Shown here one piece after another: positions 1 through 64,000 of a stretch of DNA of 64,000 nucleotides. The translations under genes and the position numbers were made by a program. The DNA comes from Natronorubrum aibiense. Lineage in GTDB: Archaea > Halobacteriota > Halobacteria > Halobacteriales > Natrialbaceae. Each line of letters starts with the position of its first letter. Position 1 is the first letter of the stretch. Location: contig NZ_CP045488.1 of the NCBI RefSeq assembly GCF_009392895.1, forward strand, positions 682,001-746,000, read 5' to 3'. Under the pieces are notes generated by a model that saw only the letters and a list, made by a program, of their open reading frames with translations, did no database searches and had not been told where the DNA came from.

Positions 1-167
1 TAACAACAGGTGTAGTACTACTTTTTCTTTTCCCAAATACTGACAATCAAGATTGATACACATTCTGTCAATATGGTAAAAATATTTACAATAGGTGTTG
101 TAATTCCTTCTATCGTGATCTTTCCGTCGTGCCGGCTGGCAAACGGTGCCCGAACCACGATCAACCT
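1..167 (+). promoter_or_regulatory. AT-rich upstream region of the glucoamylase gene
   Basis: This stretch is far richer in A and T than the genes around it, with A/T-only runs such as AAAAATATTTA near position 78-88 that could hold a TATA-like box. No start site can be fixed. I see no gene in it; the long reading frame on the opposite strand is a shadow of the glucoamylase. Confidence 0.35.
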
Positions 168-3100
168 ATGACTATGAGAACGACGCTCAACGAGTACAAA
201 CACGACTGCAGAGCAGAGAATCGATATCCGGGCGAGCGGCGATCGACGAACGGCTACTTTACCGGCGACGAGGGGCGACTCGTCTACGTCGATCGCTCGG
301 GGTCGATCCGGGACTACTCCGCAGGGACCCTCGGACTGAACGGCATCGAACACTCCCGGTTCGGCGTTCAGATCGGCGAGGAATGCACCTGGCTCGACGA
401 GATGGACACAACGAAACAGGGGTACGACGGCGAAACAACGGTCGTTATCACCGAATACGACGCCGGTTCGATCACGCTTCGCCAGTACGATTACACGCTC
501 GAGCACGCCCACCTGACGCACTTCGAGCTGCGCGGGACGGGTTCGGAGCGTGCGAAACTCGTCGCCGCACTCACGTTCGCGCCGGATGGTCAGGAACGGA
601 GCGTCGGCCAGCTCCGTCACGAGGACGTCGTCGAGGTGTTCTATCACGACGAACACGATTACGTGACGGCGTCGACCGGCCTGGAGACCGTCGCCAGTCG
701 GACGGTCGGTGGCTTCGACGAACTGCTCGAGGACGAGCCGGTAGCCTACCCGGGCGATGTGAAAGCGAACGACGACCTCTCTGACACCGTCGTCGTCGCC
801 GCTCCATTCGACGACGAGGGGACGCTCGCACAGACGACGCTCGTTTCGCTCGTCGCAGACCACACCAAGACGGCTCGTGCAGACGCGCTCGCACATGTCA
901 GAGCATTTGCCGATCATTACCAGACCGATGGCCGGATCCGCGACCGGGCGAACGCCCACGGGACCTTCGAGGTGCCGGATCATCCACAGCAAGACGCCAT
1001 CCACACCGACTTGCGCACGCTGTCGCTGCTCACAGCGCCGACCGGTGCACGGATTAAGGGACCGGAGTACGACCCCTATCACGTCTACACCGGTGGCTAC
1101 GGCTACACCTGGTTCCGCGACGACGCCGAAATCGCGAGCCATCTGTTGCAGATCGACGAGACGTTCGATATCGGTCTCGCCGACGCACACGCCGACAGCG
1201 TCGCGTTCTACTGTCAGACCCAGCTTCCCGACGGGACCTGGCCACAGCGCGTCTGGGCCCACGACGGCTCGATCGCCCCCGGCTGGGCACACGATCGCGT
1301 CACCGGCGACGGTCCCGAGTACCAGCTCGACGCGAGTGCGAGCGTCCTCGCGTTCCTCGCGACCTACCTCCGGACGAAGACGCTCGAGCCGGACGAGATC
1401 ACGATGATCGAAAACACGATCGACACCGCGTTCGACGGCCTCGTCGACGCGCTCGAGCCGGACGGGCTGCCCGGCACCTGCCAGTGTCTCTGGGAGGACG
1501 AACTCGGCCGATTCACCCACACCGCCGCAGCCGTTCTCGAGGCGTTCGCGGCCGTCGCACGCGCACCCGTCGACGACGAGTTACAGGCACGAGCCGAAGA
1601 ACGCGCCACGGCAATCTACGAGGGGCTCGCCGAGCGCTGGACCGGGCGCGGCGTCTTCGCTCGCCAGCCGGGCGAGGACCGACTCGACGTGGGTACGCTG
1701 GCGCTCGTCAGCGCCCACCGCGAGTATGCGGCCGTCGTCGGCGGTCTCGACGCCGAGCGACTCGAGCGACTCGAGACTCACGTCGAGACGACGATCGACG
1801 GACTCGAGCGCGTGCCTGACGGTGCCGTCGCCGGTCTCCCTCGCTACGAGGGCGACGACTGGCGGCAGGACGAGCAAGACGAATCGAAGATCTGGCCGCT
1901 GGCGGTCTGCTGGGCCGCCCACGCGAGTGTCGAACTCGCCGACCTGCTCGAGGGGACAGCCCGGACCGACGAGACGACCGAGGGCTGGGTCGATCGAAGT
2001 CGGCAGTTGCTCGATCTGGTGTTGCCCGGTGGTGAACTCGTCCAAGAGTCGGGCTATCTCGCCGAACAGGTGTTCGACGCCGGCACCGCAGACAGCGCGA
2101 CGCCGTACGGCTGGGCCCACGCACTCCGATCGAGGACTGTTGCCACGCTCCAGGAGGCTGGCGTGACGACGGACGCGAGCATGATATCCGGGCCTGCCGC
2201 ACATTCCACGTGGACGACCGGCGAGACGTACGGAATCGGGACGGCCTGCGATCACGGCTCCGAGGATCCCTCGAAAGTGTGGTTTACGCTCACCGAAGGC
2301 GCGATGACCGAACCGCGATTCCCGCGGGTCGACCTTATGAACTTCCGAACCGTGGACTTCCTCATCGTCGACGCGGACGACGCGTCGACCTACACCGCCC
2401 GGACGCACAACGAACAGCGCACGGACGACGCACTCGAGAGCCTCGAGCGGTCCACGGAGATGGTCGGCACTGATGCACCGGTGTACCGGCAGACGATCAC
2501 CGAAACCGGTCGTGACGGCCACAAGTGGCAACTCATGGTGGAGTACGTCACTGATCCGGCCCACGACTCGATCCTGCTCAGCGTGAACTTCACCGCCACG
2601 GACGGCAACCAGTACGACATCTACGTCGTCGGCGACGCCGCACTCGCCGGCTACCTTCGGGGTACCGGTGCAGCCCGCATCGAAGACGGCAACGGCTACG
2701 CGCTGACGGCTCACGAGACGGGCGAGGCCGACGATCACGCTGTCGTCGATCCCGACGGCGAACCCTACAGCGTCGCGGCCGCACTCGCCTCCCGTCGCGG
2801 GTTCGACTGGGCCAGTGCCGACCGATCGTGGTCGAACGAACTCGCGCGGCTCTTCGTCGACGGCGAGACCGTCGAGGCGAGTGTGGAAACCGGTCCCGGA
2901 CACAGCGTTCTCGTCGGTCGGCTCGGAAACGAGGTGAGCTCGATCGCGGACACCGTCGCACTCGGTTTCGCCGAGGATGGCGATACCGAGACGGCACTCG
3001 CCGATGCGAACGAGACCCTCGATCGCGGCTACGTCGACGTTCGAGACGAGTACGTCGAGGGATGGCAGTCGTATCTCTCCACGTTCTCCCTCCCTGCCGC

Positions 3101-4652
3101 CGTCGCCGACGAGCCCGCCCTCGCAGACCAGTATCGGGCCGCGATGATGGTCCTGAAAGCTGTCGAAGACAAGACGTTCATCGGTGCCGGAATCGCCAGT
3201 CCGTCGGTCCCCTGGGGCGACGGTGAGAACGCTGAACACCCCCGCGATTTCGGGTACAACTTCTCGTGGGCGCGGGACCTCTACCAAGTGTTCACCGCGC
3301 TCCGGGCTGCTGGCGACGTCGAGAGTGCCCGCGAAGCGCTGGAGTACATTTACACCTACCAGCAACGGGACAACGGGTTCCTCCCGCAGAACACTTACCT
3401 CGACGGACGGACTCGCTGGGGCGGCGAACAGCTCGACAACATCGCGTTCCCCTCCGTGATGGCCTACCAGCTCGTCGAGCATCACGGGATCGACTTCGAG
3501 AGCGTCGAGTACGACTACGAAACCGTCCGTCGCTCCGTCGAGTATCTGCTCCGATCAGGCCCCCACAGCGGCCAGGAGCGGTGGGAGGAGGAGGCCGGCT
3601 ATTCCCCGAGTACGATCGCCGCCGAGATCGCCGGCATCGCGTGTGCGGCCCCGCTTGCCGACGCCGAGGGCGAACGCGCCGACGCGCTGACGTACCTCGC
3701 TCACGCCGACGACTGGCGCGTGCGCGTCGACGACTGGTGCGCGACGGAGACCGGAATCGAGCGATACGAGCAGACACCCTACTACGTTCGTGTGACTCGG
3801 AACGGTAACCCGGAGGACGGGATGCGACGCGAACTCGCCAACAACGGCCCCACGCTCGACGAGCGAGCGATCATCGACGCCGGCTTCCTCGAACTCGTCC
3901 GGCTCGGTATCCGCGACCCACACGAGGAGATCATCGAGAACTCCGTCGCGGTCGTCGACGAGACGATTCGCGTCGAGACACCCTACGGCCCGGCCTGGTA
4001 CCGCTACAACGGCGATGGCTACGGCGAAGTCGGCGAGGACGAACCCGACGAGGGCGGACCCTGGACGCTCGAGGCCCGGGGCAGCGGCCGACTGTGGCCG
4101 ATCTTCACCGGCGAACGCGCCGAGTACGAACTGCTCGCCGGCACTGAGGACGGCCCCCTCGCTCCGGACGCCCTGCTCGAGACGATGTGTGGGTTCGCGA
4201 ACTCCGGACGGATGATCCCCGAACAGGTCTGGGACCGGGAGTATCCGACCGAGTACGGCTGGGAGTTCGGCGAAGGCACCGGCTCGGCGACACCGCTGGC
4301 CTGGAGTATGGCTCAGTTCGTCCGCCTGTCACACGCGATCGATGCCGGCTCCCCCGTCGAGACGCCGCGGTTCATCGCACAGCGCTACGAGGACGGTGCG
4401 CCGACCGCCCCGTCGCTCTCGATCGAGGACGTGACCGTCACTGACGACACCGTGACGATCATCGGTGAGAGCGACGGCGACGAACTACTCTGCTGGCTGC
4501 CCGACGGCCACGAGACGATCGAACTCACGGACGGTGCGTTCGAGACCACACTCGACGCCGGCGAAGCGGACTACGTCCAGGTGATCGCAGCGACCGACGA
4601 CGACGACCTCGTCGACGTCGGGACCGCCCTTGAGACGGTGTGGGTGAGCTGA
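168..4652 (+). CDS. double-domain GH15 glucoamylase / glucodextranase-like protein
   Basis: Predicted to release glucose from the ends of alpha-glucans (starch, glycogen, maltodextrins). About 1494 residues. The first half is a GH15 unit with a YTWFRDD motif near residue 312, a general-acid region LWEDE near 441 and a base region AEQVFD near 632. A beta-rich segment at about 683-960 (ETYGIGTACDHGSEDP) resembles the N-terminal domain of bacterial glucodextranases. A second GH15 barrel follows, with NFSWARDLY near 1030, RWEEE near 1137 and PEQVWD near 1351, then a small beta domain from about 1412. Both halves keep candidate catalytic acids. Start: GTG at 129 is possible, but ATG at 168 or 174 fits the domain start better. 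No signal peptide is seen, so it is probably cytoplasmic. malQ follows one base after the stop, implying one transcript. Family is secure; two active sites is inference. Confidence 0.85.
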   Translation: MTMRTTLNEYKHDCRAENRYPGERRSTNGYFTGDEGRLVYVDRSGSIRDYSAGTLGLNGIEHSRFGVQIGEECTWLDEMDTTKQGYDGETTVVITEYDAGSITLRQYDYTLEHAHLTHFELRGTGSERAKLVAALTFAPDGQERSVGQLRHEDVVEVFYHDEHDYVTASTGLETVASRTVGGFDELLEDEPVAYPGDVKANDDLSDTVVVAAPFDDEGTLAQTTLVSLVADHTKTARADALAHVRAFADHYQTDGRIRDRANAHGTFEVPDHPQQDAIHTDLRTLSLLTAPTGARIKGPEYDPYHVYTGGYGYTWFRDDAEIASHLLQIDETFDIGLADAHADSVAFYCQTQLPDGTWPQRVWAHDGSIAPGWAHDRVTGDGPEYQLDASASVLAFLATYLRTKTLEPDEITMIENTIDTAFDGLVDALEPDGLPGTCQCLWEDELGRFTHTAAAVLEAFAAVARAPVDDELQARAEERATAIYEGLAERWTGRGVFARQPGEDRLDVGTLALVSAHREYAAVVGGLDAERLERLETHVETTIDGLERVPDGAVAGLPRYEGDDWRQDEQDESKIWPLAVCWAAHASVELADLLEGTARTDETTEGWVDRSRQLLDLVLPGGELVQESGYLAEQVFDAGTADSATPYGWAHALRSRTVATLQEAGVTTDASMISGPAAHSTWTTGETYGIGTACDHGSEDPSKVWFTLTEGAMTEPRFPRVDLMNFRTVDFLIVDADDASTYTARTHNEQRTDDALESLERSTEMVGTDAPVYRQTITETGRDGHKWQLMVEYVTDPAHDSILLSVNFTATDGNQYDIYVVGDAALAGYLRGTGAARIEDGNGYALTAHETGEADDHAVVDPDGEPYSVAAALASRRGFDWASADRSWSNELARLFVDGETVEASVETGPGHSVLVGRLGNEVSSIADTVALGFAEDGDTETALADANETLDRGYVDVRDEYVEGWQSYLSTFSLPAAVADEPALADQYRAAMMVLKAVEDKTFIGAGIASPSVPWGDGENAEHPRDFGYNFSWARDLYQVFTALRAAGDVESAREALEYIYTYQQRDNGFLPQNTYLDGRTRWGGEQLDNIAFPSVMAYQLVEHHGIDFESVEYDYETVRRSVEYLLRSGPHSGQERWEEEAGYSPSTIAAEIAGIACAAPLADAEGERADALTYLAHADDWRVRVDDWCATETGIERYEQTPYYVRVTRNGNPEDGMRRELANNGPTLDERAIIDAGFLELVRLGIRDPHEEIIENSVAVVDETIRVETPYGPAWYRYNGDGYGEVGEDEPDEGGPWTLEARGSGRLWPIFTGERAEYELLAGTEDGPLAPDALLETMCGFANSGRMIPEQVWDREYPTEYGWEFGEGTGSATPLAWSMAQFVRLSHAIDAGSPVETPRFIAQRYEDGAPTAPSLSIEDVTVTDDTVTIIGESDGDELLCWLPDGHETIELTDGAFETTLDAGEADYVQVIAATDDDDLVDVGTALETVWVS

Positions 4653-4653
4653 T

Positions 4654-6180
4654 ATGGCTGCTTTCGACCGACGGAGCGGGGTGTTCTGTCACCCGACGGC
4701 GCTCCCCGGACCACACGGCATCGGCTCGATCGGTGCGCCTGCCCGGTCGTTCGTCGAGACGATCGCGGCGGCGGGCCAGTCACTCTGGCAGCTCTGTCCG
4801 CTCGGACCGACCGTCGGCATCCACGGCGACTCGCCGTACCAGTCGTCTTCGTCGTTTGCCCTCTCGCCGCTTCTGATCGATCTCGAGGCCCTCAACGAGC
4901 GCGGCCTGCTCACCGACGACGCGCTCGAGCCCGATCCCGAACTCGATCACGAACTCACCGACGACCGGGTCGCATACGACGCTGTCCGGTCGTTCAAAAC
5001 GTCGCGGCTTCGTGTGGCGTTCGAGACGTTCGAGCGCGAACAGCCACCCGACCTGGTAGACGGTCTCGAGCAGTTTCGGGCGGAATCGACCTGGCTCGAG
5101 GAGTACGCCCATTTCGCGGCGCTGAAAGCCGACTTCGACCGTCAGGCGTGGCTCGACTGGCCGGAGCCGATCCGGCTGCGCGACCCTGACGCACTCGAGC
5201 GCTCGTGCGAACAGCGAGCGAGCGACATCCGGTATCACGCGTTCGTCCAGTATCTGGCTGCCGAACAGTGGACCGAGCTTCGGGATCACGCCGCAGCCCA
5301 CGGCGTCGAGATCGTCGGCGATCTCCCGATCTACGTCGCACTCGACAGCGCCGACGTCTGGGCCAACCCCGACATCTTCGAACTCGAAGACCACGGCACC
5401 CCTGCCGTGGTCTCCGGCGTGCCGCCCGGGGGCGGGGGCGAGACCGACGGACAGAAGTGGGGGAACCCGGTCTACGACTGGGACCGGCTCGCTGAAACCA
5501 GCTACGAGTGGTGGGTCGATCGATTCGAACGACTGTTCGAGTTGGTCGACATCGCCCGGCTGGACCACTTCCTCGCGTTCGATCGCTACTGGGCGATTCC
5601 AGCCGACGCGCCGGCCCACGAGGGCGAGTGGCGCGACGGTCCCGGTCGCGAGCTGTTTGAGACCGTCGCGGACGGCTGCGACGAACTGCCGCTGATCGCG
5701 GAGGATCTGGGTCACCTCACCGACGGTGTGGAGCGACTCCGGCAGTCGATCGGCGCACCTGGAATGCGCGTCCTCCAGTACGCAGACTGGTGTACCGAGG
5801 ACCATCGCTATCAGCCCCACGTCTATCCCGAGGACAGCGTCGCCTACCCGGCTACGCACGACACGAATACAGTCGTCGGCTGGTACGAATCGGTCGACGG
5901 CGAGCAACGTGACTGTCTGCACTACTACCTCTCTACGGATGGTCACGAGATCCACTGGGAGTTCCTCGAGGCAGCCTGGGAGAGTGACGCGGTCTTCGCG
6001 ATCACCCCGCTTCCGGACCTCTACGGACTCGACGGCGAGGCGCGGTTCAACACGCCCGGCACCGCCGACGGGAACTGGGACTGGCGTCTTTCGACCGATC
6101 GACTCGAGTCGTTCCCCACAGCTCGGCTGCGCGAGCTGACGGCTCGAACCGATCGGCTCGACGAGACGACGTCTCACTGA
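4654..6180 (+). CDS. malQ: 4-alpha-glucanotransferase (amylomaltase, GH77)
   Basis: Transfers alpha-1,4-glucan segments between maltodextrins (disproportionation). The 508-residue length is normal for GH77. Visible signatures are the nucleophile motif RLDHF near residue 304, the acid/base AEDLG near 350, and the third carboxylate in THDT near 403. The N-terminal SGVFCHPTALPGPHGIGSIG stretch is also typical. It starts one base after the glucoamylase stop, so the two enzymes are almost surely made together: this one lengthens or shortens dextrins and the glucoamylase trims them to glucose. No membrane segment or signal peptide is seen, so the pathway looks cytoplasmic, for internal glycogen or imported dextrins. 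Confidence 0.93.
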   Translation: MAAFDRRSGVFCHPTALPGPHGIGSIGAPARSFVETIAAAGQSLWQLCPLGPTVGIHGDSPYQSSSSFALSPLLIDLEALNERGLLTDDALEPDPELDHELTDDRVAYDAVRSFKTSRLRVAFETFEREQPPDLVDGLEQFRAESTWLEEYAHFAALKADFDRQAWLDWPEPIRLRDPDALERSCEQRASDIRYHAFVQYLAAEQWTELRDHAAAHGVEIVGDLPIYVALDSADVWANPDIFELEDHGTPAVVSGVPPGGGGETDGQKWGNPVYDWDRLAETSYEWWVDRFERLFELVDIARLDHFLAFDRYWAIPADAPAHEGEWRDGPGRELFETVADGCDELPLIAEDLGHLTDGVERLRQSIGAPGMRVLQYADWCTEDHRYQPHVYPEDSVAYPATHDTNTVVGWYESVDGEQRDCLHYYLSTDGHEIHWEFLEAAWESDAVFAITPLPDLYGLDGEARFNTPGTADGNWDWRLSTDRLESFPTARLRELTARTDRLDETTSH

Positions 6181-6279
6181 ATGGTCTAGTCGCCGCTTCA
6201 AACAGTGATCGCGAAGTGTCGATCCACTCGAGAACGAAGATCGGCCGTTTCGGACGGAAGACTGGCAGTCAGTGCCGGC

Positions 6280-6304
6280 GTGCCCGCGGCTGTCCTGCGG
6301 GCAC
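6280..6304. terminator. hairpin between convergent genes
   Basis: GTGCCCGC and GCGGGCAC form an 8-bp perfect stem around a 9-nt loop, between the stop codons of malQ and the convergent TrpD2-like gene. There is no clear T-run directly after it, so a role in ending transcription is only a guess. Confidence 0.35.
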
Positions 6305-6331
6305 ACCGGAAACTCGAGACAGCAGCCCGTC

Positions 6332-7402
6332 TCAGTAGTCGCGAAGGGCCTCGAGGACCGCTTCGGCGCTCCCGTCTGCAATCACGTCGCGAGCCGTCTC
6401 GAGTCCCTCCTCAAGCGAGTCGACGTCTTGGCGGGCATACATCCGGAACGCGCCGTTGAGCGCGATGGCGTCGGCGAACTCGTCGTCGCGCTCGCCGGCG
6501 AGGACGGCTTCGGTGATCGACGCCGAATCCGCGGTGACGTCGTCGACCTCGAGGTCTTCGTTTTCCATTTCCATGCCGTACTCGGCGGTTTCGATCTCGT
6601 AGTCCTCGAGTGCCTCGTTGCCTTCGTCCCACTCGGCGACTTTCGTGTAGCCGGGGCGGATGTCGTCGTAGCCCTCCATTCCCTGGAAGAAGATCGCCCG
6701 CGAGAATTCGAGTTGGTCGCTTGCTTCGATGAGGTCGCTCATCTTCTTTGCGAACGCGAGGTGGTAGAACGAGCCGAGATGGACGTCGGCGTTTGCGGGG
6801 TTGGCGACCGTCTCGATCGTGTTGACGAACGTGCGCACGCCCATCTGGTCACGTCGTTCGTAGAGGTCCAGAATGCCGGGGTTGAACGCGGGCTGGTAGT
6901 AGAAGCCGAAGCCCGTCTCGTCGACCATGTCGGCGCTTTCGGTTGGCTCGAGTTCCGTCCGCACGCCGAGTTCGTCCAGCACGTGTTTGTACGCCGTGGC
7001 CTTCTGGGTGGGGACCCGATCGCCGGAGTGAACGACGACCGGCGTGCCCGCGGCGGCGGCGACGAGTCCGGCACCGACGCCGAGGACGGCCGAGGAGTGT
7101 TTGCCGTCGTAGTTCGCCCCGCAGTCGACTGGATCGACCTCGGGTTCTGCGGTGACGACCGATTCCTCGCGCATAACGTCGGTGTAGGCCGCCAGCTCCT
7201 CGGGAGTGTTTCGCTTCCAGCGGTTCGCCAGCCAGAACGCCCCGAGCGTCGTCTCGTCTGGTTCGCCGGCCAGAATGCGCTGGAATGCCTCTCGAGCCTG
7301 CGCGTGCGTCATGTCGTCGGCGGACTTGGGACCGGACCCGACGATTTCGGTCATCAGCCGTTTGAGCGGCCACTCGCCGAACTCCTGGGATGCCTGCGCC
7401 AT
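6332..7402 (-). CDS. anthranilate phosphoribosyltransferase-like protein (TrpD2 type)
   Basis: About 356 residues with the fold of the TrpD / nucleoside phosphorylase class III family: a helical N-terminal domain (KRLMTEIVGSG, LAGEPDETTLGAFWLANR) followed by an alpha/beta domain. The PRPP loop that reads GTGGD in true TrpD is here CGANYDGK, and the following KHG-type motif is VVVHSGDRVPTQ. The usual anthranilate enzyme activity is therefore doubtful; proteins of this divergent group have been called TrpD2 or YbiB, and the E. coli member binds nucleic acid. No other trp gene is nearby. Start taken at the ATG of MAQASQEFG; an in-frame codon nine residues earlier is possible. Convergent with malQ. 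Confidence 0.75.
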   Translation of the reverse strand: MAQASQEFGEWPLKRLMTEIVGSGPKSADDMTHAQAREAFQRILAGEPDETTLGAFWLANRWKRNTPEELAAYTDVMREESVVTAEPEVDPVDCGANYDGKHSSAVLGVGAGLVAAAAGTPVVVHSGDRVPTQKATAYKHVLDELGVRTELEPTESADMVDETGFGFYYQPAFNPGILDLYERRDQMGVRTFVNTIETVANPANADVHLGSFYHLAFAKKMSDLIEASDQLEFSRAIFFQGMEGYDDIRPGYTKVAEWDEGNEALEDYEIETAEYGMEMENEDLEVDDVTADSASITEAVLAGERDDEFADAIALNGAFRMYARQDVDSLEEGLETARDVIADGSAEAVLEALRDY

Positions 7403-7537
7403 GCGCGTGGGTTTGGAGGGACCGGCCAAAAGCCTCCCGTTTCCGGTGACGATGAAACCTGCAAATGACGGGTTTGACCGCGAGTTCCGACACTCAAAGC
7501 CGAAAACGATACAGGCGGCATCTCCCTAGGTCCGCCA

Positions 7538-8629
7538 ATGAGCAGCCTTTCGGGGGAGTGGCGCGAGGCCATCGACGACGTCGACGCAGCGATCATCGAC
7601 GGCTACCAGAGCGGTGTGCCCATCGAGGAACGCCCGTTCCGTCGCATCGGGTCGGACCTCGACATCGACGAGACGGACGCACTTGAGCGAGTCCGTCGAC
7701 TGCGCGAATCGGGCATCGTCCGCCGGTTCGGCGCCGTCCTCAACCCGCCAGTGATCGGGTCGTCGACATTGGCCGCCGTACAGGCACCCGAGGATCGATT
7801 CGACGAGATTGCGGCGATCATCAACGAGTACCGGCAGGTCAACCACAACTACGCCCGCGATCACGAGTGGAACATGTGGTTCGTCGTCACCGCCGGCTCC
7901 CGGGAACGGCGCGACGAGATCCTCGCCGAGATCGAAGCGCGAACCGGCTGTGCCGTCCTCAACCTGCCGATGCTGACCGACTACTACATCAACCTCGAGT
8001 TCCCCGTCGTCAACAGCGATCGGTTCGCCCGGGAGAGTACGAATCACCAGTCCGCGGACGCGATGACCGGTGACGCCATGGGCCGATCCGTCGACGACGG
8101 CACCGACGCCTCGGCGACCCACATCAGCGAGGAGGCGACCGGTGACCTCTCCGCGTTCGAGGCCGACCTCCTACTTGCGATTCAGGACGGCTTCCCGCTC
8201 TCGAAAACGCCCTATCGGGAGATCGCCGACGAGCTCGAGGTGGACGTCGACGATGTCCTCGAGGCGATCGAGCGACTCACGGAAGCCGGCTGTATCAAGC
8301 GCATCGGCTGCGTCGTCAACCACGTCGTCACCGGCTTCGACTCGAACTGTATGGTCGTCTGGGACGTCCCGGACGACCAGTTAGACGAGAGGGGTCAGCG
8401 GGCAGGTGGCCTCCCCTACGTCACGCTCTGCTACCACCGTCCCCGACGTCCCGAGCAGGACTGGTCGTACAACCTGTTTACCATGATCCACGGCCGCGAC
8501 GCCGACGCCGTCGACGCCAAAATCGACGAACTCGCGTCCGAGTATCTCCCCGTCGAACACCAGCGACTCTACTCCACGGAAACACTGAAGCAGACAGGGG
8601 CACGCTACGAAGATCTGGTCGGCAACTGA
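7538..8629 (+). CDS. siroheme decarboxylase, AhbA-AhbB fusion (Lrp/AsnC-like)
   Basis: Predicted to convert siroheme to didecarboxysiroheme in the alternative (siroheme-dependent) heme pathway of archaea. The 363-residue protein has two halves, each with a winged-helix segment (about 15-60 and 205-255) and an AsnC-like alpha/beta domain. The first half carries RRFGAVLNP and HNYARDHEWNMWF (near 103-115), the AhbA/NirDL-type signature. The second carries CIKRIGCVVNH, LCYHRP (near 297) and YNLFTMIHG (near 311), the AhbB type. AhbA and AhbB are often separate genes; here they are fused through an acidic linker at about 165-205. Many databases would label it an AsnC regulator, but the conserved active-site motifs argue for the enzyme. 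Confidence 0.8.
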   Translation: MSSLSGEWREAIDDVDAAIIDGYQSGVPIEERPFRRIGSDLDIDETDALERVRRLRESGIVRRFGAVLNPPVIGSSTLAAVQAPEDRFDEIAAIINEYRQVNHNYARDHEWNMWFVVTAGSRERRDEILAEIEARTGCAVLNLPMLTDYYINLEFPVVNSDRFARESTNHQSADAMTGDAMGRSVDDGTDASATHISEEATGDLSAFEADLLLAIQDGFPLSKTPYREIADELEVDVDDVLEAIERLTEAGCIKRIGCVVNHVVTGFDSNCMVVWDVPDDQLDERGQRAGGLPYVTLCYHRPRRPEQDWSYNLFTMIHGRDADAVDAKIDELASEYLPVEHQRLYSTETLKQTGARYEDLVGN

Positions 8630-8671
8630 CTATCCGGCATACCACTCGAGCGACGACGAGACGGGGCGTAC

Positions 8672-8702
8672 GCTTATCGACTTCGGCGGTGTCACTCGCC
8701 GT
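8672..8702 (+). promoter_or_regulatory. TATA-like box of chrA, leaderless start
   Basis: GCTTATCGA at 8672-8680 is centred about 28 bases before the GTG at 8703. This is the usual distance from TATA box to transcription start in haloarchaea. It supports both the GTG start and a leaderless mRNA. Confidence 0.4.
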
Positions 8703-10061
8703 GTGACTGACACGACGGCGACGGAGTCGGCAGCCACCCCCTATCGCGGTGCGCCGTCGCGAGACAAGTTGCTCGAGATCGCCAGATACTTCCTGTTTAT
8801 CGGTATCGTCGGCTTCGGTGGTCCGCTCGTCCACATCGCGATGATGGAGTCCGACCTCGTCGGCGAGGACAGCCGCGAGTGGACGGACGAGTCGACGTTC
8901 ATGGAGGGGCTCGCGATCTGTAACACCCTCCCCGGGCCTGCCTCGACACAGCTGGGGATCTTCATGGGCTGGATCTACGCCGGCAATCCCGGCGCGGTCG
9001 TCGCCGGCTTCTTCTTCATGCTGCCGACGTTCGTCATCGTCGTCTTGTTCTCGTGGCTCTATTTCGCCTATCAGGCGGTGCCGTCGGTCGAAGCACTGTT
9101 TTACGGCATCAACCCGGTCGTGATCGGACTCATCGTCGGGGCGTCGTGGTCGATGGCACGGAGTGCGCTCGCGGAGGGACGGGCCGACACCGAGTTTCGG
9201 CTCGGCGGCGAAACGTGGTCGATCGACTACCTGCTGGTGGGACTGCTCGCCGCTGCACTCGTCGTGACGGCTACCATCGGTACCAATCCGGTCGTTCAGT
9301 TCGTCGTCGCCGGGGCGATCGCGGTCGGCATCTACCGCTCGACGTGGGTTCGCCGGAACTGGCGTCGCGTCTCAGTGTGGTCGAGCGGTGCGATTGTCGT
9401 CGGCGTCGCGTTTGCAGTTCGTGATCGGTTATTCGACCTTCTCGGCCCGGCGACACGGCGAACCATCGAAACGAGCCCGTTGTGGGGACTCCTTCTCGCA
9501 ATCTGGGCGAACCCGTGGGTGCAACTGTTCGCGTTCATGATCTACACCGGCTCGTTCATCTACGGCGGCGGGCTCGTGTTGATCCCCTTCATCGAACTCT
9601 ACGTCGTCAACGAGTTCGGCTGGATGACCGGCCGCGAGTTCGTCGACGGCATCGCAATCGGCCAACTCTCACCCGGCCCGGTCGTGATGACGACGGCGTT
9701 CGTCGGCTACAAACTCATGCTCGACACCTACGGTCTGGTTTCGGTCGCCGTCGTCGGGGCGTTCGTCGCGATGGTCGGTGCCTTCGGCCCCTCGTTTGCG
9801 TTCATCATGGGCTTCTTCCCATACTTCGCGCGCGTCCGGGAGAACGACATCGTCCAGTCAGCACTCATCGGCGTCAACGCCGCGGTCGTCGGGGCGATTT
9901 TAGGCGCAACCGTGACACTGGCGCTTGAGTCGTTCGTCGACAGCTTCACGGTCGCTCTGGCAGCCGTAACCAGCGTGCTGTTCATCCGTGACGTTCACGC
10001 CGCGTACCTCATCCTCGGTGGCGGTGGCGTAGGTATGGCGTGGTATTTTCTCATCATCTAA
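8703..10061 (+). CDS. chrA: chromate transporter family protein (ChrA, two CHR domains)
   Basis: Polytopic membrane protein of 452 residues, the normal size of long-chain CHR-family transporters, which export chromate (possibly exchanging sulfate). Two homologous halves each hold a CHR domain. The first has FIGIVGFGGPLVHIAMM and NTLPGPASTQLGIFMG near the N-terminus. The second has YTGSFIYGGGLVLIPFI and IGQLSPGPVVMTTAFVGY near residues 285-330. The repeated GFGGP / PGP pattern is diagnostic. The start is GTG, chosen because a TATA-like box lies about 28 bases upstream. Convergent with the acyl-CoA dehydrogenase downstream. The substrate is inferred from the family; no sulfur or chromate genes are nearby. 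Confidence 0.88.
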   Translation: MTDTTATESAATPYRGAPSRDKLLEIARYFLFIGIVGFGGPLVHIAMMESDLVGEDSREWTDESTFMEGLAICNTLPGPASTQLGIFMGWIYAGNPGAVVAGFFFMLPTFVIVVLFSWLYFAYQAVPSVEALFYGINPVVIGLIVGASWSMARSALAEGRADTEFRLGGETWSIDYLLVGLLAAALVVTATIGTNPVVQFVVAGAIAVGIYRSTWVRRNWRRVSVWSSGAIVVGVAFAVRDRLFDLLGPATRRTIETSPLWGLLLAIWANPWVQLFAFMIYTGSFIYGGGLVLIPFIELYVVNEFGWMTGREFVDGIAIGQLSPGPVVMTTAFVGYKLMLDTYGLVSVAVVGAFVAMVGAFGPSFAFIMGFFPYFARVRENDIVQSALIGVNAAVVGAILGATVTLALESFVDSFTVALAAVTSVLFIRDVHAAYLILGGGGVGMAWYFLII

Positions 10062-10089
10062 GCGCGAAAAATGGCCCCGTTGTTTTTCC

Positions 10090-10135
10090 ACGTGTGCCCC
10101 TGGGGCCGCCATCCACGCCTCTGGATGGCACACGT
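10090..10135. repeat. nested hairpin between convergent genes
   Basis: ACGTGTGCC (10090-10098) pairs perfectly with GGCACACGT (10127-10135), and inside it ATCCA (111-115 of this block of ten thousand) pairs with TGGAT. The T-run TGTTTTT lies just before it on the plus strand. The likely role is a two-way transcription end between chrA and the acyl-CoA dehydrogenase. The remaining bases up to 10301 contain nothing I recognise. Confidence 0.4.
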
Positions 10136-10301
10136 CGATAGACGATCGTTTGACACAAATTGATTGCCTAACAGGTTGGGGATGCTATCGCTCGCTCCGC
10201 TGGCGTGCCGGTCCTCGCCCGACAGACATCGTCGAACTCGCGCGTCGAACTCGCGGATCGATTCTGAGCACTCGAGTACGTCCGACTCGCTCTCGGCGAC
10301 T

Positions 10302-11441
10302 CTAGAGGAGTTGATCGGCGATGATGTTCTTCTGGATCTCGCTGGTCCCCTCGTAGATCTTCGTGATACGGGCGTCGCGGTAGTAGCGTTCGGCCGGGTA
10401 GTCCGTCACGTAGCCCGCACCGCCGTGAACCTGTACGCCCTCGTCGGCGACCTCGACCGAAATCTCGCTGGCGAACAGCTTCGCCATACTTGAGTACTGG
10501 GCGGCGACGTCCTGATTGTTGTTCTCGACCTGACTGGCGGCACGGTAGGTCAGCGAGCGGGCGGCTTCGACTTTCGTCGCCATCTCGGCGAGTTTGTGCT
10601 CGATAGCCTGGAACTCCTTGATCTTTCGGTCGAACTGCTCGCGTTCGGTGGCGTACTCGATAGCGGCATCGAGCGCACCCTGTGCAGCTCCGACGGCCTG
10701 TGCAGCGACGCTGGTACGGCCGGACGCAAAGAACTCCATCAGCTGGTAGAAGCCCTGATCGACCTCGCCGATGACGTTCTCGGCGGGCACGCGGACGTCG
10801 TCGAGAACGACTTCGGCGAGATCGGAGGCGCGAATCCCGAGTTTGTTGTCGATCTTCTCGGTCGAGACCCCGTCGGTGTCCATCTCGACGAGGAAGGCAG
10901 TGATGCCGCGATGCCCGTCTCCGGGACTCGTCTTTGCCATCGCAACACCGACGTCGGCGACGGTCCCGTTGGTGATCCACATCTTGCTCCCGTTTATGAC
11001 GTAGTCGTCGCCATCTCGCTCGGCCACCGTCTCCATCCCGGCGACGTTCGAGCCATGTGCGGGTTCGGAGATCATCGAACAGGACGCGCTCTCTCCGGCG
11101 GCGATTTTGGGGAGCCACTCCTCTTTCATCCATTCGTCGCCGAACTCGAGGATCATGTTCGTCCCGAAGCCAGCGCTGCCGACGGCTGAACCGATCCCAG
11201 GGTCGGCTCGCCAGAGCTCTTCGGTGACGATCGTACTCGAGAGCTTGTCCATCCCCGCGCCGCCGTACTCGAGCGGGATCGCCGGTGCGACGAAATCGTA
11301 CTCGGCAGCCTTCTTGCGGAGCGCTTCCGGGTATCTGTGCTCGCGGTCGTGCTCTTCCGCGACTGGCTTCATCTCGTTTTCGCCGAACTCGCGAACGGCC
11401 TCCCGAATCGCTTCATGCTCGTCAGACAGCGTAAATGCCAT
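10302..11441 (-). CDS. acyl-CoA dehydrogenase
   Basis: FAD-dependent enzyme that introduces the alpha,beta double bond into acyl-CoA thioesters, the first step of beta-oxidation or branched-chain acid breakdown. The 379-residue length is typical. Seen: N-terminal helical domain (IPLEYGGAGMDKLSS), middle beta domain (SMISEPAHGSNVAGM, NGSKMWITNG), and C-terminal helices with HGGAGYVTDYPAERYYRD and the catalytic-glutamate loop IYEGTSEIQK near residue 362. This places it with short/branched-chain types in which the base lies in the C-terminal YEG(T)SEIQ motif. It stands alone; an electron-transfer flavoprotein gene is not nearby. Substrate chain length cannot be told. Confidence 0.93.
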   Translation of the reverse strand: MAFTLSDEHEAIREAVREFGENEMKPVAEEHDREHRYPEALRKKAAEYDFVAPAIPLEYGGAGMDKLSSTIVTEELWRADPGIGSAVGSAGFGTNMILEFGDEWMKEEWLPKIAAGESASCSMISEPAHGSNVAGMETVAERDGDDYVINGSKMWITNGTVADVGVAMAKTSPGDGHRGITAFLVEMDTDGVSTEKIDNKLGIRASDLAEVVLDDVRVPAENVIGEVDQGFYQLMEFFASGRTSVAAQAVGAAQGALDAAIEYATEREQFDRKIKEFQAIEHKLAEMATKVEAARSLTYRAASQVENNNQDVAAQYSSMAKLFASEISVEVADEGVQVHGGAGYVTDYPAERYYRDARITKIYEGTSEIQKNIIADQLL

Positions 11442-11619
11442 ACCCGGTTATCGGGTAGGAATGACAAAATAGCTTCGGCGAATGTAACCGATAAAAGGAG
11501 AAATAGGAATAAATCTAACACTGTAAGACTTCTCCTCGACAGCCAGCGTGGGCTCGATCCAAGGGGCGCTGCCCCTCCGCGTCCGCACGTTTATCAGTGA
11601 TCACGGGACCAACGGGGAT

Positions 11620-12090
11620 ATGCCACACCGACCATCACGGCGCACAGTTCTCCAGATGCTCGGTTCGATCGGGACAGCAACCATCGCCAACTCGACAGCA
11701 GTCAGTGCAACTCCCAGCTGTGATGCGATCCGGACAGACGGCACTCACTCCCAAACGAGTGGCGTGTCGGCAGACGACCACCCAGACGGGGCAACACGCT
11801 ATGTCGCCGTCGTCGATCGAATCGTCGACGGGGAGCACGTCGTCTTGTTGCTCGAGGACGGCGGCGACCTCGTCGACCAGCACGTCGAGCCGAAAGCGAC
11901 GTTCGATGAAATCGCAGAACGGGACGTCGTACAGGTCGTGCTCAAAGACGACTCGCTGCTGGCGTACACCCATCTATCAACGCGATCGGGCCACAGCAGG
12001 AACACTCGAGGACGGTCTATCGCCGATCGCGCAACGACCACTCCTCAGAATCGACGGAGCACGACTGACGGCGTCAGTGGCTCGTTTTAG
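11620..12090 (+). CDS. Tat-signal protein with DUF3006-like domain
   Basis: About 156 residues. The N-terminus SRRTVLQMLGSIGTATIA looks like a twin-arginine signal followed by a hydrophobic stretch, suggesting export in folded form. The core at about 60-115 (VAVVDRIVDGEHVVLLLEDG and VVQVVLKDDSLLAY) resembles the small DUF3006 beta domain. The remaining 40 residues are polar and probably disordered. The start is the ATG at 11620, which gives the clean Tat signal and has a GGGG stretch just before it; an upstream frame extension adds no recognisable sequence. Function unknown. tRNA-Ile lies downstream on the other strand. Confidence 0.6.
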   Translation: MPHRPSRRTVLQMLGSIGTATIANSTAVSATPSCDAIRTDGTHSQTSGVSADDHPDGATRYVAVVDRIVDGEHVVLLLEDGGDLVDQHVEPKATFDEIAERDVVQVVLKDDSLLAYTHLSTRSGHSRNTRGRSIADRATTTPQNRRSTTDGVSGSF

Positions 12091-12184
12091 CGACCAGGGT
12101 CACGCTCGAAAGCTACCGCTGTGACCAGAACCGAGCGTATGCCGTACGGACGACTGCCTCACGAATTTGCTCGTTGGAAAAGTA

Positions 12185-12258
12185 TGGGCCAACTCGGATT
12201 TGAACCGAGAGCCTCCACCTTATCAGAGTGGCGCTCAACCTGATTGAGCTATTGGCCC
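12185..12258 (-). tRNA. tRNA-Ile (GAT)
   Basis: The complement folds as a standard cloverleaf: acceptor GGGCCAA/TTGGCCC, anticodon stem CCACT/GGTGG with loop CTGATAA (anticodon GAT) and a T-arm with GGTTCAAATCC. The discriminator is A; no CCA is encoded. No intron. Confidence 0.95.
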
Positions 12259-12326
12259 GCGTTCGCATTCAGTAGTTGTTGGCTGGTATGTTTAAGAGTT
12301 TCTTTCTTCGAGCGCTGTGAGATTCG

Positions 12327-12938
12327 CTACCGAGCAGAGGGATCGTCGGGCTCGTCGTCGACGTCGTCGGCTGCATCCGACGTGCGTTCGGTTCCGAAGT
12401 CGATCGTGTAGGAGTCCTCACTGGGGTCGGCATCCACGGAGTAGTCATCGGCACCTAGATCGTAGGTGCCGCTCTCGGTCGGCGTCTGGTTTCCACCTCG
12501 AGCCATCCCCTCGTCGGGGAAGCCGAAGGTCCAGACTTTGCCGCTTGCGAAGCCGCCCGTTTTCTTGTCCGCGTACGGAACGATCACGAAGCGTTTGAGG
12601 CCGGCGCGGATCGGAAGCCGGGTCACCGGGAGTACGAGCAGGAAGCCGATGGCGTCGGTGACCAGCCCGGGCGTGAGCAGGAACGCTCCCGCGGCGATCA
12701 ACAGCCCGCCGTCGAGCAGTTCGTTCGTCGGCGGCTTGCCTTGGGCCAGCGATCGCTGCATCTTTCGGATGGTTCGGCGACCCTCGGCACGGACGAGCAA
12801 CATGCCGACGAGTCCGGTCAGGACGACGAGCAACACCATTCCCACCCAGCCGAGATACGTCGTCTGGCTGACGACGATCGCGAGGATCACCGCATCGAGA
12901 AACGGGATGAGCAGGAGCGCGAAGATCCACCGGAGCAT
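12327..12938 (-). CDS. fxsA: FxsA family membrane protein
   Basis: Inner-membrane protein of 203 residues. The first 120 residues match the FxsA family: hydrophobic helices at about 3-22 and 28-48, a basic patch AEGRRTIRKMQRSLAQGKPP, then DGGLLIAAGAFLLTPGLVTD and GFLLVLPVTRLPIRAGL. In E. coli, FxsA overproduction lets F plasmid-bearing cells escape exclusion of phage T7; its normal role is unclear. The C-terminal 80 residues are strongly acidic and probably disordered, a common haloarchaeal extension. It faces the DUF255 gene across a 158-bp divergent promoter region. Confidence 0.85.
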   Translation of the reverse strand: MLRWIFALLLIPFLDAVILAIVVSQTTYLGWVGMVLLVVLTGLVGMLLVRAEGRRTIRKMQRSLAQGKPPTNELLDGGLLIAAGAFLLTPGLVTDAIGFLLVLPVTRLPIRAGLKRFVIVPYADKKTGGFASGKVWTFGFPDEGMARGGNQTPTESGTYDLGADDYSVDADPSEDSYTIDFGTERTSDAADDVDDEPDDPSAR

Positions 12939-13096
12939 GCCCCGATATAGCCGGTGGAGGGTGAAAACGCTTTACTCTCATATTCTTTGCAACGAGCGCC
13001 ACGCCCTCGAGTCGAGCCGGCTACTTCGAGTTGCGACGAGAGACGGTATTCAGTAGCGAACGAAGGGCTTACGCCTGCGACAGCCGAGGCTTCGGT

Positions 13097-14746
13097 ATGA
13101 ACGATCCGACCCGTGTCGAGTGGCGCGAGTGGGGACAGGACGCCTTCGACGAGGCGACGAAGGCGGACAAGCCCGTCTTGCTCTCACTCACTGCGACGTG
13201 GTGTGATCACTGCCACGAGATGGACCGCGCGACCTACGCGGAGCCACGAATCGCGGCCAACGTCAACGATAGTTTCGTCCCGGTTCGGGTCGACGCCGAC
13301 CGTCGCCCGCGCGTGCGTGATCGGTACAATATGGGTGGCTTTCCCTCGACGGTCTTTCTCGCGCCGAACGGCGCTGTCCTGACCGGTGCGGGCTATCTCG
13401 GACCCGACGGGATGCGACAGGTTCTGGATAGCGTCCGGACCATGTGGGAGACAAACGGCAGCGGCGCCGCACGGATCCCACGGCCGCTTCGGGAGGACAA
13501 CCCGCCCGCAGGCGAGTTGACGGCTGACATCGAAGCCGCGATGCTCGGGCAACTCACCGAAACCTACGACGAAACAGCCGGCGGCTGGGGCGAGAGTCCG
13601 AAGTTTCCGTTGCCCGATGCCCTCGAGTTCGCGCTCAAACGCGACCGGCGAATGGCACTGCGGTCGTTCGACGCCGTGAGCGCGAACCTGTTAGACGAGT
13701 ACGACGGCGGCTTCTATCGCTTCGCGACCGAACGGGATTGGGCGGGACTCCAACACGAGAAACTGCTCGACTCCAACGGCGCGCTCGTCCGCGCGTTCGC
13801 AAACGCCTACTTGCATACGGGCAGCGACGAGTACCGCGAGCCAGCCGAGCGAACCATCGAGTATCTCACGACGACGCTCTGGAACGCCGACGCTTCGGCC
13901 TTTATGAACAGCCAAGCACCCGGCGAGGACGATGCGCACACCCTCGATGCAACGGACCGCGCCGGCGCAGCCGAGCCGCCGGTCGATGAGGGTGTCTTCG
14001 CCGGCCCCAACGGACTGGCTATCGAAGGACTATGTACGTACTACGCCTACACCGACGACGAGCGCGCGCGACGCTACGCCGAACGCGCTCTCGAAACGCT
14101 CCGAGAGGACCTGCTCGTAGACGGTGTGGCCGCTCACACACTCGAGCGCGGCGTCGAACGCGACGCACACGGCGACCCGATTCCGCTGTTGCTCAATCAG
14201 GCCCGCACGCTGGCGGCGCTGACGACCGCCGCGAGCACGATCGAACCGGCCGTTCTCGAGGACGCAACGACGGTCGCGGACGCGACGATCGAGCACCTGT
14301 ACGACGAGGATTCGTTCCTCGATGCACCGGCGGTGGGTGCCGGCCTGCTCGACCGACCATTGCGGCCGCTGGACGCGAACGTCGCCATCGCGGACGGGCT
14401 GCTCGAGCTGTCGGTGTTGACGGGCACACAGCGCTACCGCGACCTCGCTCGGGAAACGCTCGAGGCCTTCGCCGGCGCGAGCGATCGCTTCGGCGTGCAG
14501 GTCGCCGGCTACGCGACGGTCGTCTCGCGGCTCCTCGAGGGGCCGCTGGTGATCGCCGTCGGCGACGAGCCCGGAGCCGACCTCCATCGGGCGGCCCTGC
14601 GACTCGCCGACCACGAGAAAATCGTCGTTCCCGACGCCGACGACCTCGAGTCAGAAACGGCACGAGTCGAACTTGGCGACCGCGTTTCGTCGGTCGCTGA
14701 AACCCCCGACGAGTTGAGTAAACGCGTTCAGCACGTCCTCGAGTAA
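13097..14746 (+). CDS. thioredoxin-fold protein with DUF255 / YyaL-like domain
   Basis: About 549 residues. The N-terminal 130 residues are a thioredoxin-like domain with ATWCDHCHEMD (Cys36-x2-Cys39) and a cis-proline region GGFPSTVFLAPNG. The rest is an alpha/alpha-barrel-like region (GGWGESPKFPLPDALEF, LLDEYDGGFYRFATERDW, NSQAPGEDD) as in the YyaL/SPATA20 family, which may act on carbohydrate-like ligands. The family is usually near 700 residues, so this copy is shorter, which is common in haloarchaea. The start at 13097 gives the conserved beginning; 22 further upstream residues are in frame but unlike the family. The TrmB regulator follows in the same direction. Substrate unknown. Confidence 0.8.
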   Translation: MNDPTRVEWREWGQDAFDEATKADKPVLLSLTATWCDHCHEMDRATYAEPRIAANVNDSFVPVRVDADRRPRVRDRYNMGGFPSTVFLAPNGAVLTGAGYLGPDGMRQVLDSVRTMWETNGSGAARIPRPLREDNPPAGELTADIEAAMLGQLTETYDETAGGWGESPKFPLPDALEFALKRDRRMALRSFDAVSANLLDEYDGGFYRFATERDWAGLQHEKLLDSNGALVRAFANAYLHTGSDEYREPAERTIEYLTTTLWNADASAFMNSQAPGEDDAHTLDATDRAGAAEPPVDEGVFAGPNGLAIEGLCTYYAYTDDERARRYAERALETLREDLLVDGVAAHTLERGVERDAHGDPIPLLLNQARTLAALTTAASTIEPAVLEDATTVADATIEHLYDEDSFLDAPAVGAGLLDRPLRPLDANVAIADGLLELSVLTGTQRYRDLARETLEAFAGASDRFGVQVAGYATVVSRLLEGPLVIAVGDEPGADLHRAALRLADHEKIVVPDADDLESETARVELGDRVSSVAETPDELSKRVQHVLE

Positions 14747-14832
14747 CGCCAACGGGCACTGCTGTAGCCGGACAACTGTGCCTCTGTCAAACCACCACAG
14801 CGTTTATGTTTCTTCGGTTGGTCGATCATCAT

Positions 14833-15636
14833 ATGGCCAGTCTCAGGGATCTCGGGCTCTCGGAGTACGAAGCTCGAGCGTATCGGGCACTGCTTAATAC
14901 CGGACCAACAACAGCCAAGGAGTTGTCGCGCGCGAGCGACGTGCCGATGGGGCGGATCTACGACGTGCTAAACAGCATCGAGCAGTACAACCTCGTCCGG
15001 AGCCAAACCGCGAGTCGACCGAAAAAGTACGTCGCCGTCGAGCCCGCGACGGCGCTGGATCGACTGCTCGACGACAAGAAACGCGAACTCGAAGAGAAAG
15101 CCGATCAGTACGAGTCGATCGTCGACGACCTCTCCGACGAACTCGACGCCGCCGAGCCGGTCGAAGACCAATTCTGGACCGCCGCCGTCGGCCCCGATGA
15201 GACGATCGATCTCCTGCTCGAGCGGCTCGCGGCCGCCGACGATCACATCGTGATGGTCTCGGCCGATCCCGCCCCCCAGTGGGACATGCAGGCTGTCAGC
15301 GAAACGGTCAACGCTCATCTCGAGGACGCCCTCGATCGGGGCGTCTCGGTCGATCTCCTGATGACGCGCGAGATGGTCGGCTCGCTCTCCGAAGCGGTCG
15401 GTCGACGCTACCGAGAGACGCTCCAACAGCGCGCCGACTTCGACGTGCGGACGAACGACGACATCACGGGCTCGTTCAACATCATCGACGGCGTCGAGGT
15501 CTGCATTCAGGTGCCGAATCCGCTCTCTTCGGGCGAGGCGTTCGGCATGATCGACCTCAAAGACCCCGAGTTCGCTGCGAACGTCCACGAGGAGTTCGTT
15601 CCCCGCTGGGACGAAGCGGAGCCGCTCGAGTTCTGA
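14833..15636 (+). CDS. TrmB family transcriptional regulator
   Basis: DNA-binding regulator of 267 residues. The N-terminal winged helix (LRDLGLSEYEARAYRALL, then TTAKELSRASDVPMGRIYDV) is the classic TrmB start, followed by a coiled-coil dimerisation helix (about 85-115) and an effector domain with DDHIVMVSADP and a phospholipase-D-like core. TrmB proteins in archaea sense sugars and control sugar uptake, glycolysis or gluconeogenesis genes. No sugar transporter lies beside it, so the target is unknown; the glucan genes at the start of the window are 10 kb away. An ATG nine codons upstream is possible, but MASLRDLGL is the conserved start. Confidence 0.85.
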   Translation: MASLRDLGLSEYEARAYRALLNTGPTTAKELSRASDVPMGRIYDVLNSIEQYNLVRSQTASRPKKYVAVEPATALDRLLDDKKRELEEKADQYESIVDDLSDELDAAEPVEDQFWTAAVGPDETIDLLLERLAAADDHIVMVSADPAPQWDMQAVSETVNAHLEDALDRGVSVDLLMTREMVGSLSEAVGRRYRETLQQRADFDVRTNDDITGSFNIIDGVEVCIQVPNPLSSGEAFGMIDLKDPEFAANVHEEFVPRWDEAEPLEF

Positions 15637-15665
15637 GTACTCGCGTTGAAAAACAGGGGTCGGAA

Positions 15666-16598
15666 TCAGTTCTCGCCGTTGACTTCCTCGCGCAGCGTCG
15701 CCATCTCGACGACGCGCTCGGCGTGGGCGTTGTGCTGGTGGATCGACTCGTCGTTAGATTGGGCCATCGTGATCACTGCGTCGTCCGGCAGGTGGTCGAA
15801 TTCGTCGACGACGCCGTCGGCCAGTGCGCGCACGCAGTCCTCGACGAACTTCGCGTCCGCGTGAGCCTCGTAGGTCATATGGTCCTCGTCGGGTCGTTTC
15901 GCGAGATTGTATATTCGGGCGCTCATCGAGTCGCGGGCGATGTCGATAATGTCGTTCAGATCGATCTCCGGATCGCCGTTGGATTCGACGGTCAGCGTCG
16001 CGTGGCCCCGCTGGGAGTGGCCCGGCTGGGGAACCTCTTCCAGGAACTGTGCGATCGTCTCGTCTTCGACGCCGAGGTTCTGGAGCGTCTCTTTCGCGCG
16101 TGAGGTAGACATTCCCTGCGAGCACGGACAGACGGTCATTCCCGTGACTTCCGCACCGATTTCCTCGCGCGTGCCGTCTTCGGTTGCCGTCGCAGACGCG
16201 ATAATATCGACCGTGTGTTGGGTCTCACGATCGCTCGCGGGCGTCTGCTCGCGGCGCATGAACTCGGCTTCCATCGACACTTGCGCTTTCGAGGTGTAAT
16301 CGTGTTTCTCGAGGAGTCGCTCTGCAGCCTCTCCACAGACTTCTTCGACGCGGTAGGCTTCTTCGCGGGTCGCGTCCTCTAAGATCTCGTCGATGACCTC
16401 CATGTTGCGGCTCATGTCTGCGCCCTTACGCCAGGCGGGAAGGTCGACGAAGACCTCGAACTCGGCGGTGAGCACGATCGGTCGTTTCCCCTCACGGGCG
16501 ATCTTGACGAGTTTGTCGACGCCGGTGACGCCGACCTGACTCAGACCGACGGTGACGTCGGGGGACGTCGCCTGCACGTCCGGCAGCTGGTGACTCAT
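15666..16598 (-). CDS. mptA: GTP cyclohydrolase MptA (FolE2-type)
   Basis: Fe(II)-dependent enzyme that opens GTP to 7,8-dihydroneopterin 2',3'-cyclic phosphate, the first step of archaeal pterin (methanopterin or folate) synthesis. About 310 residues, as expected. Seen: [20 protein letters not shown] and [21 protein letters not shown] at the N-terminus, the metal-site region [12 protein letters not shown] near residue 155, and [11 protein letters not shown] after it. The start MSHQLPDVQ is preferred to an ATG three codons earlier. MptD, a later pathway enzyme, lies at 45.6 kb in this window. Convergent with the TrmB gene. Confidence 0.9.
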
Positions 16599-16782
16599 TG
16601 TGCGCACTCAGGGCACGACGCGATTCAACCTTTCGGAACACGACATTCTCGGGCCGATCGGTCGCCCCGGTGAGGTGAGGCCACACTATCCGGAAACGGG
16701 TACTGAACCAGCCGATGAGACGCACTGCTCATGGCAATCACTATTGCGACGGTTGATCGATCGTCTCGTTCGCGTGCGCCGC

Positions 16783-16863
16783 TTTAAGTCCCTCTGGTCA
16801 CAAGGTAGAGCTATGACGGGATACCGTCGTTCTCGAGCATCCGCAACTGGTGAGCAACGGCCA
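16783..16863 (+). promoter_or_regulatory. promoter-like repeat, copy 1 (TATA box plus possible small transcript)
   Basis: TTTAAG at 16783 is followed by CTCTGGTCACAAGGT and, exactly 30 bases after the first T, by A of CTATGACGGGA. The predicted start site falls on this A. The next bases GACGG/CCGTC can form a hairpin. An 18-codon reading frame starting at that ATG could be a leaderless small protein, but the frame is not clearly kept between copies. Confidence 0.65.
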
Positions 16864-16927
16864 CGGTGATTCCCTTCGTTCGTTGATCGAAGCACTCGAG
16901 CAGTGATCGCCGTCGTTGACGGCATCT

Positions 16928-16998
16928 TTTAAGAACCTCTCGTCATAAGACAAAGCTACGACGGGAAGTCATCGTTCTAGGGACACTACACTCCAGCA
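16928..16998 (+). promoter_or_regulatory. promoter-like repeat, copy 2
   Basis: This is the most diverged copy. TTTAAG at 16928, then CTCTCGTCATAAG, and the conserved A of CTACGACGGGA at 16958, again 30 bases on. ATG is ACG here, so no small protein could start at the same place. GAC/GTC can pair downstream. Confidence 0.6.
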
Positions 16999-17082
16999 GT
17001 GCGTCTGGACTTAATCGCACGTCTGGCCCGGGCTGAGTCACTCAGAACTCTCGTGGTTTGCCACTGGTCGAGCCGTCGTTTT

Positions 17083-17171
17083 TTTAAGTATCTCTCGCCA
17101 CAAGGTAGAGCTATGACGGGAAGTCGTCGTTCTCGAGCATCCACAACTGGTGAGCGACGGCCATACACGAC
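17083..17171 (+). promoter_or_regulatory. promoter-like repeat, copy 3
   Basis: TTTAAG at 17083 and A of CTATGACGGGA at 17113. This copy is nearly the same as copy 1 for some 80 bases, including CTCGAGCATCC and CAACTGGTGAGC past the start site. Copies 1 and 3 therefore look like a recent duplication of promoter plus transcript. Confidence 0.65.
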
Positions 17172-17212
17172 AGATACTTCTCGAGGAGCGGCCATCGTCG
17201 GTCCGCCTCTTC

Positions 17213-17252
17213 TTTAAGTACTTCTGGTCACAAGGTGAAGCTACGAAGGGCA
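17213..17252 (+). promoter_or_regulatory. promoter-like repeat, copy 4, likely promoter of the nucleotidyltransferase gene
   Basis: TTTAAG at 17213, CTTCTGGTCACAAGGT, and A of CTACGAAGGGC at 17243. It differs from the ACGACGGGA type and shares ACGAAGGGC only with copy 7, the other copy that lies directly before a long gene. It would give an mRNA with a leader of about 60 nt before the ATG at 17304. Confidence 0.65.
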
Positions 17253-17303
17253 TTTGGGTCTGGTCCACCCGCTTTTGCGGACGCTATTGGTCGAGCAACA
17301 GCT

Positions 17304-18230
17304 ATGGATTCGGTTCCGGCACGTGTTCGGGAGACGGTTGCCGAGACGCTACAGACACTCGAGTCCGAGTACGACGTCGCCATCACGTTGGCGGTCGCCC
17401 GCGGCAGCCACGCCTGGGGAGCGGCGAGTCTCGACAGTGACTACGATGTCGGCGTCGTTTTCGTGCCAACCGATCTGCGCCAGTACGCCCACCTCGAGGG
17501 CCCCACAGAGGTTATCAACCGCGAATATGATGAGATCGACGTTCAGGGCTGGGACGTTCGCACGTTTGCGAGCCTGCTGGCTGACTCCAACGAAGGTGCG
17601 ATCGACACCCTTCGCAGTCCGATCCGCTATCGGACCGTGTACGATCCAGCCGACCTCGCGACCTACCTCGAGGGGACGTACAATCCGATGGACCTCTATC
17701 ACACGTGGCGCGGCATCGCCACGAGCAACTACCGAAAGTACCTCTCGCACCATCTCGTTCGAACCGACGACGAGATCTTCCCGATCGTCGATGTACTCGA
17801 GGACGATACCGCGTACGTCGTCGAAACTGACGCCGGGACGACGACGATTGCGGCCGCCGACGAGCGATTCACCGAGACGCAGACCAAACCCACCGTGAAA
17901 CGGAATCTGATGATCGCTCGAGCGGCGATGTCGGCTCGCTACCTGAAAGCAACTGGCGAGCGTAACAGCCACGAGCTGCCAACACTCGAGTTCGAGCGGT
18001 TCCTGATCGAGCAAGCACCTGCGGTCTTCGATACCGACCGGATCGAACGCGCTCGTGAGTTGCTCGAGCGAAAACGTGCGGGCGAGGGCGACACCACGAT
18101 CGGCGACGCCGTCGGGCGCGACTTCGCCCACCCGCCTCGAGAGATCGACCCCGCGATACACGCACGCGATGGTCCCGATATCGAACAGCTAGACGAGTAT
18201 ATCGACGACCTGATCGCCGCAGTTCAGTAG
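17304..18230 (+). CDS. RlaP-type nucleotidyltransferase (DNA polymerase beta superfamily)
   Basis: About 308 residues. The N-terminus has the polymerase-beta nucleotidyltransferase signature: GSHAWG (34-39) followed by DSDYDVGVVFV with the metal-binding pair Asp46 and Asp48. The rest, with YNPMDLYHTWRGIATSNYRKYL and LMIARAAMSARYL, fits the family known as RlaP or YcgL (RNA repair pathway polymerase beta family), which sits beside RNA ligase or RtcB genes in some bacteria and phages. No RNA ligase is nearby here. Substrate is unknown; transfer of a nucleotide to RNA is inferred from the family name only. The start at 17304 is preferred because a GTG at 17235 lies inside the promoter repeat, before the predicted transcript start. 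Flanked on both sides by promoter-like repeats. Confidence 0.7.
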   Translation: MDSVPARVRETVAETLQTLESEYDVAITLAVARGSHAWGAASLDSDYDVGVVFVPTDLRQYAHLEGPTEVINREYDEIDVQGWDVRTFASLLADSNEGAIDTLRSPIRYRTVYDPADLATYLEGTYNPMDLYHTWRGIATSNYRKYLSHHLVRTDDEIFPIVDVLEDDTAYVVETDAGTTTIAAADERFTETQTKPTVKRNLMIARAAMSARYLKATGERNSHELPTLEFERFLIEQAPAVFDTDRIERARELLERKRAGEGDTTIGDAVGRDFAHPPREIDPAIHARDGPDIEQLDEYIDDLIAAVQ

Positions 18231-18275
18231 CGTACTCATACGACGCTGTGCCACCGGGTGTTCCCACATCGTTCG

Positions 18276-18352
18276 TTTAAGTGCCTCTGGTCATAAGGTG
18301 AAGATACGACGGGACGACGGTCGCTTCTCGAGGACACAAAACTACTCAGCGA
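18276..18352 (+). promoter_or_regulatory. promoter-like repeat, copy 5
   Basis: TTTAAG at 18276, CTCTGGTCATAAGGT, and A of ATACGACGGGA at 18306, 30 bases on. The downstream CTTCTCGAGGACACA matches the conserved tail of the other copies. CGAC and GTCG downstream can form a short stem. It lies just after the nucleotidyltransferase gene. Confidence 0.6.
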
Positions 18353-18383
18353 CTGGTGTCCAAACACGTCCTCTCGACATCGG

Positions 18384-18471
18384 TTTAAGTGCCTCTGCTC
18401 ATAAGGTAGAGCTATGACGGGAGATGGTCGTTCTCGGGAACACATATTCGCGAGTCGTGACTGTCGATAGA
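18384..18471 (+). promoter_or_regulatory. promoter-like repeat, copy 6
   Basis: TTTAAG at 18384, CTCTGCTCATAAGGT, and A of CTATGACGGGA at 18414. An 18-codon frame starts at this ATG. It is 108 bases from copy 5; copies 6 and 7 are 110 bases apart. Confidence 0.6.
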
Positions 18472-18493
18472 TGTGTGACCTATGTCGCTTCTT

Positions 18494-18534
18494 TTTAAGT
18501 CCCTCTGGTTACAAGGTGAAGCTACGAAGGGCTT
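18494..18534 (+). promoter_or_regulatory. promoter-like repeat, copy 7, likely promoter of the RNA polymerase epsilon gene
   Basis: TTTAAG at 18494, CTCTGGTTACAAGGT, and A of CTACGAAGGGC at 18524. It has the same ACGAAGGGC variant as copy 4. The mRNA would have a leader of about 146 nt before the ATG at 18670. No other TATA box closer to the gene is obvious. Confidence 0.6.
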
Positions 18535-18669
18535 TTCGCGGACCTCGAATCCTCGGGAGCGTCAGTGCTGGCGCTCGTTCGAAAATCTGTTATCTGGATA
18601 GACAGTCGTTGCGAACGACGGATCGAGACGAGCGAGCCTTTTTCTGTCTGCCTGTCCGAGCGAGACGTA

Positions 18670-19425
18670 ATGAGAGACGACGGTGCTGAACCCGGTCCGG
18701 ACGCCGGCCAGTCTGTGGCCATCGGCGACAGCCCGCGATCAGAGTACGAGACGGAACGGCGTCTCGAGACGCGGCCCGGCTCCGGCTCGCTCTCTCGAGC
18801 GGACGTCCAGCGCGATTCGACGGTCCGCCAGTGGGGCGTCGTCACGCCGAGTGCGACCGTCATCGGCCGCGCCGAGTCGCCCGACGGGGACCTCTCCGAG
18901 AGCGTTCGTCGCCTCCACGACGAACAGCACGCGGCGACACCGGGCTACAGCGAGCGCGCCCACCGACTCGACCGGCTCCGGACGACGCAGGCGCTGTGTA
19001 ACGCCCTCGACGTGACGCCGTGGCAACGCGATCTCGCTCTGGGCGTGATGGACGAGATCGACCTCCGGGAGTTCGGCAGCCAGCGGGCGATCGAAAAGGT
19101 CGCGCTGGTGGTGATTCGCCACGTGGTCGACGTCGACCGCCAGCAGTACTTCGGGCTGGACGACATCGACGCACAGGCGCTGTCGGCCGAGCGGATGGAC
19201 GAGTTGTTCGGTCAGTACCGGGCCCACGACATCACCGATGAGGAGACGTTCAAACGCCTCGCCGCCGACTACGGACTGGATACGACCAGCCTAAACCGGC
19301 TCCGGCGCGTGCTCAAGTCCCAACTTGAGGACGAGCTCCCAGCCTACGGCCGGAACCCCTACCGAGACCCGAATCTGCCCGACGTGACCGTAACCGGCGA
19401 GGCCGACACCGAAGGCGAGGCCTGA
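18670..19425 (+). CDS. haloarchaeal RNA polymerase subunit epsilon-like protein
   Basis: About 251 residues. It resembles the haloarchaea-specific protein annotated as DNA-directed RNA polymerase subunit epsilon. A basic, disordered N-terminus leads to VRQWGVVTPSATVIGRAE near 55-75. A helical, cyclin-like region follows with TQALCNALDVTPWQRDLAL, FGSQRAIEKVALVVIRHVV and LNRLRRVLKSQLEDELP. The helical core recalls the cyclin folds of transcription factor B, which fits a role in transcription, but its precise job is not well established. The start is ATG 18670; an in-frame extension of 35 residues upstream is basic and unlike the family. Its leader starts at promoter-like repeat 7, so its expression may be tied to that of the nucleotidyltransferase. 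Confidence 0.65.
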   Translation: MRDDGAEPGPDAGQSVAIGDSPRSEYETERRLETRPGSGSLSRADVQRDSTVRQWGVVTPSATVIGRAESPDGDLSESVRRLHDEQHAATPGYSERAHRLDRLRTTQALCNALDVTPWQRDLALGVMDEIDLREFGSQRAIEKVALVVIRHVVDVDRQQYFGLDDIDAQALSAERMDELFGQYRAHDITDEETFKRLAADYGLDTTSLNRLRRVLKSQLEDELPAYGRNPYRDPNLPDVTVTGEADTEGEA

Positions 19426-19539
19426 CAGCAGCCGGTATGCGGGGCCGGACAGACACTGCTCACCTGTGCACCGGCGACGGTCTTGAGGGGGCGGTTCCGG
19501 TTGCCATCGACTTTTCCGTCCCGAGTGCGACATGAGTGT

Positions 19540-20193
19540 ATGTCCGCGACACCCGACCGGCTGGAGCTGTACGCCGATTACGTCTGCCCGTTCTGCTATC
19601 TTGGCAAACAGTCGCTCGCACAGTACCGTGAAACGCGTGCGGAGCCACTCGAAATCGACTGGCAACCGTTCGACCTTCGAAGTGGAAAGCGGAATCCGGA
19701 CGGCTCGATCGACCACGACGTCGACGACGGCAAAGACGAGACGTACTTCGAACAGGCGAAACAGAACGTCCGTCGCCTCCAGGCGGAGTACGACGTCGAG
19801 ATGGCCCAAGAGATCGCGATCGAGGTCGACTCGCTGCCGGCCCAGCAGGCGTCATGGTACGTCAAACAAGAGTACCCCGAGCAGTGGGCTGCGTTCGACG
19901 ACGCGATCTACGCGGCACTCTGGCAAGACGGGCGTGACATCGGCGACGCCGACGTGCTGGCTGCCCTCGCGGACGACGTCGGATTGCCAGTTGCTGAGAT
20001 TCGGTCAGCGATCGCCGACGAGGGCGTCCGAACGGAACTCGAGGATCGGTTCACCACCGCTCAGCGACGGGGGATCACCGGCGTGCCGACGTTCATCTAC
20101 GAGGGACAGGCCGCTCGCGGGGCCGTCCCACCGGCACAGCTCGAGCGCCTCGTCGACGGTGCGAGTCGAGACACGGCTAACTCGAGACGGTAG
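19540..20193 (+). CDS. DsbA-family (FrnE-like) thiol oxidoreductase
   Basis: About 217 residues with a thioredoxin fold and a helical insert. The active site is VCPFCYLG (Cys16 and Cys19). The cis-proline loop is GITGVPTFIYEG near 185. This pattern is that of FrnE/2-hydroxychromene-2-carboxylate isomerase-like DsbA proteins, which are usually cytoplasmic. No signal peptide is seen. The insert contains DDGKDETYFEQAKQNVRRLQ, as in FrnE. It probably makes or rearranges disulfides, or acts in polyketide-like chemistry; the first is more likely given the CxxC. Convergent with nadK, ending two bases before its stop. Confidence 0.85.
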   Translation: MSATPDRLELYADYVCPFCYLGKQSLAQYRETRAEPLEIDWQPFDLRSGKRNPDGSIDHDVDDGKDETYFEQAKQNVRRLQAEYDVEMAQEIAIEVDSLPAQQASWYVKQEYPEQWAAFDDAIYAALWQDGRDIGDADVLAALADDVGLPVAEIRSAIADEGVRTELEDRFTTAQRRGITGVPTFIYEGQAARGAVPPAQLERLVDGASRDTANSRR

Positions 20194-20195
20194 CG

Positions 20196-21053
20196 CTACG
20201 TCGACTCGAGTTTCTCGAGGCTCGTGACGAAGTTCCCTGTCGGCCCGACGAGCTGAACCGGGTCGGGCGCAAGCGAGACGGTGACGGTCGCCGGCGGCTC
20301 GAGTCGCCGGCGGTTTCGCCCGTCGCTGATGACGTAGGCAGTATCGGCACCCGACACCGAAATTGTGAGTTCCGTGTCTGGATCGACGACCAGCGGCGGC
20401 ATCGACTCGGTGGCGGCCATCTGGGTGACGACGAGGGCGTCCGTCTCCGGATGCACCAGCGGGCCGCCCTCGCTCAGGTTGTACGCGGTCGAGCCCGTCG
20501 GCGTCGCGACGAGCACACCGTCGGCGTGACTCGCGGCGTAGCAATCGCCGTCGATTCTGGTCTCGACGGTCACACCGCCACCGTGGCCCCGTCGCGGCCC
20601 GTGGACGACGAGTTCGTTGAGCGCCGGCTCGAGCGCCCACTCTCCCTCACCGGTCGCCTCGAGTCGCGAGAGCGCCCGCCCCTCGAGCGAGCCGGTGTCA
20701 CACAGTTCCTCGAGGAGGTCGACGACGACGTCGCAGGCGTCGTCGGGGGCGACAGCGTTGAGAAATCCGACTTCGCCGAGGTTGACGCCAAGGATCGGCG
20801 TGGACCCAACTTCGCGGGCGACGAACAGCAGCGTGCCGTCGCCACCGATGCTCACGACGAAATCTCGATCGGCCATCGACGCGACCGGGACGGCCGGCGC
20901 ATCGACAGCGTTGCCGCTCGCGTCGTCGACGACGACCGAGACGGTCGCTCCCTCGCGGTCGCCGGCACGCTCGAGCGTCTCGATGAGTGCCGCAGCGAGG
21001 TCCTGTGCACGCTCGTCGCCGCGTTGGGCGACGATTCCGACGGCAACGTCCAT
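20196..21053 (-). CDS. nadK: NAD kinase
   Basis: Phosphorylates NAD to NADP in the cytoplasm. The length of 285 residues is typical. Diagnostic motifs: GGDGTLL (70-76), GVNLGEVGFLNA near 92, the NE motif in ALNELVVHG near 143, and ATPTGSTAYNLSEGGPLVHP near 184-203. A NAD synthetase gene (nadE) lies 2.5 kb downstream in the window on the other strand, so two successive steps of NADP supply are encoded close together but not in one operon. Confidence 0.93.
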   Translation of the reverse strand: MDVAVGIVAQRGDERAQDLAAALIETLERAGDREGATVSVVVDDASGNAVDAPAVPVASMADRDFVVSIGGDGTLLFVAREVGSTPILGVNLGEVGFLNAVAPDDACDVVVDLLEELCDTGSLEGRALSRLEATGEGEWALEPALNELVVHGPRRGHGGGVTVETRIDGDCYAASHADGVLVATPTGSTAYNLSEGGPLVHPETDALVVTQMAATESMPPLVVDPDTELTISVSGADTAYVISDGRNRRRLEPPATVTVSLAPDPVQLVGPTGNFVTSLEKLEST

Positions 21054-21211
21054 TGGCGGCGGCTACCCATCCCACATGCAAAAAGCCCGCTGGTGCCATC
21101 GTGCCACCACGAAGCGCCACACGTGCCACGTGGTCGTCCGTGCGCAGTATCGTCCGCAGCGCCGCCGCGGCGTCGCCGTCGTATTCCCACGCGAGGAGAA
21201 CCACGGCAACC

Positions 21212-21249
21212 GCTTTTTTTATTCACTCGAGTGATCTAGATAGTCCCTG
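21212..21249 (+). promoter_or_regulatory. promoter and palindrome before the Usp gene
   Basis: A T-run ending in TTTATT (21217-21222) lies about 30 bases before the ATG at 21250, so the mRNA should have almost no leader. Between them is the 10-bp perfect palindrome CACTCGAGTG (21224-21233), placed where a repressor would block polymerase. CTCGAG is a common hexamer in this genome, so the palindrome may be chance. Confidence 0.4.
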
Positions 21250-21684
21250 ATGTACGACCGAATCCTCGTTCCCACCGACGGAAGCGACCACGCAGCAGTC
21301 GTCGCCGCCCACGCAGCCGAGATCGCCACGACGAAATCAGCGACCGTACACGTCCTCTCGGTCGTCGACGACCGCGCGTTTCTGGTCCTCGACGACGATC
21401 GAATCGACGCCGTCCGCACGGACCTCGAGGCAAACGCGCGCGACGCCGTCGACGACGTCGCAACGGCGGCCATCGACCACGGTCTCGATGTCGAGACCGC
21501 CATCGATTCGGGCAGTCCCGCCGAGTGTATCGTCGACTACGCCGACGAGCACGATATCGATCTGATCGTGATGGGAACGAGCGGCGACGAGTACGAGCGC
21601 AACGTCGTCGGAAGCGTCTCCCAGCGCGTCGTCCGCCAGGCACCCACGCCCGTGCTCACCGTTGGGCCGGACGTCGACGCCTGA
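21250..21684 (+). CDS. universal stress protein (UspA family)
   Basis: Single-domain Usp protein of 144 residues. The N-terminus MYDRILVPTDGSDHAAVVA and the C-terminal VMGTSGDEYERNVVGSVSQR with PTPVLTVGPD are typical; the latter is the nucleotide-binding loop, suggesting an ATP-binding member. Likely a dimeric stress or energy-state protein in the cytoplasm; partners unknown. Halophiles carry many paralogues, so a specific role cannot be given. Confidence 0.92.
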   Translation: MYDRILVPTDGSDHAAVVAAHAAEIATTKSATVHVLSVVDDRAFLVLDDDRIDAVRTDLEANARDAVDDVATAAIDHGLDVETAIDSGSPAECIVDYADEHDIDLIVMGTSGDEYERNVVGSVSQRVVRQAPTPVLTVGPDVDA

Positions 21685-21750
21685 CAGCGACGAGCGACAT
21701 CGCACGACGATCACCTGTTTTGATATGTATTCAGTCGCTACACGGAACGA

Positions 21751-23100
21751 ATGCGCCGTTCGATCGTCATCGCAGTCGCGTTGCTCGCACTCTCCGTCGT
21801 CTTCGTCGGAAGCCTGTCGCTTCTGTTCTCGCCGTCGACCACCGAGGTCGAGGCCGACGACTCTGACGTTTCGCCACGGTTGACGTCCGTCAACGGCTCC
21901 GAAAGCAAGTTCTGGCGCTTTCTCAGCCCGGAACAACGCTTCCAGCAGCGAAGTCCGATCAACGTGATCGTCCGCGGGGACAGTGATGACGTGTTACCGG
22001 TGATGACCGACGGACACGCCGGAGATTGGGGCGAAATCGAGGGGACCACAGGAGGTGACGACGCCGAAAACGAGACCGTCCTCGAGGAACGAGCCGGACA
22101 CGCGGCGGGCCTCGAATGGGGTGAAGCCGATGGCGCGACCCGGTACGCGTGGATCGACCCCGGACCCGACGAGCGTGGCTACTGGACGGACGAGACCGCA
22201 CAACTCGAGAACGGCGATTACTACGGGTATCGGTACCACATCCGCCTATACGAAAGTCCAAACGACGCCGATCAGTGGATCGCCATGCAGGGCCACTCCG
22301 AGCACTTCGACTGGTTTACGCTCCGGCACCGCGTCGACGGCTCCGAAGCGGCCCAGTCGAAAATCGAGTCGGACTTCATGGATCACCCGCAGGTCGACAC
22401 CGAACAGGACATCCAGCGGGTCTACCTCGCCAACGACGGCCCTTCCGACGCCGACGGCTGGGCGACAGTCGTCGATTTCACCGGCATGATCGTCCTGCCC
22501 GCCGGGGTTGGACTCGTTGCCCGCCGCCGTGTCGCGGCGACCGACACGGAGATTGACGGCTCGACTGGTGCCGACTACGTCTCCGAGCACACGCCCGACG
22601 CCATCGACGATCACCTGACCGACGTCGACCGTCGCCGGATCGCGGCCGCCTACGACCGACTCGAGGCTGGCCATATCATCCTCGTCTTCACCATCCTCGC
22701 GCTGTTTCTCGGCGTCCGGATGGGCGGACTCTTCCTCGAGCGTCGGGTCGGACTCCTGACGCCACACATGATCGCCGCCGTGTTGTATCCCGTCATCGCG
22801 GTCGGCATCCCGGTTGCGACCGTTCTGATCGCTCGCACGCTCGAGCGACGACTCGACGCCGCGCTCGTCGCCGCGGGCTCGCTCGCGCTGGCGATCTGGA
22901 TCGATTATGGACTCGTCGGTGTGGAGTCGCTCCCCATCGACGTCGTCTTCCAGCGGGTGCTCGTCATCATCGCGTTAGGGCTGCTCGCCGGCGGCGCAGC
23001 CAGACGGGCGACGCGTGACCTCCGGCACAACGACATGCTGCTCGTCGGCAGCGTTCTGTGGGTGGTCGTCCTCAGTGGGACGCTGCTCGGCTACTTCTGA
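21751..23100 (+). CDS. haloarchaeal multi-pass membrane protein of unknown function
   Basis: I do not recognise a characterised family. The 449-residue protein begins with a membrane segment or signal anchor (IVIAVALLALSVVFVGSLSLL). A polar, probably extracellular domain of some 220 residues follows, rich in acidic and aromatic residues (YYGYRYHIRLYES, HSEHFDWFTLRHRVDG). A hydrophobic stretch comes near 245-260, then about five transmembrane helices from residue 310 to the end. The arrangement suggests an outside sensory or binding domain on a membrane anchor. The stop codon TGA shares its A with the first base of a 110-bp palindromic element, which may have supplied the end of the gene. Confidence 0.75.
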   Translation: MRRSIVIAVALLALSVVFVGSLSLLFSPSTTEVEADDSDVSPRLTSVNGSESKFWRFLSPEQRFQQRSPINVIVRGDSDDVLPVMTDGHAGDWGEIEGTTGGDDAENETVLEERAGHAAGLEWGEADGATRYAWIDPGPDERGYWTDETAQLENGDYYGYRYHIRLYESPNDADQWIAMQGHSEHFDWFTLRHRVDGSEAAQSKIESDFMDHPQVDTEQDIQRVYLANDGPSDADGWATVVDFTGMIVLPAGVGLVARRRVAATDTEIDGSTGADYVSEHTPDAIDDHLTDVDRRRIAAAYDRLEAGHIILVFTILALFLGVRMGGLFLERRVGLLTPHMIAAVLYPVIAVGIPVATVLIARTLERRLDAALVAAGSLALAIWIDYGLVGVESLPIDVVFQRVLVIIALGLLAGGAARRATRDLRHNDMLLVGSVLWVVVLSGTLLGYF

Positions 23101-23209
23101 TACTGCCGGACAAAACGGTTCACGCACCGATCGCACGCGAACGCTCGTCGCTTTCGCCGACGAGCCGTGAGACGTGATCGGACGTTTATTGACGTTTGTC
23201 CGACAGTAT
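23100..23209. mobile_element. 110-bp palindromic MITE-like element, copy 1
   Basis: The ends are inverted repeats: ATACTGCCGGACAAAACG at the left and CGTTTGTCCGACAGTAT at the right. The middle also pairs (GCTCGTCG with CGACGAGC), so the whole element can fold as one long hairpin. A second copy of exactly the same length lies at 35502-35611, with about 11 differences. It contains no gene. It abuts the stop codon of the membrane protein gene and could act as its transcription end. Confidence 0.75.
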
Positions 23210-23299
23210 GGGGCCGGTTCGTGTCTTCGGGTCGCGTTGCTCGTCGTCCGATCGGTGCTCGAGAGAACGATGTACTCGTCGTGGTCGTTCCTCGCAGAA

Positions 23300-23370
23300 T
23301 GCGCTGGCCGGGAATTGAACCCGGGCTATGAGCTTGGGAAGCTCATGTCCTACCACTAGACCACCAGCGC
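23300..23370 (-). tRNA. tRNA-Gly (CCC)
   Basis: Cloverleaf on the complement: acceptor GCGCTGG/CCAGCGC, anticodon stem TGAGC/GCTCA with loop TTCCCAA (anticodon CCC), T-arm GGGTTCAATTCCC, discriminator A. No intron, no encoded CCA. Confidence 0.95.
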
Positions 23371-23538
23371 GCGTGGTATTCGAGCGTCGCTCGAGCCATC
23401 CAAATGTACTCACCAGCCACACTTCAACGTAGCGCTTTTCGGCGATTCGACCGCCGTCTCCCCCGTGAAAAGCAGACGCACGTCCAGTTATTACCCGTAA
23501 GGGGTGGGTATTAAGCCCGCGCACTCGTATTCGATGAC

Positions 23539-24333
23539 ATGATCGATCTTCGCTTTTCGGATGCGGAACTAGACGAGCAACGCGACCACATCGTCGAGTT
23601 CATCCGCCGGCAGGTCGACGCCGCCGGTGCCGAGGGAGTCGTCCTCGGACTCTCGGGTGGCATCGACAGCACGCTCACCGCACACCTCCTCGTCGAGGCA
23701 GTCGGCGTCGAGAACGTCCACGGCCTCGTTCTCCCGGGGACCGTCAGCAGCGACGAGAACATGAGCGACGCCGAACGAGTCGCCCAGAGCCTCGAGATCA
23801 GCTACGACGTCATCGAACTCGAGCCACTGATCGACTCGCTGCTTGCGGCCTACCCCGATGCCGAAGGCGACCACGAAGCCGTCGGCAACGCTCGAGCGCG
23901 ACTTCGAGCAGTCCTGAATTACCTCGTGGCAAACCACGAGCACCGGCTGGTCGTCGGCACCGGCAACCGAAGCGAGGCTGCGGTCGGCTACTTTACCAAG
24001 TACGGTGACGGCGCTGTCGACTGCCATCCGATCGGGAACCTCTACAAAGCGCAAGTCCGCCAGCTGGCACGCCACATGGGCGTCGCTGAGGACCTCGTCT
24101 CGAAAGCGCCGACGGCGGAGTTGTGGGCAGACCAGACCGACGAAGACGAACTCGGAGTCAGCTACGAGACGCTCGATTCGATCCTCGCGACCCACATCGA
24201 CGGCCCGCTGTCGGTCGCAGCGACGTGCCGACTGCTCGAGGTCGACGAGGAAACAGTCGAGCACGTCCGCGGGCTGTACGAGCGAAGCGAGCACAAGCGA
24301 CAGGTGCCGCCGGCTCCGGAGTCGCTGGACTGA
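23539..24333 (+). CDS. nadE: NAD synthetase (ammonia-dependent type)
   Basis: Makes NAD from nicotinic acid adenine dinucleotide with ATP and ammonia. The length of 264 residues fits the stand-alone synthetase without a glutaminase domain. Seen: the PP-loop GLSGGIDSTL (Ser39-Gly-Gly-x-Asp-Ser44), VVGTGNRSEAAVGYFTKYGD, and KAPTAELWADQTDEDELG. A TATA-like TATTAA about 27 bases before the ATG suggests a leaderless mRNA. The tRNA-Gly gene lies divergently upstream. The GNAT gene after it is convergent. Confidence 0.95.
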   Translation: MIDLRFSDAELDEQRDHIVEFIRRQVDAAGAEGVVLGLSGGIDSTLTAHLLVEAVGVENVHGLVLPGTVSSDENMSDAERVAQSLEISYDVIELEPLIDSLLAAYPDAEGDHEAVGNARARLRAVLNYLVANHEHRLVVGTGNRSEAAVGYFTKYGDGAVDCHPIGNLYKAQVRQLARHMGVAEDLVSKAPTAELWADQTDEDELGVSYETLDSILATHIDGPLSVAATCRLLEVDEETVEHVRGLYERSEHKRQVPPAPESLD

Positions 24334-24360
24334 TCGGCGACGGATACCGCACGCAGCCAC

Positions 24361-24900
24361 CTACGCCGTCTCCGAGCGCCACTCGTCCTCGAGTAACCCG
24401 TACCAGTAGGCGTCTTGGTACTCGCCATCGATGAACTCGACGTCCCGATGGACGCCCTCCTGTCTGAACCCGACCGACTCGAGGAGGCGTCGCGAGGGCT
24501 CGTTGAACGCGAAGACGCGGGCGGCGATTCGGTGGAGGCCGAGTTGGTCGAACGCGTATGCGACGACCCGGTCGACCGCATCGGACGCGTAGCCGTTTCG
24601 CTGGTGGTCGGGTGCGATCCAGTAGCCGAGTTCCCCTCGACTCGAGGGCCAGTCGATCGATTGCAGCCCGACCGTCCCCACCGGCGTCGACTCGGCGACG
24701 ATCAGCAACTGAACTGACTCGTCGTTACAGACGACGTCGTCGAAGAACGCCCGTTCCTGCACGCGGTTGAGCGGCTTCGAACGGCCGATCGCCCGCCAGA
24801 TCCGCGGGTCGTTGACGTGTCGCTGGAGGAACTCGAGATCATCCTCCTCGATGGGCCGGAGATCGACACGGTCGCCGGAGAGAAAGACCGGATCGGGCAT
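24361..24900 (-). CDS. GNAT N-acetyltransferase (RimJ/RimL type)
   Basis: About 179 residues with the GNAT fold of the RimJ/RimL or YdaF group. Seen: VDLRPIEEDDLEFLQRHVND at the start, then WPSSRGELGYWIAPDHQRNGYASDA near residues 90-115, where QRNGYAS is the acetyl-CoA pyrophosphate loop, and FNEPSRRLLESVGFRQEG near the end. It would acetylate an amine, such as a protein N-terminus, a drug or a small metabolite; the substrate cannot be told. The start MPDPVFLSGDRV is preferred over a longer frame because the family begins near here. Confidence 0.88.
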   Translation of the reverse strand: MPDPVFLSGDRVDLRPIEEDDLEFLQRHVNDPRIWRAIGRSKPLNRVQERAFFDDVVCNDESVQLLIVAESTPVGTVGLQSIDWPSSRGELGYWIAPDHQRNGYASDAVDRVVAYAFDQLGLHRIAARVFAFNEPSRRLLESVGFRQEGVHRDVEFIDGEYQDAYWYGLLEDEWRSETA

Positions 24901-24972
24901 CGACTCGTCGTACGATCGGTCGCGAAATAATGGTTGTGGCGCGAACACATACCAAAGAGAGGTGTTCCGTCC

Positions 24973-25683
24973 CTACTCGAGTAACGCGTCGATATCGTCG
25001 GCGTGGGCCTCGACGAGGTCGCCGAAGGCCTGTGCCTCGAGTCGCTCCTGTGTCGCGCGTTCGCGGTCGTCCCGGATGCGGCGTTTCAACACAGCGAGCG
25101 TGTCGGCTGCGTTTGCGGCGATCTCTTCGGCGACGACGCGCGGGTCGGCTTCGATTCGCGAGATCAAGCCCATTCGGCGCGCTTCCCCGGCGTCGACGGC
25201 CCGTCCCGAGAGCGCGAACTCGAGGGCGTCGCCCTCGCCGATCACGCGGGGGAGTCGGACGGTGCCACCCCAAGCACCGAACAGCCCGAAAGTGACGCCC
25301 GGTTCGCCGTAGGTCGACTCGGGCGTGCCCACGCGGACGTCACAGGCCAGCGCGAACTCGAGACCCCCACCGCGTGCCGGGCCATCGATTCCTGCGACGA
25401 CGACGGCTGGCGAGTCCTCGATCGTCCGGGCGACGCGTTGGCCCAGTCGGGCGAACTCGACAGCCCGCTCGCGGTCGCCCTCGAGCCCGCTGACGGTCTC
25501 GAGATCCGCACCTGCACAGAACGCAGGGCCGTTGCCACGGAGGTAGATGACGGGCTCGTCGGCCTCGTCGATCGCCGCCTCGAGGGCCTCGAGTGCCTCG
25601 ACAGTCAGGGCGTTTCTCGCCTCGGGGCGGTCGATCGTCACGGTTCGGATCGTGCGGTCGGCATCGGTCTCGACATCGATCAT
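24973..25683 (-). CDS. enoyl-CoA hydratase/isomerase family protein
   Basis: Crotonase-fold protein of 236 residues. Seen: IDRPEARNALTVEALEALE, the oxyanion-hole region LRGNGPAFCAGADLE, and VAGIDGPARGGGLEFALACD with the second oxyanion glycine, then GEPGVTFGLFGAWGGTVRLP. It is a little shorter than the common 255-260. The residue at the position of the usual second glutamate is not certain from reading, so hydratase versus isomerase cannot be told. It may act in fatty-acid beta-oxidation with the acyl-CoA dehydrogenase at 10-11 kb, though they are not linked. Confidence 0.88.
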   Translation of the reverse strand: MIDVETDADRTIRTVTIDRPEARNALTVEALEALEAAIDEADEPVIYLRGNGPAFCAGADLETVSGLEGDRERAVEFARLGQRVARTIEDSPAVVVAGIDGPARGGGLEFALACDVRVGTPESTYGEPGVTFGLFGAWGGTVRLPRVIGEGDALEFALSGRAVDAGEARRMGLISRIEADPRVVAEEIAANAADTLAVLKRRIRDDRERATQERLEAQAFGDLVEAHADDIDALLE

Positions 25684-25744
25684 GTACGCCAGTGTACCCG
25701 ACGTTTCCAAAGGTCTTTGCCTCCTCCGTCGTAACCCCCTTCCA

Positions 25745-26518
25745 ATGGAACAAGCCGACAGCTGTCGGCGGGCCGCCTCCGAGGCCATCGCGGACGTGGA
25801 ACCACCGCAGCTATACGATTTCATCGAGGCAACTCTCGACGAGGCCTCGATGGTTCCCGGCGTTCTCACCCTCGAGAGTGCTGCAGCGGCAGCACCCGAC
25901 GGAAACGAGAGCCGCGACCTCGAGTCCGAGTTGCCAGCCAGTCGATCAGTCTCGGACCGCGAGCACGACCGCGACACCGAACACGGCACAGCCGACGACA
26001 GTCCGACCGATCACGAGCGGATCGCCACGCAGGCGGCCGGCGTCCAGCTCATCTACGAGGGACTACGTCTCACCCGATCGCTCGCCCACGACGAGCCCTG
26101 GACGAGCGAGACCGACGGCCGAGATGGCGACACCGGGGATCTCGAGATTCTCGCCGCCGACATCCTCGTCGCTCGTGGCTTCTACCTGCTCGCCCGGACT
26201 GACGCGGCCAGCAAGGCGGTTCGGACGGTCCAGGCGTTCGGTCGCGATCAAACCCGTCGCGAAACCGCCGCCGATCCGGTGACGATGGACGCAAATCTAG
26301 AGCGCGACATCCTCGAGCTCGCCGTCCTCACCGGAACCGCCGCGGTCGGGACAACTCCCTCACCACGCCTGCTCGCCACCGCTGAGTCACTCGCCGACAC
26401 CGCCGGAACTACCTTCCCACCCGCAACCGAGTGTCTCGATGATCCCGTCCCACCGCTGTCGGAACGCTCGCTCGAGGACCACACGACAGATCGAGCGACG
26501 TCGGCGACAGACCACTGA
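25745..26518 (+). CDS. haloarchaeal conserved helical protein (DUF7114-like)
   Basis: Predicted 257-residue soluble, mostly helical, acidic protein. Segments VPGVLTLESAA, GVQLIYEGLRLTRSLAHDEPW and ILAADILVARGFYLLARTDAA match a family found throughout haloarchaea. The pattern of helices recalls polyprenyl synthetases, but the DDxxD motifs needed for that reaction are absent. Function unknown. The start is ATG 25745, just past the divergent promoter shared with the enoyl-CoA hydratase gene. tRNA-Thr follows. Confidence 0.65.
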   Translation: MEQADSCRRAASEAIADVEPPQLYDFIEATLDEASMVPGVLTLESAAAAAPDGNESRDLESELPASRSVSDREHDRDTEHGTADDSPTDHERIATQAAGVQLIYEGLRLTRSLAHDEPWTSETDGRDGDTGDLEILAADILVARGFYLLARTDAASKAVRTVQAFGRDQTRRETAADPVTMDANLERDILELAVLTGTAAVGTTPSPRLLATAESLADTAGTTFPPATECLDDPVPPLSERSLEDHTTDRATSATDH

Positions 26519-26612
26519 TAGGCCGCTCCGGAATTGGGGTGCGGCATACCACCCCACGCCCGGTGGCGAATCGAAACTCATAAAGTTAACTCGCGACAAC
26601 GAGAAGATGCGC

Positions 26613-26684
26613 GCCTGGGTAGCTTAGCGGTAAAGCGCGTCCTTGGTAAGGACGAGAGCCCGGGTTCAAATCCCGGCCTAGGCT
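26613..26684 (+). tRNA. tRNA-Thr (GGT)
   Basis: Acceptor GCCTGGG/CCTAGGC (one G-T pair), anticodon stem CGTCC/GGACG with loop TTGGTAA (anticodon GGT), T-arm GGGTTCAAATCCC, discriminator T. No CCA encoded. Confidence 0.95.
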
Positions 26685-26716
26685 TCTTCCGTTTTTCACG
26701 TTCTCGAGCCGAGCGT

Positions 26717-26727
26717 TTTAAATATCT
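26717..26727 (+). promoter_or_regulatory. orphan TATA box after tRNA-Thr
   Basis: TTTTAAATAT at about 26717-26726 is a strong haloarchaeal TATA box. Transcription would start near 26746 and run into the 3' side of the convergent membrane protein gene. No gene in that direction is seen up to 26901, so it may drive a small RNA or be chance. Confidence 0.3.
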
Positions 26728-26901
26728 TTACCCGACCGTAGAGACGCATACGGTCGACAATAGCGGTGTAACGCATATCTCGACGTTCTGCCGTCACACC
26801 GGAACTGACGACCAGGAACCCGTCTCACAAGTCAAAAAAGCCAAACGTTCGGCAACGGCGCGTCGGATCGACGGTCAGGACGATCGAACGAGAACAGACG
26901 G

Positions 26902-27195
26902 TTACGTGACATACAGCGAGCGGGCAATAATGAGAAAGCCGGCGAGCATGAGCAGGCTCTCGAGGAGAATCCCCATCATCAGCGACACTCCGAGGAGTTC
27001 ATAGAGGAAGCCGGCAAGCACCAGCCCGAGCGTGACGAGTCCGAACCCGACGGCGAGCAGGCCGAGCGCGGGCTGTCGAGTCCGGCGGTAGGCCTTGTAC
27101 GCGAAGAAGGTGATCAGACTTCCAACGAGCAGGATAAGCGTCTTAACGACGGCAAGCAGGATCGCGACCGGTAGCCCTGTATCGTGGAAGCTCAT
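26902..27195 (-). CDS. small haloarchaeal membrane protein (DUF7521-like)
   Basis: About 97 residues, with three predicted membrane helices: LPVAILLAVVKTLILLVGSL, PALGLLAVGFGLVTLGLVLA and LMMGILLESLLMLAGFLIIA. A short basic loop AYKAYRRTRQP lies between the first two. This layout is common in haloarchaea, often next to transcription factor-like regulators, but the function is unknown. The start MSFHDTGLP is chosen because the longer frame is charged and unlike the family. It shares a divergent promoter with the CDGSH gene. Confidence 0.7.
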   Translation of the reverse strand: MSFHDTGLPVAILLAVVKTLILLVGSLITFFAYKAYRRTRQPALGLLAVGFGLVTLGLVLAGFLYELLGVSLMMGILLESLLMLAGFLIIARSLYVT

Positions 27196-27317
27196 ACTGG
27201 TTCGTAGTTCGAAATCACAAACGGGACCCAAGTACCTTGTGTTCACGACGATTTCGGCCACGTTTCACTCGCATCCCGACCAGTTCCTTTTCGGTACCGC
27301 CGCTCGAACCCACGGCC

Positions 27318-27548
27318 ATGACACGACTTGTCGAACTCGAGGCGACCGGGCCGCGGAAACTGGAGCCGTCGGACATCGACGACGAGAAAGGAAATATCGC
27401 AGTCTGCCAGTGCGGGCTCTCAGAATCGTTTCCGTTCTGTGATGGCAGTCACCGACGGACGGACGACGAAGAGTCGGAGACGACCTACGTGTACGAAGAC
27501 GGCGAGCGATCGGTCGTCGAGTGCGTCGTCACGACGGACGACGAGTAG
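27318..27548 (+). CDS. CDGSH iron-sulfur domain protein
   Basis: A 76-residue protein with a single CDGSH motif, C-x-C-x8-C-x3-H (Cys30, Cys32, Cys41, His45, in QCGLSESFPFCDGSH). This binds a 2Fe-2S cluster through three cysteines and one histidine, as in mitoNEET relatives. Probably a small electron carrier or cluster-transfer protein in the cytoplasm. The acidic surface is typical of halophiles. Convergent with the following gene. Confidence 0.92.
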   Translation: MTRLVELEATGPRKLEPSDIDDEKGNIAVCQCGLSESFPFCDGSHRRTDDEESETTYVYEDGERSVVECVVTTDDE

Positions 27549-27579
27549 CACAACTCCCCGGTGAGCGTTCGAGCGACAC

Positions 27580-27891
27580 TCACCACGTTTCGATTCGTCC
27601 CTCGCGGACGTCCTCCGCACAGCCCTCACAGTCTGGATGGCCGTCCTCGAAACAGGCCGGCCGGTACTGGTCGTCGAGCATGGCCGCGCGTTGTTCGGCG
27701 TAGCGTCGGCAGACGATCTTCGCCCGACCCTGCTCGTCCGAGGGGAGGCTGCGGGCGTTTTTCGCTACCTGATAGGCCTCGCGAGCCTCCTCGAGTTGCT
27801 CGGTCGTCGAACCGCGGACCTGTTCGTACTGCTCGCCAGCCTCCTGTAGCTTCGAGCGAAGGAACCGTTCGAGTCGACGACGATCCGCCAT
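27580..27891 (-). CDS. haloarchaeal cysteine-containing helical protein (DUF7091-like)
   Basis: A 103-residue protein. The first two-thirds form a long helix with coiled-coil character (RRRLERFLRSKLQEAGEQYE, LEEAREAYQVAKNARSLPS). The C-terminus has cysteines in YRPACFEDGHPDCEGCAEDV, which with Cys60 in KIVCRRYAEQ could bind a metal ion. Family widespread in haloarchaea; function unknown. Possible nucleic-acid-binding role is only a guess from the basic helix and zinc-like cluster. Confidence 0.65.
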   Translation of the reverse strand: MADRRRLERFLRSKLQEAGEQYEQVRGSTTEQLEEAREAYQVAKNARSLPSDEQGRAKIVCRRYAEQRAAMLDDQYRPACFEDGHPDCEGCAEDVREGRIETW

Positions 27892-28094
27892 TACACATCT
27901 GTTCGAACGCCGACCCCATAGTCCCGTCGCTGAGAACCGGTCGCTGAACGGTGAGCGGCCCGCCCAGCATTCGAATCTGACGACTGCCCGCCGCTCGGTG
28001 GTGAAACCGGTCCAATGGCTGATTTACAGCCACCCACCCCCGCTGCAAGCAGCTGGTTCGACCCGTCACCGATCACTTTCGCTCCGATGCCGGC

Positions 28095-28162
28095 ACTTTA
28101 AATACGATCGGGAGCGAACCCGCGTATGCCTCCCAGTGAAACGAAAGAGGAGGCGTGACACA
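28095..28162 (+). promoter_or_regulatory. promoter and Shine-Dalgarno site of the rpa3 operon
   Basis: CTTTAAATACG at about 28096 is a clear TATA box, and AGAGGAGGCG at 28146-28155 is a strong ribosome site 8-10 bases before the ATG at 28163. In a genome with many leaderless transcripts, such a long leader with a strong site is worth noting and fixes the start. Confidence 0.65.
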
Positions 28163-29092
28163 ATGAGCGACGTACGACAGCACGCGGACGACATCCACGA
28201 CCAGTTTTCAGACCACATCGACGTCGCCGTCGAGGACATCGAAGAGCGCCTGCGCACGCTCGTCGACGAGTACAAAGTCCCAATGGACGAAGCTCGACGG
28301 AGCGTCACGAACCACTACCTCGAGGAAGCCGACCTCGAGCGGGAGGACATCTCCCGAGGCGGCAGCGAGGCCGCAAACGTCGAGGACGTCGACGAACCCG
28401 AGCAGTGGATCGACCTCACCGCGAAGGTCATCGAACTCTGGGATCCCCGTAGCGATTCCGTCGCACAGGTCGGCCTGCTGGGCGATCCGACGGGGACGAT
28501 CAAGTTCACCAAGTGGGCGAAATCCGACCTCCCCGCACTCGAGGAAGGCGGCGTCTACAAACTACAGAACGTCGTCACCGACGAGTACCAGGGCCGGTAC
28601 TCAGTCAAACTCAACTCGACAACGGTGATCGAGGAACTCGACGAGGATCTCGAGGTCGGCGACGATACGAGCGAGATCGAAGGCGCGCTCGTCGACATGC
28701 AAAGCGGTAGCGGGCTCATCAAGCGCTGTCCCGAGGACGACTGCACGCGCGTCCTCCAGAACGGCCGCTGTAACGAACACGGCGAGGTCGAAGGCGAGTT
28801 CGACCTCCGGATCAAGGCCGTCGTCGACGACGGGATCGACGCTCACGAGGTCATCTTCGACAAGGAAGCCACCGAAGACCTGACTGGCCTGAGCTTAGAG
28901 GAGGCCAAGGACATGGCGATGGACGCGCTCGATACAACCGTCGTCGCCGACGAAATCGCGGATGACATCGTCGGCACCTACTACCGCATCGAGGGGCCGA
29001 CGTTCGGCCGCTACGTGCTGGCCGACGACGTCTCCGAACTCGATGGGCCAGCCGATCCAGAACAGCTGCTGATCAAAGCGAGGTCGATGTAA
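28163..29092 (+). CDS. rpa3: replication protein A, Rpa3 type (OB-fold single-stranded DNA-binding protein)
   Basis: Binds single-stranded DNA during replication and repair. The 309-residue protein has an N-terminal helical part (DDIHDQFSDHIDVAVEDIEE, VPMDEARRSVTNHYLE), an OB fold at about 78-160 (WIDLTAKVIELWDPRSDSVA and GDPTGTIKFTKW), a zinc-finger-like segment near 189-207 (CPEDDCTRVLQNGRCNEHG), and a further OB-like region. Length and neighbour match the Rpa3-Rpap3 pair described in Haloferax rather than the larger Rpa1. The Rpap3 gene begins one base after the stop. A strong ribosome-binding site precedes the ATG. Confidence 0.88.
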   Translation: MSDVRQHADDIHDQFSDHIDVAVEDIEERLRTLVDEYKVPMDEARRSVTNHYLEEADLEREDISRGGSEAANVEDVDEPEQWIDLTAKVIELWDPRSDSVAQVGLLGDPTGTIKFTKWAKSDLPALEEGGVYKLQNVVTDEYQGRYSVKLNSTTVIEELDEDLEVGDDTSEIEGALVDMQSGSGLIKRCPEDDCTRVLQNGRCNEHGEVEGEFDLRIKAVVDDGIDAHEVIFDKEATEDLTGLSLEEAKDMAMDALDTTVVADEIADDIVGTYYRIEGPTFGRYVLADDVSELDGPADPEQLLIKARSM

Positions 29093-29093
29093 C

Positions 29094-29735
29094 ATGAGCC
29101 AGGCAGAACTCACCCGCGAAGTCGCCCGCCGCGTCTTCGCCTCCGAATTCAACGACTCGACGTACACCTTCAAAGAAAGCGACGACGAGCGCGCACCCAA
29201 CTACGCGCTGCTCCCGACCGGCGACCGCGCCAATCGCGTGTTCATCGTCGGCACGCTGACCGAGACCGAAGACGTCGGCGAGGACAGCGAGTACTGGCGC
29301 GGCCGCGTCGTCGATCCGACGGGGACGTTCTTCGTTTACGCCGGCCAGTACCAGCCCGAGGCCGCGTCGACGCTTCGAGACACCGAACCGCCGGCGTACG
29401 TCTCCATCGTCGGTAAACCACGCACCTACGAGACCGAAGACGGCACCGTCAACGTCTCGGTCCGACCGGAGTCGATCTCGGTCGTCGACGACGCCACCCG
29501 CGACCGCTGGGTCGTCGAAACCGCCGAGCGAACCCTCGACCGAATCGAGGCCTACGAGCAGTGGGAAGCCGAACAGGAAGCGCCGGAAAGCGCCTCGACG
29601 GCACCCACGAACGAGTATGCCCAGATGGCTCGCGAGCGCTACGACTTGCCCGTCGTCAACTACCGAAACGACGTCATCGCCGCCCTCGAGAGCCTCGAGG
29701 ACGTCGAGCAAGACGACGCCGAAGCGACGGTCTGA
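29094..29735 (+). CDS. rpap3: RPA-associated protein Rpap3 (COG3390)
   Basis: A 213-residue OB-fold partner of Rpa3. Seen: REVARRVFASEFNDSTYTFK, APNYALLPTGDRANRVFIVG, then WRGRVVDPTGTFFVYAGQYQ and AYVSIVGKPRTYETEDGT, typical of COG3390. In Haloferax the cognate pair is co-purified and jointly needed for DNA repair, so a stable complex here is likely by homology. The C-terminal 50 residues are acidic linker and helices. It is translationally linked to rpa3 (ATG one base after the stop). A T-run CCCTTTTTGTG after the stop may end transcription. Confidence 0.87.
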   Translation: MSQAELTREVARRVFASEFNDSTYTFKESDDERAPNYALLPTGDRANRVFIVGTLTETEDVGEDSEYWRGRVVDPTGTFFVYAGQYQPEAASTLRDTEPPAYVSIVGKPRTYETEDGTVNVSVRPESISVVDDATRDRWVVETAERTLDRIEAYEQWEAEQEAPESASTAPTNEYAQMARERYDLPVVNYRNDVIAALESLEDVEQDDAEATV

Positions 29736-29794
29736 GAACGGTCTACGACCGATTCCGCCCTTTTTGTGCCAAGCTACGACTCGAGCAGTGCGAC

Positions 29795-30472
29795 TCAGCT
29801 GTCGATAACGGCCTCGAGCATCGCGCCGACGCCGTCGAATCCGTCGTCGGTAACCTCGTGGCCCGCGTCGGGGTCGCACCGCTTGTCGACCGATGCGCCC
29901 GCGTGGTCGAAGACACGACACGTCGCAGCGATGCGTTCGCGGTCGACGTGTGGGTCAGCCCCGCCGTAGGCCACGAGCACCGGCGTCCCCTCGAGCGAGC
30001 CGTCGATCATCGTTGCCTCGAGTTCGTCGTTCGAACCGGGTAGCGTTCCTGAGAGGACGGCAAGCCCGCCGTAGCGGGTGGGCCGTCGACGAACGAACTC
30101 AGCGGCGACGCAGGCCCCCTGCGAGAAGCCGCCGATGACGGTTCGTTCGGGCGGGATATCGATCGCCCGGGCGGCCTCAAGTGCGGCCCCGACGCAGTCA
30201 ACGCTCGAGGAGAGCCACGGTTCGTTGGCTTCCCGTGGTGCGCTCGCCCGACGTGGATACCAGCGGCTTCGCTCGGCCTGCGGGGCGAGGACCGCGATGC
30301 CGTGGCCGGTGACTGGCTTCACGAGGTTGATCACGCCTTGGGCCGTCGCACCGCGGCCGTGACAGACGATGTACGCGGCATCCGCAGCTAGCGCGGGCGC
30401 ACCAGCCGTCACCAGTGGCTGGCCGGTGTGGGGCCCCGAGACGGCGTCCATGAAGCGATCGGAGCCAGTCAT
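29795..30472 (-). CDS. phospholipase/carboxylesterase family hydrolase (MhqD-like)
   Basis: Alpha/beta hydrolase of 225 residues. Seen: oxyanion region YIVCHGRGATAQGVINLV, nucleophile elbow GGFSQGACVA with Ser near residue 116, the acid Asp in VAYGGADPHVDRERI, and His in DAGHEVTDDGF. Its start codon overlaps the stop of the upstream ring-cleaving dioxygenase gene (ATGA), so translation is coupled. In Bacillus the same pairing, MhqO with MhqD, answers quinone or hydroquinone stress. The substrate is likely an ester or ring-fission product, by analogy only. Confidence 0.85.
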   Translation of the reverse strand: MTGSDRFMDAVSGPHTGQPLVTAGAPALAADAAYIVCHGRGATAQGVINLVKPVTGHGIAVLAPQAERSRWYPRRASAPREANEPWLSSSVDCVGAALEAARAIDIPPERTVIGGFSQGACVAAEFVRRRPTRYGGLAVLSGTLPGSNDELEATMIDGSLEGTPVLVAYGGADPHVDRERIAATCRVFDHAGASVDKRCDPDAGHEVTDDGFDGVGAMLEAVIDS

Positions 30473-31434
30473 CGGTCGCGCGTGTGAGCCGTTGGCACCG
30501 TCAGCGTCGGTAGTTGGCTCTCGATCAGTTCGCGGTCGCGCTCGAACCAGTCGGGAAGGTACAGCGACTCGCCGGGTCGACCGTCGACTCCACTCGCGGC
30601 GACGCCGTCGGTGTCAGTCGCCAGTTCGAAGAGGACGCCGCCCGGTTCGCGGACGTACAGCGAGTGGAAGAAGTGGCGGTCCTTGACCCGCGAGACGTCG
30701 TAGCCGCGGTCGTCGAACAGTTCGTGCCACTCGTGGAGGTCGTCCTCGCGCTCGACACGCACCGCAACGTGGTGAAACGTCCCTTGTCCTTCGCGGCCGA
30801 AGTCGGCGTCGCGCTCGAGGATATCGACGACCGTCGCTCGAGTCCCCGGTGCGCGGTATCGCACCCGCCCACCCGCTTCCGACTCGTACTCGAAGCCCAG
30901 CGTCTCGAGCGTACTCGCCGTCGCGTAGGGATTGACCGACAGCACCGACACGCCGTGGAGTACGCGAATCGCCCGCTCCGTCGGTACCGGGCCATCCGTC
31001 CACGGTTCGATTCCAGTGGGCGAGACAGTGCCCGACGAGTCGGCCACGAACTCGAGGCGCGTTCCGACGGGATCTTCTAACCGCAGACAGCGGTCGCCGA
31101 ATCGCTCGCGTGGCCCATCGACTGCGATGTCGTGCTCGCCGAGTCGCGCTTGCCAGTACTCGAGGGCGTCGTCCGGGACGACGAGCGCAACCGATTCGAC
31201 CTGTGGCGGCCCCACGCGACCGGCGTCGCCGTGGGGATCGGGAAACAGTGTCAGAACCGTTCCGGGCATCCCGGTCGCGTCGCCGAAGTAGAGGTGGTGT
31301 TGCAGGATGTCCTCGAAGTTGACCGTCTGCGTGACAAGCCGGAGGCCGAGGACACCCGTGTAGAAATCGATCGCCTCCTGTGCGTCTCCGACGATGCCCG
31401 TCACGTGATGGAGCCCCGGCGTATCGGTGTGCAT
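30469..31434 (-). CDS. ring-cleaving dioxygenase, VOC family (MhqO/LinE-like)
   Basis: A 321-residue protein built from two VOC (glyoxalase-type) domains. Seen: GLHHVTGIVGDAQEAIDFYT (metal His near residue 9) in the first half, VLHGVSVLSVNP in the middle, GTFHHVAVRVE (metal His near 230) and REPGGVLFELATDTDG (metal Glu near 286) in the second. This is the pattern of extradiol dioxygenases of the hydroquinone type. The start at 31434 gives the conserved beginning. It overlaps the hydrolase gene by four bases. Together they would open and process aromatic rings or detoxify quinones; no regulator of the MarR type is next to them. Confidence 0.88.
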   Translation of the reverse strand: MHTDTPGLHHVTGIVGDAQEAIDFYTGVLGLRLVTQTVNFEDILQHHLYFGDATGMPGTVLTLFPDPHGDAGRVGPPQVESVALVVPDDALEYWQARLGEHDIAVDGPRERFGDRCLRLEDPVGTRLEFVADSSGTVSPTGIEPWTDGPVPTERAIRVLHGVSVLSVNPYATASTLETLGFEYESEAGGRVRYRAPGTRATVVDILERDADFGREGQGTFHHVAVRVEREDDLHEWHELFDDRGYDVSRVKDRHFFHSLYVREPGGVLFELATDTDGVAASGVDGRPGESLYLPDWFERDRELIESQLPTLTVPTAHTRDR

Positions 31435-31571
31435 AACGGCTCTTAGGTCTCGAGGACCGTAGCCTGTCGGGCCAGACAAACACGACGGTCTGTGCCCGCC
31501 CAGAGCGTCAGCAGTCTCGTCGTGCTCGTCTGACGAACGGTTAAGTGTCATGCACGACGAATGGACGCTAA

Positions 31572-31979
31572 ATGGGCAACAAGAACAAGACGATCTCGTT
31601 TCGCGTAAACGAGGACGCGTTCGAGGCGCTGCAGGACATCGCCGCCGAACGCGACATCTCGTTGTCCGCGGTGTTTCGTGACTACGTCGACCAGCTCGTT
31701 GACCACGACGGGCAGATCGCTGTCGTCCCCGAAGCCGACCTCGAGTCGAACGCGGGCAAAGGCGACGACGGTCACTCGTTTCCGCCGACCGTCGAAGTGC
31801 CGAAGCGATTCATCCGCGAACACGAACGCCTCGAACTCGAGGCCGACCATCTGCGCGAACAGCTCGACGAGTACAAAGCCTACGTCAACGAGTTACAGGA
31901 CCGACTCGAGGAAGAAGAAGACGAAGTCCTGTTGCTCGACGAGTTAGACGACGACGAGGATCGGTACCAGCTTCGGTAG
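31572..31979 (+). CDS. ribbon-helix-helix protein with coiled coil
   Basis: A 135-residue protein. The N-terminus (KTISFRVNEDAFEALQDIAA, then DISLSAVFRDYVDQLVDH) has the strand-helix-helix of CopG/MetJ-type DNA-binding proteins. A long charged coiled coil from about 80 to 125 (RLELEADHLREQLDEYKAYV, NELQDRLEEEEDE) follows. Short relatives control cell-division genes in haloarchaea, but this one is longer and its target is unknown. A conserved zinc-cluster protein lies convergently after it with only one base between stops. Confidence 0.7.
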   Translation: MGNKNKTISFRVNEDAFEALQDIAAERDISLSAVFRDYVDQLVDHDGQIAVVPEADLESNAGKGDDGHSFPPTVEVPKRFIREHERLELEADHLREQLDEYKAYVNELQDRLEEEEDEVLLLDELDDDEDRYQLR

Positions 31980-31980
31980 G

Positions 31981-32436
31981 CTATCGCGTCAGCGCCTGTT
32001 TTTCGCGTCGGATCTCGTCGTACTGCTCGTCTGCGCCTTCGACACGAGCGAGCGCTTCGGCCGCCTCGAGCGTCCGCACGGCGTCGTCGAGAAACGAGAG
32101 CACGTCGCCGGGGTAGGCATAGACCATGTAGTCGTCGGTCATCACGTCGACGATCGCGTCCGGGCCGAGCCCCTGTGCGCGGAGTTCGAGGAGGTACTGG
32201 ATGAATTTGCGCTCCGGACAGCCACAGTAGGGGTTGTTGTCACAGCCACAGTCCAGAAAGTCCTGCGTGAAATCGAGCACGCGCTCTCTGGTCGCCGCGT
32301 CGAGTTTCTCGAGGCCCTCGCCCTGAAAGAGCATGTCGAGCGTCGCCCCCTTGAACGCTCCCTTCGGGATGTTCGTCTCGAGCTGGGAGCTGAGCTGGCG
32401 GTGATTTTTGACGTAGATTTTGTCGGTGATAGCCAC
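31981..32436 (-). CDS. DUF5814 family protein with CxC-x5-CxC cluster
   Basis: A 151-residue protein conserved in haloarchaea. It has a cysteine cluster CGCDNNPYCGCPERKF (Cys63, Cys65, Cys71, Cys73) that probably holds zinc or an iron-sulfur cluster, between helices. The segment KGAFKGATLDMLFQGEG precedes it and DDYMVYAYPGDVLSFLDDAV follows. In other archaea a similar domain is reported at the end of large Ski2-like helicases, so a nucleic-acid role is possible; here it is a stand-alone gene. Function is otherwise unknown. Confidence 0.68.
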   Translation of the reverse strand: MAITDKIYVKNHRQLSSQLETNIPKGAFKGATLDMLFQGEGLEKLDAATRERVLDFTQDFLDCGCDNNPYCGCPERKFIQYLLELRAQGLGPDAIVDVMTDDYMVYAYPGDVLSFLDDAVRTLEAAEALARVEGADEQYDEIRREKQALTR

Positions 32437-32590
32437 GCGTTGGTGGTCTTAGCGCCCGTGGGCCGAAAAACGTCCCGGTCGCGCCCGGTCGCGGTCTCGT
32501 CCGTTAGTGTCGCGGTAGGTACTCGCACGCACTCGTACTCGAGTCGTAACGTATTTTAGGCCGACCGCTCCTATCTTGTCTTGCAAGCGT

Positions 32591-32663
32591 GTCCGGGTTG
32601 GGGTAGTGGTTATCCTTCAGCCTTGTGGAGGCTGAGACGCGGGTTCGATTCTCGCACCCGGAC
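32591..32663 (+). tRNA. tRNA-His (GTG) with encoded G-1
   Basis: Acceptor TCCGGGT/ACCCGGA pairs perfectly, leaving G at 32591 as the extra 5' G (G-1) facing C73 at 32663. The anticodon stem CAGCC/GGCTG holds loop TTGTGGA (anticodon GTG). T-arm GCGGGTTCGATTCTCGC. The G-1 is therefore in the gene and need not be added later. Confidence 0.95.
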
Positions 32664-32748
32664 TTCCTGCGGCGGACAAATTCGTGAGCCGCAGGAACCC
32701 GTCGAGATCGAACCACGCGAGACGAGCGCTAGCGAGTCTCGCACCCGG
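32664..32748 (+). repeat. double hairpin and repeat of the tRNA-His 3' end
   Basis: Directly after the tRNA, TTCCTGCGGC (32664-32673) pairs with GCCGCAGGAA (32688-32697), a perfect 10-bp stem. A second stem GCGAGAC/GTCTCGC follows at 32717-32742. It ends in TCTCGCACCCGG (32737-32748), a 12-base copy of the tRNA 3' end (32650-32661). The first hairpin could end transcription; the repeat could be a scar of integration at the tRNA. Confidence 0.5.
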
Positions 32749-32781
32749 TGGAGCTTCAATATTCTACACTCGAGTCCTGAC

Positions 32782-32931
32782 TCACAGTGCGTCCTCGAGA
32801 AACGTTCGTAAGCGCTCACAGACGTACATTAGCCGCTCTTCGAGAATGCAGTGGCCGGCGCGGTGGACGATTTCACCGTCGAACTGATCAGTTCGATCCA
32901 CCTCGAGCGAACACGCCGCAGACACAGCCAT
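32782..32931 (-). pseudogene. fragment resembling the C-terminus of an alpha/beta hydrolase
   Basis: A 49-codon frame. GEIVHRAGHCILEERLMYV followed by CERLRTFLEDAL matches the last part of many alpha/beta hydrolases, where the catalytic His lies in the AGHCILEE motif. The nucleophile and the rest of the fold are missing: upstream lies the divergent small zinc protein gene. I read this as a remnant left by deletion, near the tRNA-His repeat. It could also be a chance resemblance, as the segment is short. Confidence 0.4.
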
Positions 32932-32957
32932 TATCGTACCGTCCGTACGGTCGACCG

Positions 32958-33125
32958 ATGCCAGACACGGACGGTCCGTTCGAGTGTGCGGCCTGTGGAA
33001 CCACGGTAGCGTTCGAGGATGCCCGTCGGACGAAAACGATGGGGGGGTTAGACCCGGAGAAGTGGCAGACGCTGTGCTGTCCGAACTGCGGTGCGCGGTT
33101 GCAGACGGTCTACGTCGGTGACTGA
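32958..33125 (+). CDS. small zinc-finger protein (two CxxC knuckles)
   Basis: A 55-residue protein with CAAC (Cys10, Cys13) and CCPNCG (Cys40/41, Cys44), the layout of the small zinc-finger proteins that are numerous in haloarchaea. Too small for a catalytic domain. Likely binds zinc and another protein or nucleic acid. The start is the ATG at 32958 (MPDTDGPFECAACG); the longer in-frame extension overlaps the divergent fragment and is unlike the family. Confidence 0.7.
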   Translation: MPDTDGPFECAACGTTVAFEDARRTKTMGGLDPEKWQTLCCPNCGARLQTVYVGD

Positions 33126-33205
33126 GACACTGTCTCGAGCGCTCAGCGAGCGAGAGCGGCGCATTCAGGCCCTCGCGTTTAGGGAGGACAGCCTGTAGTG
33201 ACCCC

Positions 33206-34489
33206 ATGGTAGATGTCGGCCGGCTCGGGCAGACGTTCGACGAGGCGCAGCGAAACGCGGCGTTGTCCTGGCTCGTCACGATCACACTCATCGGGCTGAC
33301 GATCAACCACGGTCTCACTGCCTCCTACCGCTGGTTTGTCTTCACCGGATTTGCAGTCGCGATCGTGTTGCTGCCGGTCGCTGCGTTCCGAGATCCGCTA
33401 CTGCTGCCGCCCTGGGAACTGCTGGTTCTCGTCTTGCTGCCCGTCGCCGACGCAACGGTACTCGGCGAGTCTGTGCTGACGACGGTCGCGACCTACGTCG
33501 CCGTCGCCGCGATCGCGCTCGTCGCCACCGTCGAGATCGACCGATTCACGGCGGTTCGGATGAACCACCCGTTCGCAGTCGCGCTGGTCGTTCTCACGAC
33601 GCTCGCCGTCGCCGGGGCGTGGAACGTTGCACTGTGGTTCGCCGACGTCACGTTCGGAACGGGGTACATCCTGTCCGGACAGTCACAGGGCGCCGCCAAC
33701 CACACCCTGATGGTCGAATTCGCGTACGCGGCGCTGGCCGGCTTGCTCGCGGGTCTCGTCTTCAGTCGGTACTTCCAGTCGTATACCGACGACGTCGAGC
33801 GTACACGCACGCCGACGCCGCAGGACGACGCTCCCGATTCGGAGCCCGACCCGGTTCCGACTCTGCTCCGCGATCAGTTGGATGCACCCGACCGAGCCGT
33901 CAGGCTGATCTCACGCGTCATGCAGGTCGCCCTCGTCGTCCTCCTGTTGTACGGACTCGTCGGCCGAGATCTGACGACGATCGTCAACAGCGCCATCGCG
34001 CTCTCGATCACGTTCCTCCCAGCGATCCTCGAGCACGATCGTCGGCTCCCGCTCGAGCCGGGGCTCGTGTTCTGGCTCACGGCGGCCGTCTTTCTCCACG
34101 CACTCGGCTCGGCCGGACTGTACGGGTTGGTCGGTCCGTGGGACAGTCTGACACATACGGTTTCGGCGTCGATCGTTGCCGCAGCCGGGTATGCGGTCGT
34201 CCGAGCGATCGACCTGCACACCGACGAGATCTACTTCCCCTCGCGGATGCTGTTCGCGTTTATTCTCGTCTTCGTGCTGGCGTTCGGCGTCATCTGGGAG
34301 CTCGTGGAGTTTGCGATCGACTGGAGCGCCCAGCAGTTCGGACTGACCGCGATCGTCGCCCAACACGGCCTCGACGATACGATCGTCGACCTCGTCTACG
34401 ACACCGTCGGTGCGATCGTCGCCGCGATTTGGGGGTCGTTTTATCTCACCGATCTTTCCCACCGGATCGCCCACCGACTCAAGGGGTAA
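33206..34489 (+). CDS. multi-pass membrane protein (possible DUF2238/YjdF-like)
   Basis: A 427-residue protein with about ten predicted membrane helices in two blocks (residues 18-190 and 240-420), joined by a polar linker RTRTPTPQDDAPDSEPDP. The second block has LTHTVSASIVAAAGYAVVRA and FVLAFGVIWELVEFAIDW, a pattern similar to YjdF/DUF2238 proteins, in which His and Glu lie within membrane helices. The first block may be a diverged repeat of the second. Function unknown. Confidence 0.6.
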   Translation: MVDVGRLGQTFDEAQRNAALSWLVTITLIGLTINHGLTASYRWFVFTGFAVAIVLLPVAAFRDPLLLPPWELLVLVLLPVADATVLGESVLTTVATYVAVAAIALVATVEIDRFTAVRMNHPFAVALVVLTTLAVAGAWNVALWFADVTFGTGYILSGQSQGAANHTLMVEFAYAALAGLLAGLVFSRYFQSYTDDVERTRTPTPQDDAPDSEPDPVPTLLRDQLDAPDRAVRLISRVMQVALVVLLLYGLVGRDLTTIVNSAIALSITFLPAILEHDRRLPLEPGLVFWLTAAVFLHALGSAGLYGLVGPWDSLTHTVSASIVAAAGYAVVRAIDLHTDEIYFPSRMLFAFILVFVLAFGVIWELVEFAIDWSAQQFGLTAIVAQHGLDDTIVDLVYDTVGAIVAAIWGSFYLTDLSHRIAHRLKG

Positions 34490-34543
34490 CCCGTCACGCC
34501 GTCACGTGACGCGCTCGAGGCGATGCGCCAGCCGGCAGTCGAG

Positions 34544-35410
34544 TCACACTCCTGCGTCGGTCAGCCGTTGCACCTCGTCGTCGGAAAGCGAGAGCTGTGA
34601 GGCGGCGACGTTCGCCTCGAGATGGGCTGGATCCGACGTCCCCGGAATCGGGAGGATTACGTCCGATCGTTCGAGGAGCCACGCCAACGCAACCTGTCGG
34701 TGGCTGGCGTCGTGTTCGCCGGCGATTTCATCGAGCAGGTCGCCGTGGTCGGCAAGGTCATCGCCGTCGATCGGTGCCCACGGAATGAAGCCGATGTCGG
34801 AGTTCGTACACGCCTCGAGCACGTCGCTGTTCGAGCGATCACCCAGATTGAACCGGTTCTGAACGGTCGCGACGTCGACGTGCTGGCGGGCCGTCTCGAG
34901 TTGCTCGACGGAGACGTTGCTCAGTCCGACCTGCTCGACGAGGCCGTCGTCTTTGAGTTCGGCAAACGTCTGGACGGACTCCTCGAACGGCGTGTCGGGA
35001 TCAGGTCGGTGGAACTGGTAGAGGTCGATGCTGTCCGTTCGCAGTCGGTCGAGTGAAGCCAGCACCTGATTTCGGATGTAATCGGGCTCGCCGTGGGCGA
35101 TCCACTCGCCGCTGTGGTTTCGCAGGAGTCCTGCTTTCGTCGCAATCAGGACGTCCTCGGGATCGCCGATCGCCTCGCCGATGAGTCGTTCACTGACGCC
35201 GGGGCCGTAGGAGTCGGCGGTATCGATGAAGTCGACACCGAACTCGACGGCGTGCTCGAGAACCTCGTGGGCAGCCGCTTCGTCCGCCGGTGGACCGATG
35301 ATCGACTCGCCACAGAGTCGCATCGCCCCAAAGCCGAGGCGGTGAACGGTCGTCTCGCCGATCTCGAACGTATCGCTTTCGTTTTCGATTGTCGAACTGC
35401 TCACGGTCAT
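34544..35410 (-). CDS. aldo/keto reductase
   Basis: NADPH-dependent oxidoreductase with a TIM barrel, 288 residues. Catalytic tetrad positions are visible: Asp and Tyr in FIDTADSYGPGVSE, Lys in VLIATKAGLL, His in LYQFHRPDPD. The cofactor-binding end has ILPIPGTSDPAHLEANVAA. The substrate is unknown; the family includes sugar, aldehyde and beta-keto ester reductases. A second member lies at 46961-47932. A MITE-like element lies about 90 bases upstream of the start. Confidence 0.9.
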   Translation of the reverse strand: MTVSSSTIENESDTFEIGETTVHRLGFGAMRLCGESIIGPPADEAAAHEVLEHAVEFGVDFIDTADSYGPGVSERLIGEAIGDPEDVLIATKAGLLRNHSGEWIAHGEPDYIRNQVLASLDRLRTDSIDLYQFHRPDPDTPFEESVQTFAELKDDGLVEQVGLSNVSVEQLETARQHVDVATVQNRFNLGDRSNSDVLEACTNSDIGFIPWAPIDGDDLADHGDLLDEIAGEHDASHRQVALAWLLERSDVILPIPGTSDPAHLEANVAASQLSLSDDEVQRLTDAGV

Positions 35411-35501
35411 GCTACTCGAGGGAACCAGATAATCGTTGGCCGTTCACCTACGGATGACATCGTTCCAGTCTGTAGATTCGCGACTGGCTGTGTCCCTGCT
35501 G

Positions 35502-35611
35502 ATACTGCCGGACAAAACGATTCACGCACCGATCGCACGCGAACGCTCGTCGCCGCCGGCGACGAACCGTGAGACGCGATCGGGCGTTTACTGACGTTTG
35601 TCTGGCAGTAT
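35502..35611. mobile_element. 110-bp palindromic MITE-like element, copy 2
   Basis: Same length and about 90% identical to the copy at 23100-23209. The ends are ATACTGCCGGACAAAACG and CGTTTGTCTGGCAGTAT. Both copies are preceded by CTG and followed by a G-rich GxGxCCGG, but I see no clear target duplication. Most differences are in the loop (CGCCGGC against TTTCGCC), which suggests the stem is under constraint. Confidence 0.75.
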
Positions 35612-35796
35612 GAGACCGGCGTCTCGAGTGAGCCGTGCGTACAATCAGGCTTCTCTTCCGGGATTTGAACCACGTGAACACCGCACTGTCGCTCGGCGTT
35701 CGCTATTACCTGTGAGCGAAGCGAGCGGGAACGGGAACAGCTCGGTCCCACCTCGAGAGCAGCAGCTTGTCGGGTGATAGTCGCCTAAAATCGGGA

Positions 35797-35870
35797 TGCC
35801 GCCTCCCGGATTTGAACCGGGGACAGCTCGATCTTCAGTCGAGTGCTCTCCCAGTCTGAGCTAAGGCGGC
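35797..35870 (-). tRNA. tRNA-Phe (GAA)
   Basis: Acceptor GCCGCCT/AGGCGGC, anticodon stem CTCGA/TCGAG with loop CTGAAGA (anticodon GAA), T-arm CCGGTTCAAATCCGG, discriminator A. A TATA-like TATAAAAAAGG box (35890-35905 region) lies about 25 bases before its 5' end, as expected. Confidence 0.95.
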
Positions 35871-36093
35871 GCATTTCCATATCTGTCGATGGTATAAAAA
35901 AGGATTTCGAATCGAGAGCGCTACGTGAGTCGTTACCATCAGCCTGACTGACGTCTGCGTGTGACTCGGTTAGGCGTGGATATCTTCCAGTAATGCAAAG
36001 AATACACTTACGTATACAGTCTATTGACCGCGGTCTGTTGGATTTATAGATATTCAAGACACCCTTTTCCGCTCTGACGAGTAATATCGTGTT

Positions 36094-36540
36094 ATGGGAG
36101 CACTTACCTCTAATCAAGAAGTGCAAGAACTCTCTGCCGACACCATCCTCGAGTTGCTCGCGAACCGTCGGCGGCGATATCTCCTCTACGCGCTTCGTGG
36201 GCAAGAAGATCCGATCGAGCTGTCGACGCTGGCCGAGCAGGTTGCCGGCTGGGAGCACGACGTCCCACCGGATGAAGTCGCGAAAAACGAGTACAAGAGT
36301 GTCTACGTCTCGTCGGTCCAGTGTCACGTCCCAAAGCTCGCCGATGCGGGTGTCGTCGACCACGACGAAGACAACCACACTGTCGTCCTCGCGGAGAACT
36401 TCGCCCAACTCGAGCCCTACCTCCGCGTCGTCGTCAAGGACGAACCCGAAAACTCCACGCTGCATACTGCCCTCGAGACGGAATCCGGCGACGGCCTCCT
36501 CGGCCAAATCCGAGAGAACGTCGCTCGGCTCAAACACTAA
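36094..36540 (+). CDS. DUF7344-type winged-helix protein
   Basis: A 148-residue protein. ILELLANRRRRYLLYALRGQ, ELSTLAEQVAGWE, then VYVSSVQCHVPKLADAGVVD form the winged helix-turn-helix seen in many haloarchaeal small regulators. Acidic flanks. Families like this often stand alone, with unknown targets. It is probably a DNA-binding protein. The AT-rich stretch from 35871 to 36093 is its promoter region and that of the divergent tRNA-Phe. Confidence 0.72.
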   Translation: MGALTSNQEVQELSADTILELLANRRRRYLLYALRGQEDPIELSTLAEQVAGWEHDVPPDEVAKNEYKSVYVSSVQCHVPKLADAGVVDHDEDNHTVVLAENFAQLEPYLRVVVKDEPENSTLHTALETESGDGLLGQIRENVARLKH

Positions 36541-36921
36541 CGCCCTCGATGAGCAGCCGTTCCAAGCGAGGATGGCTGGAGACGGTTGTTCTGGTTCGAA
36601 CGAGCATCGATGTATTCTCCGATTACCGGCGAGAAGTCAACACTTTACTGATCTATTACGCTTCGGCTCCTGTGGGCGCTCGGTACTGACTATCCAGTGA
36701 GCGACTCCCATTCAGACGGGCTGCTGTTCCGATGTCCCCGTGCATTCACAGGCTGGTTGTGGGCACACCGGCACTGACTGACATGAGTCCACGTTAGTGT
36801 CGCGAATCGATCGAGACATGAGCGATTCCCCTCGCAACTACCTCATGAGTGAGTGTATGTCACGGCTACCAGACTAACACAGCCAATAGATTGATCAGGG
36901 GCGGCGAAATAGCGCCCGGAG
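36541..36921. other. intergenic stretch without a recognised gene
   Basis: The 381 bases between the winged-helix gene and the ParB-like gene hold only short frames without family features. Base composition is lower in G and C than in the genes. I see no tRNA, strong hairpin or transposase remnant. Confidence 0.5.
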
Positions 36922-37815
36922 ATGGGCAGAGAACACACCGCTCGAGAACTCCTCGAGCGGGCGGTCGCGACGGCACGGTCGGAGGGCGTCCTCGAGGTGG
37001 CCTATCGAAGTGTTCCGTATCTCAGACGGCGTCGAGATCGGCTCTGGAAACGGCTGTTGGCCCGCGTGGGCGGGATTCCCGCTGCGCGAATGTATTTACA
37101 GAGCCGACGACGGGTCCAGTCCGAGAGGATAACGGATGCGGACCCCTTCGCTCGACTGTGGGTGAATCCAGCACGGATCGACTCGCAGATTCGAACGCCA
37201 TCGAAACGCTGGGGGCGAGTTGCCGACGGCGACTGGGATCTGGCGGTGGTCCCGTTCGATGAAACCGTCGCGTTCCGAAGCGTCGAGGCACACTTTCAGG
37301 ACGGGGTACCCTGGGCGGAGACGACCGAGTTCGAGCAGTATCGCGATCGGCTGGCAGCCGGCGAACGGCCGAAAGGCTGTGCCACCGAAGCCGAACTCGA
37401 GGCACGGTTCGAGGAACTCGATACGATCTACGACCGAATCGCGACTGACGGCTATCGCTCACAGCCGGAGTTGTGGGCCGACCAGCCCGAGTATCAACGG
37501 ACCGTCTTCTACAAATGGGATCGAACGATCGATCCGCGACTCGACGAAGTGACCATCAGCATCGGCCGTAACGGACAATTGGTACACAGTGATCGGGGCG
37601 ATCACCGGCTGGCGATCGCGAAACTGCTCGGCTGTCAAGAAATTCCAGTGTTGGTCCGCCGACGACACGCGGCGTGGCAATCGATCCGGGACGAGATTAC
37701 GGCGACACCCCGTCGATCGGCACTCTCCGAACAGGCCCGAAAATACCTCGACCATCCAGATATCCGTAATGACGCCGTCGATGACGAGTCGGAGACGGCC
37801 CGATATCCGACGTAA
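36922..37815 (+). CDS. ParB-like-fold protein, paralogue 1
   Basis: A 297-residue protein of no family I can name with confidence. A basic helical N-terminus (YRSVPYLRRRRDRLWKRLL) leads to a conserved block DPFARLWVNPARIDSQI, then WGRVADGDWDLAVVPF and FRSVEAHFQDGVPWAETTEF. Near residues 215-255 the stretch SIGRNGQLVHSDRGDHRLAI, AKLLGCQEIPVLVRRRH resembles the ParB/Srx-type nucleotide-binding motif (GxHRLAxAxxLG), without a DNA-binding domain. A diverged paralogue lies at 38187-38987 in convergent orientation. Such proteins often sit beside cell-surface glycan genes in haloarchaea, which would fit the ABC exporter downstream. Function unknown. Confidence 0.6.
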   Translation: MGREHTARELLERAVATARSEGVLEVAYRSVPYLRRRRDRLWKRLLARVGGIPAARMYLQSRRRVQSERITDADPFARLWVNPARIDSQIRTPSKRWGRVADGDWDLAVVPFDETVAFRSVEAHFQDGVPWAETTEFEQYRDRLAAGERPKGCATEAELEARFEELDTIYDRIATDGYRSQPELWADQPEYQRTVFYKWDRTIDPRLDEVTISIGRNGQLVHSDRGDHRLAIAKLLGCQEIPVLVRRRHAAWQSIRDEITATPRRSALSEQARKYLDHPDIRNDAVDDESETARYPT

Positions 37816-38186
37816 CGTTTCATGCAGCCAGTCGTTTCGGTACTTCAGTGGCACCGTAACTATCGGTGTCCGTCGAAACATGCTCGAATGAAACACATGC
37901 TCGATGCTCGAGAAAGCGACGCGTTCCGGCCGGCACCCGTCCCGGAAGAGTGGCACCCGCATTCGAGCGCCGGTGTCGTCGGGATTCGAATCGCTGCGAT
38001 GGAAGACGAACAGCCGTCGGCGGCGGCGTGGATCTGGTCGTCGAAGTGGTTGGATCTCACCGCCAAGCGATAGTCGACACACCGAGACCTCGGTTCAGAG
38101 ACGAGACACCACCCGAAAGTCCGCACTCTCACCTCGTCGTGATGTTTTGGCTGCTCGAACAGTGCCGCGGATGTTTCGAGTTCGGA
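37816..38186. other. intergenic stretch between the two convergent ParB-like genes
   Basis: 371 bases with only short frames on both strands. The longest (83 codons at 37822-38073) does not resemble the neighbouring paralogues or any family. I see nothing I can support here; an eroded gene remains possible. Confidence 0.4.
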
Positions 38187-38987
38187 TCAGGTCGAACGGT
38201 CGGCGATATCGTGGAGATCCGGATGAGACGGCACTGACCCGGTCTTCGCGTACCGACCTCGTCGATCCATCCACGCTCGATGTCGAACGAGCACGCCGAC
38301 GGGGATCGACTCGAGGCCGAGCAGTTTCGCGATCGCGAGTCGGTGACGGCCGTTGACGAACAGGAGTTCGCCGTCACGGCCGATATCGACGAGTACCTCT
38401 TCGGTGACACCGAGTACCGAGTCGGTGCCGAGTTCCTGCTGGGATCGGTAGCCGTCCTGGCGAATGCGCTCGTAAAGGTCGTCGATCAGCCCACAGCGCT
38501 CGAGAATCGCCTCACGGGTCGTGAGACTTCGCCAGGACGGTTCGTCTTCAGCGGCGAGTTCGAGACAGCGTTCGACAAACAGCGTGTCGGTCCAGTCGAC
38601 GCCGTCGACGAAATGAGCCCGCATCGATCTGAAAAAGACGCTCTCCTCGAAGCGGTCCGCACGGTAAAGGTCGTATCGCTCCCGATAATCGTCGTCGACG
38701 ATTTCGACGTCGTTGGTTCGGTCCCAGTCACCGTCACGGACGGTGCCGAGCTGTGTGGCCTTTTCGTGGTACGGTGGATACGGCCGACCCGTGAACGCTC
38801 GAATACGACCCGGATCGACCGTGAGCGTTGCGAACGGGTCCGGTGAGCACTCGAACCCTTCGAAGTCGTCCGTAACCGTGTGCCGGTGATACGCGTTCTT
38901 TACGGCGGTTGGTGCGGTTACCGGGAGCGCCGCGTGGACGAACTCGGGCGTCTGCAACGGCAGCCACGATCGATTTTCGAGAGCCAT
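38187..38987 (-). CDS. ParB-like-fold protein, paralogue 2
   Basis: A 266-residue relative of the protein at 36922-37815. Shared blocks in the same order: PDPFATLTVDPGRIRAFTGR, LGTVRDGDWD, FFRSMRAHFVDGVDWTDTLF, LIDDLYERIRQDGYRSQQEL and DIGRDGELLFVNGRHRLAIA followed by KLLGLESIPVGVLVRHR. The conserved GRHRLAIAKLLG motif is that of ParB-like folds. It lacks the basic N-terminal extension of paralogue 1. It faces the ABC exporter gene across a divergent promoter region. Function unknown; the pair may bind nucleotides or modify a shared substrate. Confidence 0.6.
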   Translation of the reverse strand: MALENRSWLPLQTPEFVHAALPVTAPTAVKNAYHRHTVTDDFEGFECSPDPFATLTVDPGRIRAFTGRPYPPYHEKATQLGTVRDGDWDRTNDVEIVDDDYRERYDLYRADRFEESVFFRSMRAHFVDGVDWTDTLFVERCLELAAEDEPSWRSLTTREAILERCGLIDDLYERIRQDGYRSQQELGTDSVLGVTEEVLVDIGRDGELLFVNGRHRLAIAKLLGLESIPVGVLVRHRAWMDRRGRYAKTGSVPSHPDLHDIADRST

Positions 38988-39133
38988 CTACTGCGGCGAA
39001 GTCCAGTACGGTAGAAAAAGCGATAGAATCGTTTACAGTCAGTAGCGACTGACGCTCATTGAGAAGTGACCCTCTTCTCTCACATAACGTTTCCATAACA
39101 ATACCTGCACGGGTCATCGCTCGAGTCGAATGC

Positions 39134-40924
39134 ATGTCTTCCGAGGCTCTGACGCGTCGTGAAAAACTCCGGGGGTTGTATCTGGTCGCGACCTATCGGC
39201 CGCTCGTAACACTCTGTCTCGTCCTCTGTAGTGGCGTCGTCGCTGTCCTCGAGGGGGTGGGAGTGAGTTTCATTATCCCGATCATCGAACTGGCCCAGTC
39301 GTCCGGCGAGGCCGCGGCTCAGGACGATGCGTTCGTCGGTGCGTTCTTGACGGCTTTCGAACTCGTCGGGATCCCGTTTACGCTCGGCTACATCGTGGTG
39401 ACCGTCAGTGCGGTCATTACGGTTCGATTCGTGTCGTCGTTCGTCGTCGCGTGGATGCGCGTCTCGCTTCGCACGAACTACGTCCGTGAGCTACAGTCTC
39501 GCGCGTTCAGAAAAGCGCTCGACGCTCGAGTCGCATACTTCGACGCCGAAGGCTCAGACGACGTGCTCAACGCGATCGTCACGCAAGCGGAGTACGCCGG
39601 GAAAGCGATCAGGGACTTCATCAGGTGTTTCGAACAGGTGCTGTTGATCGTGGTGTACCTCGCCGTCGCGTTCTACATCTCACCGCTCATGACGGTCGCC
39701 GCCGGAGTTGCCATCGTGGTCCTGACGGTTTTCATCCGAAACGTTCTCGAGGGCGGCTACGACCTCGGCGAGCGGGTGGCAGCGGCAAACGAGGGCATCC
39801 AACAGAACGTTCAGACGGGCACACAGGGGATCAGGGATGTGAAACTTATCGGAATGACCGAGTCAGTGTACGACCAGTTCTCGACTCACCTCGAGCGATT
39901 CACCACCTCGTCGATCAAACTTGGTCGCAACGAAGCCGCGATTAGCTCCGCCTACAACCTCTCGATCGCCGTCCTCGTGTTCGGCCTGATTTACGTCTCG
40001 ATCACGTTCGCCGATCTCTCGCTCGGTGCGCTGGCCGCGTTCCTGTTCGTTATGTTTCAGGTTGGCCCCCGCGTCAGCAGCGCAAACGAGTACTTCTACA
40101 AGGTCGAGGGACGGCTTCCACATCTGGTTCGCACGCAGCAGTTCATCGAGGAACTCGAGGCGAATCAGGACTTACAGGGTGGAAACCGACCGGTTCCGGA
40201 CACTCCCACGCCGATCGCATTCGAGGACGTCTCGTTTGCCTACGAGGACGACGAACCGGTGTTACGGAACCTCTCCTTTCGCGTCGACGATGGGGAGTTC
40301 GTCGCGTTCGTCGGCCAGTCCGGCGAAGGCAAGTCGACGATCGCGGCGCTACTCGCCCGACTGTACGCGCCCGACGACGGCGAGATTACCGCCGATGGCA
40401 CACCGATCGACGAGTTCGACACCGCAGCGTGGCGATCCCGAATCGCGTTCGTTCGCCAGGACCCGTACATCTTCAACGAAACGCTCCTCGAGAACGTCAC
40501 CGTCGGCAATCCAGACGCGACCCGCGCGGCGGTCGAGGAGGCCTGCGACATCGCGCAAGTCACCGAATTCCTCGACGAACTGCCCGACGGCTACGACACC
40601 GAACTCGGCGACGACGGCGTTCGCCTCTCCGGCGGTCAGCGCCAGCGCGTCGCACTCGCTCGAGCCCTCCTCGAGGACGCGGATATCCTGGTGCTCGACG
40701 AAGCGACGAGCGATCTCGACGCGACCATCGAACGGCGCGTTCAAGACGGCATCGAGTCGATGTCCCGCGAGTACACTATCATCGCGATCGCACATCGACT
40801 CTCGACCGTCCGCGACGCCGACCGCATCTACGCGCTCGAAGACGGGACGATCGCCGAACGAGGGAATCACGGACAGTTGCTCGAGCAAGACGGTGCGTAC
40901 GCGGAGCTGTACGCGGTCCAGTAG
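39134..40924 (+). CDS. ABC exporter, fused membrane and ATPase domains (flippase-like)
   Basis: A 596-residue half-transporter working as a dimer. The first 330 residues hold six membrane helices (LVTLCLVLCSGVVAVLEGVG, VSFIIPIIELAQ and others). The ATPase has Walker A GQSGEGKST near 396, Q-loop FVRQDPYIFN, signature LSGGQRQRVALAR, Walker B ILVLDEATSDLD and the H-loop IAIAHRLST. It resembles MsbA- and polysaccharide or lipid-flippase-type exporters. The neighbouring ParB-like genes suggest a link to surface glycans, by inference. The start MSSEALTRREKL is preferred to an upstream in-frame codon because the longer form is unlike the family. Confidence 0.88.
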   Translation: MSSEALTRREKLRGLYLVATYRPLVTLCLVLCSGVVAVLEGVGVSFIIPIIELAQSSGEAAAQDDAFVGAFLTAFELVGIPFTLGYIVVTVSAVITVRFVSSFVVAWMRVSLRTNYVRELQSRAFRKALDARVAYFDAEGSDDVLNAIVTQAEYAGKAIRDFIRCFEQVLLIVVYLAVAFYISPLMTVAAGVAIVVLTVFIRNVLEGGYDLGERVAAANEGIQQNVQTGTQGIRDVKLIGMTESVYDQFSTHLERFTTSSIKLGRNEAAISSAYNLSIAVLVFGLIYVSITFADLSLGALAAFLFVMFQVGPRVSSANEYFYKVEGRLPHLVRTQQFIEELEANQDLQGGNRPVPDTPTPIAFEDVSFAYEDDEPVLRNLSFRVDDGEFVAFVGQSGEGKSTIAALLARLYAPDDGEITADGTPIDEFDTAAWRSRIAFVRQDPYIFNETLLENVTVGNPDATRAAVEEACDIAQVTEFLDELPDGYDTELGDDGVRLSGGQRQRVALARALLEDADILVLDEATSDLDATIERRVQDGIESMSREYTIIAIAHRLSTVRDADRIYALEDGTIAERGNHGQLLEQDGAYAELYAVQ

Positions 40925-40950
40925 CGCGGTCAGCTCGGCTGCTCATGAGC

Positions 40951-40991
40951 GTGCTCGCCACAAAACAGGGCCCAGGCGGGTTCGAACCGCC
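40951..40991 (-). repeat. partial copy of the tRNA-Val 3' end
   Basis: These 41 bases match 41021-41061 at about 33 positions: the CGCCACA flank, a GGGC-type acceptor end, and the T-arm GGCGGGTTCGAACC. Only the 3' part of the tRNA is present. Between the copies, ATTTCTGTGGC and GCCACAGAAAT form an 11-bp inverted repeat (41003-41037). This looks like a leftover of integration or unequal duplication at a tRNA gene. Confidence 0.55.
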
Positions 40992-41036
40992 ACTCGCATA
41001 CATTTCTGTGGCTCACGGGTTTGTTCGCCACAGAAA

Positions 41037-41110
41037 TGGGCTCGGGCGGGTTCGAACCACCGACCTCGGCCTTGTAAAGGCCGCGTCATGACCAGCTAGA
41101 CCACGAGCCC
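41037..41110 (-). tRNA. tRNA-Val (TAC)
   Basis: Acceptor GGGCTCG/CGAGCCC, anticodon stem CGGCC/GGCCG with loop TTTACAA (anticodon TAC), T-arm GGTGGTTCGAACCCGCC, discriminator A. It lies between two ABC exporter genes and faces opposite to them. A partial copy of its 3' end lies 46 bases downstream of its 3' end. Confidence 0.95.
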
Positions 41111-41171
41111 GCATTCGGACACAGACCCCCCGTCCGAATAACCTTTACTTTCTCGCGTCGGAGGAGTCGGC

Positions 41172-41666
41172 ATGGCTCTCGAGCGCGTCTGGTCGGTGCT
41201 GGTGGCCGTTCTCGCCGTTTCACTGATCGGCCTGCTCGTCTTCCAACTCGGGCTCGTGACCCCGCCGTGGGCAGAATCACAAGCCGACGTACGGGTCCTC
41301 GACGGCGACACCGGCGACGAGCTGGCCGCGATCGACGTCGAGGTAGCCGACACGCCGTCAGAGCGATACACCGGCCTGAGCGACCACGAGTCACTCGAGG
41401 ACGGCCACGGAATGTTGTTCGTCCATTCGAGCGAGGACGAGCGCACGTACGTCATGCGCGAGATGGACTTCGACATCGACATCATCTTCATCGGTGCCGA
41501 CGGCGAGATCACGGCGATCGAGCACGCTCGCGCGCCCGAGCCCGGCGAGGACGGCAACGACCTCGAGTACAGCGGGCAGGCGAAGTGGGTTCTCGAGGTG
41601 CCACGTGGCTACACCGACGAAACCGGCATCGAAGTCGGGGACGAGGTCGTCATCGACTACGAGTGA
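41172..41666 (+). CDS. DUF192 family protein with membrane anchor
   Basis: A 164-residue protein. The N-terminal helix VWSVLVAVLAVSLIGLLVFQ anchors it in the membrane, leaving a DUF192 domain outside. That domain shows IDVEVADTPSERYTGLSDHE, GMLFVHSSEDERTYVMREM, DFDIDIIFIGADGEI and WVLEVPRGYTDE. It is a small beta-barrel-like fold with no established function. The gene runs in the same direction as the ABC exporter 72 bases later, which hints at joint expression but does not prove it. Confidence 0.9.
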   Translation: MALERVWSVLVAVLAVSLIGLLVFQLGLVTPPWAESQADVRVLDGDTGDELAAIDVEVADTPSERYTGLSDHESLEDGHGMLFVHSSEDERTYVMREMDFDIDIIFIGADGEITAIEHARAPEPGEDGNDLEYSGQAKWVLEVPRGYTDETGIEVGDEVVIDYE

Positions 41667-41738
41667 CGCGCCGACGATCCGAGGCGCGTTTCGCTCCCTC
41701 GCAAACGCTTATCCGCAGCGACCCCCGAGGCGCACGTA

Positions 41739-43733
41739 ATGCAGGACGTCGACTGGGAGAAAGACGACCCGTTCGAGGATCAGCGAGATCGGATCGAGAG
41801 TCCGATGCGGCGGCTGCTCTTCGAATACGGCCGGCCGTACTGGGTTTCGGTCACCGTTGGGCTCATCTCGAGCGTGCTCGCGCGGGCGCTCGATCTCTTA
41901 CCTGCGCTTATGCTTGCGGTCGCGATCGACGCCATCTTCGGCGATGCCGTCTTCGCTGACCAGGTGCCGCTCGTACTCTTGCCGGAGGCGTGGCTTCCGG
42001 CGACGGCCGAAGGGCAGTTCGCGTTCGTCGCGACCGCCATCGCAGCGTCGTTCGTCTTCGGCGCGCTGTTTCACTGGCTTCGAAACTGGGGCTTTAACTC
42101 CTTCTCACAGGAGATCCAACACGACGTCCGGACCGCGACCTACGACAAGATGCAGCGACTCGACATGGAGTTTTTCGCCTCGAAACAGACCGGCGAGATG
42201 ATGTCGGTACTAAGTAACGACGTCAACCAACTCGAGCGGTTTCTCAACGAAGGGATGAACTCGGCGACGCGACTGGTCGTGATGGTCGTCGGTATCTCAC
42301 TTTTGTTGTTCTGGCTCAACCCGCAGTTGGCGCTGGTTTCGCTCGCGCCCGTCCCGTTGATTGCGGCTTTTACCTACGTATTCGTCAAGAAGATCCAGCC
42401 GAAGTACGCTGCCGTCCGGTCGTCGGTCGGGAAAGTAAACTCGAGACTCGAGAACAACCTCGGCGGGATCGGCGTCATCAAATCCTCGAACACGGAACGC
42501 TACGAATCGGATCGCGTCGAGGACGTGTCCCGGAAGTACTACGACACGAACTGGGAGGCGATTTGGCTTCGCATTCGGTTTTTCCCCGCTCTCCAGCTAA
42601 TCTCGGGAATTGGTTTCGTACTGACCTTTGCCGTCGGTGGCTACTGGATCTTCACCGGAAGTGGCCCAGGTCCGTTTACGGGCACGCTCCAGACCGGGAC
42701 GTTCGTCGCCTTCATCCTCTATACGCAGCAACTCGTCTGGCCCATGGCCCAGTTCGGGCAGGTCATCAACATGTACCAGCGTGCGTCGGCCTCGAGCGAG
42801 CGCATCTTCGGCCTGATGGACGAGGAGGGCCGGATCGAACGCGACGACGGAGCCAACGCACTCGAGGTCAGCGAGGGGGCCGTCGAGTACGACAGCGTGA
42901 GTTTCGCATACGAGAACCAGGGAACGTCGTCGACCGCGGAGAGCGACGATCAGCCTGACACGGGAGACGTCCAGTCGGAGCGCATCATCGACGACATCTC
43001 GTTCGACGTCGACGGCGGCGAGACGGTCGCGCTCGTCGGCCCGACGGGAGCGGGGAAGTCGACTGTCCTCAAACTCCTGTTGCGGCTGTACGACGTGGAC
43101 GAGGGTGCGATCCGGATCGACGATCAGGACGTTCGGGACGTCTCGCTCTCGAGTCTCCGCCAGTCGATGGGCTATGTCGGTCAGGAGTCGTTCCTGTTCT
43201 ACGGCTCCGTCGAGGAGAACATTACCTACGGCACCTTCGACGCGAGTCGCGAGGAAATCGTTGCGGCCGCCAAAGCGGCGGAGGCCCACGAGTTCATCCA
43301 GAACCTGCCCGATGGGTACGACACCATGGTCGGCGAACGCGGCGTCAAACTCTCCGGCGGCCAGCGCCAGCGCGTCGCCATCGCCCGCGCAGTGCTCAAA
43401 GACCCCGATATTCTAGTGCTCGACGAGGCGACCAGCGACGTCGACACCGAGACCGAGATGCTCATTCAGCGCTCGATCGACGACCTGACCGAAGATCGAA
43501 CCACCTTCGCCATCGCCCACCGACTCTCGACGATCAAAGACGCCGACCAGATCCTGGTCTTGGAGGACGGCCGAATCGTCGAGCGCGGAACCCACGAGCA
43601 ATTGCTCGACAACGACGGGCTCTACTCACACCTCTGGGGCGTCCAGGCTGGCGAGATCGACGAACTGCCACAGGAGTTCATCGAACGCGCGCAACGCCGT
43701 CAGGCGAGGACAGAAGTCGAAATCGACGACTAA
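41739..43733 (+). CDS. ABC exporter, fused membrane and ATPase domains
   Basis: A 664-residue ABC half-transporter. Six membrane helices lie in residues 40-345 (GLISSVLARALDLLPALMLA, VAIDAIFGDA and others); the intracellular loop MEFFASKQTGEMMSVLSNDV is typical of MsbA/multidrug types. The ATPase has Walker A GPTGAGKST near 433, Q-loop YVGQESFLFYG, LSGGQRQRVAIAR, Walker B ILVLDEATSDVD and FAIAHRLST. An acidic insert (ENQGTSSTAESDDQPDTGDV) interrupts the start of the ATPase domain, probably a halophilic loop. Substrate unknown, possibly lipid or drug. The exporter at 39134-40924 is a distant relative. Confidence 0.9.
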   Translation: MQDVDWEKDDPFEDQRDRIESPMRRLLFEYGRPYWVSVTVGLISSVLARALDLLPALMLAVAIDAIFGDAVFADQVPLVLLPEAWLPATAEGQFAFVATAIAASFVFGALFHWLRNWGFNSFSQEIQHDVRTATYDKMQRLDMEFFASKQTGEMMSVLSNDVNQLERFLNEGMNSATRLVVMVVGISLLLFWLNPQLALVSLAPVPLIAAFTYVFVKKIQPKYAAVRSSVGKVNSRLENNLGGIGVIKSSNTERYESDRVEDVSRKYYDTNWEAIWLRIRFFPALQLISGIGFVLTFAVGGYWIFTGSGPGPFTGTLQTGTFVAFILYTQQLVWPMAQFGQVINMYQRASASSERIFGLMDEEGRIERDDGANALEVSEGAVEYDSVSFAYENQGTSSTAESDDQPDTGDVQSERIIDDISFDVDGGETVALVGPTGAGKSTVLKLLLRLYDVDEGAIRIDDQDVRDVSLSSLRQSMGYVGQESFLFYGSVEENITYGTFDASREEIVAAAKAAEAHEFIQNLPDGYDTMVGERGVKLSGGQRQRVAIARAVLKDPDILVLDEATSDVDTETEMLIQRSIDDLTEDRTTFAIAHRLSTIKDADQILVLEDGRIVERGTHEQLLDNDGLYSHLWGVQAGEIDELPQEFIERAQRRQARTEVEIDD

Positions 43734-43738
43734 CGAAC

Positions 43739-44083
43739 CTAAAACGACTCTTGTTCGCGCTGTCCCTCTTGGTCCGGCGCACCCTCGTCTTGACGGTCTT
43801 CGCCCATCGCGGGCGGCGTTCGGTCGCTGTAGTTTTTCCGCCCGATCGCGTCGTCGCCGACCATGTTCATGATCGCCTGTTTGATCTCGTCTGCCGACCC
43901 GTACTCGTCTTCGTTTAGCGGCTCGAGCAGTTCCTCGAGGGTCGCTGTCTCGTCACCCATTTCGATCTCCTCGTCGCCGTGCTGATCGAACAGTTCGGCT
44001 TCGCTCATCGGATACTCCGCGCTCTCGAGGTCGTCACCCAGGTCGCCGAGTTCGACGCCTAGTTCGCGACTATCGTCACTCAT
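43739..44083 (-). CDS. DUF5789 family haloarchaeal protein
   Basis: A very acidic 114-residue protein. LGVELGDLGDDLESAEYPMS, ATLEELLEPLNEDEYGSADE and IKQAIMNMVGDDAIGRKNYS match a family of short haloarchaeal proteins, some with a winged-helix-like core. Function unknown. The C-terminus is disordered. Its end is five bases from the end of the convergent ABC gene. Confidence 0.68.
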   Translation of the reverse strand: MSDDSRELGVELGDLGDDLESAEYPMSEAELFDQHGDEEIEMGDETATLEELLEPLNEDEYGSADEIKQAIMNMVGDDAIGRKNYSDRTPPAMGEDRQDEGAPDQEGQREQESF

Positions 44084-44194
44084 ACTCGAGGGATGGGCGA
44101 GGCATCGGAAACCGGTTGGCCCTGCGTTCGCCATCGGCCGCGGAGTCGGGGCGCCACCGGGAGTTTCATGCCCGCGCCGCGGGAGTGTGTTCGC

Positions 44195-44932
44195 ATGGAC
44201 CTCACCGATGCAACGTGGACGGACGTCCGCGATCTCGAGACCGATCTCGCGGTCGTCCCCGTCGGCAGCACGGAACAACACGGCCCGCACGCGCCGCTTG
44301 GCACGGACGTACTGACCGCCGAAGCGGTCGCCGACGCCGGCCTCGAGCGAGTCGACCGCGAGGTCGTGCGAGCGCCGGCGATTCCCGTCGGCATCGCTGA
44401 GGAACACCGCCAGTTCCCTGGAACGATGTGGGTTACTCCGGAGACGTTTCGAGACTACGTCCGCGAGGCCGTCGAGAGCCTCACCCACCACGGCTTCGAC
44501 CGCATCGTCATCGTCAACGGCCACGGCGGCAACGTCGATGCGCTGCGGGAAGTCGGCGCGACGGTCACACGGACCGGCGACGCCTTCGCCGTCCCCTTTA
44601 CGTGGTTCGAGGCCGTCGGCGACCACTCAGCCGACATGGGCCACGGTGGCCCACTCGAGACCGCGTTGCTTCGCCACTGCGAGCCCGGTCTCGTCCGGGA
44701 AGATCGGATCGACGAGGCGAGCACTGGCGGTGCTGAGCGCTGGGGGGAGTGGGTGAGCTACGCGAATCTGGCCTACGATTCGGCCGAGTTCACCGACAAC
44801 GGCGTCGTCGGCGACCCGGGCGCAGGCGACGAAACACGAGGCGAAGAACTGCTCGAGTTAGCGGCGGATTCGCTGGCCCGCCTGCTCGAGGCCGTTGCGG
44901 AGCGAGACGTTTCGCGACCCGATCGGCGGTAG
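44195..44932 (+). CDS. creatininase family amidohydrolase (possible ArfB)
   Basis: A 245-residue metal-dependent hydrolase. Seen: VVPVGSTEQHGPHAPLGTDV with the metal ligands Glu and His, IPVGIAEEHRQFPGT, IVIVNGHGGNVDALR, and ADMGHGGPLETALL. The family covers creatinine hydrolase, mycofactocin peptidase and the archaeal formamide hydrolase ArfB of the riboflavin/F420 route. ArfB is the best guess for a haloarchaeon but I cannot separate these by reading. The start ATG 44195 is preferred as the family begins directly before it; a longer in-frame version adds an unlikely 34 residues. Confidence 0.85.
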   Translation: MDLTDATWTDVRDLETDLAVVPVGSTEQHGPHAPLGTDVLTAEAVADAGLERVDREVVRAPAIPVGIAEEHRQFPGTMWVTPETFRDYVREAVESLTHHGFDRIVIVNGHGGNVDALREVGATVTRTGDAFAVPFTWFEAVGDHSADMGHGGPLETALLRHCEPGLVREDRIDEASTGGAERWGEWVSYANLAYDSAEFTDNGVVGDPGAGDETRGEELLELAADSLARLLEAVAERDVSRPDRR

Positions 44933-44983
44933 CGTGTCTCGGTGCGACGGCTGTCGTCGAACCTAGAGAGAACGGTTCGGTCG

Positions 44984-45454
44984 CTACTCTTCAGCCTCGT
45001 CGTCGTCAGCGTCGTCGGCATGCGCATCAGCTTCCTCGTCGTCTGCCTCGTCAGCGGCTGCCTCGCCGACGTCCTGCAGCGTCCCGCGAAGCGCCGGAAT
45101 CGTCGACGTGAGCTCGCCGACCTGTTCGCTTGCCGCGGAGATGTCCGCAATCGCTGCCTCGAGATCGGCGATCTCGTCTTCGAGGTCGTCGGCATCTTCG
45201 AACGCATCCGCGCGCTGGCCCATCGTGAACCACTTCTTGGCGTCCCGGAGGTGGGCTTCGGCGTCGCCGGCGTTCAGTTCGGAGTTGAGGCCGTTCAAAA
45301 CGCCCAACACGTTATCGGCATCGGTCTCCCAGACGTCGTCGGCAGCAGGGAGCGCACTCCAACCCGCCTCAAGGGACGACTCGACGTCCTCGCGCATCTC
45401 GTTGGCCGCTTCGCCGAACAGTTCCTCGTCGTCGCCGAATGTCGCTTGGCTCAT
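44984..45454 (-). CDS. DUF5790 family haloarchaeal protein
   Basis: A 156-residue, very acidic, helical protein. SQATFGDDEELFGEAANEM, DVESSLEAGWSALPAADDVW and HLRDAKKWFTMGQRADAFED followed by a coiled-coil region and a tail of Asp, Glu and Ala repeats. Conserved among haloarchaea; function unknown. The C-terminal acidic tail is probably disordered. No neighbour gives a hint of role. Confidence 0.65.
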   Translation of the reverse strand: MSQATFGDDEELFGEAANEMREDVESSLEAGWSALPAADDVWETDADNVLGVLNGLNSELNAGDAEAHLRDAKKWFTMGQRADAFEDADDLEDEIADLEAAIADISAASEQVGELTSTIPALRGTLQDVGEAAADEADDEEADAHADDADDDEAEE

Positions 45455-45589
45455 ACGTGCTCTTTCACCGGGACTTGGTTTAAAAGATAGCCCGAAAGTG
45501 AAAGTGAAAACGCGCTCGAGCAGGCTAATATCGGCAAATCGGCAGCCGGATTTCGAAAGAGAGGTCGTCTAACGGTGTGCGATCGAGCG

Positions 45590-45952
45590 TCACCGGCCTC
45601 GAACCGACTCGAGTCGCATCAGTGGGTAGCCGTCTTCCATCTCCATGCGCGTCAGGACTTCATGGCCCTCGTAGTCGACGACGATCTCGACCTCGAGAAA
45701 CCGGCCCGTCAGTTCGGTGTAGTCGGCCGTCGACTCGGCCAACTCGGCCTCGAGCGCGTCAGTTTGGACGGCGACGGTCACGTCGGTACAGTGGGGTTGG
45801 TTTTCGATCGCCTCCTCCATCGCCGTCTCGAGACTGGACGCACTCGACGGTGAGAGCGGCGTGCCGGCGAATTGGTGATAGAGCGTACCGAACTTGATAC
45901 CGGCCTCGAAGCAGGCAGCTTCGGCGTCTGACGGGGTCGTGTCGGTCGACAT
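45590..45952 (-). CDS. mptD: dihydroneopterin aldolase, archaeal type (MptD)
   Basis: A 120-residue protein matching the archaeal dihydroneopterin aldolase family, which splits 7,8-dihydroneopterin to 6-hydroxymethyl-dihydropterin and glycolaldehyde. Seen: ACFEAGIKFGTLYHQFAGTP, ETAMEEAIENQPHCTDVTVA, YTELTGRFLEVEIVVDYEGH and EDGYPLMRLESVRGR. This small fold is unrelated to bacterial FolB. MptA, the first pathway enzyme, is at 15666-16598 of this window, 29 kb away, so the pathway is dispersed. The start at 45952 is supported by the family's length. Confidence 0.85.
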   Translation of the reverse strand: MSTDTTPSDAEAACFEAGIKFGTLYHQFAGTPLSPSSASSLETAMEEAIENQPHCTDVTVAVQTDALEAELAESTADYTELTGRFLEVEIVVDYEGHEVLTRMEMEDGYPLMRLESVRGR

Positions 45953-46120
45953 GTGTGCGGCCTCGCGTGCCGTCGGCAAGTCGATTCCGGTCCAAGAATG
46001 GACTCGAGCGGGCGTTTGTCTCAACCACAGCGATCAACGCGCTCGGATCGAGTGCGACTGACAGCCACCCCAGCGTGGAATCGCACGTTACTTATCGACG
46101 GTCTGCCTCATATCGAACGA

Positions 46121-46864
46121 ATGGCACAGTCGGTCCTGCTTACTGGGGCTGCGGGGCGAGTCGGGACAGCCATCCTCGGCGGCCTCGCAGACGAACACGA
46201 GTGGCGTTTACTGGATCGTGACCCGCCGACGGACGATTACCCGGGCGAGTTCGTCGTCGCAGACATTACCGACGACGAGGCCGTCCGCGAGGCGATGGAG
46301 GGCATCGATGTCGTCTTGCATCTCGCGGGCGACCCCCGAAAGACCGCCCCGTGGGACAGCGTCCTGACGAACAACATTGACGGCACTCAGACCGTCTACG
46401 AGGCCGCCGTCGACGCCGGCGTCGAAAAGGTCGCGTTCGCCTCCTCGAACCACGCCGTCGGCGCGTTCGAGACCGAAGAGCGCACCCCCGAGATGTATCG
46501 GGCGGACGACGACTACCTGCTCGATGGCACCGAATTGCCCCGCCCGGGCAACCTCTACGGCGTCTCGAAGGTCACCGGCGAGGCGCTCGGACGCTACTAC
46601 CACGACGAGTACGGCATCTCGGTCGTCAACGTCCGCATCGGTAATCTTACCGAGGGACACCCACCGATCGACTACGAACGCGGGCAGGCGATGTGGCTTT
46701 CCTACCGCGACTGTGCACACCTGTTCGATCGCTGCATCCGCGCCGACTACGACTACGAGATCGTCTACGGCATCTCCGACAACGACCGGAAGTACTACTC
46801 GATCGAGCGCGCCCGCGACGTACTTGGCTACGACCCACAGGATAACTCCGCCCACCACGACTAA
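46121..46864 (+). CDS. azf: NAD-dependent glucose-6-phosphate dehydrogenase (Azf-like, extended SDR)
   Basis: A 247-residue short-chain dehydrogenase. The Rossmann motif is LLTGAAGRVGTAILGG; the catalytic YxxxK is in LYGVSKVTGEALGRYYHD. The stretch FASSNHAVGAFETEERTPEM and RIGNLTEGHPPIDYERGQAM match the haloarchaeal Azf enzyme, which oxidises glucose-6-phosphate with NAD, and also uronate dehydrogenases. The Azf assignment is the better one for this lineage. ATG 46121 starts the fold; an upstream in-frame extension is not family-like. Confidence 0.75.
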   Translation: MAQSVLLTGAAGRVGTAILGGLADEHEWRLLDRDPPTDDYPGEFVVADITDDEAVREAMEGIDVVLHLAGDPRKTAPWDSVLTNNIDGTQTVYEAAVDAGVEKVAFASSNHAVGAFETEERTPEMYRADDDYLLDGTELPRPGNLYGVSKVTGEALGRYYHDEYGISVVNVRIGNLTEGHPPIDYERGQAMWLSYRDCAHLFDRCIRADYDYEIVYGISDNDRKYYSIERARDVLGYDPQDNSAHHD

Positions 46865-46960
46865 CGGCCGTTTTTGGCCACTCGAGACCACTTCCGTCGG
46901 CCGACCCCACCACCGAAGGTGCAACCACGACGTTTTGTCGCCGGCTGTCACAGTAGGGCT

Positions 46961-47932
46961 ATGGAGTATACGACGCTCGGTTCGACCGGGATGACCGTCA
47001 GCCGCATCGGTCTGGGCTGTATGAGCTTCGGTAGCGGCCAGGAGTGGATGCTCGACCGCAACGCAAGCACCGACCTCATCGAGCGGGCGATCGACCTCGG
47101 AATCAACTTCTTCGACACCGCGAACGTCTACTCTACGGGCGAGTCCGAGGAGATCGTCGGCGACGCGCTCGCTGGCTACGATCGGGACGCACACGTCGTC
47201 GCGACGAAGGTCTACGCCGAGATGAACCCAGACAACCCGAACGCGAGCGGCCTGTCGCGAAAGGCCATCGAGCAAGAACTCGAGGCGAGTCTCGATCGAC
47301 TGGGGATGGAGACGGTCGACCTCTATCAGCTCCACCGGTGGGATTACGAGACGCCGATCGAACAGACGCTGCGAGCGCTTGACGACGCCGTTCGACGCGG
47401 AAAGGCGCGGTACATCGGGGCCTCATCGATGTGGGCCTACCAGTTCGCCGAGGCCCTCAAGACGTGTGACTCGCTCGGCCTCGAGCGAGTCGCGACGATG
47501 CAAAACCACTACAACGTCTTCTACCGCGAGGAAGAACGCGAGATGTTACCTCTCTGTGATCGCGAGGGCGTCGGCGTCACCCCGTGGTCGCCGCTGGCCC
47601 GCGGTGTCGGCACTCGTCCCCACGACGAACTCGATTCGACCACGCGCGGCCGAACGGACGAATCTCTGTCACAGATTCCGTATCTGCAGGGCGGCGGTGA
47701 GGAGATCAACGAACGGATTCAGGAACTGGCCGCCGAGAACGGTGTTACGATGGCCCAGATTTCGCTGGCCTGGCTGCTCCACAAGGAGTGGGTCGACGCA
47801 CCCATCATCGGCACGACGAGCGTCGAACACTTAGAGCAGGCCGTCGAGGCGCTCGAGATTTCGCTGTCGGCATCGGAACTCGCGTACCTCGAGGAGCCGT
47901 ACGAACCGTTGCCAGTCACCGGCCACGAGTAA
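46961..47932 (+). CDS. aldo/keto reductase
   Basis: TIM-barrel oxidoreductase of 323 residues. The tetrad is visible: Asp and Tyr in FFDTANVYSTGESE, Lys in VVATKVYAEM, His in LYQLHRWDYE. The cofactor end has IIGTTSVEHLEQAVEALEIS. The N-terminus LGSTGMTVSRIGLGCMSFGS and the length put it with the Tas/YajO/voltage-channel beta-subunit-like group. Substrate unknown. It follows azf by 97 bases in the same direction, perhaps in one transcript. Convergent with the DUF309 gene. Confidence 0.92.
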   Translation: MEYTTLGSTGMTVSRIGLGCMSFGSGQEWMLDRNASTDLIERAIDLGINFFDTANVYSTGESEEIVGDALAGYDRDAHVVATKVYAEMNPDNPNASGLSRKAIEQELEASLDRLGMETVDLYQLHRWDYETPIEQTLRALDDAVRRGKARYIGASSMWAYQFAEALKTCDSLGLERVATMQNHYNVFYREEEREMLPLCDREGVGVTPWSPLARGVGTRPHDELDSTTRGRTDESLSQIPYLQGGGEEINERIQELAAENGVTMAQISLAWLLHKEWVDAPIIGTTSVEHLEQAVEALEISLSASELAYLEEPYEPLPVTGHE

Positions 47933-47946
47933 TCGCTGGCACCTGT

Positions 47947-48561
47947 TTAGAACAACCCCTCGACGTCGTCTTCCCGCGCCTGTCGGCGGCTGACGTGATC
48001 ACACAGTCGCTGATAGACGATTCCGCGGTGCTCGTCCTCCCGGACGAAATCGAACAGCAACGTGATGAACCGACTCCCGTCGTCGCCGGCCGCTAGATCT
48101 GTGTCGGCGTATCGTCGGGCCTGCTCGACCGGTTCGCGGTCGAATCCCAGTTCGCCGGCGAGAATCGGTGCCGCGACCGCCGTCGATCCGAATTCGAGCG
48201 TCGACAGCGTCGGAACCGACCCGTTGTGTGTCAGTCGAACCGGCGGTCGGCGCTCGATACGCTCGGGGTCCGTTGCAAGTTCCGTCAGAAACGCACGGAT
48301 CGGCGGCAGCGAGACGCCACGATACGTCGCGGGGAGCCCCGAGAGATACTCGAGGGCGCTGTCTGCTACTCCGACGGCCCCCTCCCAGTTGCGGTCGCGA
48401 GCGTGATAGACAGCGGCTGTACACTGGATCAACCCGTGGAGCAGTCGCTCGTCGTCCGTCCCTTCGTCGAGTTCGAGCCAGCGATCTTCCCACGCGTCGT
48501 GAGCGCCATGGTAGTAGCCTGCGTTGTAGATGGCAGCACCGGCCCGAAGCTGGTCGCGCAT
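47947..48561 (-). CDS. DUF309 family protein
   Basis: About 204 residues. The first 85 residues carry the DUF309 signature: AAIYNAGYYHGAHDAWEDRW and LLHGLIQCTAAVYHARDRNW, a helical bundle with conserved His, Glu and Trp that may bind metal or a small ligand. The rest is less conserved. Function unknown. A start five codons further upstream is possible. No partner gene is seen. Confidence 0.82.
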   Translation of the reverse strand: MRDQLRAGAAIYNAGYYHGAHDAWEDRWLELDEGTDDERLLHGLIQCTAAVYHARDRNWEGAVGVADSALEYLSGLPATYRGVSLPPIRAFLTELATDPERIERRPPVRLTHNGSVPTLSTLEFGSTAVAAPILAGELGFDREPVEQARRYADTDLAAGDDGSRFITLLFDFVREDEHRGIVYQRLCDHVSRRQAREDDVEGLF

Positions 48562-48891
48562 ACCCGTCGTAGGCACTCGAGCCTCGAGTCACTGTTGTCC
48601 CGACCGAGTCGAGACTCCGCGATAGAACGTCGTGGTCGCCGGATACATGCCGCCTCCGGCAGGGCGGGCAGACAACTGTGGAAGGGCACGCAACGAACCC
48701 CTGACCGGTTACTGGCCGCCACCGGTCACGGCGGTACTCGAGTACGCATCGGTGTTCCTCATTAGTATGCAGTTGTTTCCCATACACTGGCTCGCGTTAT
48801 GGCGGCTATTCTCCCCGTACGAAATCGTAAGAAGGTCCTACCGAACGCCACAGCGGGTGTCAGACAGTCCATCGGATTCCGCTCGTGACGG
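48562..48891. other. intergenic stretch without a recognised gene
   Basis: About 330 bases upstream of DUF309 and after the end of the M29 peptidase gene. The GGCACTCGAGCCTCGAGTC palindrome-rich start contains repeated CTCGAG. No frame here has family features. It most likely holds the DUF309 promoter and a remnant of older sequence. Confidence 0.4.
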
Positions 48892-49992
48892 TTAGGCGTT
48901 CTCGAAGCCGTCCTCCCAGCGGAACCGACCGTTTCGCTGGACGACCTCGCCGTCGACCTCGAGTCGTGACCCTTCGCTGACGTCGGTGATCAGGTCGACG
49001 TGGACAGCCGACTCGTTTCCAGACTCCCCATCGGGAAGATTCGCGTCGTAGGCGCGCCCGAGCGCGAGGTGCACTGTCTCGCCCATCTTCTCGTCGAACA
49101 GGATGTTGTCTGTGTAACGGTCGATTCCACGGTTCATCCCGATTCCGAGTTCGCCGAGGCGACGCGCCCCGTCGTCCGTCTCGAGGACTTCTTCGATCAC
49201 CCTCGCGCCCTGCTCGGCGTCGAACTCGACCACCTCGCCCTCGTCAAACTCGAGGCGAACGTTTCGGACCGATTCACCGCGGATGGTCATCGGTACATCA
49301 AACGTCACCTCGCCGTCGGTCGCATACGGCGCGGTAAACACCTCGCCGCTGGGGAGGTTGTGCGAATCGTAGGCCACTGAGGCGGCGCTGTTGACGGCCG
49401 TCCGATCGTCGATTCGCATGGTGAGATCGGTGTCGATCGAGACGAGTCGGACTTCCGATCCCGCGTCGAGTATTCGCTTCAACCGGTCCATTTCATCGGC
49501 CAACGACCCCCAGTCACGGAGGATCGCGTCGTAGGCGAACTCCTGGTACGCTTCGTAGGCCATGTTGGCTTGCTGGGCGAGCGACCGTGTCGGATGCACC
49601 GTCGACATCCAGCGCGTTCCGAGCCGTGTCTCACGAATTCCGGCTCTGGCGCTGTTGTAGGCCTGTCGAGTCTCGGTAGGGACGTCCGCCGTCGCGCTCG
49701 TATTTCGTCCACCGCCAAGCGAGAGATACACGTCGGCCTGTTCGACGACAGCGAGTTCGTGGGCCGGATCCTCGTCGAAGTCTCCGTCGTGAGCCCGAAG
49801 ATACGCGCGCGTAACTTCGCCGGAGCTGTACGTGGCAAGCAGATTCGCCCCCCGTTCGCCGAGACACTCGGCGACCGCGACGGCGAGTTCGTGCGCATCG
49901 GGTCCCACTGAAAGCACGACGTTGTCGCCTGCCTCGACGCGAGCGCTCCAGTCGACCAGTACCTCGGCGTGTTCGCGAACGCGTTCGTCCAT
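48892..49992 (-). CDS. M29 family aminopeptidase
   Basis: Metallo-aminopeptidase of about 366 residues. Seen: VLVDWSARVEAGDNVVLSVG, an N-terminal substrate-binding domain, and a C-terminal catalytic domain with NLPSGEVFTAPYATDGEVTF, LGELGIGMNRGIDRYTDNIL, MGETVHLALGRAY and SAVHVDLITDV, which contain the Glu, His, Tyr and Asp that bind the two metal ions. Homologues remove N-terminal residues from small peptides in the cytoplasm. The start ATG 49992 (MDERVREHAEVL) is preferred to a GTG three codons upstream. Confidence 0.92.
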   Translation of the reverse strand: MDERVREHAEVLVDWSARVEAGDNVVLSVGPDAHELAVAVAECLGERGANLLATYSSGEVTRAYLRAHDGDFDEDPAHELAVVEQADVYLSLGGGRNTSATADVPTETRQAYNSARAGIRETRLGTRWMSTVHPTRSLAQQANMAYEAYQEFAYDAILRDWGSLADEMDRLKRILDAGSEVRLVSIDTDLTMRIDDRTAVNSAASVAYDSHNLPSGEVFTAPYATDGEVTFDVPMTIRGESVRNVRLEFDEGEVVEFDAEQGARVIEEVLETDDGARRLGELGIGMNRGIDRYTDNILFDEKMGETVHLALGRAYDANLPDGESGNESAVHVDLITDVSEGSRLEVDGEVVQRNGRFRWEDGFENA

Positions 49993-50030
49993 GTCTGGCA
50001 CTCTCGAGGGCGGCCACTAAACGCTCTCCG

Positions 50031-50765
50031 TTAGACGGTGGACGACCGATCATCGGAGTGTCGCTCGCGGGACCGGACGAGCGACACGATCGCATAGACG
50101 ATCGGCGTGTCGAGAACGGCAATAGCAAGCTTAAGCAGGTACTGGCCGATCATCAACGCAGCGAGGTCGGCGAGACCCAAAACCGGGCCGACACCGAACA
50201 CAGCAGGCGCAAGCGAGAATGCGACCACAACGAAAATGACGGTATCGATCGCTTGGCTACTCGCTGTCGACGCAATGTTGCGCACCCAGAGCCGATCTCG
50301 TCCGGTGTACGAACGGATCCGATGAAAGACGATCACGTCCCAGTTCTGACTGACAATGTAAGCGAGCAAACTCCCAAGGACGATGTTCGTCGAGGCACCG
50401 AGAACGTTCTCGAACTGACTCGCGGCGTCGGGATCGACCGCTGGAGCCGTGATCGTCGACCAAACGAGCGCGAGTACAACGAAATTCATCACAAACGCAA
50501 CGTTAACGACTACCTGTCCTGCCCGTCGGCCGTACAGTTCCGTGTAGCAATCGCTCGCGACGAAGGTCAGCGCGTACGCGAGCGCTGCGCCAGGCAGAAC
50601 GAGTTCCGAGCCGGTCACCGGTAGCGAGATCGGCAGGGAAAACGCCAGTATCTTCGATGCAGTCACCTGTGCTGTAACGAGCGCCGTCACGAAGAGCCCG
50701 ATAAGCGCTACTTGTGCAACCGTCGGTCCACGACGAGACGCTCTCTCGGATCGAGTCACGACCAC
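50031..50765 (-). CDS. queuosine precursor transporter (YhhQ/VUT family)
   Basis: Membrane protein of about 244 residues with six to seven helices. Seen: ALIGLFVTALVTAQVTASKI, ALAYALTFVASDCYTELYGR (the conserved acidic pair region) and NTSL-type repeats such as LGASTNIVLGSLLAYIVSQN. Family members import preQ0 or preQ1-like bases. Archaea use preQ0 for archaeosine in tRNA, so salvage of preQ0 is a reasonable guess. The frame opens at a GTG (50765); no ATG fits the family start better. It follows the M29 gene upstream by 38 bases on the same strand. Confidence 0.83.
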   Translation of the reverse strand: MVVTRSERASRRGPTVAQVALIGLFVTALVTAQVTASKILAFSLPISLPVTGSELVLPGAALAYALTFVASDCYTELYGRRAGQVVVNVAFVMNFVVLALVWSTITAPAVDPDAASQFENVLGASTNIVLGSLLAYIVSQNWDVIVFHRIRSYTGRDRLWVRNIASTASSQAIDTVIFVVVAFSLAPAVFGVGPVLGLADLAALMIGQYLLKLAIAVLDTPIVYAIVSLVRSRERHSDDRSSTV

Positions 50766-51004
50766 GTCATATCCATCGAACCTACCTAAACGATTCGAGA
50801 CGGCGCTCGAAAAACCAACCTACCAGCAAAACCTATCATCCAGTCTACGCTGGAACCGGACGGTAACACCTCTTAACGAACTCTTCTCACGGTTATGAGA
50901 AATATCCTGACGGAAGTATGACTGCTATAGAACACAGAATATACGGTTCGAAAATCGTATTTTCAGCCGTTTCAATCGAGTGTGTGTCTGCCTCTCGAGA
51001 GGAC

Positions 51005-51052
51005 GAGTATAACACAACTGTTATCCGTGGCGGGGCACACTCTTTGATTGCA
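51005..51052 (+). promoter_or_regulatory. probable promoter of cspA
   Basis: GAGTATAACAC at 51006-51016 could be the TATA box; the start site would be near 51036, giving a leader of about 17 nt. The sequence from 50766 to 51050 is AT-rich with no gene I can support. Confidence 0.4.
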
Positions 51053-51247
51053 ATGGCGAAAGGAAACGTTGATTTCTTCAACGACACAGGCGGCTACGGT
51101 TTCATTGAGACGGACGACGCGGACGATGACGTTTTCTTCCACATGGAAGACGTTGGCGGTCCGGACCTCGAAGAAGGTACAGAGATCGAATTCGACATCG
51201 AACAGGCCCCCAAGGGCCCCCGCGCCACCAACGTCACCCGCCTGTAA
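51053..51247 (+). CDS. cspA: cold-shock domain protein
   Basis: A 64-residue single cold-shock domain. RNP1 is GGYGFIETD (13-21) and RNP2 is DVFFHMED (26-33). The fold binds single-stranded RNA or DNA and acts as an RNA chaperone. Typical length. An upstream in-frame extension is AT-rich and not family-like. It is preceded by an AT-rich region and has its own promoter. Confidence 0.95.
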   Translation: MAKGNVDFFNDTGGYGFIETDDADDDVFFHMEDVGGPDLEEGTEIEFDIEQAPKGPRATNVTRL

Positions 51248-51527
51248 TACGGCTCTCTACGTTCGGTACCGGGTTTCACACGTAACTATACATTCTTCAG
51301 ACGTCACCTTCGAAAGCGATAGTCATCACTCCGGTTCGAAGTCACAGTTTCATCAACAGTACCGAGTCCATCACATCTGCTCTCGCTTCCTGTAGCACCG
51401 TCTTACCGACCGTCGGCTGCCAACTTGGAACTGCCCTCACCGGTAGTCTCTCAAAACGTCCTCACGCCCAGTAATACGAGACCGATAACAAATAGTCAGC
51501 TAGTTGGTGTCTCCGTGTGGTTACACA

Positions 51528-51800
51528 ATGGACGATCTGACCGGATTTCAACGTGATCTTCTGTACGTGATCGCTGGCGCCGACCAGCCGTCTGGCCAAG
51601 ACGTGAAAGACGAGATCGAACAGTACTACGACAGTGAAATTAATCACGGCCGACTGTATCCCAATCTCGACACACTCGTCAACAAAGAGCTCGTCGAAAA
51701 AGGGCAACTCGATCGCCGAACCAATTATTATGCCATCAGTGATCGCGGCCTCGAGCAGATTGAAGTTCGACGAGAGTGGGAACGACAGTACATCAGCTAG
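51528..51800 (+). CDS. PadR family transcriptional regulator
   Basis: A 90-residue winged-helix protein of PadR type: MDDLTGFQRDLLYVIAGAD, QDVKDEIEQYYDSEINHGR, LYPNLDTLVNKELVEKGQLD and NYYAISDRGLEQIEVRREWE. It lacks the C-terminal dimerisation helices of large PadR proteins, as is usual in haloarchaea. Target unknown. The start is ATG 51528; the eight residues of an upstream in-frame extension are not family-like. Confidence 0.9.
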   Translation: MDDLTGFQRDLLYVIAGADQPSGQDVKDEIEQYYDSEINHGRLYPNLDTLVNKELVEKGQLDRRTNYYAISDRGLEQIEVRREWERQYIS

Positions 51801-52142
51801 CCGTTTCCAACGCATACATCAATCATCACAGGCTTGCCAGTAGACATTCGTCAGCGACACGATCGTCTTCACACCCGCTCAGTTATCGCTTGCGTGTTCA
51901 TTAAATCTGGTTTAGGAGCATTCACATCGCCGCTTCCACCATGCGTTTGCTTCCTCGAACAACGTGCTAGCACCCATATTTCCGTATAGTACTCGAGCAA
52001 AAATAATTAAATTGCTTCCCACACTGGCTGCACCGCTGTCGTGCAATCGGATGTGCACGGACATTCAGTGGTTACTATAGAATGTGATCCTCAAAAAGCT
52101 ACACCACTTCAAAACCGATGGTGTCGGTGAATTAATATGATT
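51801..52142. other. downstream end of the rRNA operon, no gene seen
   Basis: AT-rich, no reading frame with family features. On the minus strand, in the direction of rRNA transcription, a T-rich stretch TTTAATTATTTTTGC (about 51991-52006) is a likely terminator of the operon. The tRNA-Cys gene that often follows 5S in haloarchaeal operons is not present. Confidence 0.5.
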
Positions 52143-52264
52143 GGAAGCGGCGAAACGAATTTCCCAGAGGGTCGCCCACTCCAGTACTCACCGTAACGTA
52201 GGCGAGCTTATCTTCCGTGTTCGGGATGGGTACGGGAGGCACCTCGCCGCTATGGCCGCTGTAA
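52143..52264 (-). rRNA. rrf: 5S rRNA, second copy of the operon
   Basis: A 122-nt 5S gene on the complement. It starts TTACAGCGGCCATAGCGG and contains CCCGTACCCATCCCGAACAC and AGTACTGGAGTGGGCGACC, all invariant for haloarchaeal 5S. It is the distal gene of a tandem pair and differs from the first copy at about a dozen positions. Confidence 0.92.
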
Positions 52265-52311
52265 TGCCGACCGGCGGAATCGAACCGCCGTCAGACCACT
52301 GTCGGTCTCGT
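52265..52311 (-). promoter_or_regulatory. tRNA-like minihelix before the second 5S rRNA
   Basis: On the complement, the T-arm-like GGCGGTTCGATTCCGCC is stacked on a stem CCGAC/GTCGG directly before the 5S 5' end. In Haloferax the 5' end of 5S rRNA is cut by tRNase Z guided by such an element. The same fold is found before the first 5S with compensating base changes. Confidence 0.7.
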
Positions 52312-52324
52312 ATGTGATATGAAT

Positions 52325-52446
52325 GGAGGCGGCGAAACGAGTTTCCCAGAGGCTCGCGCACTCCAGTACTCGCCGTAACGCAGGCGGGCTTATCTTCCGT
52401 GTTCGGGATGGGTACGGGAGGAACCCCGCCGCTGTGGCCGCCGTAA
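52325..52446 (-). rRNA. rrf: 5S rRNA, first copy of the operon
   Basis: A 122-nt gene on the complement, starting TTACGGCGGCCACAGCGG and holding the same invariant CCCGTACCCATCCCGAACAC stretch. It lies directly after 23S. It is closer to the usual haloarchaeal 5S than the distal copy at the 5' stem. Confidence 0.92.
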
Positions 52447-52489
52447 CGCCGATCAACGGAATCGAACCGTCGTCATGCCAATATCGGTG
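52447..52489 (-). promoter_or_regulatory. tRNA-like minihelix before the first 5S rRNA
   Basis: GACGGTTCGATTCCGTT stacked on CCGAT/ATCGG, directly before the 5S 5' end. Compared with the element before the other 5S, CCGAT/ATCGG became CCGAC/GTCGG, a compensating change that supports the helix. Confidence 0.7.
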
Positions 52490-52494
52490 GTCTC

Positions 52495-52546
52495 CGACCG
52501 TGTGTATGTGTAGTCCAGTTTGCGTCCGGACCCGTTCACGCGTCAC
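52495..52546 (-). other. 23S processing stem, 3' strand
   Basis: These 52 bases after the 23S gene are nearly the reverse complement of 55521-55572 before it. They form the long helix in which the archaeal splicing endonuclease cuts at bulge-helix-bulge sites to release pre-23S. Confidence 0.7.
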
Positions 52547-52566
52547 GGATCCAATGCGATGTAATA

Positions 52567-55484
<2,918 letters not shown>

Positions 55485-55520
55485 TTCATCGGATCGGCGT
55501 TGCGACAGAGTCGCAACATC

Positions 55521-55572
55521 GTGACCCGGGAACGGGTCCAGTGGACGCCTGGACTACACGTACACACGGTCG
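55521..55572 (-). other. 23S processing stem, 5' strand
   Basis: Pairs with 52495-52546 beyond the other end of 23S, over 52 positions with a few bulges. This is the 5' half of the processing helix; cuts by the splicing endonuclease are expected in its bulges. Confidence 0.7.
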
Positions 55573-55711
55573 CATCTGCACGCCGGTAGACGGCCGGCCT
55601 GCATTGACCCTTCCCACTCACACTTGCGCGGAGTGGTGCATCAGTTCAGTCGTACTCAATCACAGTCCCGTCGCCCACTTAAGGGGAGCGATTCGATGAT
55701 TGGTACGAGTC

Positions 55712-55784
55712 ATGGACCCACAGGGATTCGAACCCTGGGCATCCTCCTTGCAAAGGAGGCACTCTACCACTGAGCTATGGGCCC
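55712..55784 (-). tRNA. tRNA-Ala (TGC), in the 16S-23S spacer
   Basis: Acceptor GGGCCCA/TGGGTCC, anticodon stem CCTCC/GGAGG with loop TTTGCAA (anticodon TGC), T-arm CAGGGTTCGAATCCCTG, discriminator A. This is the standard place for tRNA-Ala in euryarchaeal operons. Confidence 0.97.
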
Positions 55785-55817
55785 ACGTCCGCCCAGATGG
55801 GCGGACAGAGACATATG

Positions 55818-55851
55818 TGTTAGCCTCGGTAGTTCTGAGGTGCCCGATCGG
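55818..55851 (-). other. 16S processing stem, 3' strand
   Basis: These 34 bases in the spacer after 16S are complementary, with a few bulged positions, to 57494-57527 in the leader. Together they form the 16S processing helix. Confidence 0.7.
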
Positions 55852-55919
55852 CCGCGCGATGGGTCGATCGAACGTGAAAACCGCTGGTGGGTCAGGACAG
55901 CGTCCTGATCCCGGTCTGT

Positions 55920-57391
<1,472 letters not shown>

Positions 57392-57399
57392 GCTATATA

Positions 57400-57419
57400 C
57401 TCCCGACCATTGTCGGGAG
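57400..57419 (-). repeat. short hairpin just upstream of 16S
   Basis: CTCCCGAC and GTCGGGAG form a perfect 8-bp stem with a 4-nt loop, 9 bases before the 16S 5' end. It is probably part of the leader structure that positions the cut near the mature 5' end. Confidence 0.6.
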
Positions 57420-57493
57420 GGTTCTTGGCGGTGAATGTTAAGATACACACTCACACATAAATGGGTCCACGTTCGGTGACCCTAGATCGTCGA

Positions 57494-57527
57494 CCGATCA
57501 GGCGACACCGAACTACCAAGGCTAACA
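57494..57527 (-). other. 16S processing stem, 5' strand
   Basis: Leader strand of the 16S helix, pairing with 55818-55851. The pairing is good at both ends (ACAATCGG-like and TGTTAGCC/GGCTAACA) with a central mismatched section where bulges for the endonuclease would lie. Confidence 0.7.
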
Positions 57528-57599
57528 TCAGACCCCCTCTGTATGGCGGACCACAGGGGTGAGGTCCTCATCTTCTGCGTATTATTCGATAATCCCCGG

Positions 57600-57620
57600 T
57601 TCATACATAAGGCCTTCGAA
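57600..57620 (-). promoter_or_regulatory. rRNA promoter P1
   Basis: On the complement: TTCGAAGGCCTTATGTAT. This matches the haloarchaeal rRNA promoter pattern TTCGA(n)G...TTATGTA, with the TATA part at 57604-57610. Transcription would begin near 57580. Confidence 0.75.
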
Positions 57621-57650
57621 CCACTTCTCCAACGAGTGGGATTCACACCC

Positions 57651-57666
57651 TACGTTAAACGAAATC
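57651..57666 (-). promoter_or_regulatory. possible second rRNA promoter P2
   Basis: On the complement: GATTTCGTTTAACGTA, with TTTAACGTA as the TATA part at 57651-57659. It lies about 48 bases upstream of P1 and resembles it. Haloarchaeal rRNA operons commonly have several tandem promoters. Confidence 0.45.
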
Positions 57667-57748
57667 TGGAAGTTTTCCAAACAGCGCTCGAGCGTCGAAC
57701 CCATTTTCTAACGCCAGATCCAGCTCGAGAGTCAGACCTACTGAGAAA

Positions 57749-58234
57749 TCAGTTCGAAGATTCATCGGACGGTTCGAGGCCGGGCGGAAGTCCAAGATGT
57801 TTGACGCCAGTCTGATCATCGATTTGGAATCGGTACAGTTTGGTTTTTGATTCTGTGCTGGCCTGTTCGAACACGTCAGGGCGCCACCGCAACTCCATTT
57901 CATCGAGGATCGCATCTCGTTCGCTCTCCGGAACGTCGGCGATCGTTCCAGTGAGAAGGACACTCATCCAATTAAACGGCGTATCCGCGCGATATACCAA
58001 GAATCGAGCGACGTCGGTGCGGTCCGTTAGTTCCGCTTTCCGACTGCTGTGACCAAGGACGTACACGATGTAGAGACACGATTCCCCATCGAACCAGAAT
58101 GACATCGGACGCATAACTGGGACATCATCGGTTGGAAGCCCAAGTACCCCGACGCTCTGACTCGAGAGAAATCCCGAGATTTCATCGTCATCCATTCGAG
58201 TCATGCCGTAGTCGCTGAGTCCATCGACAGTCAT
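57749..58234 (-). CDS. pyridoxamine 5'-phosphate oxidase family protein
   Basis: A 161-residue split-barrel protein binding a flavin or F420. Seen: MDDDEISGFLSSQSVGVLGL, PVMRPMSFWFDGESCLYIVY and HSSRKAELTDRTDVARFLVY, typical of the small PNPOx-like proteins in haloarchaea. The catalytic residues of true pyridoxamine oxidase are not clear, so the reaction is unknown. ATG 58234 is preferred; ATG 58204 is possible. It runs in the same direction as the rRNA operon. Confidence 0.82.
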   Translation of the reverse strand: MTVDGLSDYGMTRMDDDEISGFLSSQSVGVLGLPTDDVPVMRPMSFWFDGESCLYIVYVLGHSSRKAELTDRTDVARFLVYRADTPFNWMSVLLTGTIADVPESERDAILDEMELRWRPDVFEQASTESKTKLYRFQIDDQTGVKHLGLPPGLEPSDESSN

Positions 58235-58480
58235 CACGTACCGAGAACGGGCCGAACCGTCTAAGGTGTTTGTCGGATTTTCACATACTGTTCGACGACG
58301 CAGAATCCATTCGAAAACGACGGGTTGCGACCGACCAGTAGCATGTTGAGGTGTTATACTGGAACCATTGCTCTCGGGAGTAACCACTACGGTCGGATGC
58401 CAACGGATAGAGAAACTGAACGACTGGGTGGACATTCATCAAGGCAGAGGATTTTTCACAAAGAGCAGCAGCCATACACT

Positions 58481-59347
58481 ATGGACGACGAAACGGTCGG
58501 GATCGGCCTCGTACTCGTCTCTGCGATCGGGTTCGGTACACTCGGTATCTTCGGCGTGTTTGCCGCCGAGGAGGGAATTTCGATTCCAACGGTGCTCGCA
58601 CTTCGGTTCAGCATCGCAACAGTCGTCGTCTGGACAGTCCTCCGCCTTCGAGGGCAATTTCGGTTTCTTACTGGGCGGACGCTCGCGATCGCGCTTGCGC
58701 TCGGCGGCATCGGGTACGCCACACAGAGTGGTCTCTACTTCTTTGGTCTCGAGTTCATGACGGCTGGAATGGTCGCGATCGTCCTCTATACCTATCCGGC
58801 GTTCGTCGTCTGCATCGTTGCGATTACGAATCCGGATCGTGTGAATACACGCCTGCTGCTCGCACTGGTCCTCTGTATCGGTGGTGTCGTATTCATTACC
58901 GGCGCAGATCCCGCAGGAGTCGACCCTCGAGGAATCGTGATCGTTCTCGGTGCGGCACTTGCATACTCGTTGTACATCGTCGTGAGCCAGCGGGCGCTGA
59001 CAACGGTCGATGCCGAGGTGCTGACGGCGTTCGTGCTGCCCGCCGCAGCAGGAAGCTTCGTCGCGTTCGGCGTTGGAACGGAGACGCTGGCGATGCCGGG
59101 AACTGCCACGGGTTGGGGTGTCACCGTTGCGATCGCGATTTTCGCGACGGTGATACCTGTCCTCACGTTTTTTGCTGGGATCGCAAAGATCGGAGCGAGT
59201 CGAGCAAGCATCATCAGTACTGCTGAACCAGTTGTCACGGTTGTGTTGAGCGTGCTCGTATTGGAAGAGCCGGTGACGGTCGTGACGGTTGTCGGTGGAA
59301 CACTCGTCCTCGCGGGCGTGATCATCATTCAGCGCGAGAATTCCTGA
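58481..59347 (+). CDS. EamA/DMT family transporter
   Basis: Membrane protein of 288 residues with ten helices in two EamA repeats. Seen: GLVLVSAIGFGTLGIFGVFA, TVLALRFSIATVVVWTVLRL, FFGLEFMTAGMVAIVLYTYP in the first repeat, and YSLYIVVSQRALTTVDAEVL, STAEPVVTVVLSVLVLEEPV in the second. The family exports amino acids, nucleotides or other small metabolites. Substrate unknown. The start is ATG 58481. Confidence 0.9.
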   Translation: MDDETVGIGLVLVSAIGFGTLGIFGVFAAEEGISIPTVLALRFSIATVVVWTVLRLRGQFRFLTGRTLAIALALGGIGYATQSGLYFFGLEFMTAGMVAIVLYTYPAFVVCIVAITNPDRVNTRLLLALVLCIGGVVFITGADPAGVDPRGIVIVLGAALAYSLYIVVSQRALTTVDAEVLTAFVLPAAAGSFVAFGVGTETLAMPGTATGWGVTVAIAIFATVIPVLTFFAGIAKIGASRASIISTAEPVVTVVLSVLVLEEPVTVVTVVGGTLVLAGVIIIQRENS

Positions 59348-59396
59348 GAAGGGTCCGTCGTTACCACGAGATTTGAAATCGATGCACTAATATGTC

Positions 59397-59484
59397 ACAC
59401 CACCATGTCCGCTGTTCTCAGTCAGAAGTGGTAGCCGACAAGAGGGAAGGGTAAACAGAGGAACAACAGCGGACATGGTGGTGT
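59397..59484. mobile_element. MITE-like element with CACCACCATGTCC inverted repeats, copy 1
   Basis: The ends CACCACCATGTCCGCTGTT and its exact complement (59465-59483) form a 20-bp perfect inverted repeat around a 46-base interior. The second copy is at 63373-63440. Their ends agree almost fully while the interiors differ in length and sequence. The ends point away from the partition segment in both cases. Confidence 0.6.
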
Positions 59485-59621
59485 TGGGAACGGGCAGTCA
59501 CGATCGCCGGTGTCACCGTAGCGGGGCGTGCGCACAGACAAGAACCGTATCAGAGAGATTATAGCGAGATTAAAAAAAAGGGCCCAACGGCCGACTAGGT
59601 CGTCATCTACAGTACCCGTTC

Positions 59622-59915
59622 CTAAGCCGTGCGACTATCACGGATACATACTGTATCGGTCTGAGAGAGCATAATAGTGTAGTCATCGACGGCAAATTCG
59701 ATAGTAAACGAGGTATCGAAGTCCTTCGCATGACGGTGGAAACTGATCAGCGCATCCGGATTGATCTGCTCGTACAGCGGCTCAAGTTCGGTGACAGGAA
59801 CGTTTTCGAGTGCGGCCAAGCCCCGTAGAATCGTTTCCACTATCGACTCCGGATCCTGCCGTTCGGTCTGAATTTCGACCTGAGTATCGTTCTGGAGCCG
59901 GTCGTGATGATCCAT
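59622..59915 (-). CDS. HalOD1 output-domain protein
   Basis: A 97-residue single HalOD1 domain: PESIVETILRGLAALENVPV, LEPLYEQINPDALISFHR and SFTIEFAVDDYTIMLSQTDT. Stand-alone versions are numerous in haloarchaea and are thought to work in signalling; the mechanism is unknown. Its GC content is below that of the core region. No response-regulator gene is nearby. Confidence 0.85.
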   Translation of the reverse strand: MDHHDRLQNDTQVEIQTERQDPESIVETILRGLAALENVPVTELEPLYEQINPDALISFHRHAKDFDTSFTIEFAVDDYTIMLSQTDTVCIRDSRTA

Positions 59916-60154
59916 GAGCCGCCTTGTACTTGGATAGTAAAGAAATTTACTGCAGATATTTTGATTTTAGTTCAATATATGGTGTTTTTCCGAACTCAGT
60001 TCCATACGACTACTGAGCAGCGAATGGTGGAAGCTAGTTGCAGGGATTCAACAGCCTCGTGGTATTGTTTCATCACGCGCGTTAGGGTGATGGAGATGAG
60101 CAAGTACTACAAACACAACAGAAAAGTGCCCGACTCGAGCCACACGAGCACAAC

Positions 60155-60571
60155 TTACGTCTGCTGACGTGTCTCGAGAATCTGCTCGGGAACTTCGTCG
60201 ATATGCTCGAGTGCGACTTTCAACACTGCGTCGTGGACTTCGCGCGTTTCGTCGTCACGAATACCCATCCGCCGGAGTTCGGGCGTGACCGTGATCCCCA
60301 GTTGATCCTCAAGTTCGTCCCATGTCTCGCCGCGGGCATACAATGGTCGCTGGCGGACGGCACTGTATTCGAACGCTGGACCAGGCACTGCATCGTCGTC
60401 ACGTGGTTGTTCGGACGAGGTTTGAGTCGACGTCAACGCCGGTTGGGCCGAGTCATCGTCAGGTGCGTGGGTTGGTGTCTCGGCGGTCGCGTCGATATCG
60501 TCACCATCGTCGACTTCGTCGGCCGCAGAGTCGTCATCGTCAGTCCCAAGGTCATCGAACGGATTCGTCAT
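60155..60571 (-). CDS. ParA-linked partner protein (candidate ParB-like adaptor)
   Basis: A 138-residue protein. The first 65 residues are acidic and disordered (DDLGTDDDDSAADEVDDGDD). The C-terminal part FEYSAVRQRPLYARGETWDE, LEDQLGITVTPELRRMGIRD and VHDAVLKVALEHIDEVPEQI looks helical and matches proteins commonly found right after parA genes on haloarchaeal plasmids. It overlaps the parA stop by four bases (ATGA), so it is translated with it. It likely binds the CAATAGGT sites or ParA itself, but neither is proven. Confidence 0.65.
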   Translation of the reverse strand: MTNPFDDLGTDDDDSAADEVDDGDDIDATAETPTHAPDDDSAQPALTSTQTSSEQPRDDDAVPGPAFEYSAVRQRPLYARGETWDELEDQLGITVTPELRRMGIRDDETREVHDAVLKVALEHIDEVPEQILETRQQT

Positions 60572-61455
60572 CGATCGATCCCTCCATTGGCAACGATCGC
60601 TGCGAGTTCCGCGTAGTGTTCGATCTGGTCGCTCTCGGGATCGTACTCCTGAAGCGGCTTGTTTTCTTGCAGTGACCGTGAAAGCGATGAGCGGCGTCGA
60701 ATGCCCGGTTTCGGCGCCGGTATCTCACCAGCATCGATCTGTTCGAACTCGGTAGCCGTAATGCGGGCAAACGACGGAACAGCCTCGCTGAGTGGCTGGC
60801 CGGGGTTCACTTCATAGCTCGCCGTGTTCAGGTTCTCGAGCAGCTCTCGATCCTCAGTTTGTTGGTCGATGCGGTCCGAGAGTTTGTTCGGGACGACCGC
60901 GAGAACGTCGACGTCGATGTATTCACGAGCTGGTTCGATGAGTCGCTCCATCGTCCGTTTGTACCCACCAATCGAACTCGATCCCGGTTCGATCGGAATC
61001 ATGACGTTGCCCGTCGCGACGAGTGCGTTGTTGTTGAGCATCCCCGGATACGCAGGGCAGTCGAAGACAATGTAGTCGTACTGCTCGCCGAGAAGCGGAT
61101 CGACGATCTTCGATTTCACACGAGCCGAGCCCTGCATTGCACCGGCGAGGTCTTTCTCGACGTCCTCGAGCGTGTTCGACGACGGCAGCAGATCGAACCC
61201 GTGCTCGGTCGGCTGAATGAGATCGTGCGGCGTCGCCGTTCCCTCGAGAATGACATCGCCGAGATTTATCTCGCCTTGGTATGCATCCTCGAAGCCGAGT
61301 CCGTTAGTCGCGTGACCGTTCGGGTCGAGGTCTGCGAACAACGTCTCGCCGCGTTCGGCAAGCTGTCGGGCGAGATTCATCGAGGTCGTTGATTTACCGA
61401 CGCCGCCTTTCAGGATAACGACACTTACTGCGCGTGGCTCAGTTTCTGTTGCCAT
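60568..61455 (-). CDS. ParA family ATPase of a partition cassette
   Basis: A 295-residue deviant Walker-type ATPase. VVILKGGVGKSTTSMNLA (KGGVGKST at 16-23) has the signature lysine, followed by LFADLDPNGHATNGLG and YDYIVFDCPAYPGMLNNNAL. ParA proteins place plasmids or origins by ATP-driven gradients on the nucleoid. The start ATG 61455 lies 24 bases from the palindrome CAATAGG-CA-CCTATTG, which suggests self-regulation. The gene is typical of plasmids; here it lies in the chromosome-like context between an rRNA operon and an Orc1 gene, so it may come from an integrated plasmid. Confidence 0.88.
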   Translation of the reverse strand: MATETEPRAVSVVILKGGVGKSTTSMNLARQLAERGETLFADLDPNGHATNGLGFEDAYQGEINLGDVILEGTATPHDLIQPTEHGFDLLPSSNTLEDVEKDLAGAMQGSARVKSKIVDPLLGEQYDYIVFDCPAYPGMLNNNALVATGNVMIPIEPGSSSIGGYKRTMERLIEPAREYIDVDVLAVVPNKLSDRIDQQTEDRELLENLNTASYEVNPGQPLSEAVPSFARITATEFEQIDAGEIPAPKPGIRRRSSLSRSLQENKPLQEYDPESDQIEHYAELAAIVANGGIDR

Positions 61456-61478
61456 AGTGGGGTCCTCCGCCGCGATAG

Positions 61479-61655
61479 CAATAGGCACCTATTGTAGATA
61501 GAATGCCTGCTTCAGCGGACATTCAGTCTATCTTTACGATCACTCTTAATTCTACCGTAGGTAGCTCCAATAGGTGGCTCAGCTCCAATAGGTAGCATAG
61601 GTAGTTGAGGTTTAGTAGTTGAACTACCTTAGGTAGATAAGGTACCTATTGTACC
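61479..61655. promoter_or_regulatory. partition operator/centromere-like repeats
   Basis: CAATAGG-CA-CCTATTG at 61479-61494 is a 16-bp palindrome. CTCCAATAGGTGGCTC and CTCCAATAGGTAGC follow at 61565-61595, and GGTACCTATTGTACC at 61641-61655. There are also CTACCGTAGGTAG (61552-61564) and CTACCTTAGGTAG (61624-61636). The shared unit CAATAGGT with its inverse is the kind of set bound by partition proteins. Whether it is also part of an origin is unknown. Confidence 0.65.
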
Positions 61656-61813
61656 GAGTATAGCTATTGTGCCTGTTTCAGCTCGCTATGGAAGTTTTGC
61701 TTCCCCAGCTGGTGCCGCTCTCGAGAAAAAGTGGGCGAACTGCTGATCGTTCATCGGCAGCAGCGTTCGCTCGAGAGCACCGTCCGCATCGGCATATTGC
61801 CCCAAGAGTTTAT

Positions 61814-61895
61814 CGTTCACGTGAACGAGAGCGTACCCCCTAACTAACTCACCCCGTAACTATATATTATAGATCGTTATAGATCGTCTCGGATA
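61814..61895 (+). promoter_or_regulatory. palindrome, TATA box and repeats before the alcohol dehydrogenase gene
   Basis: CGTTCACGTGAACG (61814-61827) is a 14-bp perfect palindrome. TATATATTATAG at 61861-61872 can serve as the TATA box, giving a leaderless or nearly leaderless start at ATG 61896. ATAGATCGT occurs twice in tandem (61869 and 61879). The palindrome lies upstream of the TATA box, where an activator would bind. Confidence 0.5.
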
Positions 61896-62957
61896 ATGAA
61901 GGCAGTAATGCTAGAAGAGTTCCAGGAACCGCTGGAAGTCCACAACGTCGAACGTCCCGAACCCGAATCGCATGGTATCGTCGCCGAAGTCGACGGCTGC
62001 GGTGTCTGTCGAAGCGACTGGCACTGCTGGCAGGGGGATTGGGATTGGTTTGGATACAGACCGGATCCGCCACACATTCTGGGACACGAGCCCTGCGGAA
62101 CCGTGGTAGAAGTCGGCGAAGACGTCGAAACAGTCTCCGAAGGAGACCACATCGCAATTCCGTTCAATTTCGCGTGCGGAAAGTGTGAACTCTGTCGAAA
62201 CGGCCGCGAGAACATCTGCGAAAATCACATCGGACTCGGATTCATGAACGAGGCACCGGGTGCCTTCGCAGAAGAAGTCCACGTCCCAAACGCCGATATC
62301 AACGCAGTCCCGCTCCCAGACGAGATCGATCCGGATACAGCCGCCGGAATCGGTTGCCGATTTATGACGTCGTATCACGGGATGGCCCACCGAGGAGATG
62401 TGGGCAACGGGGAAGACGTCGTTGTCCATGGGCTCGGTGGGGTCGGGTTGTCCGCGGTCCACATCGCGGATGCGCTTGGTGCGAACGTAATCGGCGTCGA
62501 CCTCTTCGAAGACAAACTCGAAAAAGCCGAACAACTCGGTGCCGTCACGACGGTCAACGCCTCCGAAGTGGACGATCCAGCGAAGGAAGTCCGCGATATC
62601 ACGGATGGTGGTGCTGACTGCTCGGTTGACGCACTCGGAATCGCGACTACGTGCCAAAACGCAGTCAACTCACTCGCAAAAGGCGGCCGCCACGTCCAAA
62701 TCGGACTGACGACAGCTGAAGAAGAAGGGCAAGTCATGCTACCAACGGACGATTTCGTCGCGAAAGAAATCGATTTCCGAGGCTCGCTTGGGTTGCAACC
62801 CTCGCGCTACCCCGAAATGCTCGATATGATCAAGACCGGAAAAATCGATCCCAGCAAACTTGTCTCCGAAACGATCAGTATCGAGGAGGTTCCGGATACG
62901 CTGGCGGCGATGAACGACTACGATACGATGGGGATCCCAGTCTGTAGTGAGTTCTGA
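61896..62957 (+). CDS. zinc-dependent alcohol dehydrogenase
   Basis: Medium-chain dehydrogenase of 353 residues. Catalytic zinc ligands: Cys35 in GCGVCRSDWH, then His64-Glu65 in ILGHEPCG. Structural zinc: FACGKCELCRNGRENICEN (Cys94, 97, 100, 108). The Rossmann motif is VVVHGLGGVGLSAVHIADAL near 175-194, followed by the cofactor-selecting acidic residue in GVDLFEDKL, which suggests NAD. The alcohol substrate is unknown. An earlier palindrome and TATA box form its promoter. Confidence 0.93.
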   Translation: MKAVMLEEFQEPLEVHNVERPEPESHGIVAEVDGCGVCRSDWHCWQGDWDWFGYRPDPPHILGHEPCGTVVEVGEDVETVSEGDHIAIPFNFACGKCELCRNGRENICENHIGLGFMNEAPGAFAEEVHVPNADINAVPLPDEIDPDTAAGIGCRFMTSYHGMAHRGDVGNGEDVVVHGLGGVGLSAVHIADALGANVIGVDLFEDKLEKAEQLGAVTTVNASEVDDPAKEVRDITDGGADCSVDALGIATTCQNAVNSLAKGGRHVQIGLTTAEEEGQVMLPTDDFVAKEIDFRGSLGLQPSRYPEMLDMIKTGKIDPSKLVSETISIEEVPDTLAAMNDYDTMGIPVCSEF

Positions 62958-63600
62958 GTGAGACTGGCGTTCACCCAGTTTTGTACGGTCGTACCGAAGG
63001 CGACTACCGTCGCTGATCAACGTTTCAATCAACTCGAGCGTGCCCGCGTACGTGACGTACCCCTCACTGCCTTACGTCAGTTAAAATACCGGCATAGAGC
63101 CGGTATCTGAGCCCCCTCCGGTGGTGGTGTGTCAATCGAAGGGCGATCAGAGACCAGAACCGTCGGCCGGACCGACCAACGTCCAGTCAGTGGCGAGAAT
63201 ACGATGAGATCTCGTATACGTGACGAATTCTGTCTGAAACGACCGAATTCCGCCCCTCTCGCCAAGTAGGCAATTCGGTCGACCCTCAATAACTCTGTTG
63301 GAGTAGCGAAACCGAGATCCAAGACCCACTACCAACTATTCATAAAACTTAACAGTCCGAGAACCAGCACCGACACCACCATGTCCGCTGTTCTCAATCG
63401 ACAGCCAACAGCCAGACAAGAACAGCGGACATAGTGGTGTTGGGCAACGTGGCCATACAAACGCTCGAAAGAGCCGATTCGAGGGCAAGAAACTAATCCT
63501 ACCGTACTTGCTTCACGACTGTCGTCGTTCGCTCCCTGTTGCTTCTTGAAAGAGGGACTTGAGACCAATTTCCAGAACGGACGGATTGAAACGAGAGCAG
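62958..63600. other. intergenic region with a hairpin and a repeat
   Basis: This 640-base stretch has no supportable gene. It contains ATACCGGC/GCCGGTAT (63086-63106), a perfect 8-bp stem that may end transcription from the dehydrogenase gene, and the MITE-like copy at 63373-63440. Short frames on the complement (to about 81 codons, 63077-63322) have no family features. Confidence 0.5.
63373..63440. mobile_element. MITE-like element with CACCACCATGTCC inverted repeats, copy 2
   Basis: Inverted repeats of 22 bases with one mismatch, same ends as the copy at 59397-59484, but a shorter interior of about 24 bases. Flanks on both sides carry a TGTTGGG/CCAACA-like extension. The two copies bound the segment with the HalOD1, parA and dehydrogenase genes. 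Confidence 0.6.
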
Positions 63601-64000
63601 TCAGTAAAACTCAGTCAGCGACGTGTTCTCATCAACCGAATCAATCTCGGCGAGGTGATCCTGAAGGGAATCATGAATTCCAACATCGTCAAGAACCTCA
63701 TCTAGCGCAGAGAGGACGAGGTCGAGATCCATATCAAGCGTGTACTCACGGTATGTTCCCCCACGGCGTCCTTCGTTTCGCTCGGTGACCGAAACGAGTC
63801 CAAGCATTGCGAGTTCAGAGAGATGATCACGCATCCGACGTGGGACGAGTGGATCGCGACCGGCACGCTGGGCAAAACTCGTGTAACGTGGTCGGACATC
63901 TCGAGATCGAATCGGCGTCTCACCCTGAAGGTGAAGCGTGAGCAACGAATACAAAACGAGATGGCCGTGTTGAGTGAGTCCGCTAATGCCTTCTTCGATA
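63601..64000 (-). CDS. orc1: Orc1/Cdc6 family replication initiator, C-terminal part (cut by the window edge)
   Basis: The last 132 codons of a gene that runs out of the window. ISGLTQHGHLVLYSLLTLHL, QGETPIRSRDVRPRYTSFAQ, RDPLVPRRMRDHLSELAMLG and GRRGGTYREYTLDMDL form the winged helix of archaeal Orc1/Cdc6. It binds origin DNA. The ATPase domain and start, and the origin that often lies beside the start of such genes, are outside the window. Confidence 0.88.
   Translation of the reverse strand, partial: IEEGISGLTQHGHLVLYSLLTLHLQGETPIRSRDVRPRYTSFAQRAGRDPLVPRRMRDHLSELAMLGLVSVTERNEGRRGGTYREYTLDMDLDLVLSALDEVLDDVGIHDSLQDHLAEIDSVDENTSLTEFY

Follow-up and report, generated by a model that had tools for sequence, protein, structure and literature searches.

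A tandem promoter-like element associated with the gene for RNA polymerase subunit epsilon in haloarchaea

Autoregulated alternative sigma factors of bacteria associate with RNA polymerase and have their own class of promoter in front of their own gene, and the sites and the factor co-occur. Brf2 and further TFIIB-like factors serve small-RNA promoters in eukaryotes. In haloarchaea, rRNA is known to have promoters arranged in tandem.

The canonical haloarchaeal BRE is CGAAA, positioned just upstream of the TATA box (PMC4983044). The TBP and TFB paralogues of Halobacterium have been proposed to act on different promoter classes (PMC2121645). A further component of the haloarchaeal transcription machinery is RNA polymerase subunit epsilon, encoded in Hbt. 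salinarum by rpoeps (OE_1279R; PMC8305020). Biochemical work has recognised epsilon since the early 1980s as a component enabling transcription of native DNA (PMID 6852054 and PMID 2495365, as cited in PMC8305020). Polymerase containing epsilon transcribes native templates efficiently, unlike polymerase without it, and the biological relevance of the subunit is still called enigmatic (PMC8305020). No description of a cognate promoter, a regulon or autoregulation for Hbt. salinarum epsilon was found in the literature searched, and none of the element described below.

The window analysed was a stretch of 64,000 nucleotides from Natronorubrum aibiense. It contains seven copies of a repeat of about 38 bp beginning with TTTAAG, all on the plus strand and in register across 52 nt. 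Copies 1 to 3 (16783..16820, 16928..16965 and 17083..17120) are of type A and copy 4 (17213..17250) is of type B; copies 5 and 6 (18276..18313 and 18384..18421) are of type A and copy 7 (18494..18531) is of type B. A conserved A, taken as the predicted start, stands exactly 30 nt past the first T in 7/7 copies (16813, 16958, 17113, 17243, 18306, 18414 and 18524). The 31 bases common to all seven copies were used as a search pattern (TTTAAGNNNCTCTNGTCANAAGGTNNAGCTA). With up to three mismatches allowed, this pattern gave seven matches in the window against 0.00 expected from 100 dinucleotide shuffles. The same seven matches were the only ones in the whole 4.35-Mb genome, and the reversed control gave 0.

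The locus is ordered as follows: mptA (folE2-type, opposite strand), copies 1 to 3, copy 4, the RlaP-family gene, copies 5 and 6, copy 7, rpoeps and a DsbA-family gene. Copy 4 lies directly 5' of the RlaP-family nucleotidyltransferase gene (PF10127; 17304..18230, plus strand), with its predicted start 61 nt from the ATG. Copy 7 lies directly 5' of rpoeps (18670..19425, plus strand), which encodes the 251-aa epsilon subunit, and its predicted start is 146 nt from the ATG. The other five copies have no same-strand gene of their own ahead of the next copy. The preliminary description had claimed seven TTTAAG repeats with rigid TATA-to-start spacing, two of them preceding the nucleotidyltransferase and epsilon genes and five preceding no long gene; all of this was borne out by the coordinates, the shuffled controls and the gene layout.

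The conserved block comprises a TATA-like box, the predicted start and a GANGGG motif. Across 354 non-redundant copies it extends from approximately 3 bases 5' of TTTAAG to about +37 and reads roughly ttcTTTAAGTgctTCTgGtcACAAGGTgnAGnTAcGAngGG. Conservation between the TATA box and the start, to which the preliminary description had drawn attention, is confirmed, but it does not end there: it continues past the start to about +37, and two looser boxes lie beyond. These are TTCT (or TTTT/TTTC) and then AGYNRC, mostly 22-24 nt apart, and both sit within the predicted transcripts. In the window they are represented by TTCT at 16830 and AGC at 16853 for copy 1, TTCT at 17130 and AGC at 17153 for copy 3, and TTCT at 18325 and AGCGAC at 18348 for copy 5. 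Between start and TTCT there are either 9 or 17-19 nt, a bimodal spacing whose two modes differ by close to one helical turn; this could reflect a downstream DNA contact. No two tandem copies are closer together than 100 nt, in keeping with a unit of about 95 bp.

A TATA-like box at the distance of a standard haloarchaeal TBP/TFB promoter (approximately 25-30 bp before the start) was present in 7/7 copies, as measured to the predicted starts. The CGAAA BRE is absent upstream of TTTAAG, where the consensus of the 354 copies reads cc.....ttc. The two start types of the window are TAYGACGGGA (type A) and TACGAAGGG[AC]TTTT (type B), and among the family f1 loci read, most have a type B copy nearest rpoeps.

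The search was extended to other haloarchaeal genomes, as the preliminary description had suggested. The strict pattern was found in 105 of the 121 genomes of the host family and sparsely in several other families. TATA box and start remain in register across families, and the element is not randomly placed. For a comparison across the class (292 genomes), a relaxed pattern consisting of a 23-base core was used, for which the reversed control gave 0 in every genome. The relaxed element was present in 108 of the 292 genomes. A protein search of the same genomes with rpoeps returned 123 strong and 14 distant homologues. A strong rpoeps was found in 107 of the 108 element carriers, and the remaining carrier (G172) has a distant homologue approximately 100 nt from its element. 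In the resulting cross-table, 107 genomes have both, one has the element with a distant homologue only, 16 have rpoeps without the strict element, and 168 have neither (a class that includes 13 genomes with a distant homologue only). Several of the 16 carry a diverged element, and no recognisable element was found in several rpoeps genomes (genera g57, g45 and g63). Fisher's test gave 4.6e-61 overall and 1.2e-30 outside family f1, statistics that ignore phylogeny.

The element was found in no genome lacking an epsilon homologue among the 292 searched, the pattern of a sigma-like regulon whose sites occur only where the factor does, again as counted without regard to phylogeny. Gain or loss is also seen within genera. 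In genus g11, G011 and G070 carry both element and rpoeps and G038 and G057 carry neither; in genus g53, G266 and G289 carry both and G166, G221, G271 and G280 neither. Since the copies remote from rpoeps are also missing in genomes without rpoeps, more is involved than a gene travelling together with its own promoter. The element belongs to a predicted promoter class spread over most haloarchaeal families, and its association with rpoeps, which is new here, is strong.

Among the loci read, the most constant neighbour of the element is rpoeps. A copy lies shortly upstream of rpoeps in approximately 32 of 40 diverse loci whose neighbours differ, so that here and in those loci the gene of the proposed factor carries a putative cognate promoter, as in a sigma-like regulon. 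Families with such a copy despite different surrounding genes are f1, f2, f3, f4, f6, f7, f8 and f9. Both Halobacterium genomes (G136 and G140; L180 and L182) have the element before rpoeps. RlaP was considered as the partner of the element and rejected, because arrays persist without it (several in family f1) and the loci read outside f1 showed no RlaP homologue close to the element. Of all families read, f1 alone has RlaP at these loci, and the gene is best described as an optional passenger of the array.

Other arrangements of the element were also recorded. A second tandem array far from rpoeps, with two to five type A copies and no same-strand gene downstream, is common to three genomes (L053, L054 and L068). 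In genus g50 (L096, L100 and L101) rpoeps is not the only gene with an element 5' of it; a seryl-tRNA synthetase gene (PF02403, PF00587) has one too. Genes 3' of remote copies (L060, L061, L059, L045 and L074) include those for SfsA, a membrane histidine kinase and a GNAT acetyltransferase. In G069 (L315 and L316) the elements near rpoeps closely follow the gene on its own strand instead of standing upstream, an arrangement like that of the variant modules described below. The number of rpoeps homologues reaches up to four in genomes of family f8 (G307, G310 and G276), and an element lies close to several of these homologues.

Three or more forms of the start region can be told apart (ATAYGA, AGTRA and ATATAGAC). 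Among genomes that have remote copies as well as an rpoeps copy, nearly all have remote copies that match the form of the rpoeps copy. This was the case for 6/6 remote copies in G257 and for all classifiable copies in G009, G037, G056, G158, G189, G289 and G326. The exceptions are G266, where remote and rpoeps copies differ in subtype, and G181, in which one remote copy is ambiguous. Such matching is the expected product of a resident trans-acting factor. Amplification within a lineage could contribute, and the concerted evolution of subtypes could itself be such amplification.

The epsilon protein encoded at 18670..19425 has its closest named relatives in Natronorubrum (93-94% identity) and is 66-68% identical to the Halobacterium proteins (L223 and L225). 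Sequence searches with Rpoeps against Pfam, NCBIfam and PDB returned nothing convincing. The TFIIB-repeat profile PF00382 matched none of 29 epsilon family members, and hhalign of the epsilon family against haloarchaeal TFBs gave a probability under 1%. AlphaFold2 models were of low confidence, with a mean pLDDT of 54.4 for the whole protein and 65.5 for the core. Cyclin repeats of TFIIB/Brf2 topped the lists of structural matches for both models, with Z of 7.0 and 6.5, and Foldseek on the same low-confidence models gave E values exceeding 1. Because Z values under 8 are common with this tool, a TFIIB-like fold is a hint and not a result. A TFIIB-like cyclin domain in epsilon, hinted at by these models, would be consistent with an initiation factor.

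Distant paralogues of epsilon (28-45% identity) adjoin a variant of the element, TTTAARTN5-6YTGCGACAAT, also written TTTAAGTATTYCYTGCGACAATATGCG..TGAGG. The variant lies approximately 90 nt downstream of one type of homologue, and upstream of and divergent from another type. The search pattern was built from seven sites, and about half of the sites it matched had not been used in building it. It occurs in exactly 14 of the 292 genomes, and at least 13 of the variant sites are within approximately 0.7 kb of an epsilon-like gene, with the position of a second homologue in G123 not listed. For the downstream type, three predicted RNAs gave more stable folds than their shuffled versions (z -2.2 to -3.4), and compensatory changes were seen in 5 of 13 predicted pairs across nine sequences of the variant modules. 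An RNA-level role looks real for these units, and the variant element appears to drive a predicted structured RNA and not the epsilon gene. A gene hitch-hiking with its own promoter is therefore insufficient as an explanation. Several of the plasmid-borne distant relatives are annotated as RNA polymerase subunit epsilon, and an element was found within approximately 250 nt of an epsilon-like gene in 6 of the 10 plasmid or virus loci examined. In viral contigs no variant element was found, and no epsilon relative was confirmed by tblastn.

Two further observations were made on these relatives. Haloarcula tailed virus 2 (L354, 530-1321) encodes a distant epsilon-like protein with 33% identity over 86 aa, and no element was recognised beside it. 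At L295, L296, L299, L300 and L301, the variant element that is divergent from a 247-aa epsilon-like gene leads into 130-400 nt with several stable hairpins. This stretch is conserved in five genomes, has no match in Rfam and is possibly a large noncoding RNA.

The preliminary description had suggested a dedicated factor and left its identity open. The recurrence of the element in register across families supports the idea well, and the comparative evidence points to the rpoeps product: as the class occurs only in genomes with epsilon or a relative of it, epsilon is probably the factor that reads these promoters. The reading we favour, and regard as rather probable, is that epsilon, alone or with TBP/TFB, is a dedicated and self-regulating initiation factor for this promoter class. 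RNA polymerase carrying epsilon, the product of the last gene of the array, would read the repeats. TBP at TTTAAG and a TFB would probably accompany it, and epsilon may contact the conserved DNA between TATA box and start and so fix the A 30 bases further on as the initiation site. The promoter of rpoeps, putatively autoregulated, would be copy 7, and copy 4 would drive the RlaP gene. The five orphan copies may give short RNAs of approximately 60 nt, or may act as extra start sites, binding sites or decoys. Transcription from the conserved A, contact between epsilon and DNA, and the functions of the RNAs are inferred.

The co-occurrence itself fits alike an epsilon that reads the promoters and an epsilon that is the target of an unseen, co-inherited factor. 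In the latter case, a separate DNA-binding regulator or a TFB/TBP paralogue would recognise the inner section of the element, with rpoeps merely its most conserved target. Most rpoeps genes do lie behind the element, which is what a conserved target predicts, and haloarchaea are rich in TFBs, with 17 TFIIB-repeat matches in this genome; TBP/TFB pairs have been proposed for different promoter classes (PMC2121645). Such a regulator would account for the window. Its losses and gains would nevertheless have to track those of rpoeps inside genera, and it leaves unexplained why distant paralogues on plasmids adjoin a variant element of their own that would drive an RNA and not the paralogue. We consider this explanation unlikely.

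An RNA-level role had been the other suggestion of the preliminary description. It is taken furthest by supposing that each element marks where the gene of a small RNA begins, and that these RNAs, as one family, bind epsilon-containing polymerase or regulate it in a 6S-like manner; the block would be conserved as their shared promoter. The structured RNAs predicted for the variant modules and the five window copies without a gene would suit this, as would the order TTCT, approximately 23 nt, AGYNRC inside the predicted transcripts, which was found in 195 of 395 copies vs 19 of 395 in a control stretch. Against it, the canonical copies have no excess of RNA folding at +30..+90 (mean z -0.01, 354 non-redundant copies) and no clear covariation, with swap tests near zero or marginal. 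Conservation is strongest 5' of the start, a section that transcription from the same copy does not cover. Rfam gave no match on the array (16500-18800, E up to 5) or on seven related loci (E up to 1). Overall, a 6S-like RNA partner is a distinctly improbable account, and one that explains the variants better than the window. The suggestion thus finds no support in the window copies and some, from folding and compensatory changes, in the variant elements beside distant paralogues; as the canonical copies give no sign of RNA structure, the RNA-level alternative is retained mainly for the variant modules. Candidate stems of types A and B were also tried (a GAC..GTC leader hairpin, CGTCGTT with AGCGACG, TTCTC with GAG, and an AGCGAC terminal hairpin); they were at best marginal and unsupported by swap tests, and were rejected.

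That the copies are plain promoters in tandem like those ahead of haloarchaeal rRNA operons, serving only to raise RlaP and rpoeps expression and needing no special factor, would suit their head-to-tail arrangement on one strand with one copy nearest each gene, but is very improbable given the arrays and single copies far from rpoeps with no gene adjoining in the same orientation (L053, L054, L068 and others), a cross-family conservation far above that of a generic TATA/BRE promoter, and the absence of the element from genomes without any epsilon homologue.

Epsilon as a dedicated initiation factor can be extended to its relatives, tentatively and with more doubt than confidence. Epsilon may form, with its distant relatives on plasmids and elsewhere, a family of exchangeable promoter-specificity subunits, each with its own promoter variant and with noncoding RNAs as main products. 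They would make up a system for noncoding-RNA transcription inside the archaeal polymerase, spread in part on mobile elements.

The array resembles the tandem promoters of haloarchaeal rRNA in having head-to-tail copies on one strand. It differs from them in sequence, in having copies that also stand alone or away from genes, and in being tied to the presence of rpoeps; no rRNA operon lies downstream of it, the genes there being RlaP and rpoeps, and 16500-18800 gave no Rfam match. With Brf2 and other TFIIB-like factors, epsilon may share the fold of cyclin repeats, to which its models give a weak match, and a dedication to short noncoding transcripts; sequence similarity is absent and the promoter architecture is unrelated. 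The Halobacterium TBP/TFB paralogues are alike in that a subset of promoters is served by a particular initiation factor, as PMC2121645 proposes, whereas Rpoeps is no recognisable TFB by sequence and the conserved section here lies between TATA box and start and not at the BRE.

The closest protein is Hbt. salinarum epsilon itself, which belongs to the same family as Rpoeps and whose gene has the element before it in both Halobacterium genomes; it differs in being known only as a polymerase component for native templates. An enigmatic subunit is now linked to a concrete DNA sequence, to predicted starts and to a set of units, noncoding for the most part, whose presence and absence follow its own. 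Halobacterium salinarum, a laboratory species, has both rpoeps and the element, which makes the old question directly testable. The bacterial alternative sigma factors offer the nearest parallel in organisation, with the factor gene behind its own promoter class and sites and factor found together. Here the system is archaeal and TATA-based, many copies have no protein-coding gene, and recognition would be by epsilon. If epsilon does read these promoters, archaea have a sigma-like selection of promoters beyond that provided by TBP/TFB paralogues.
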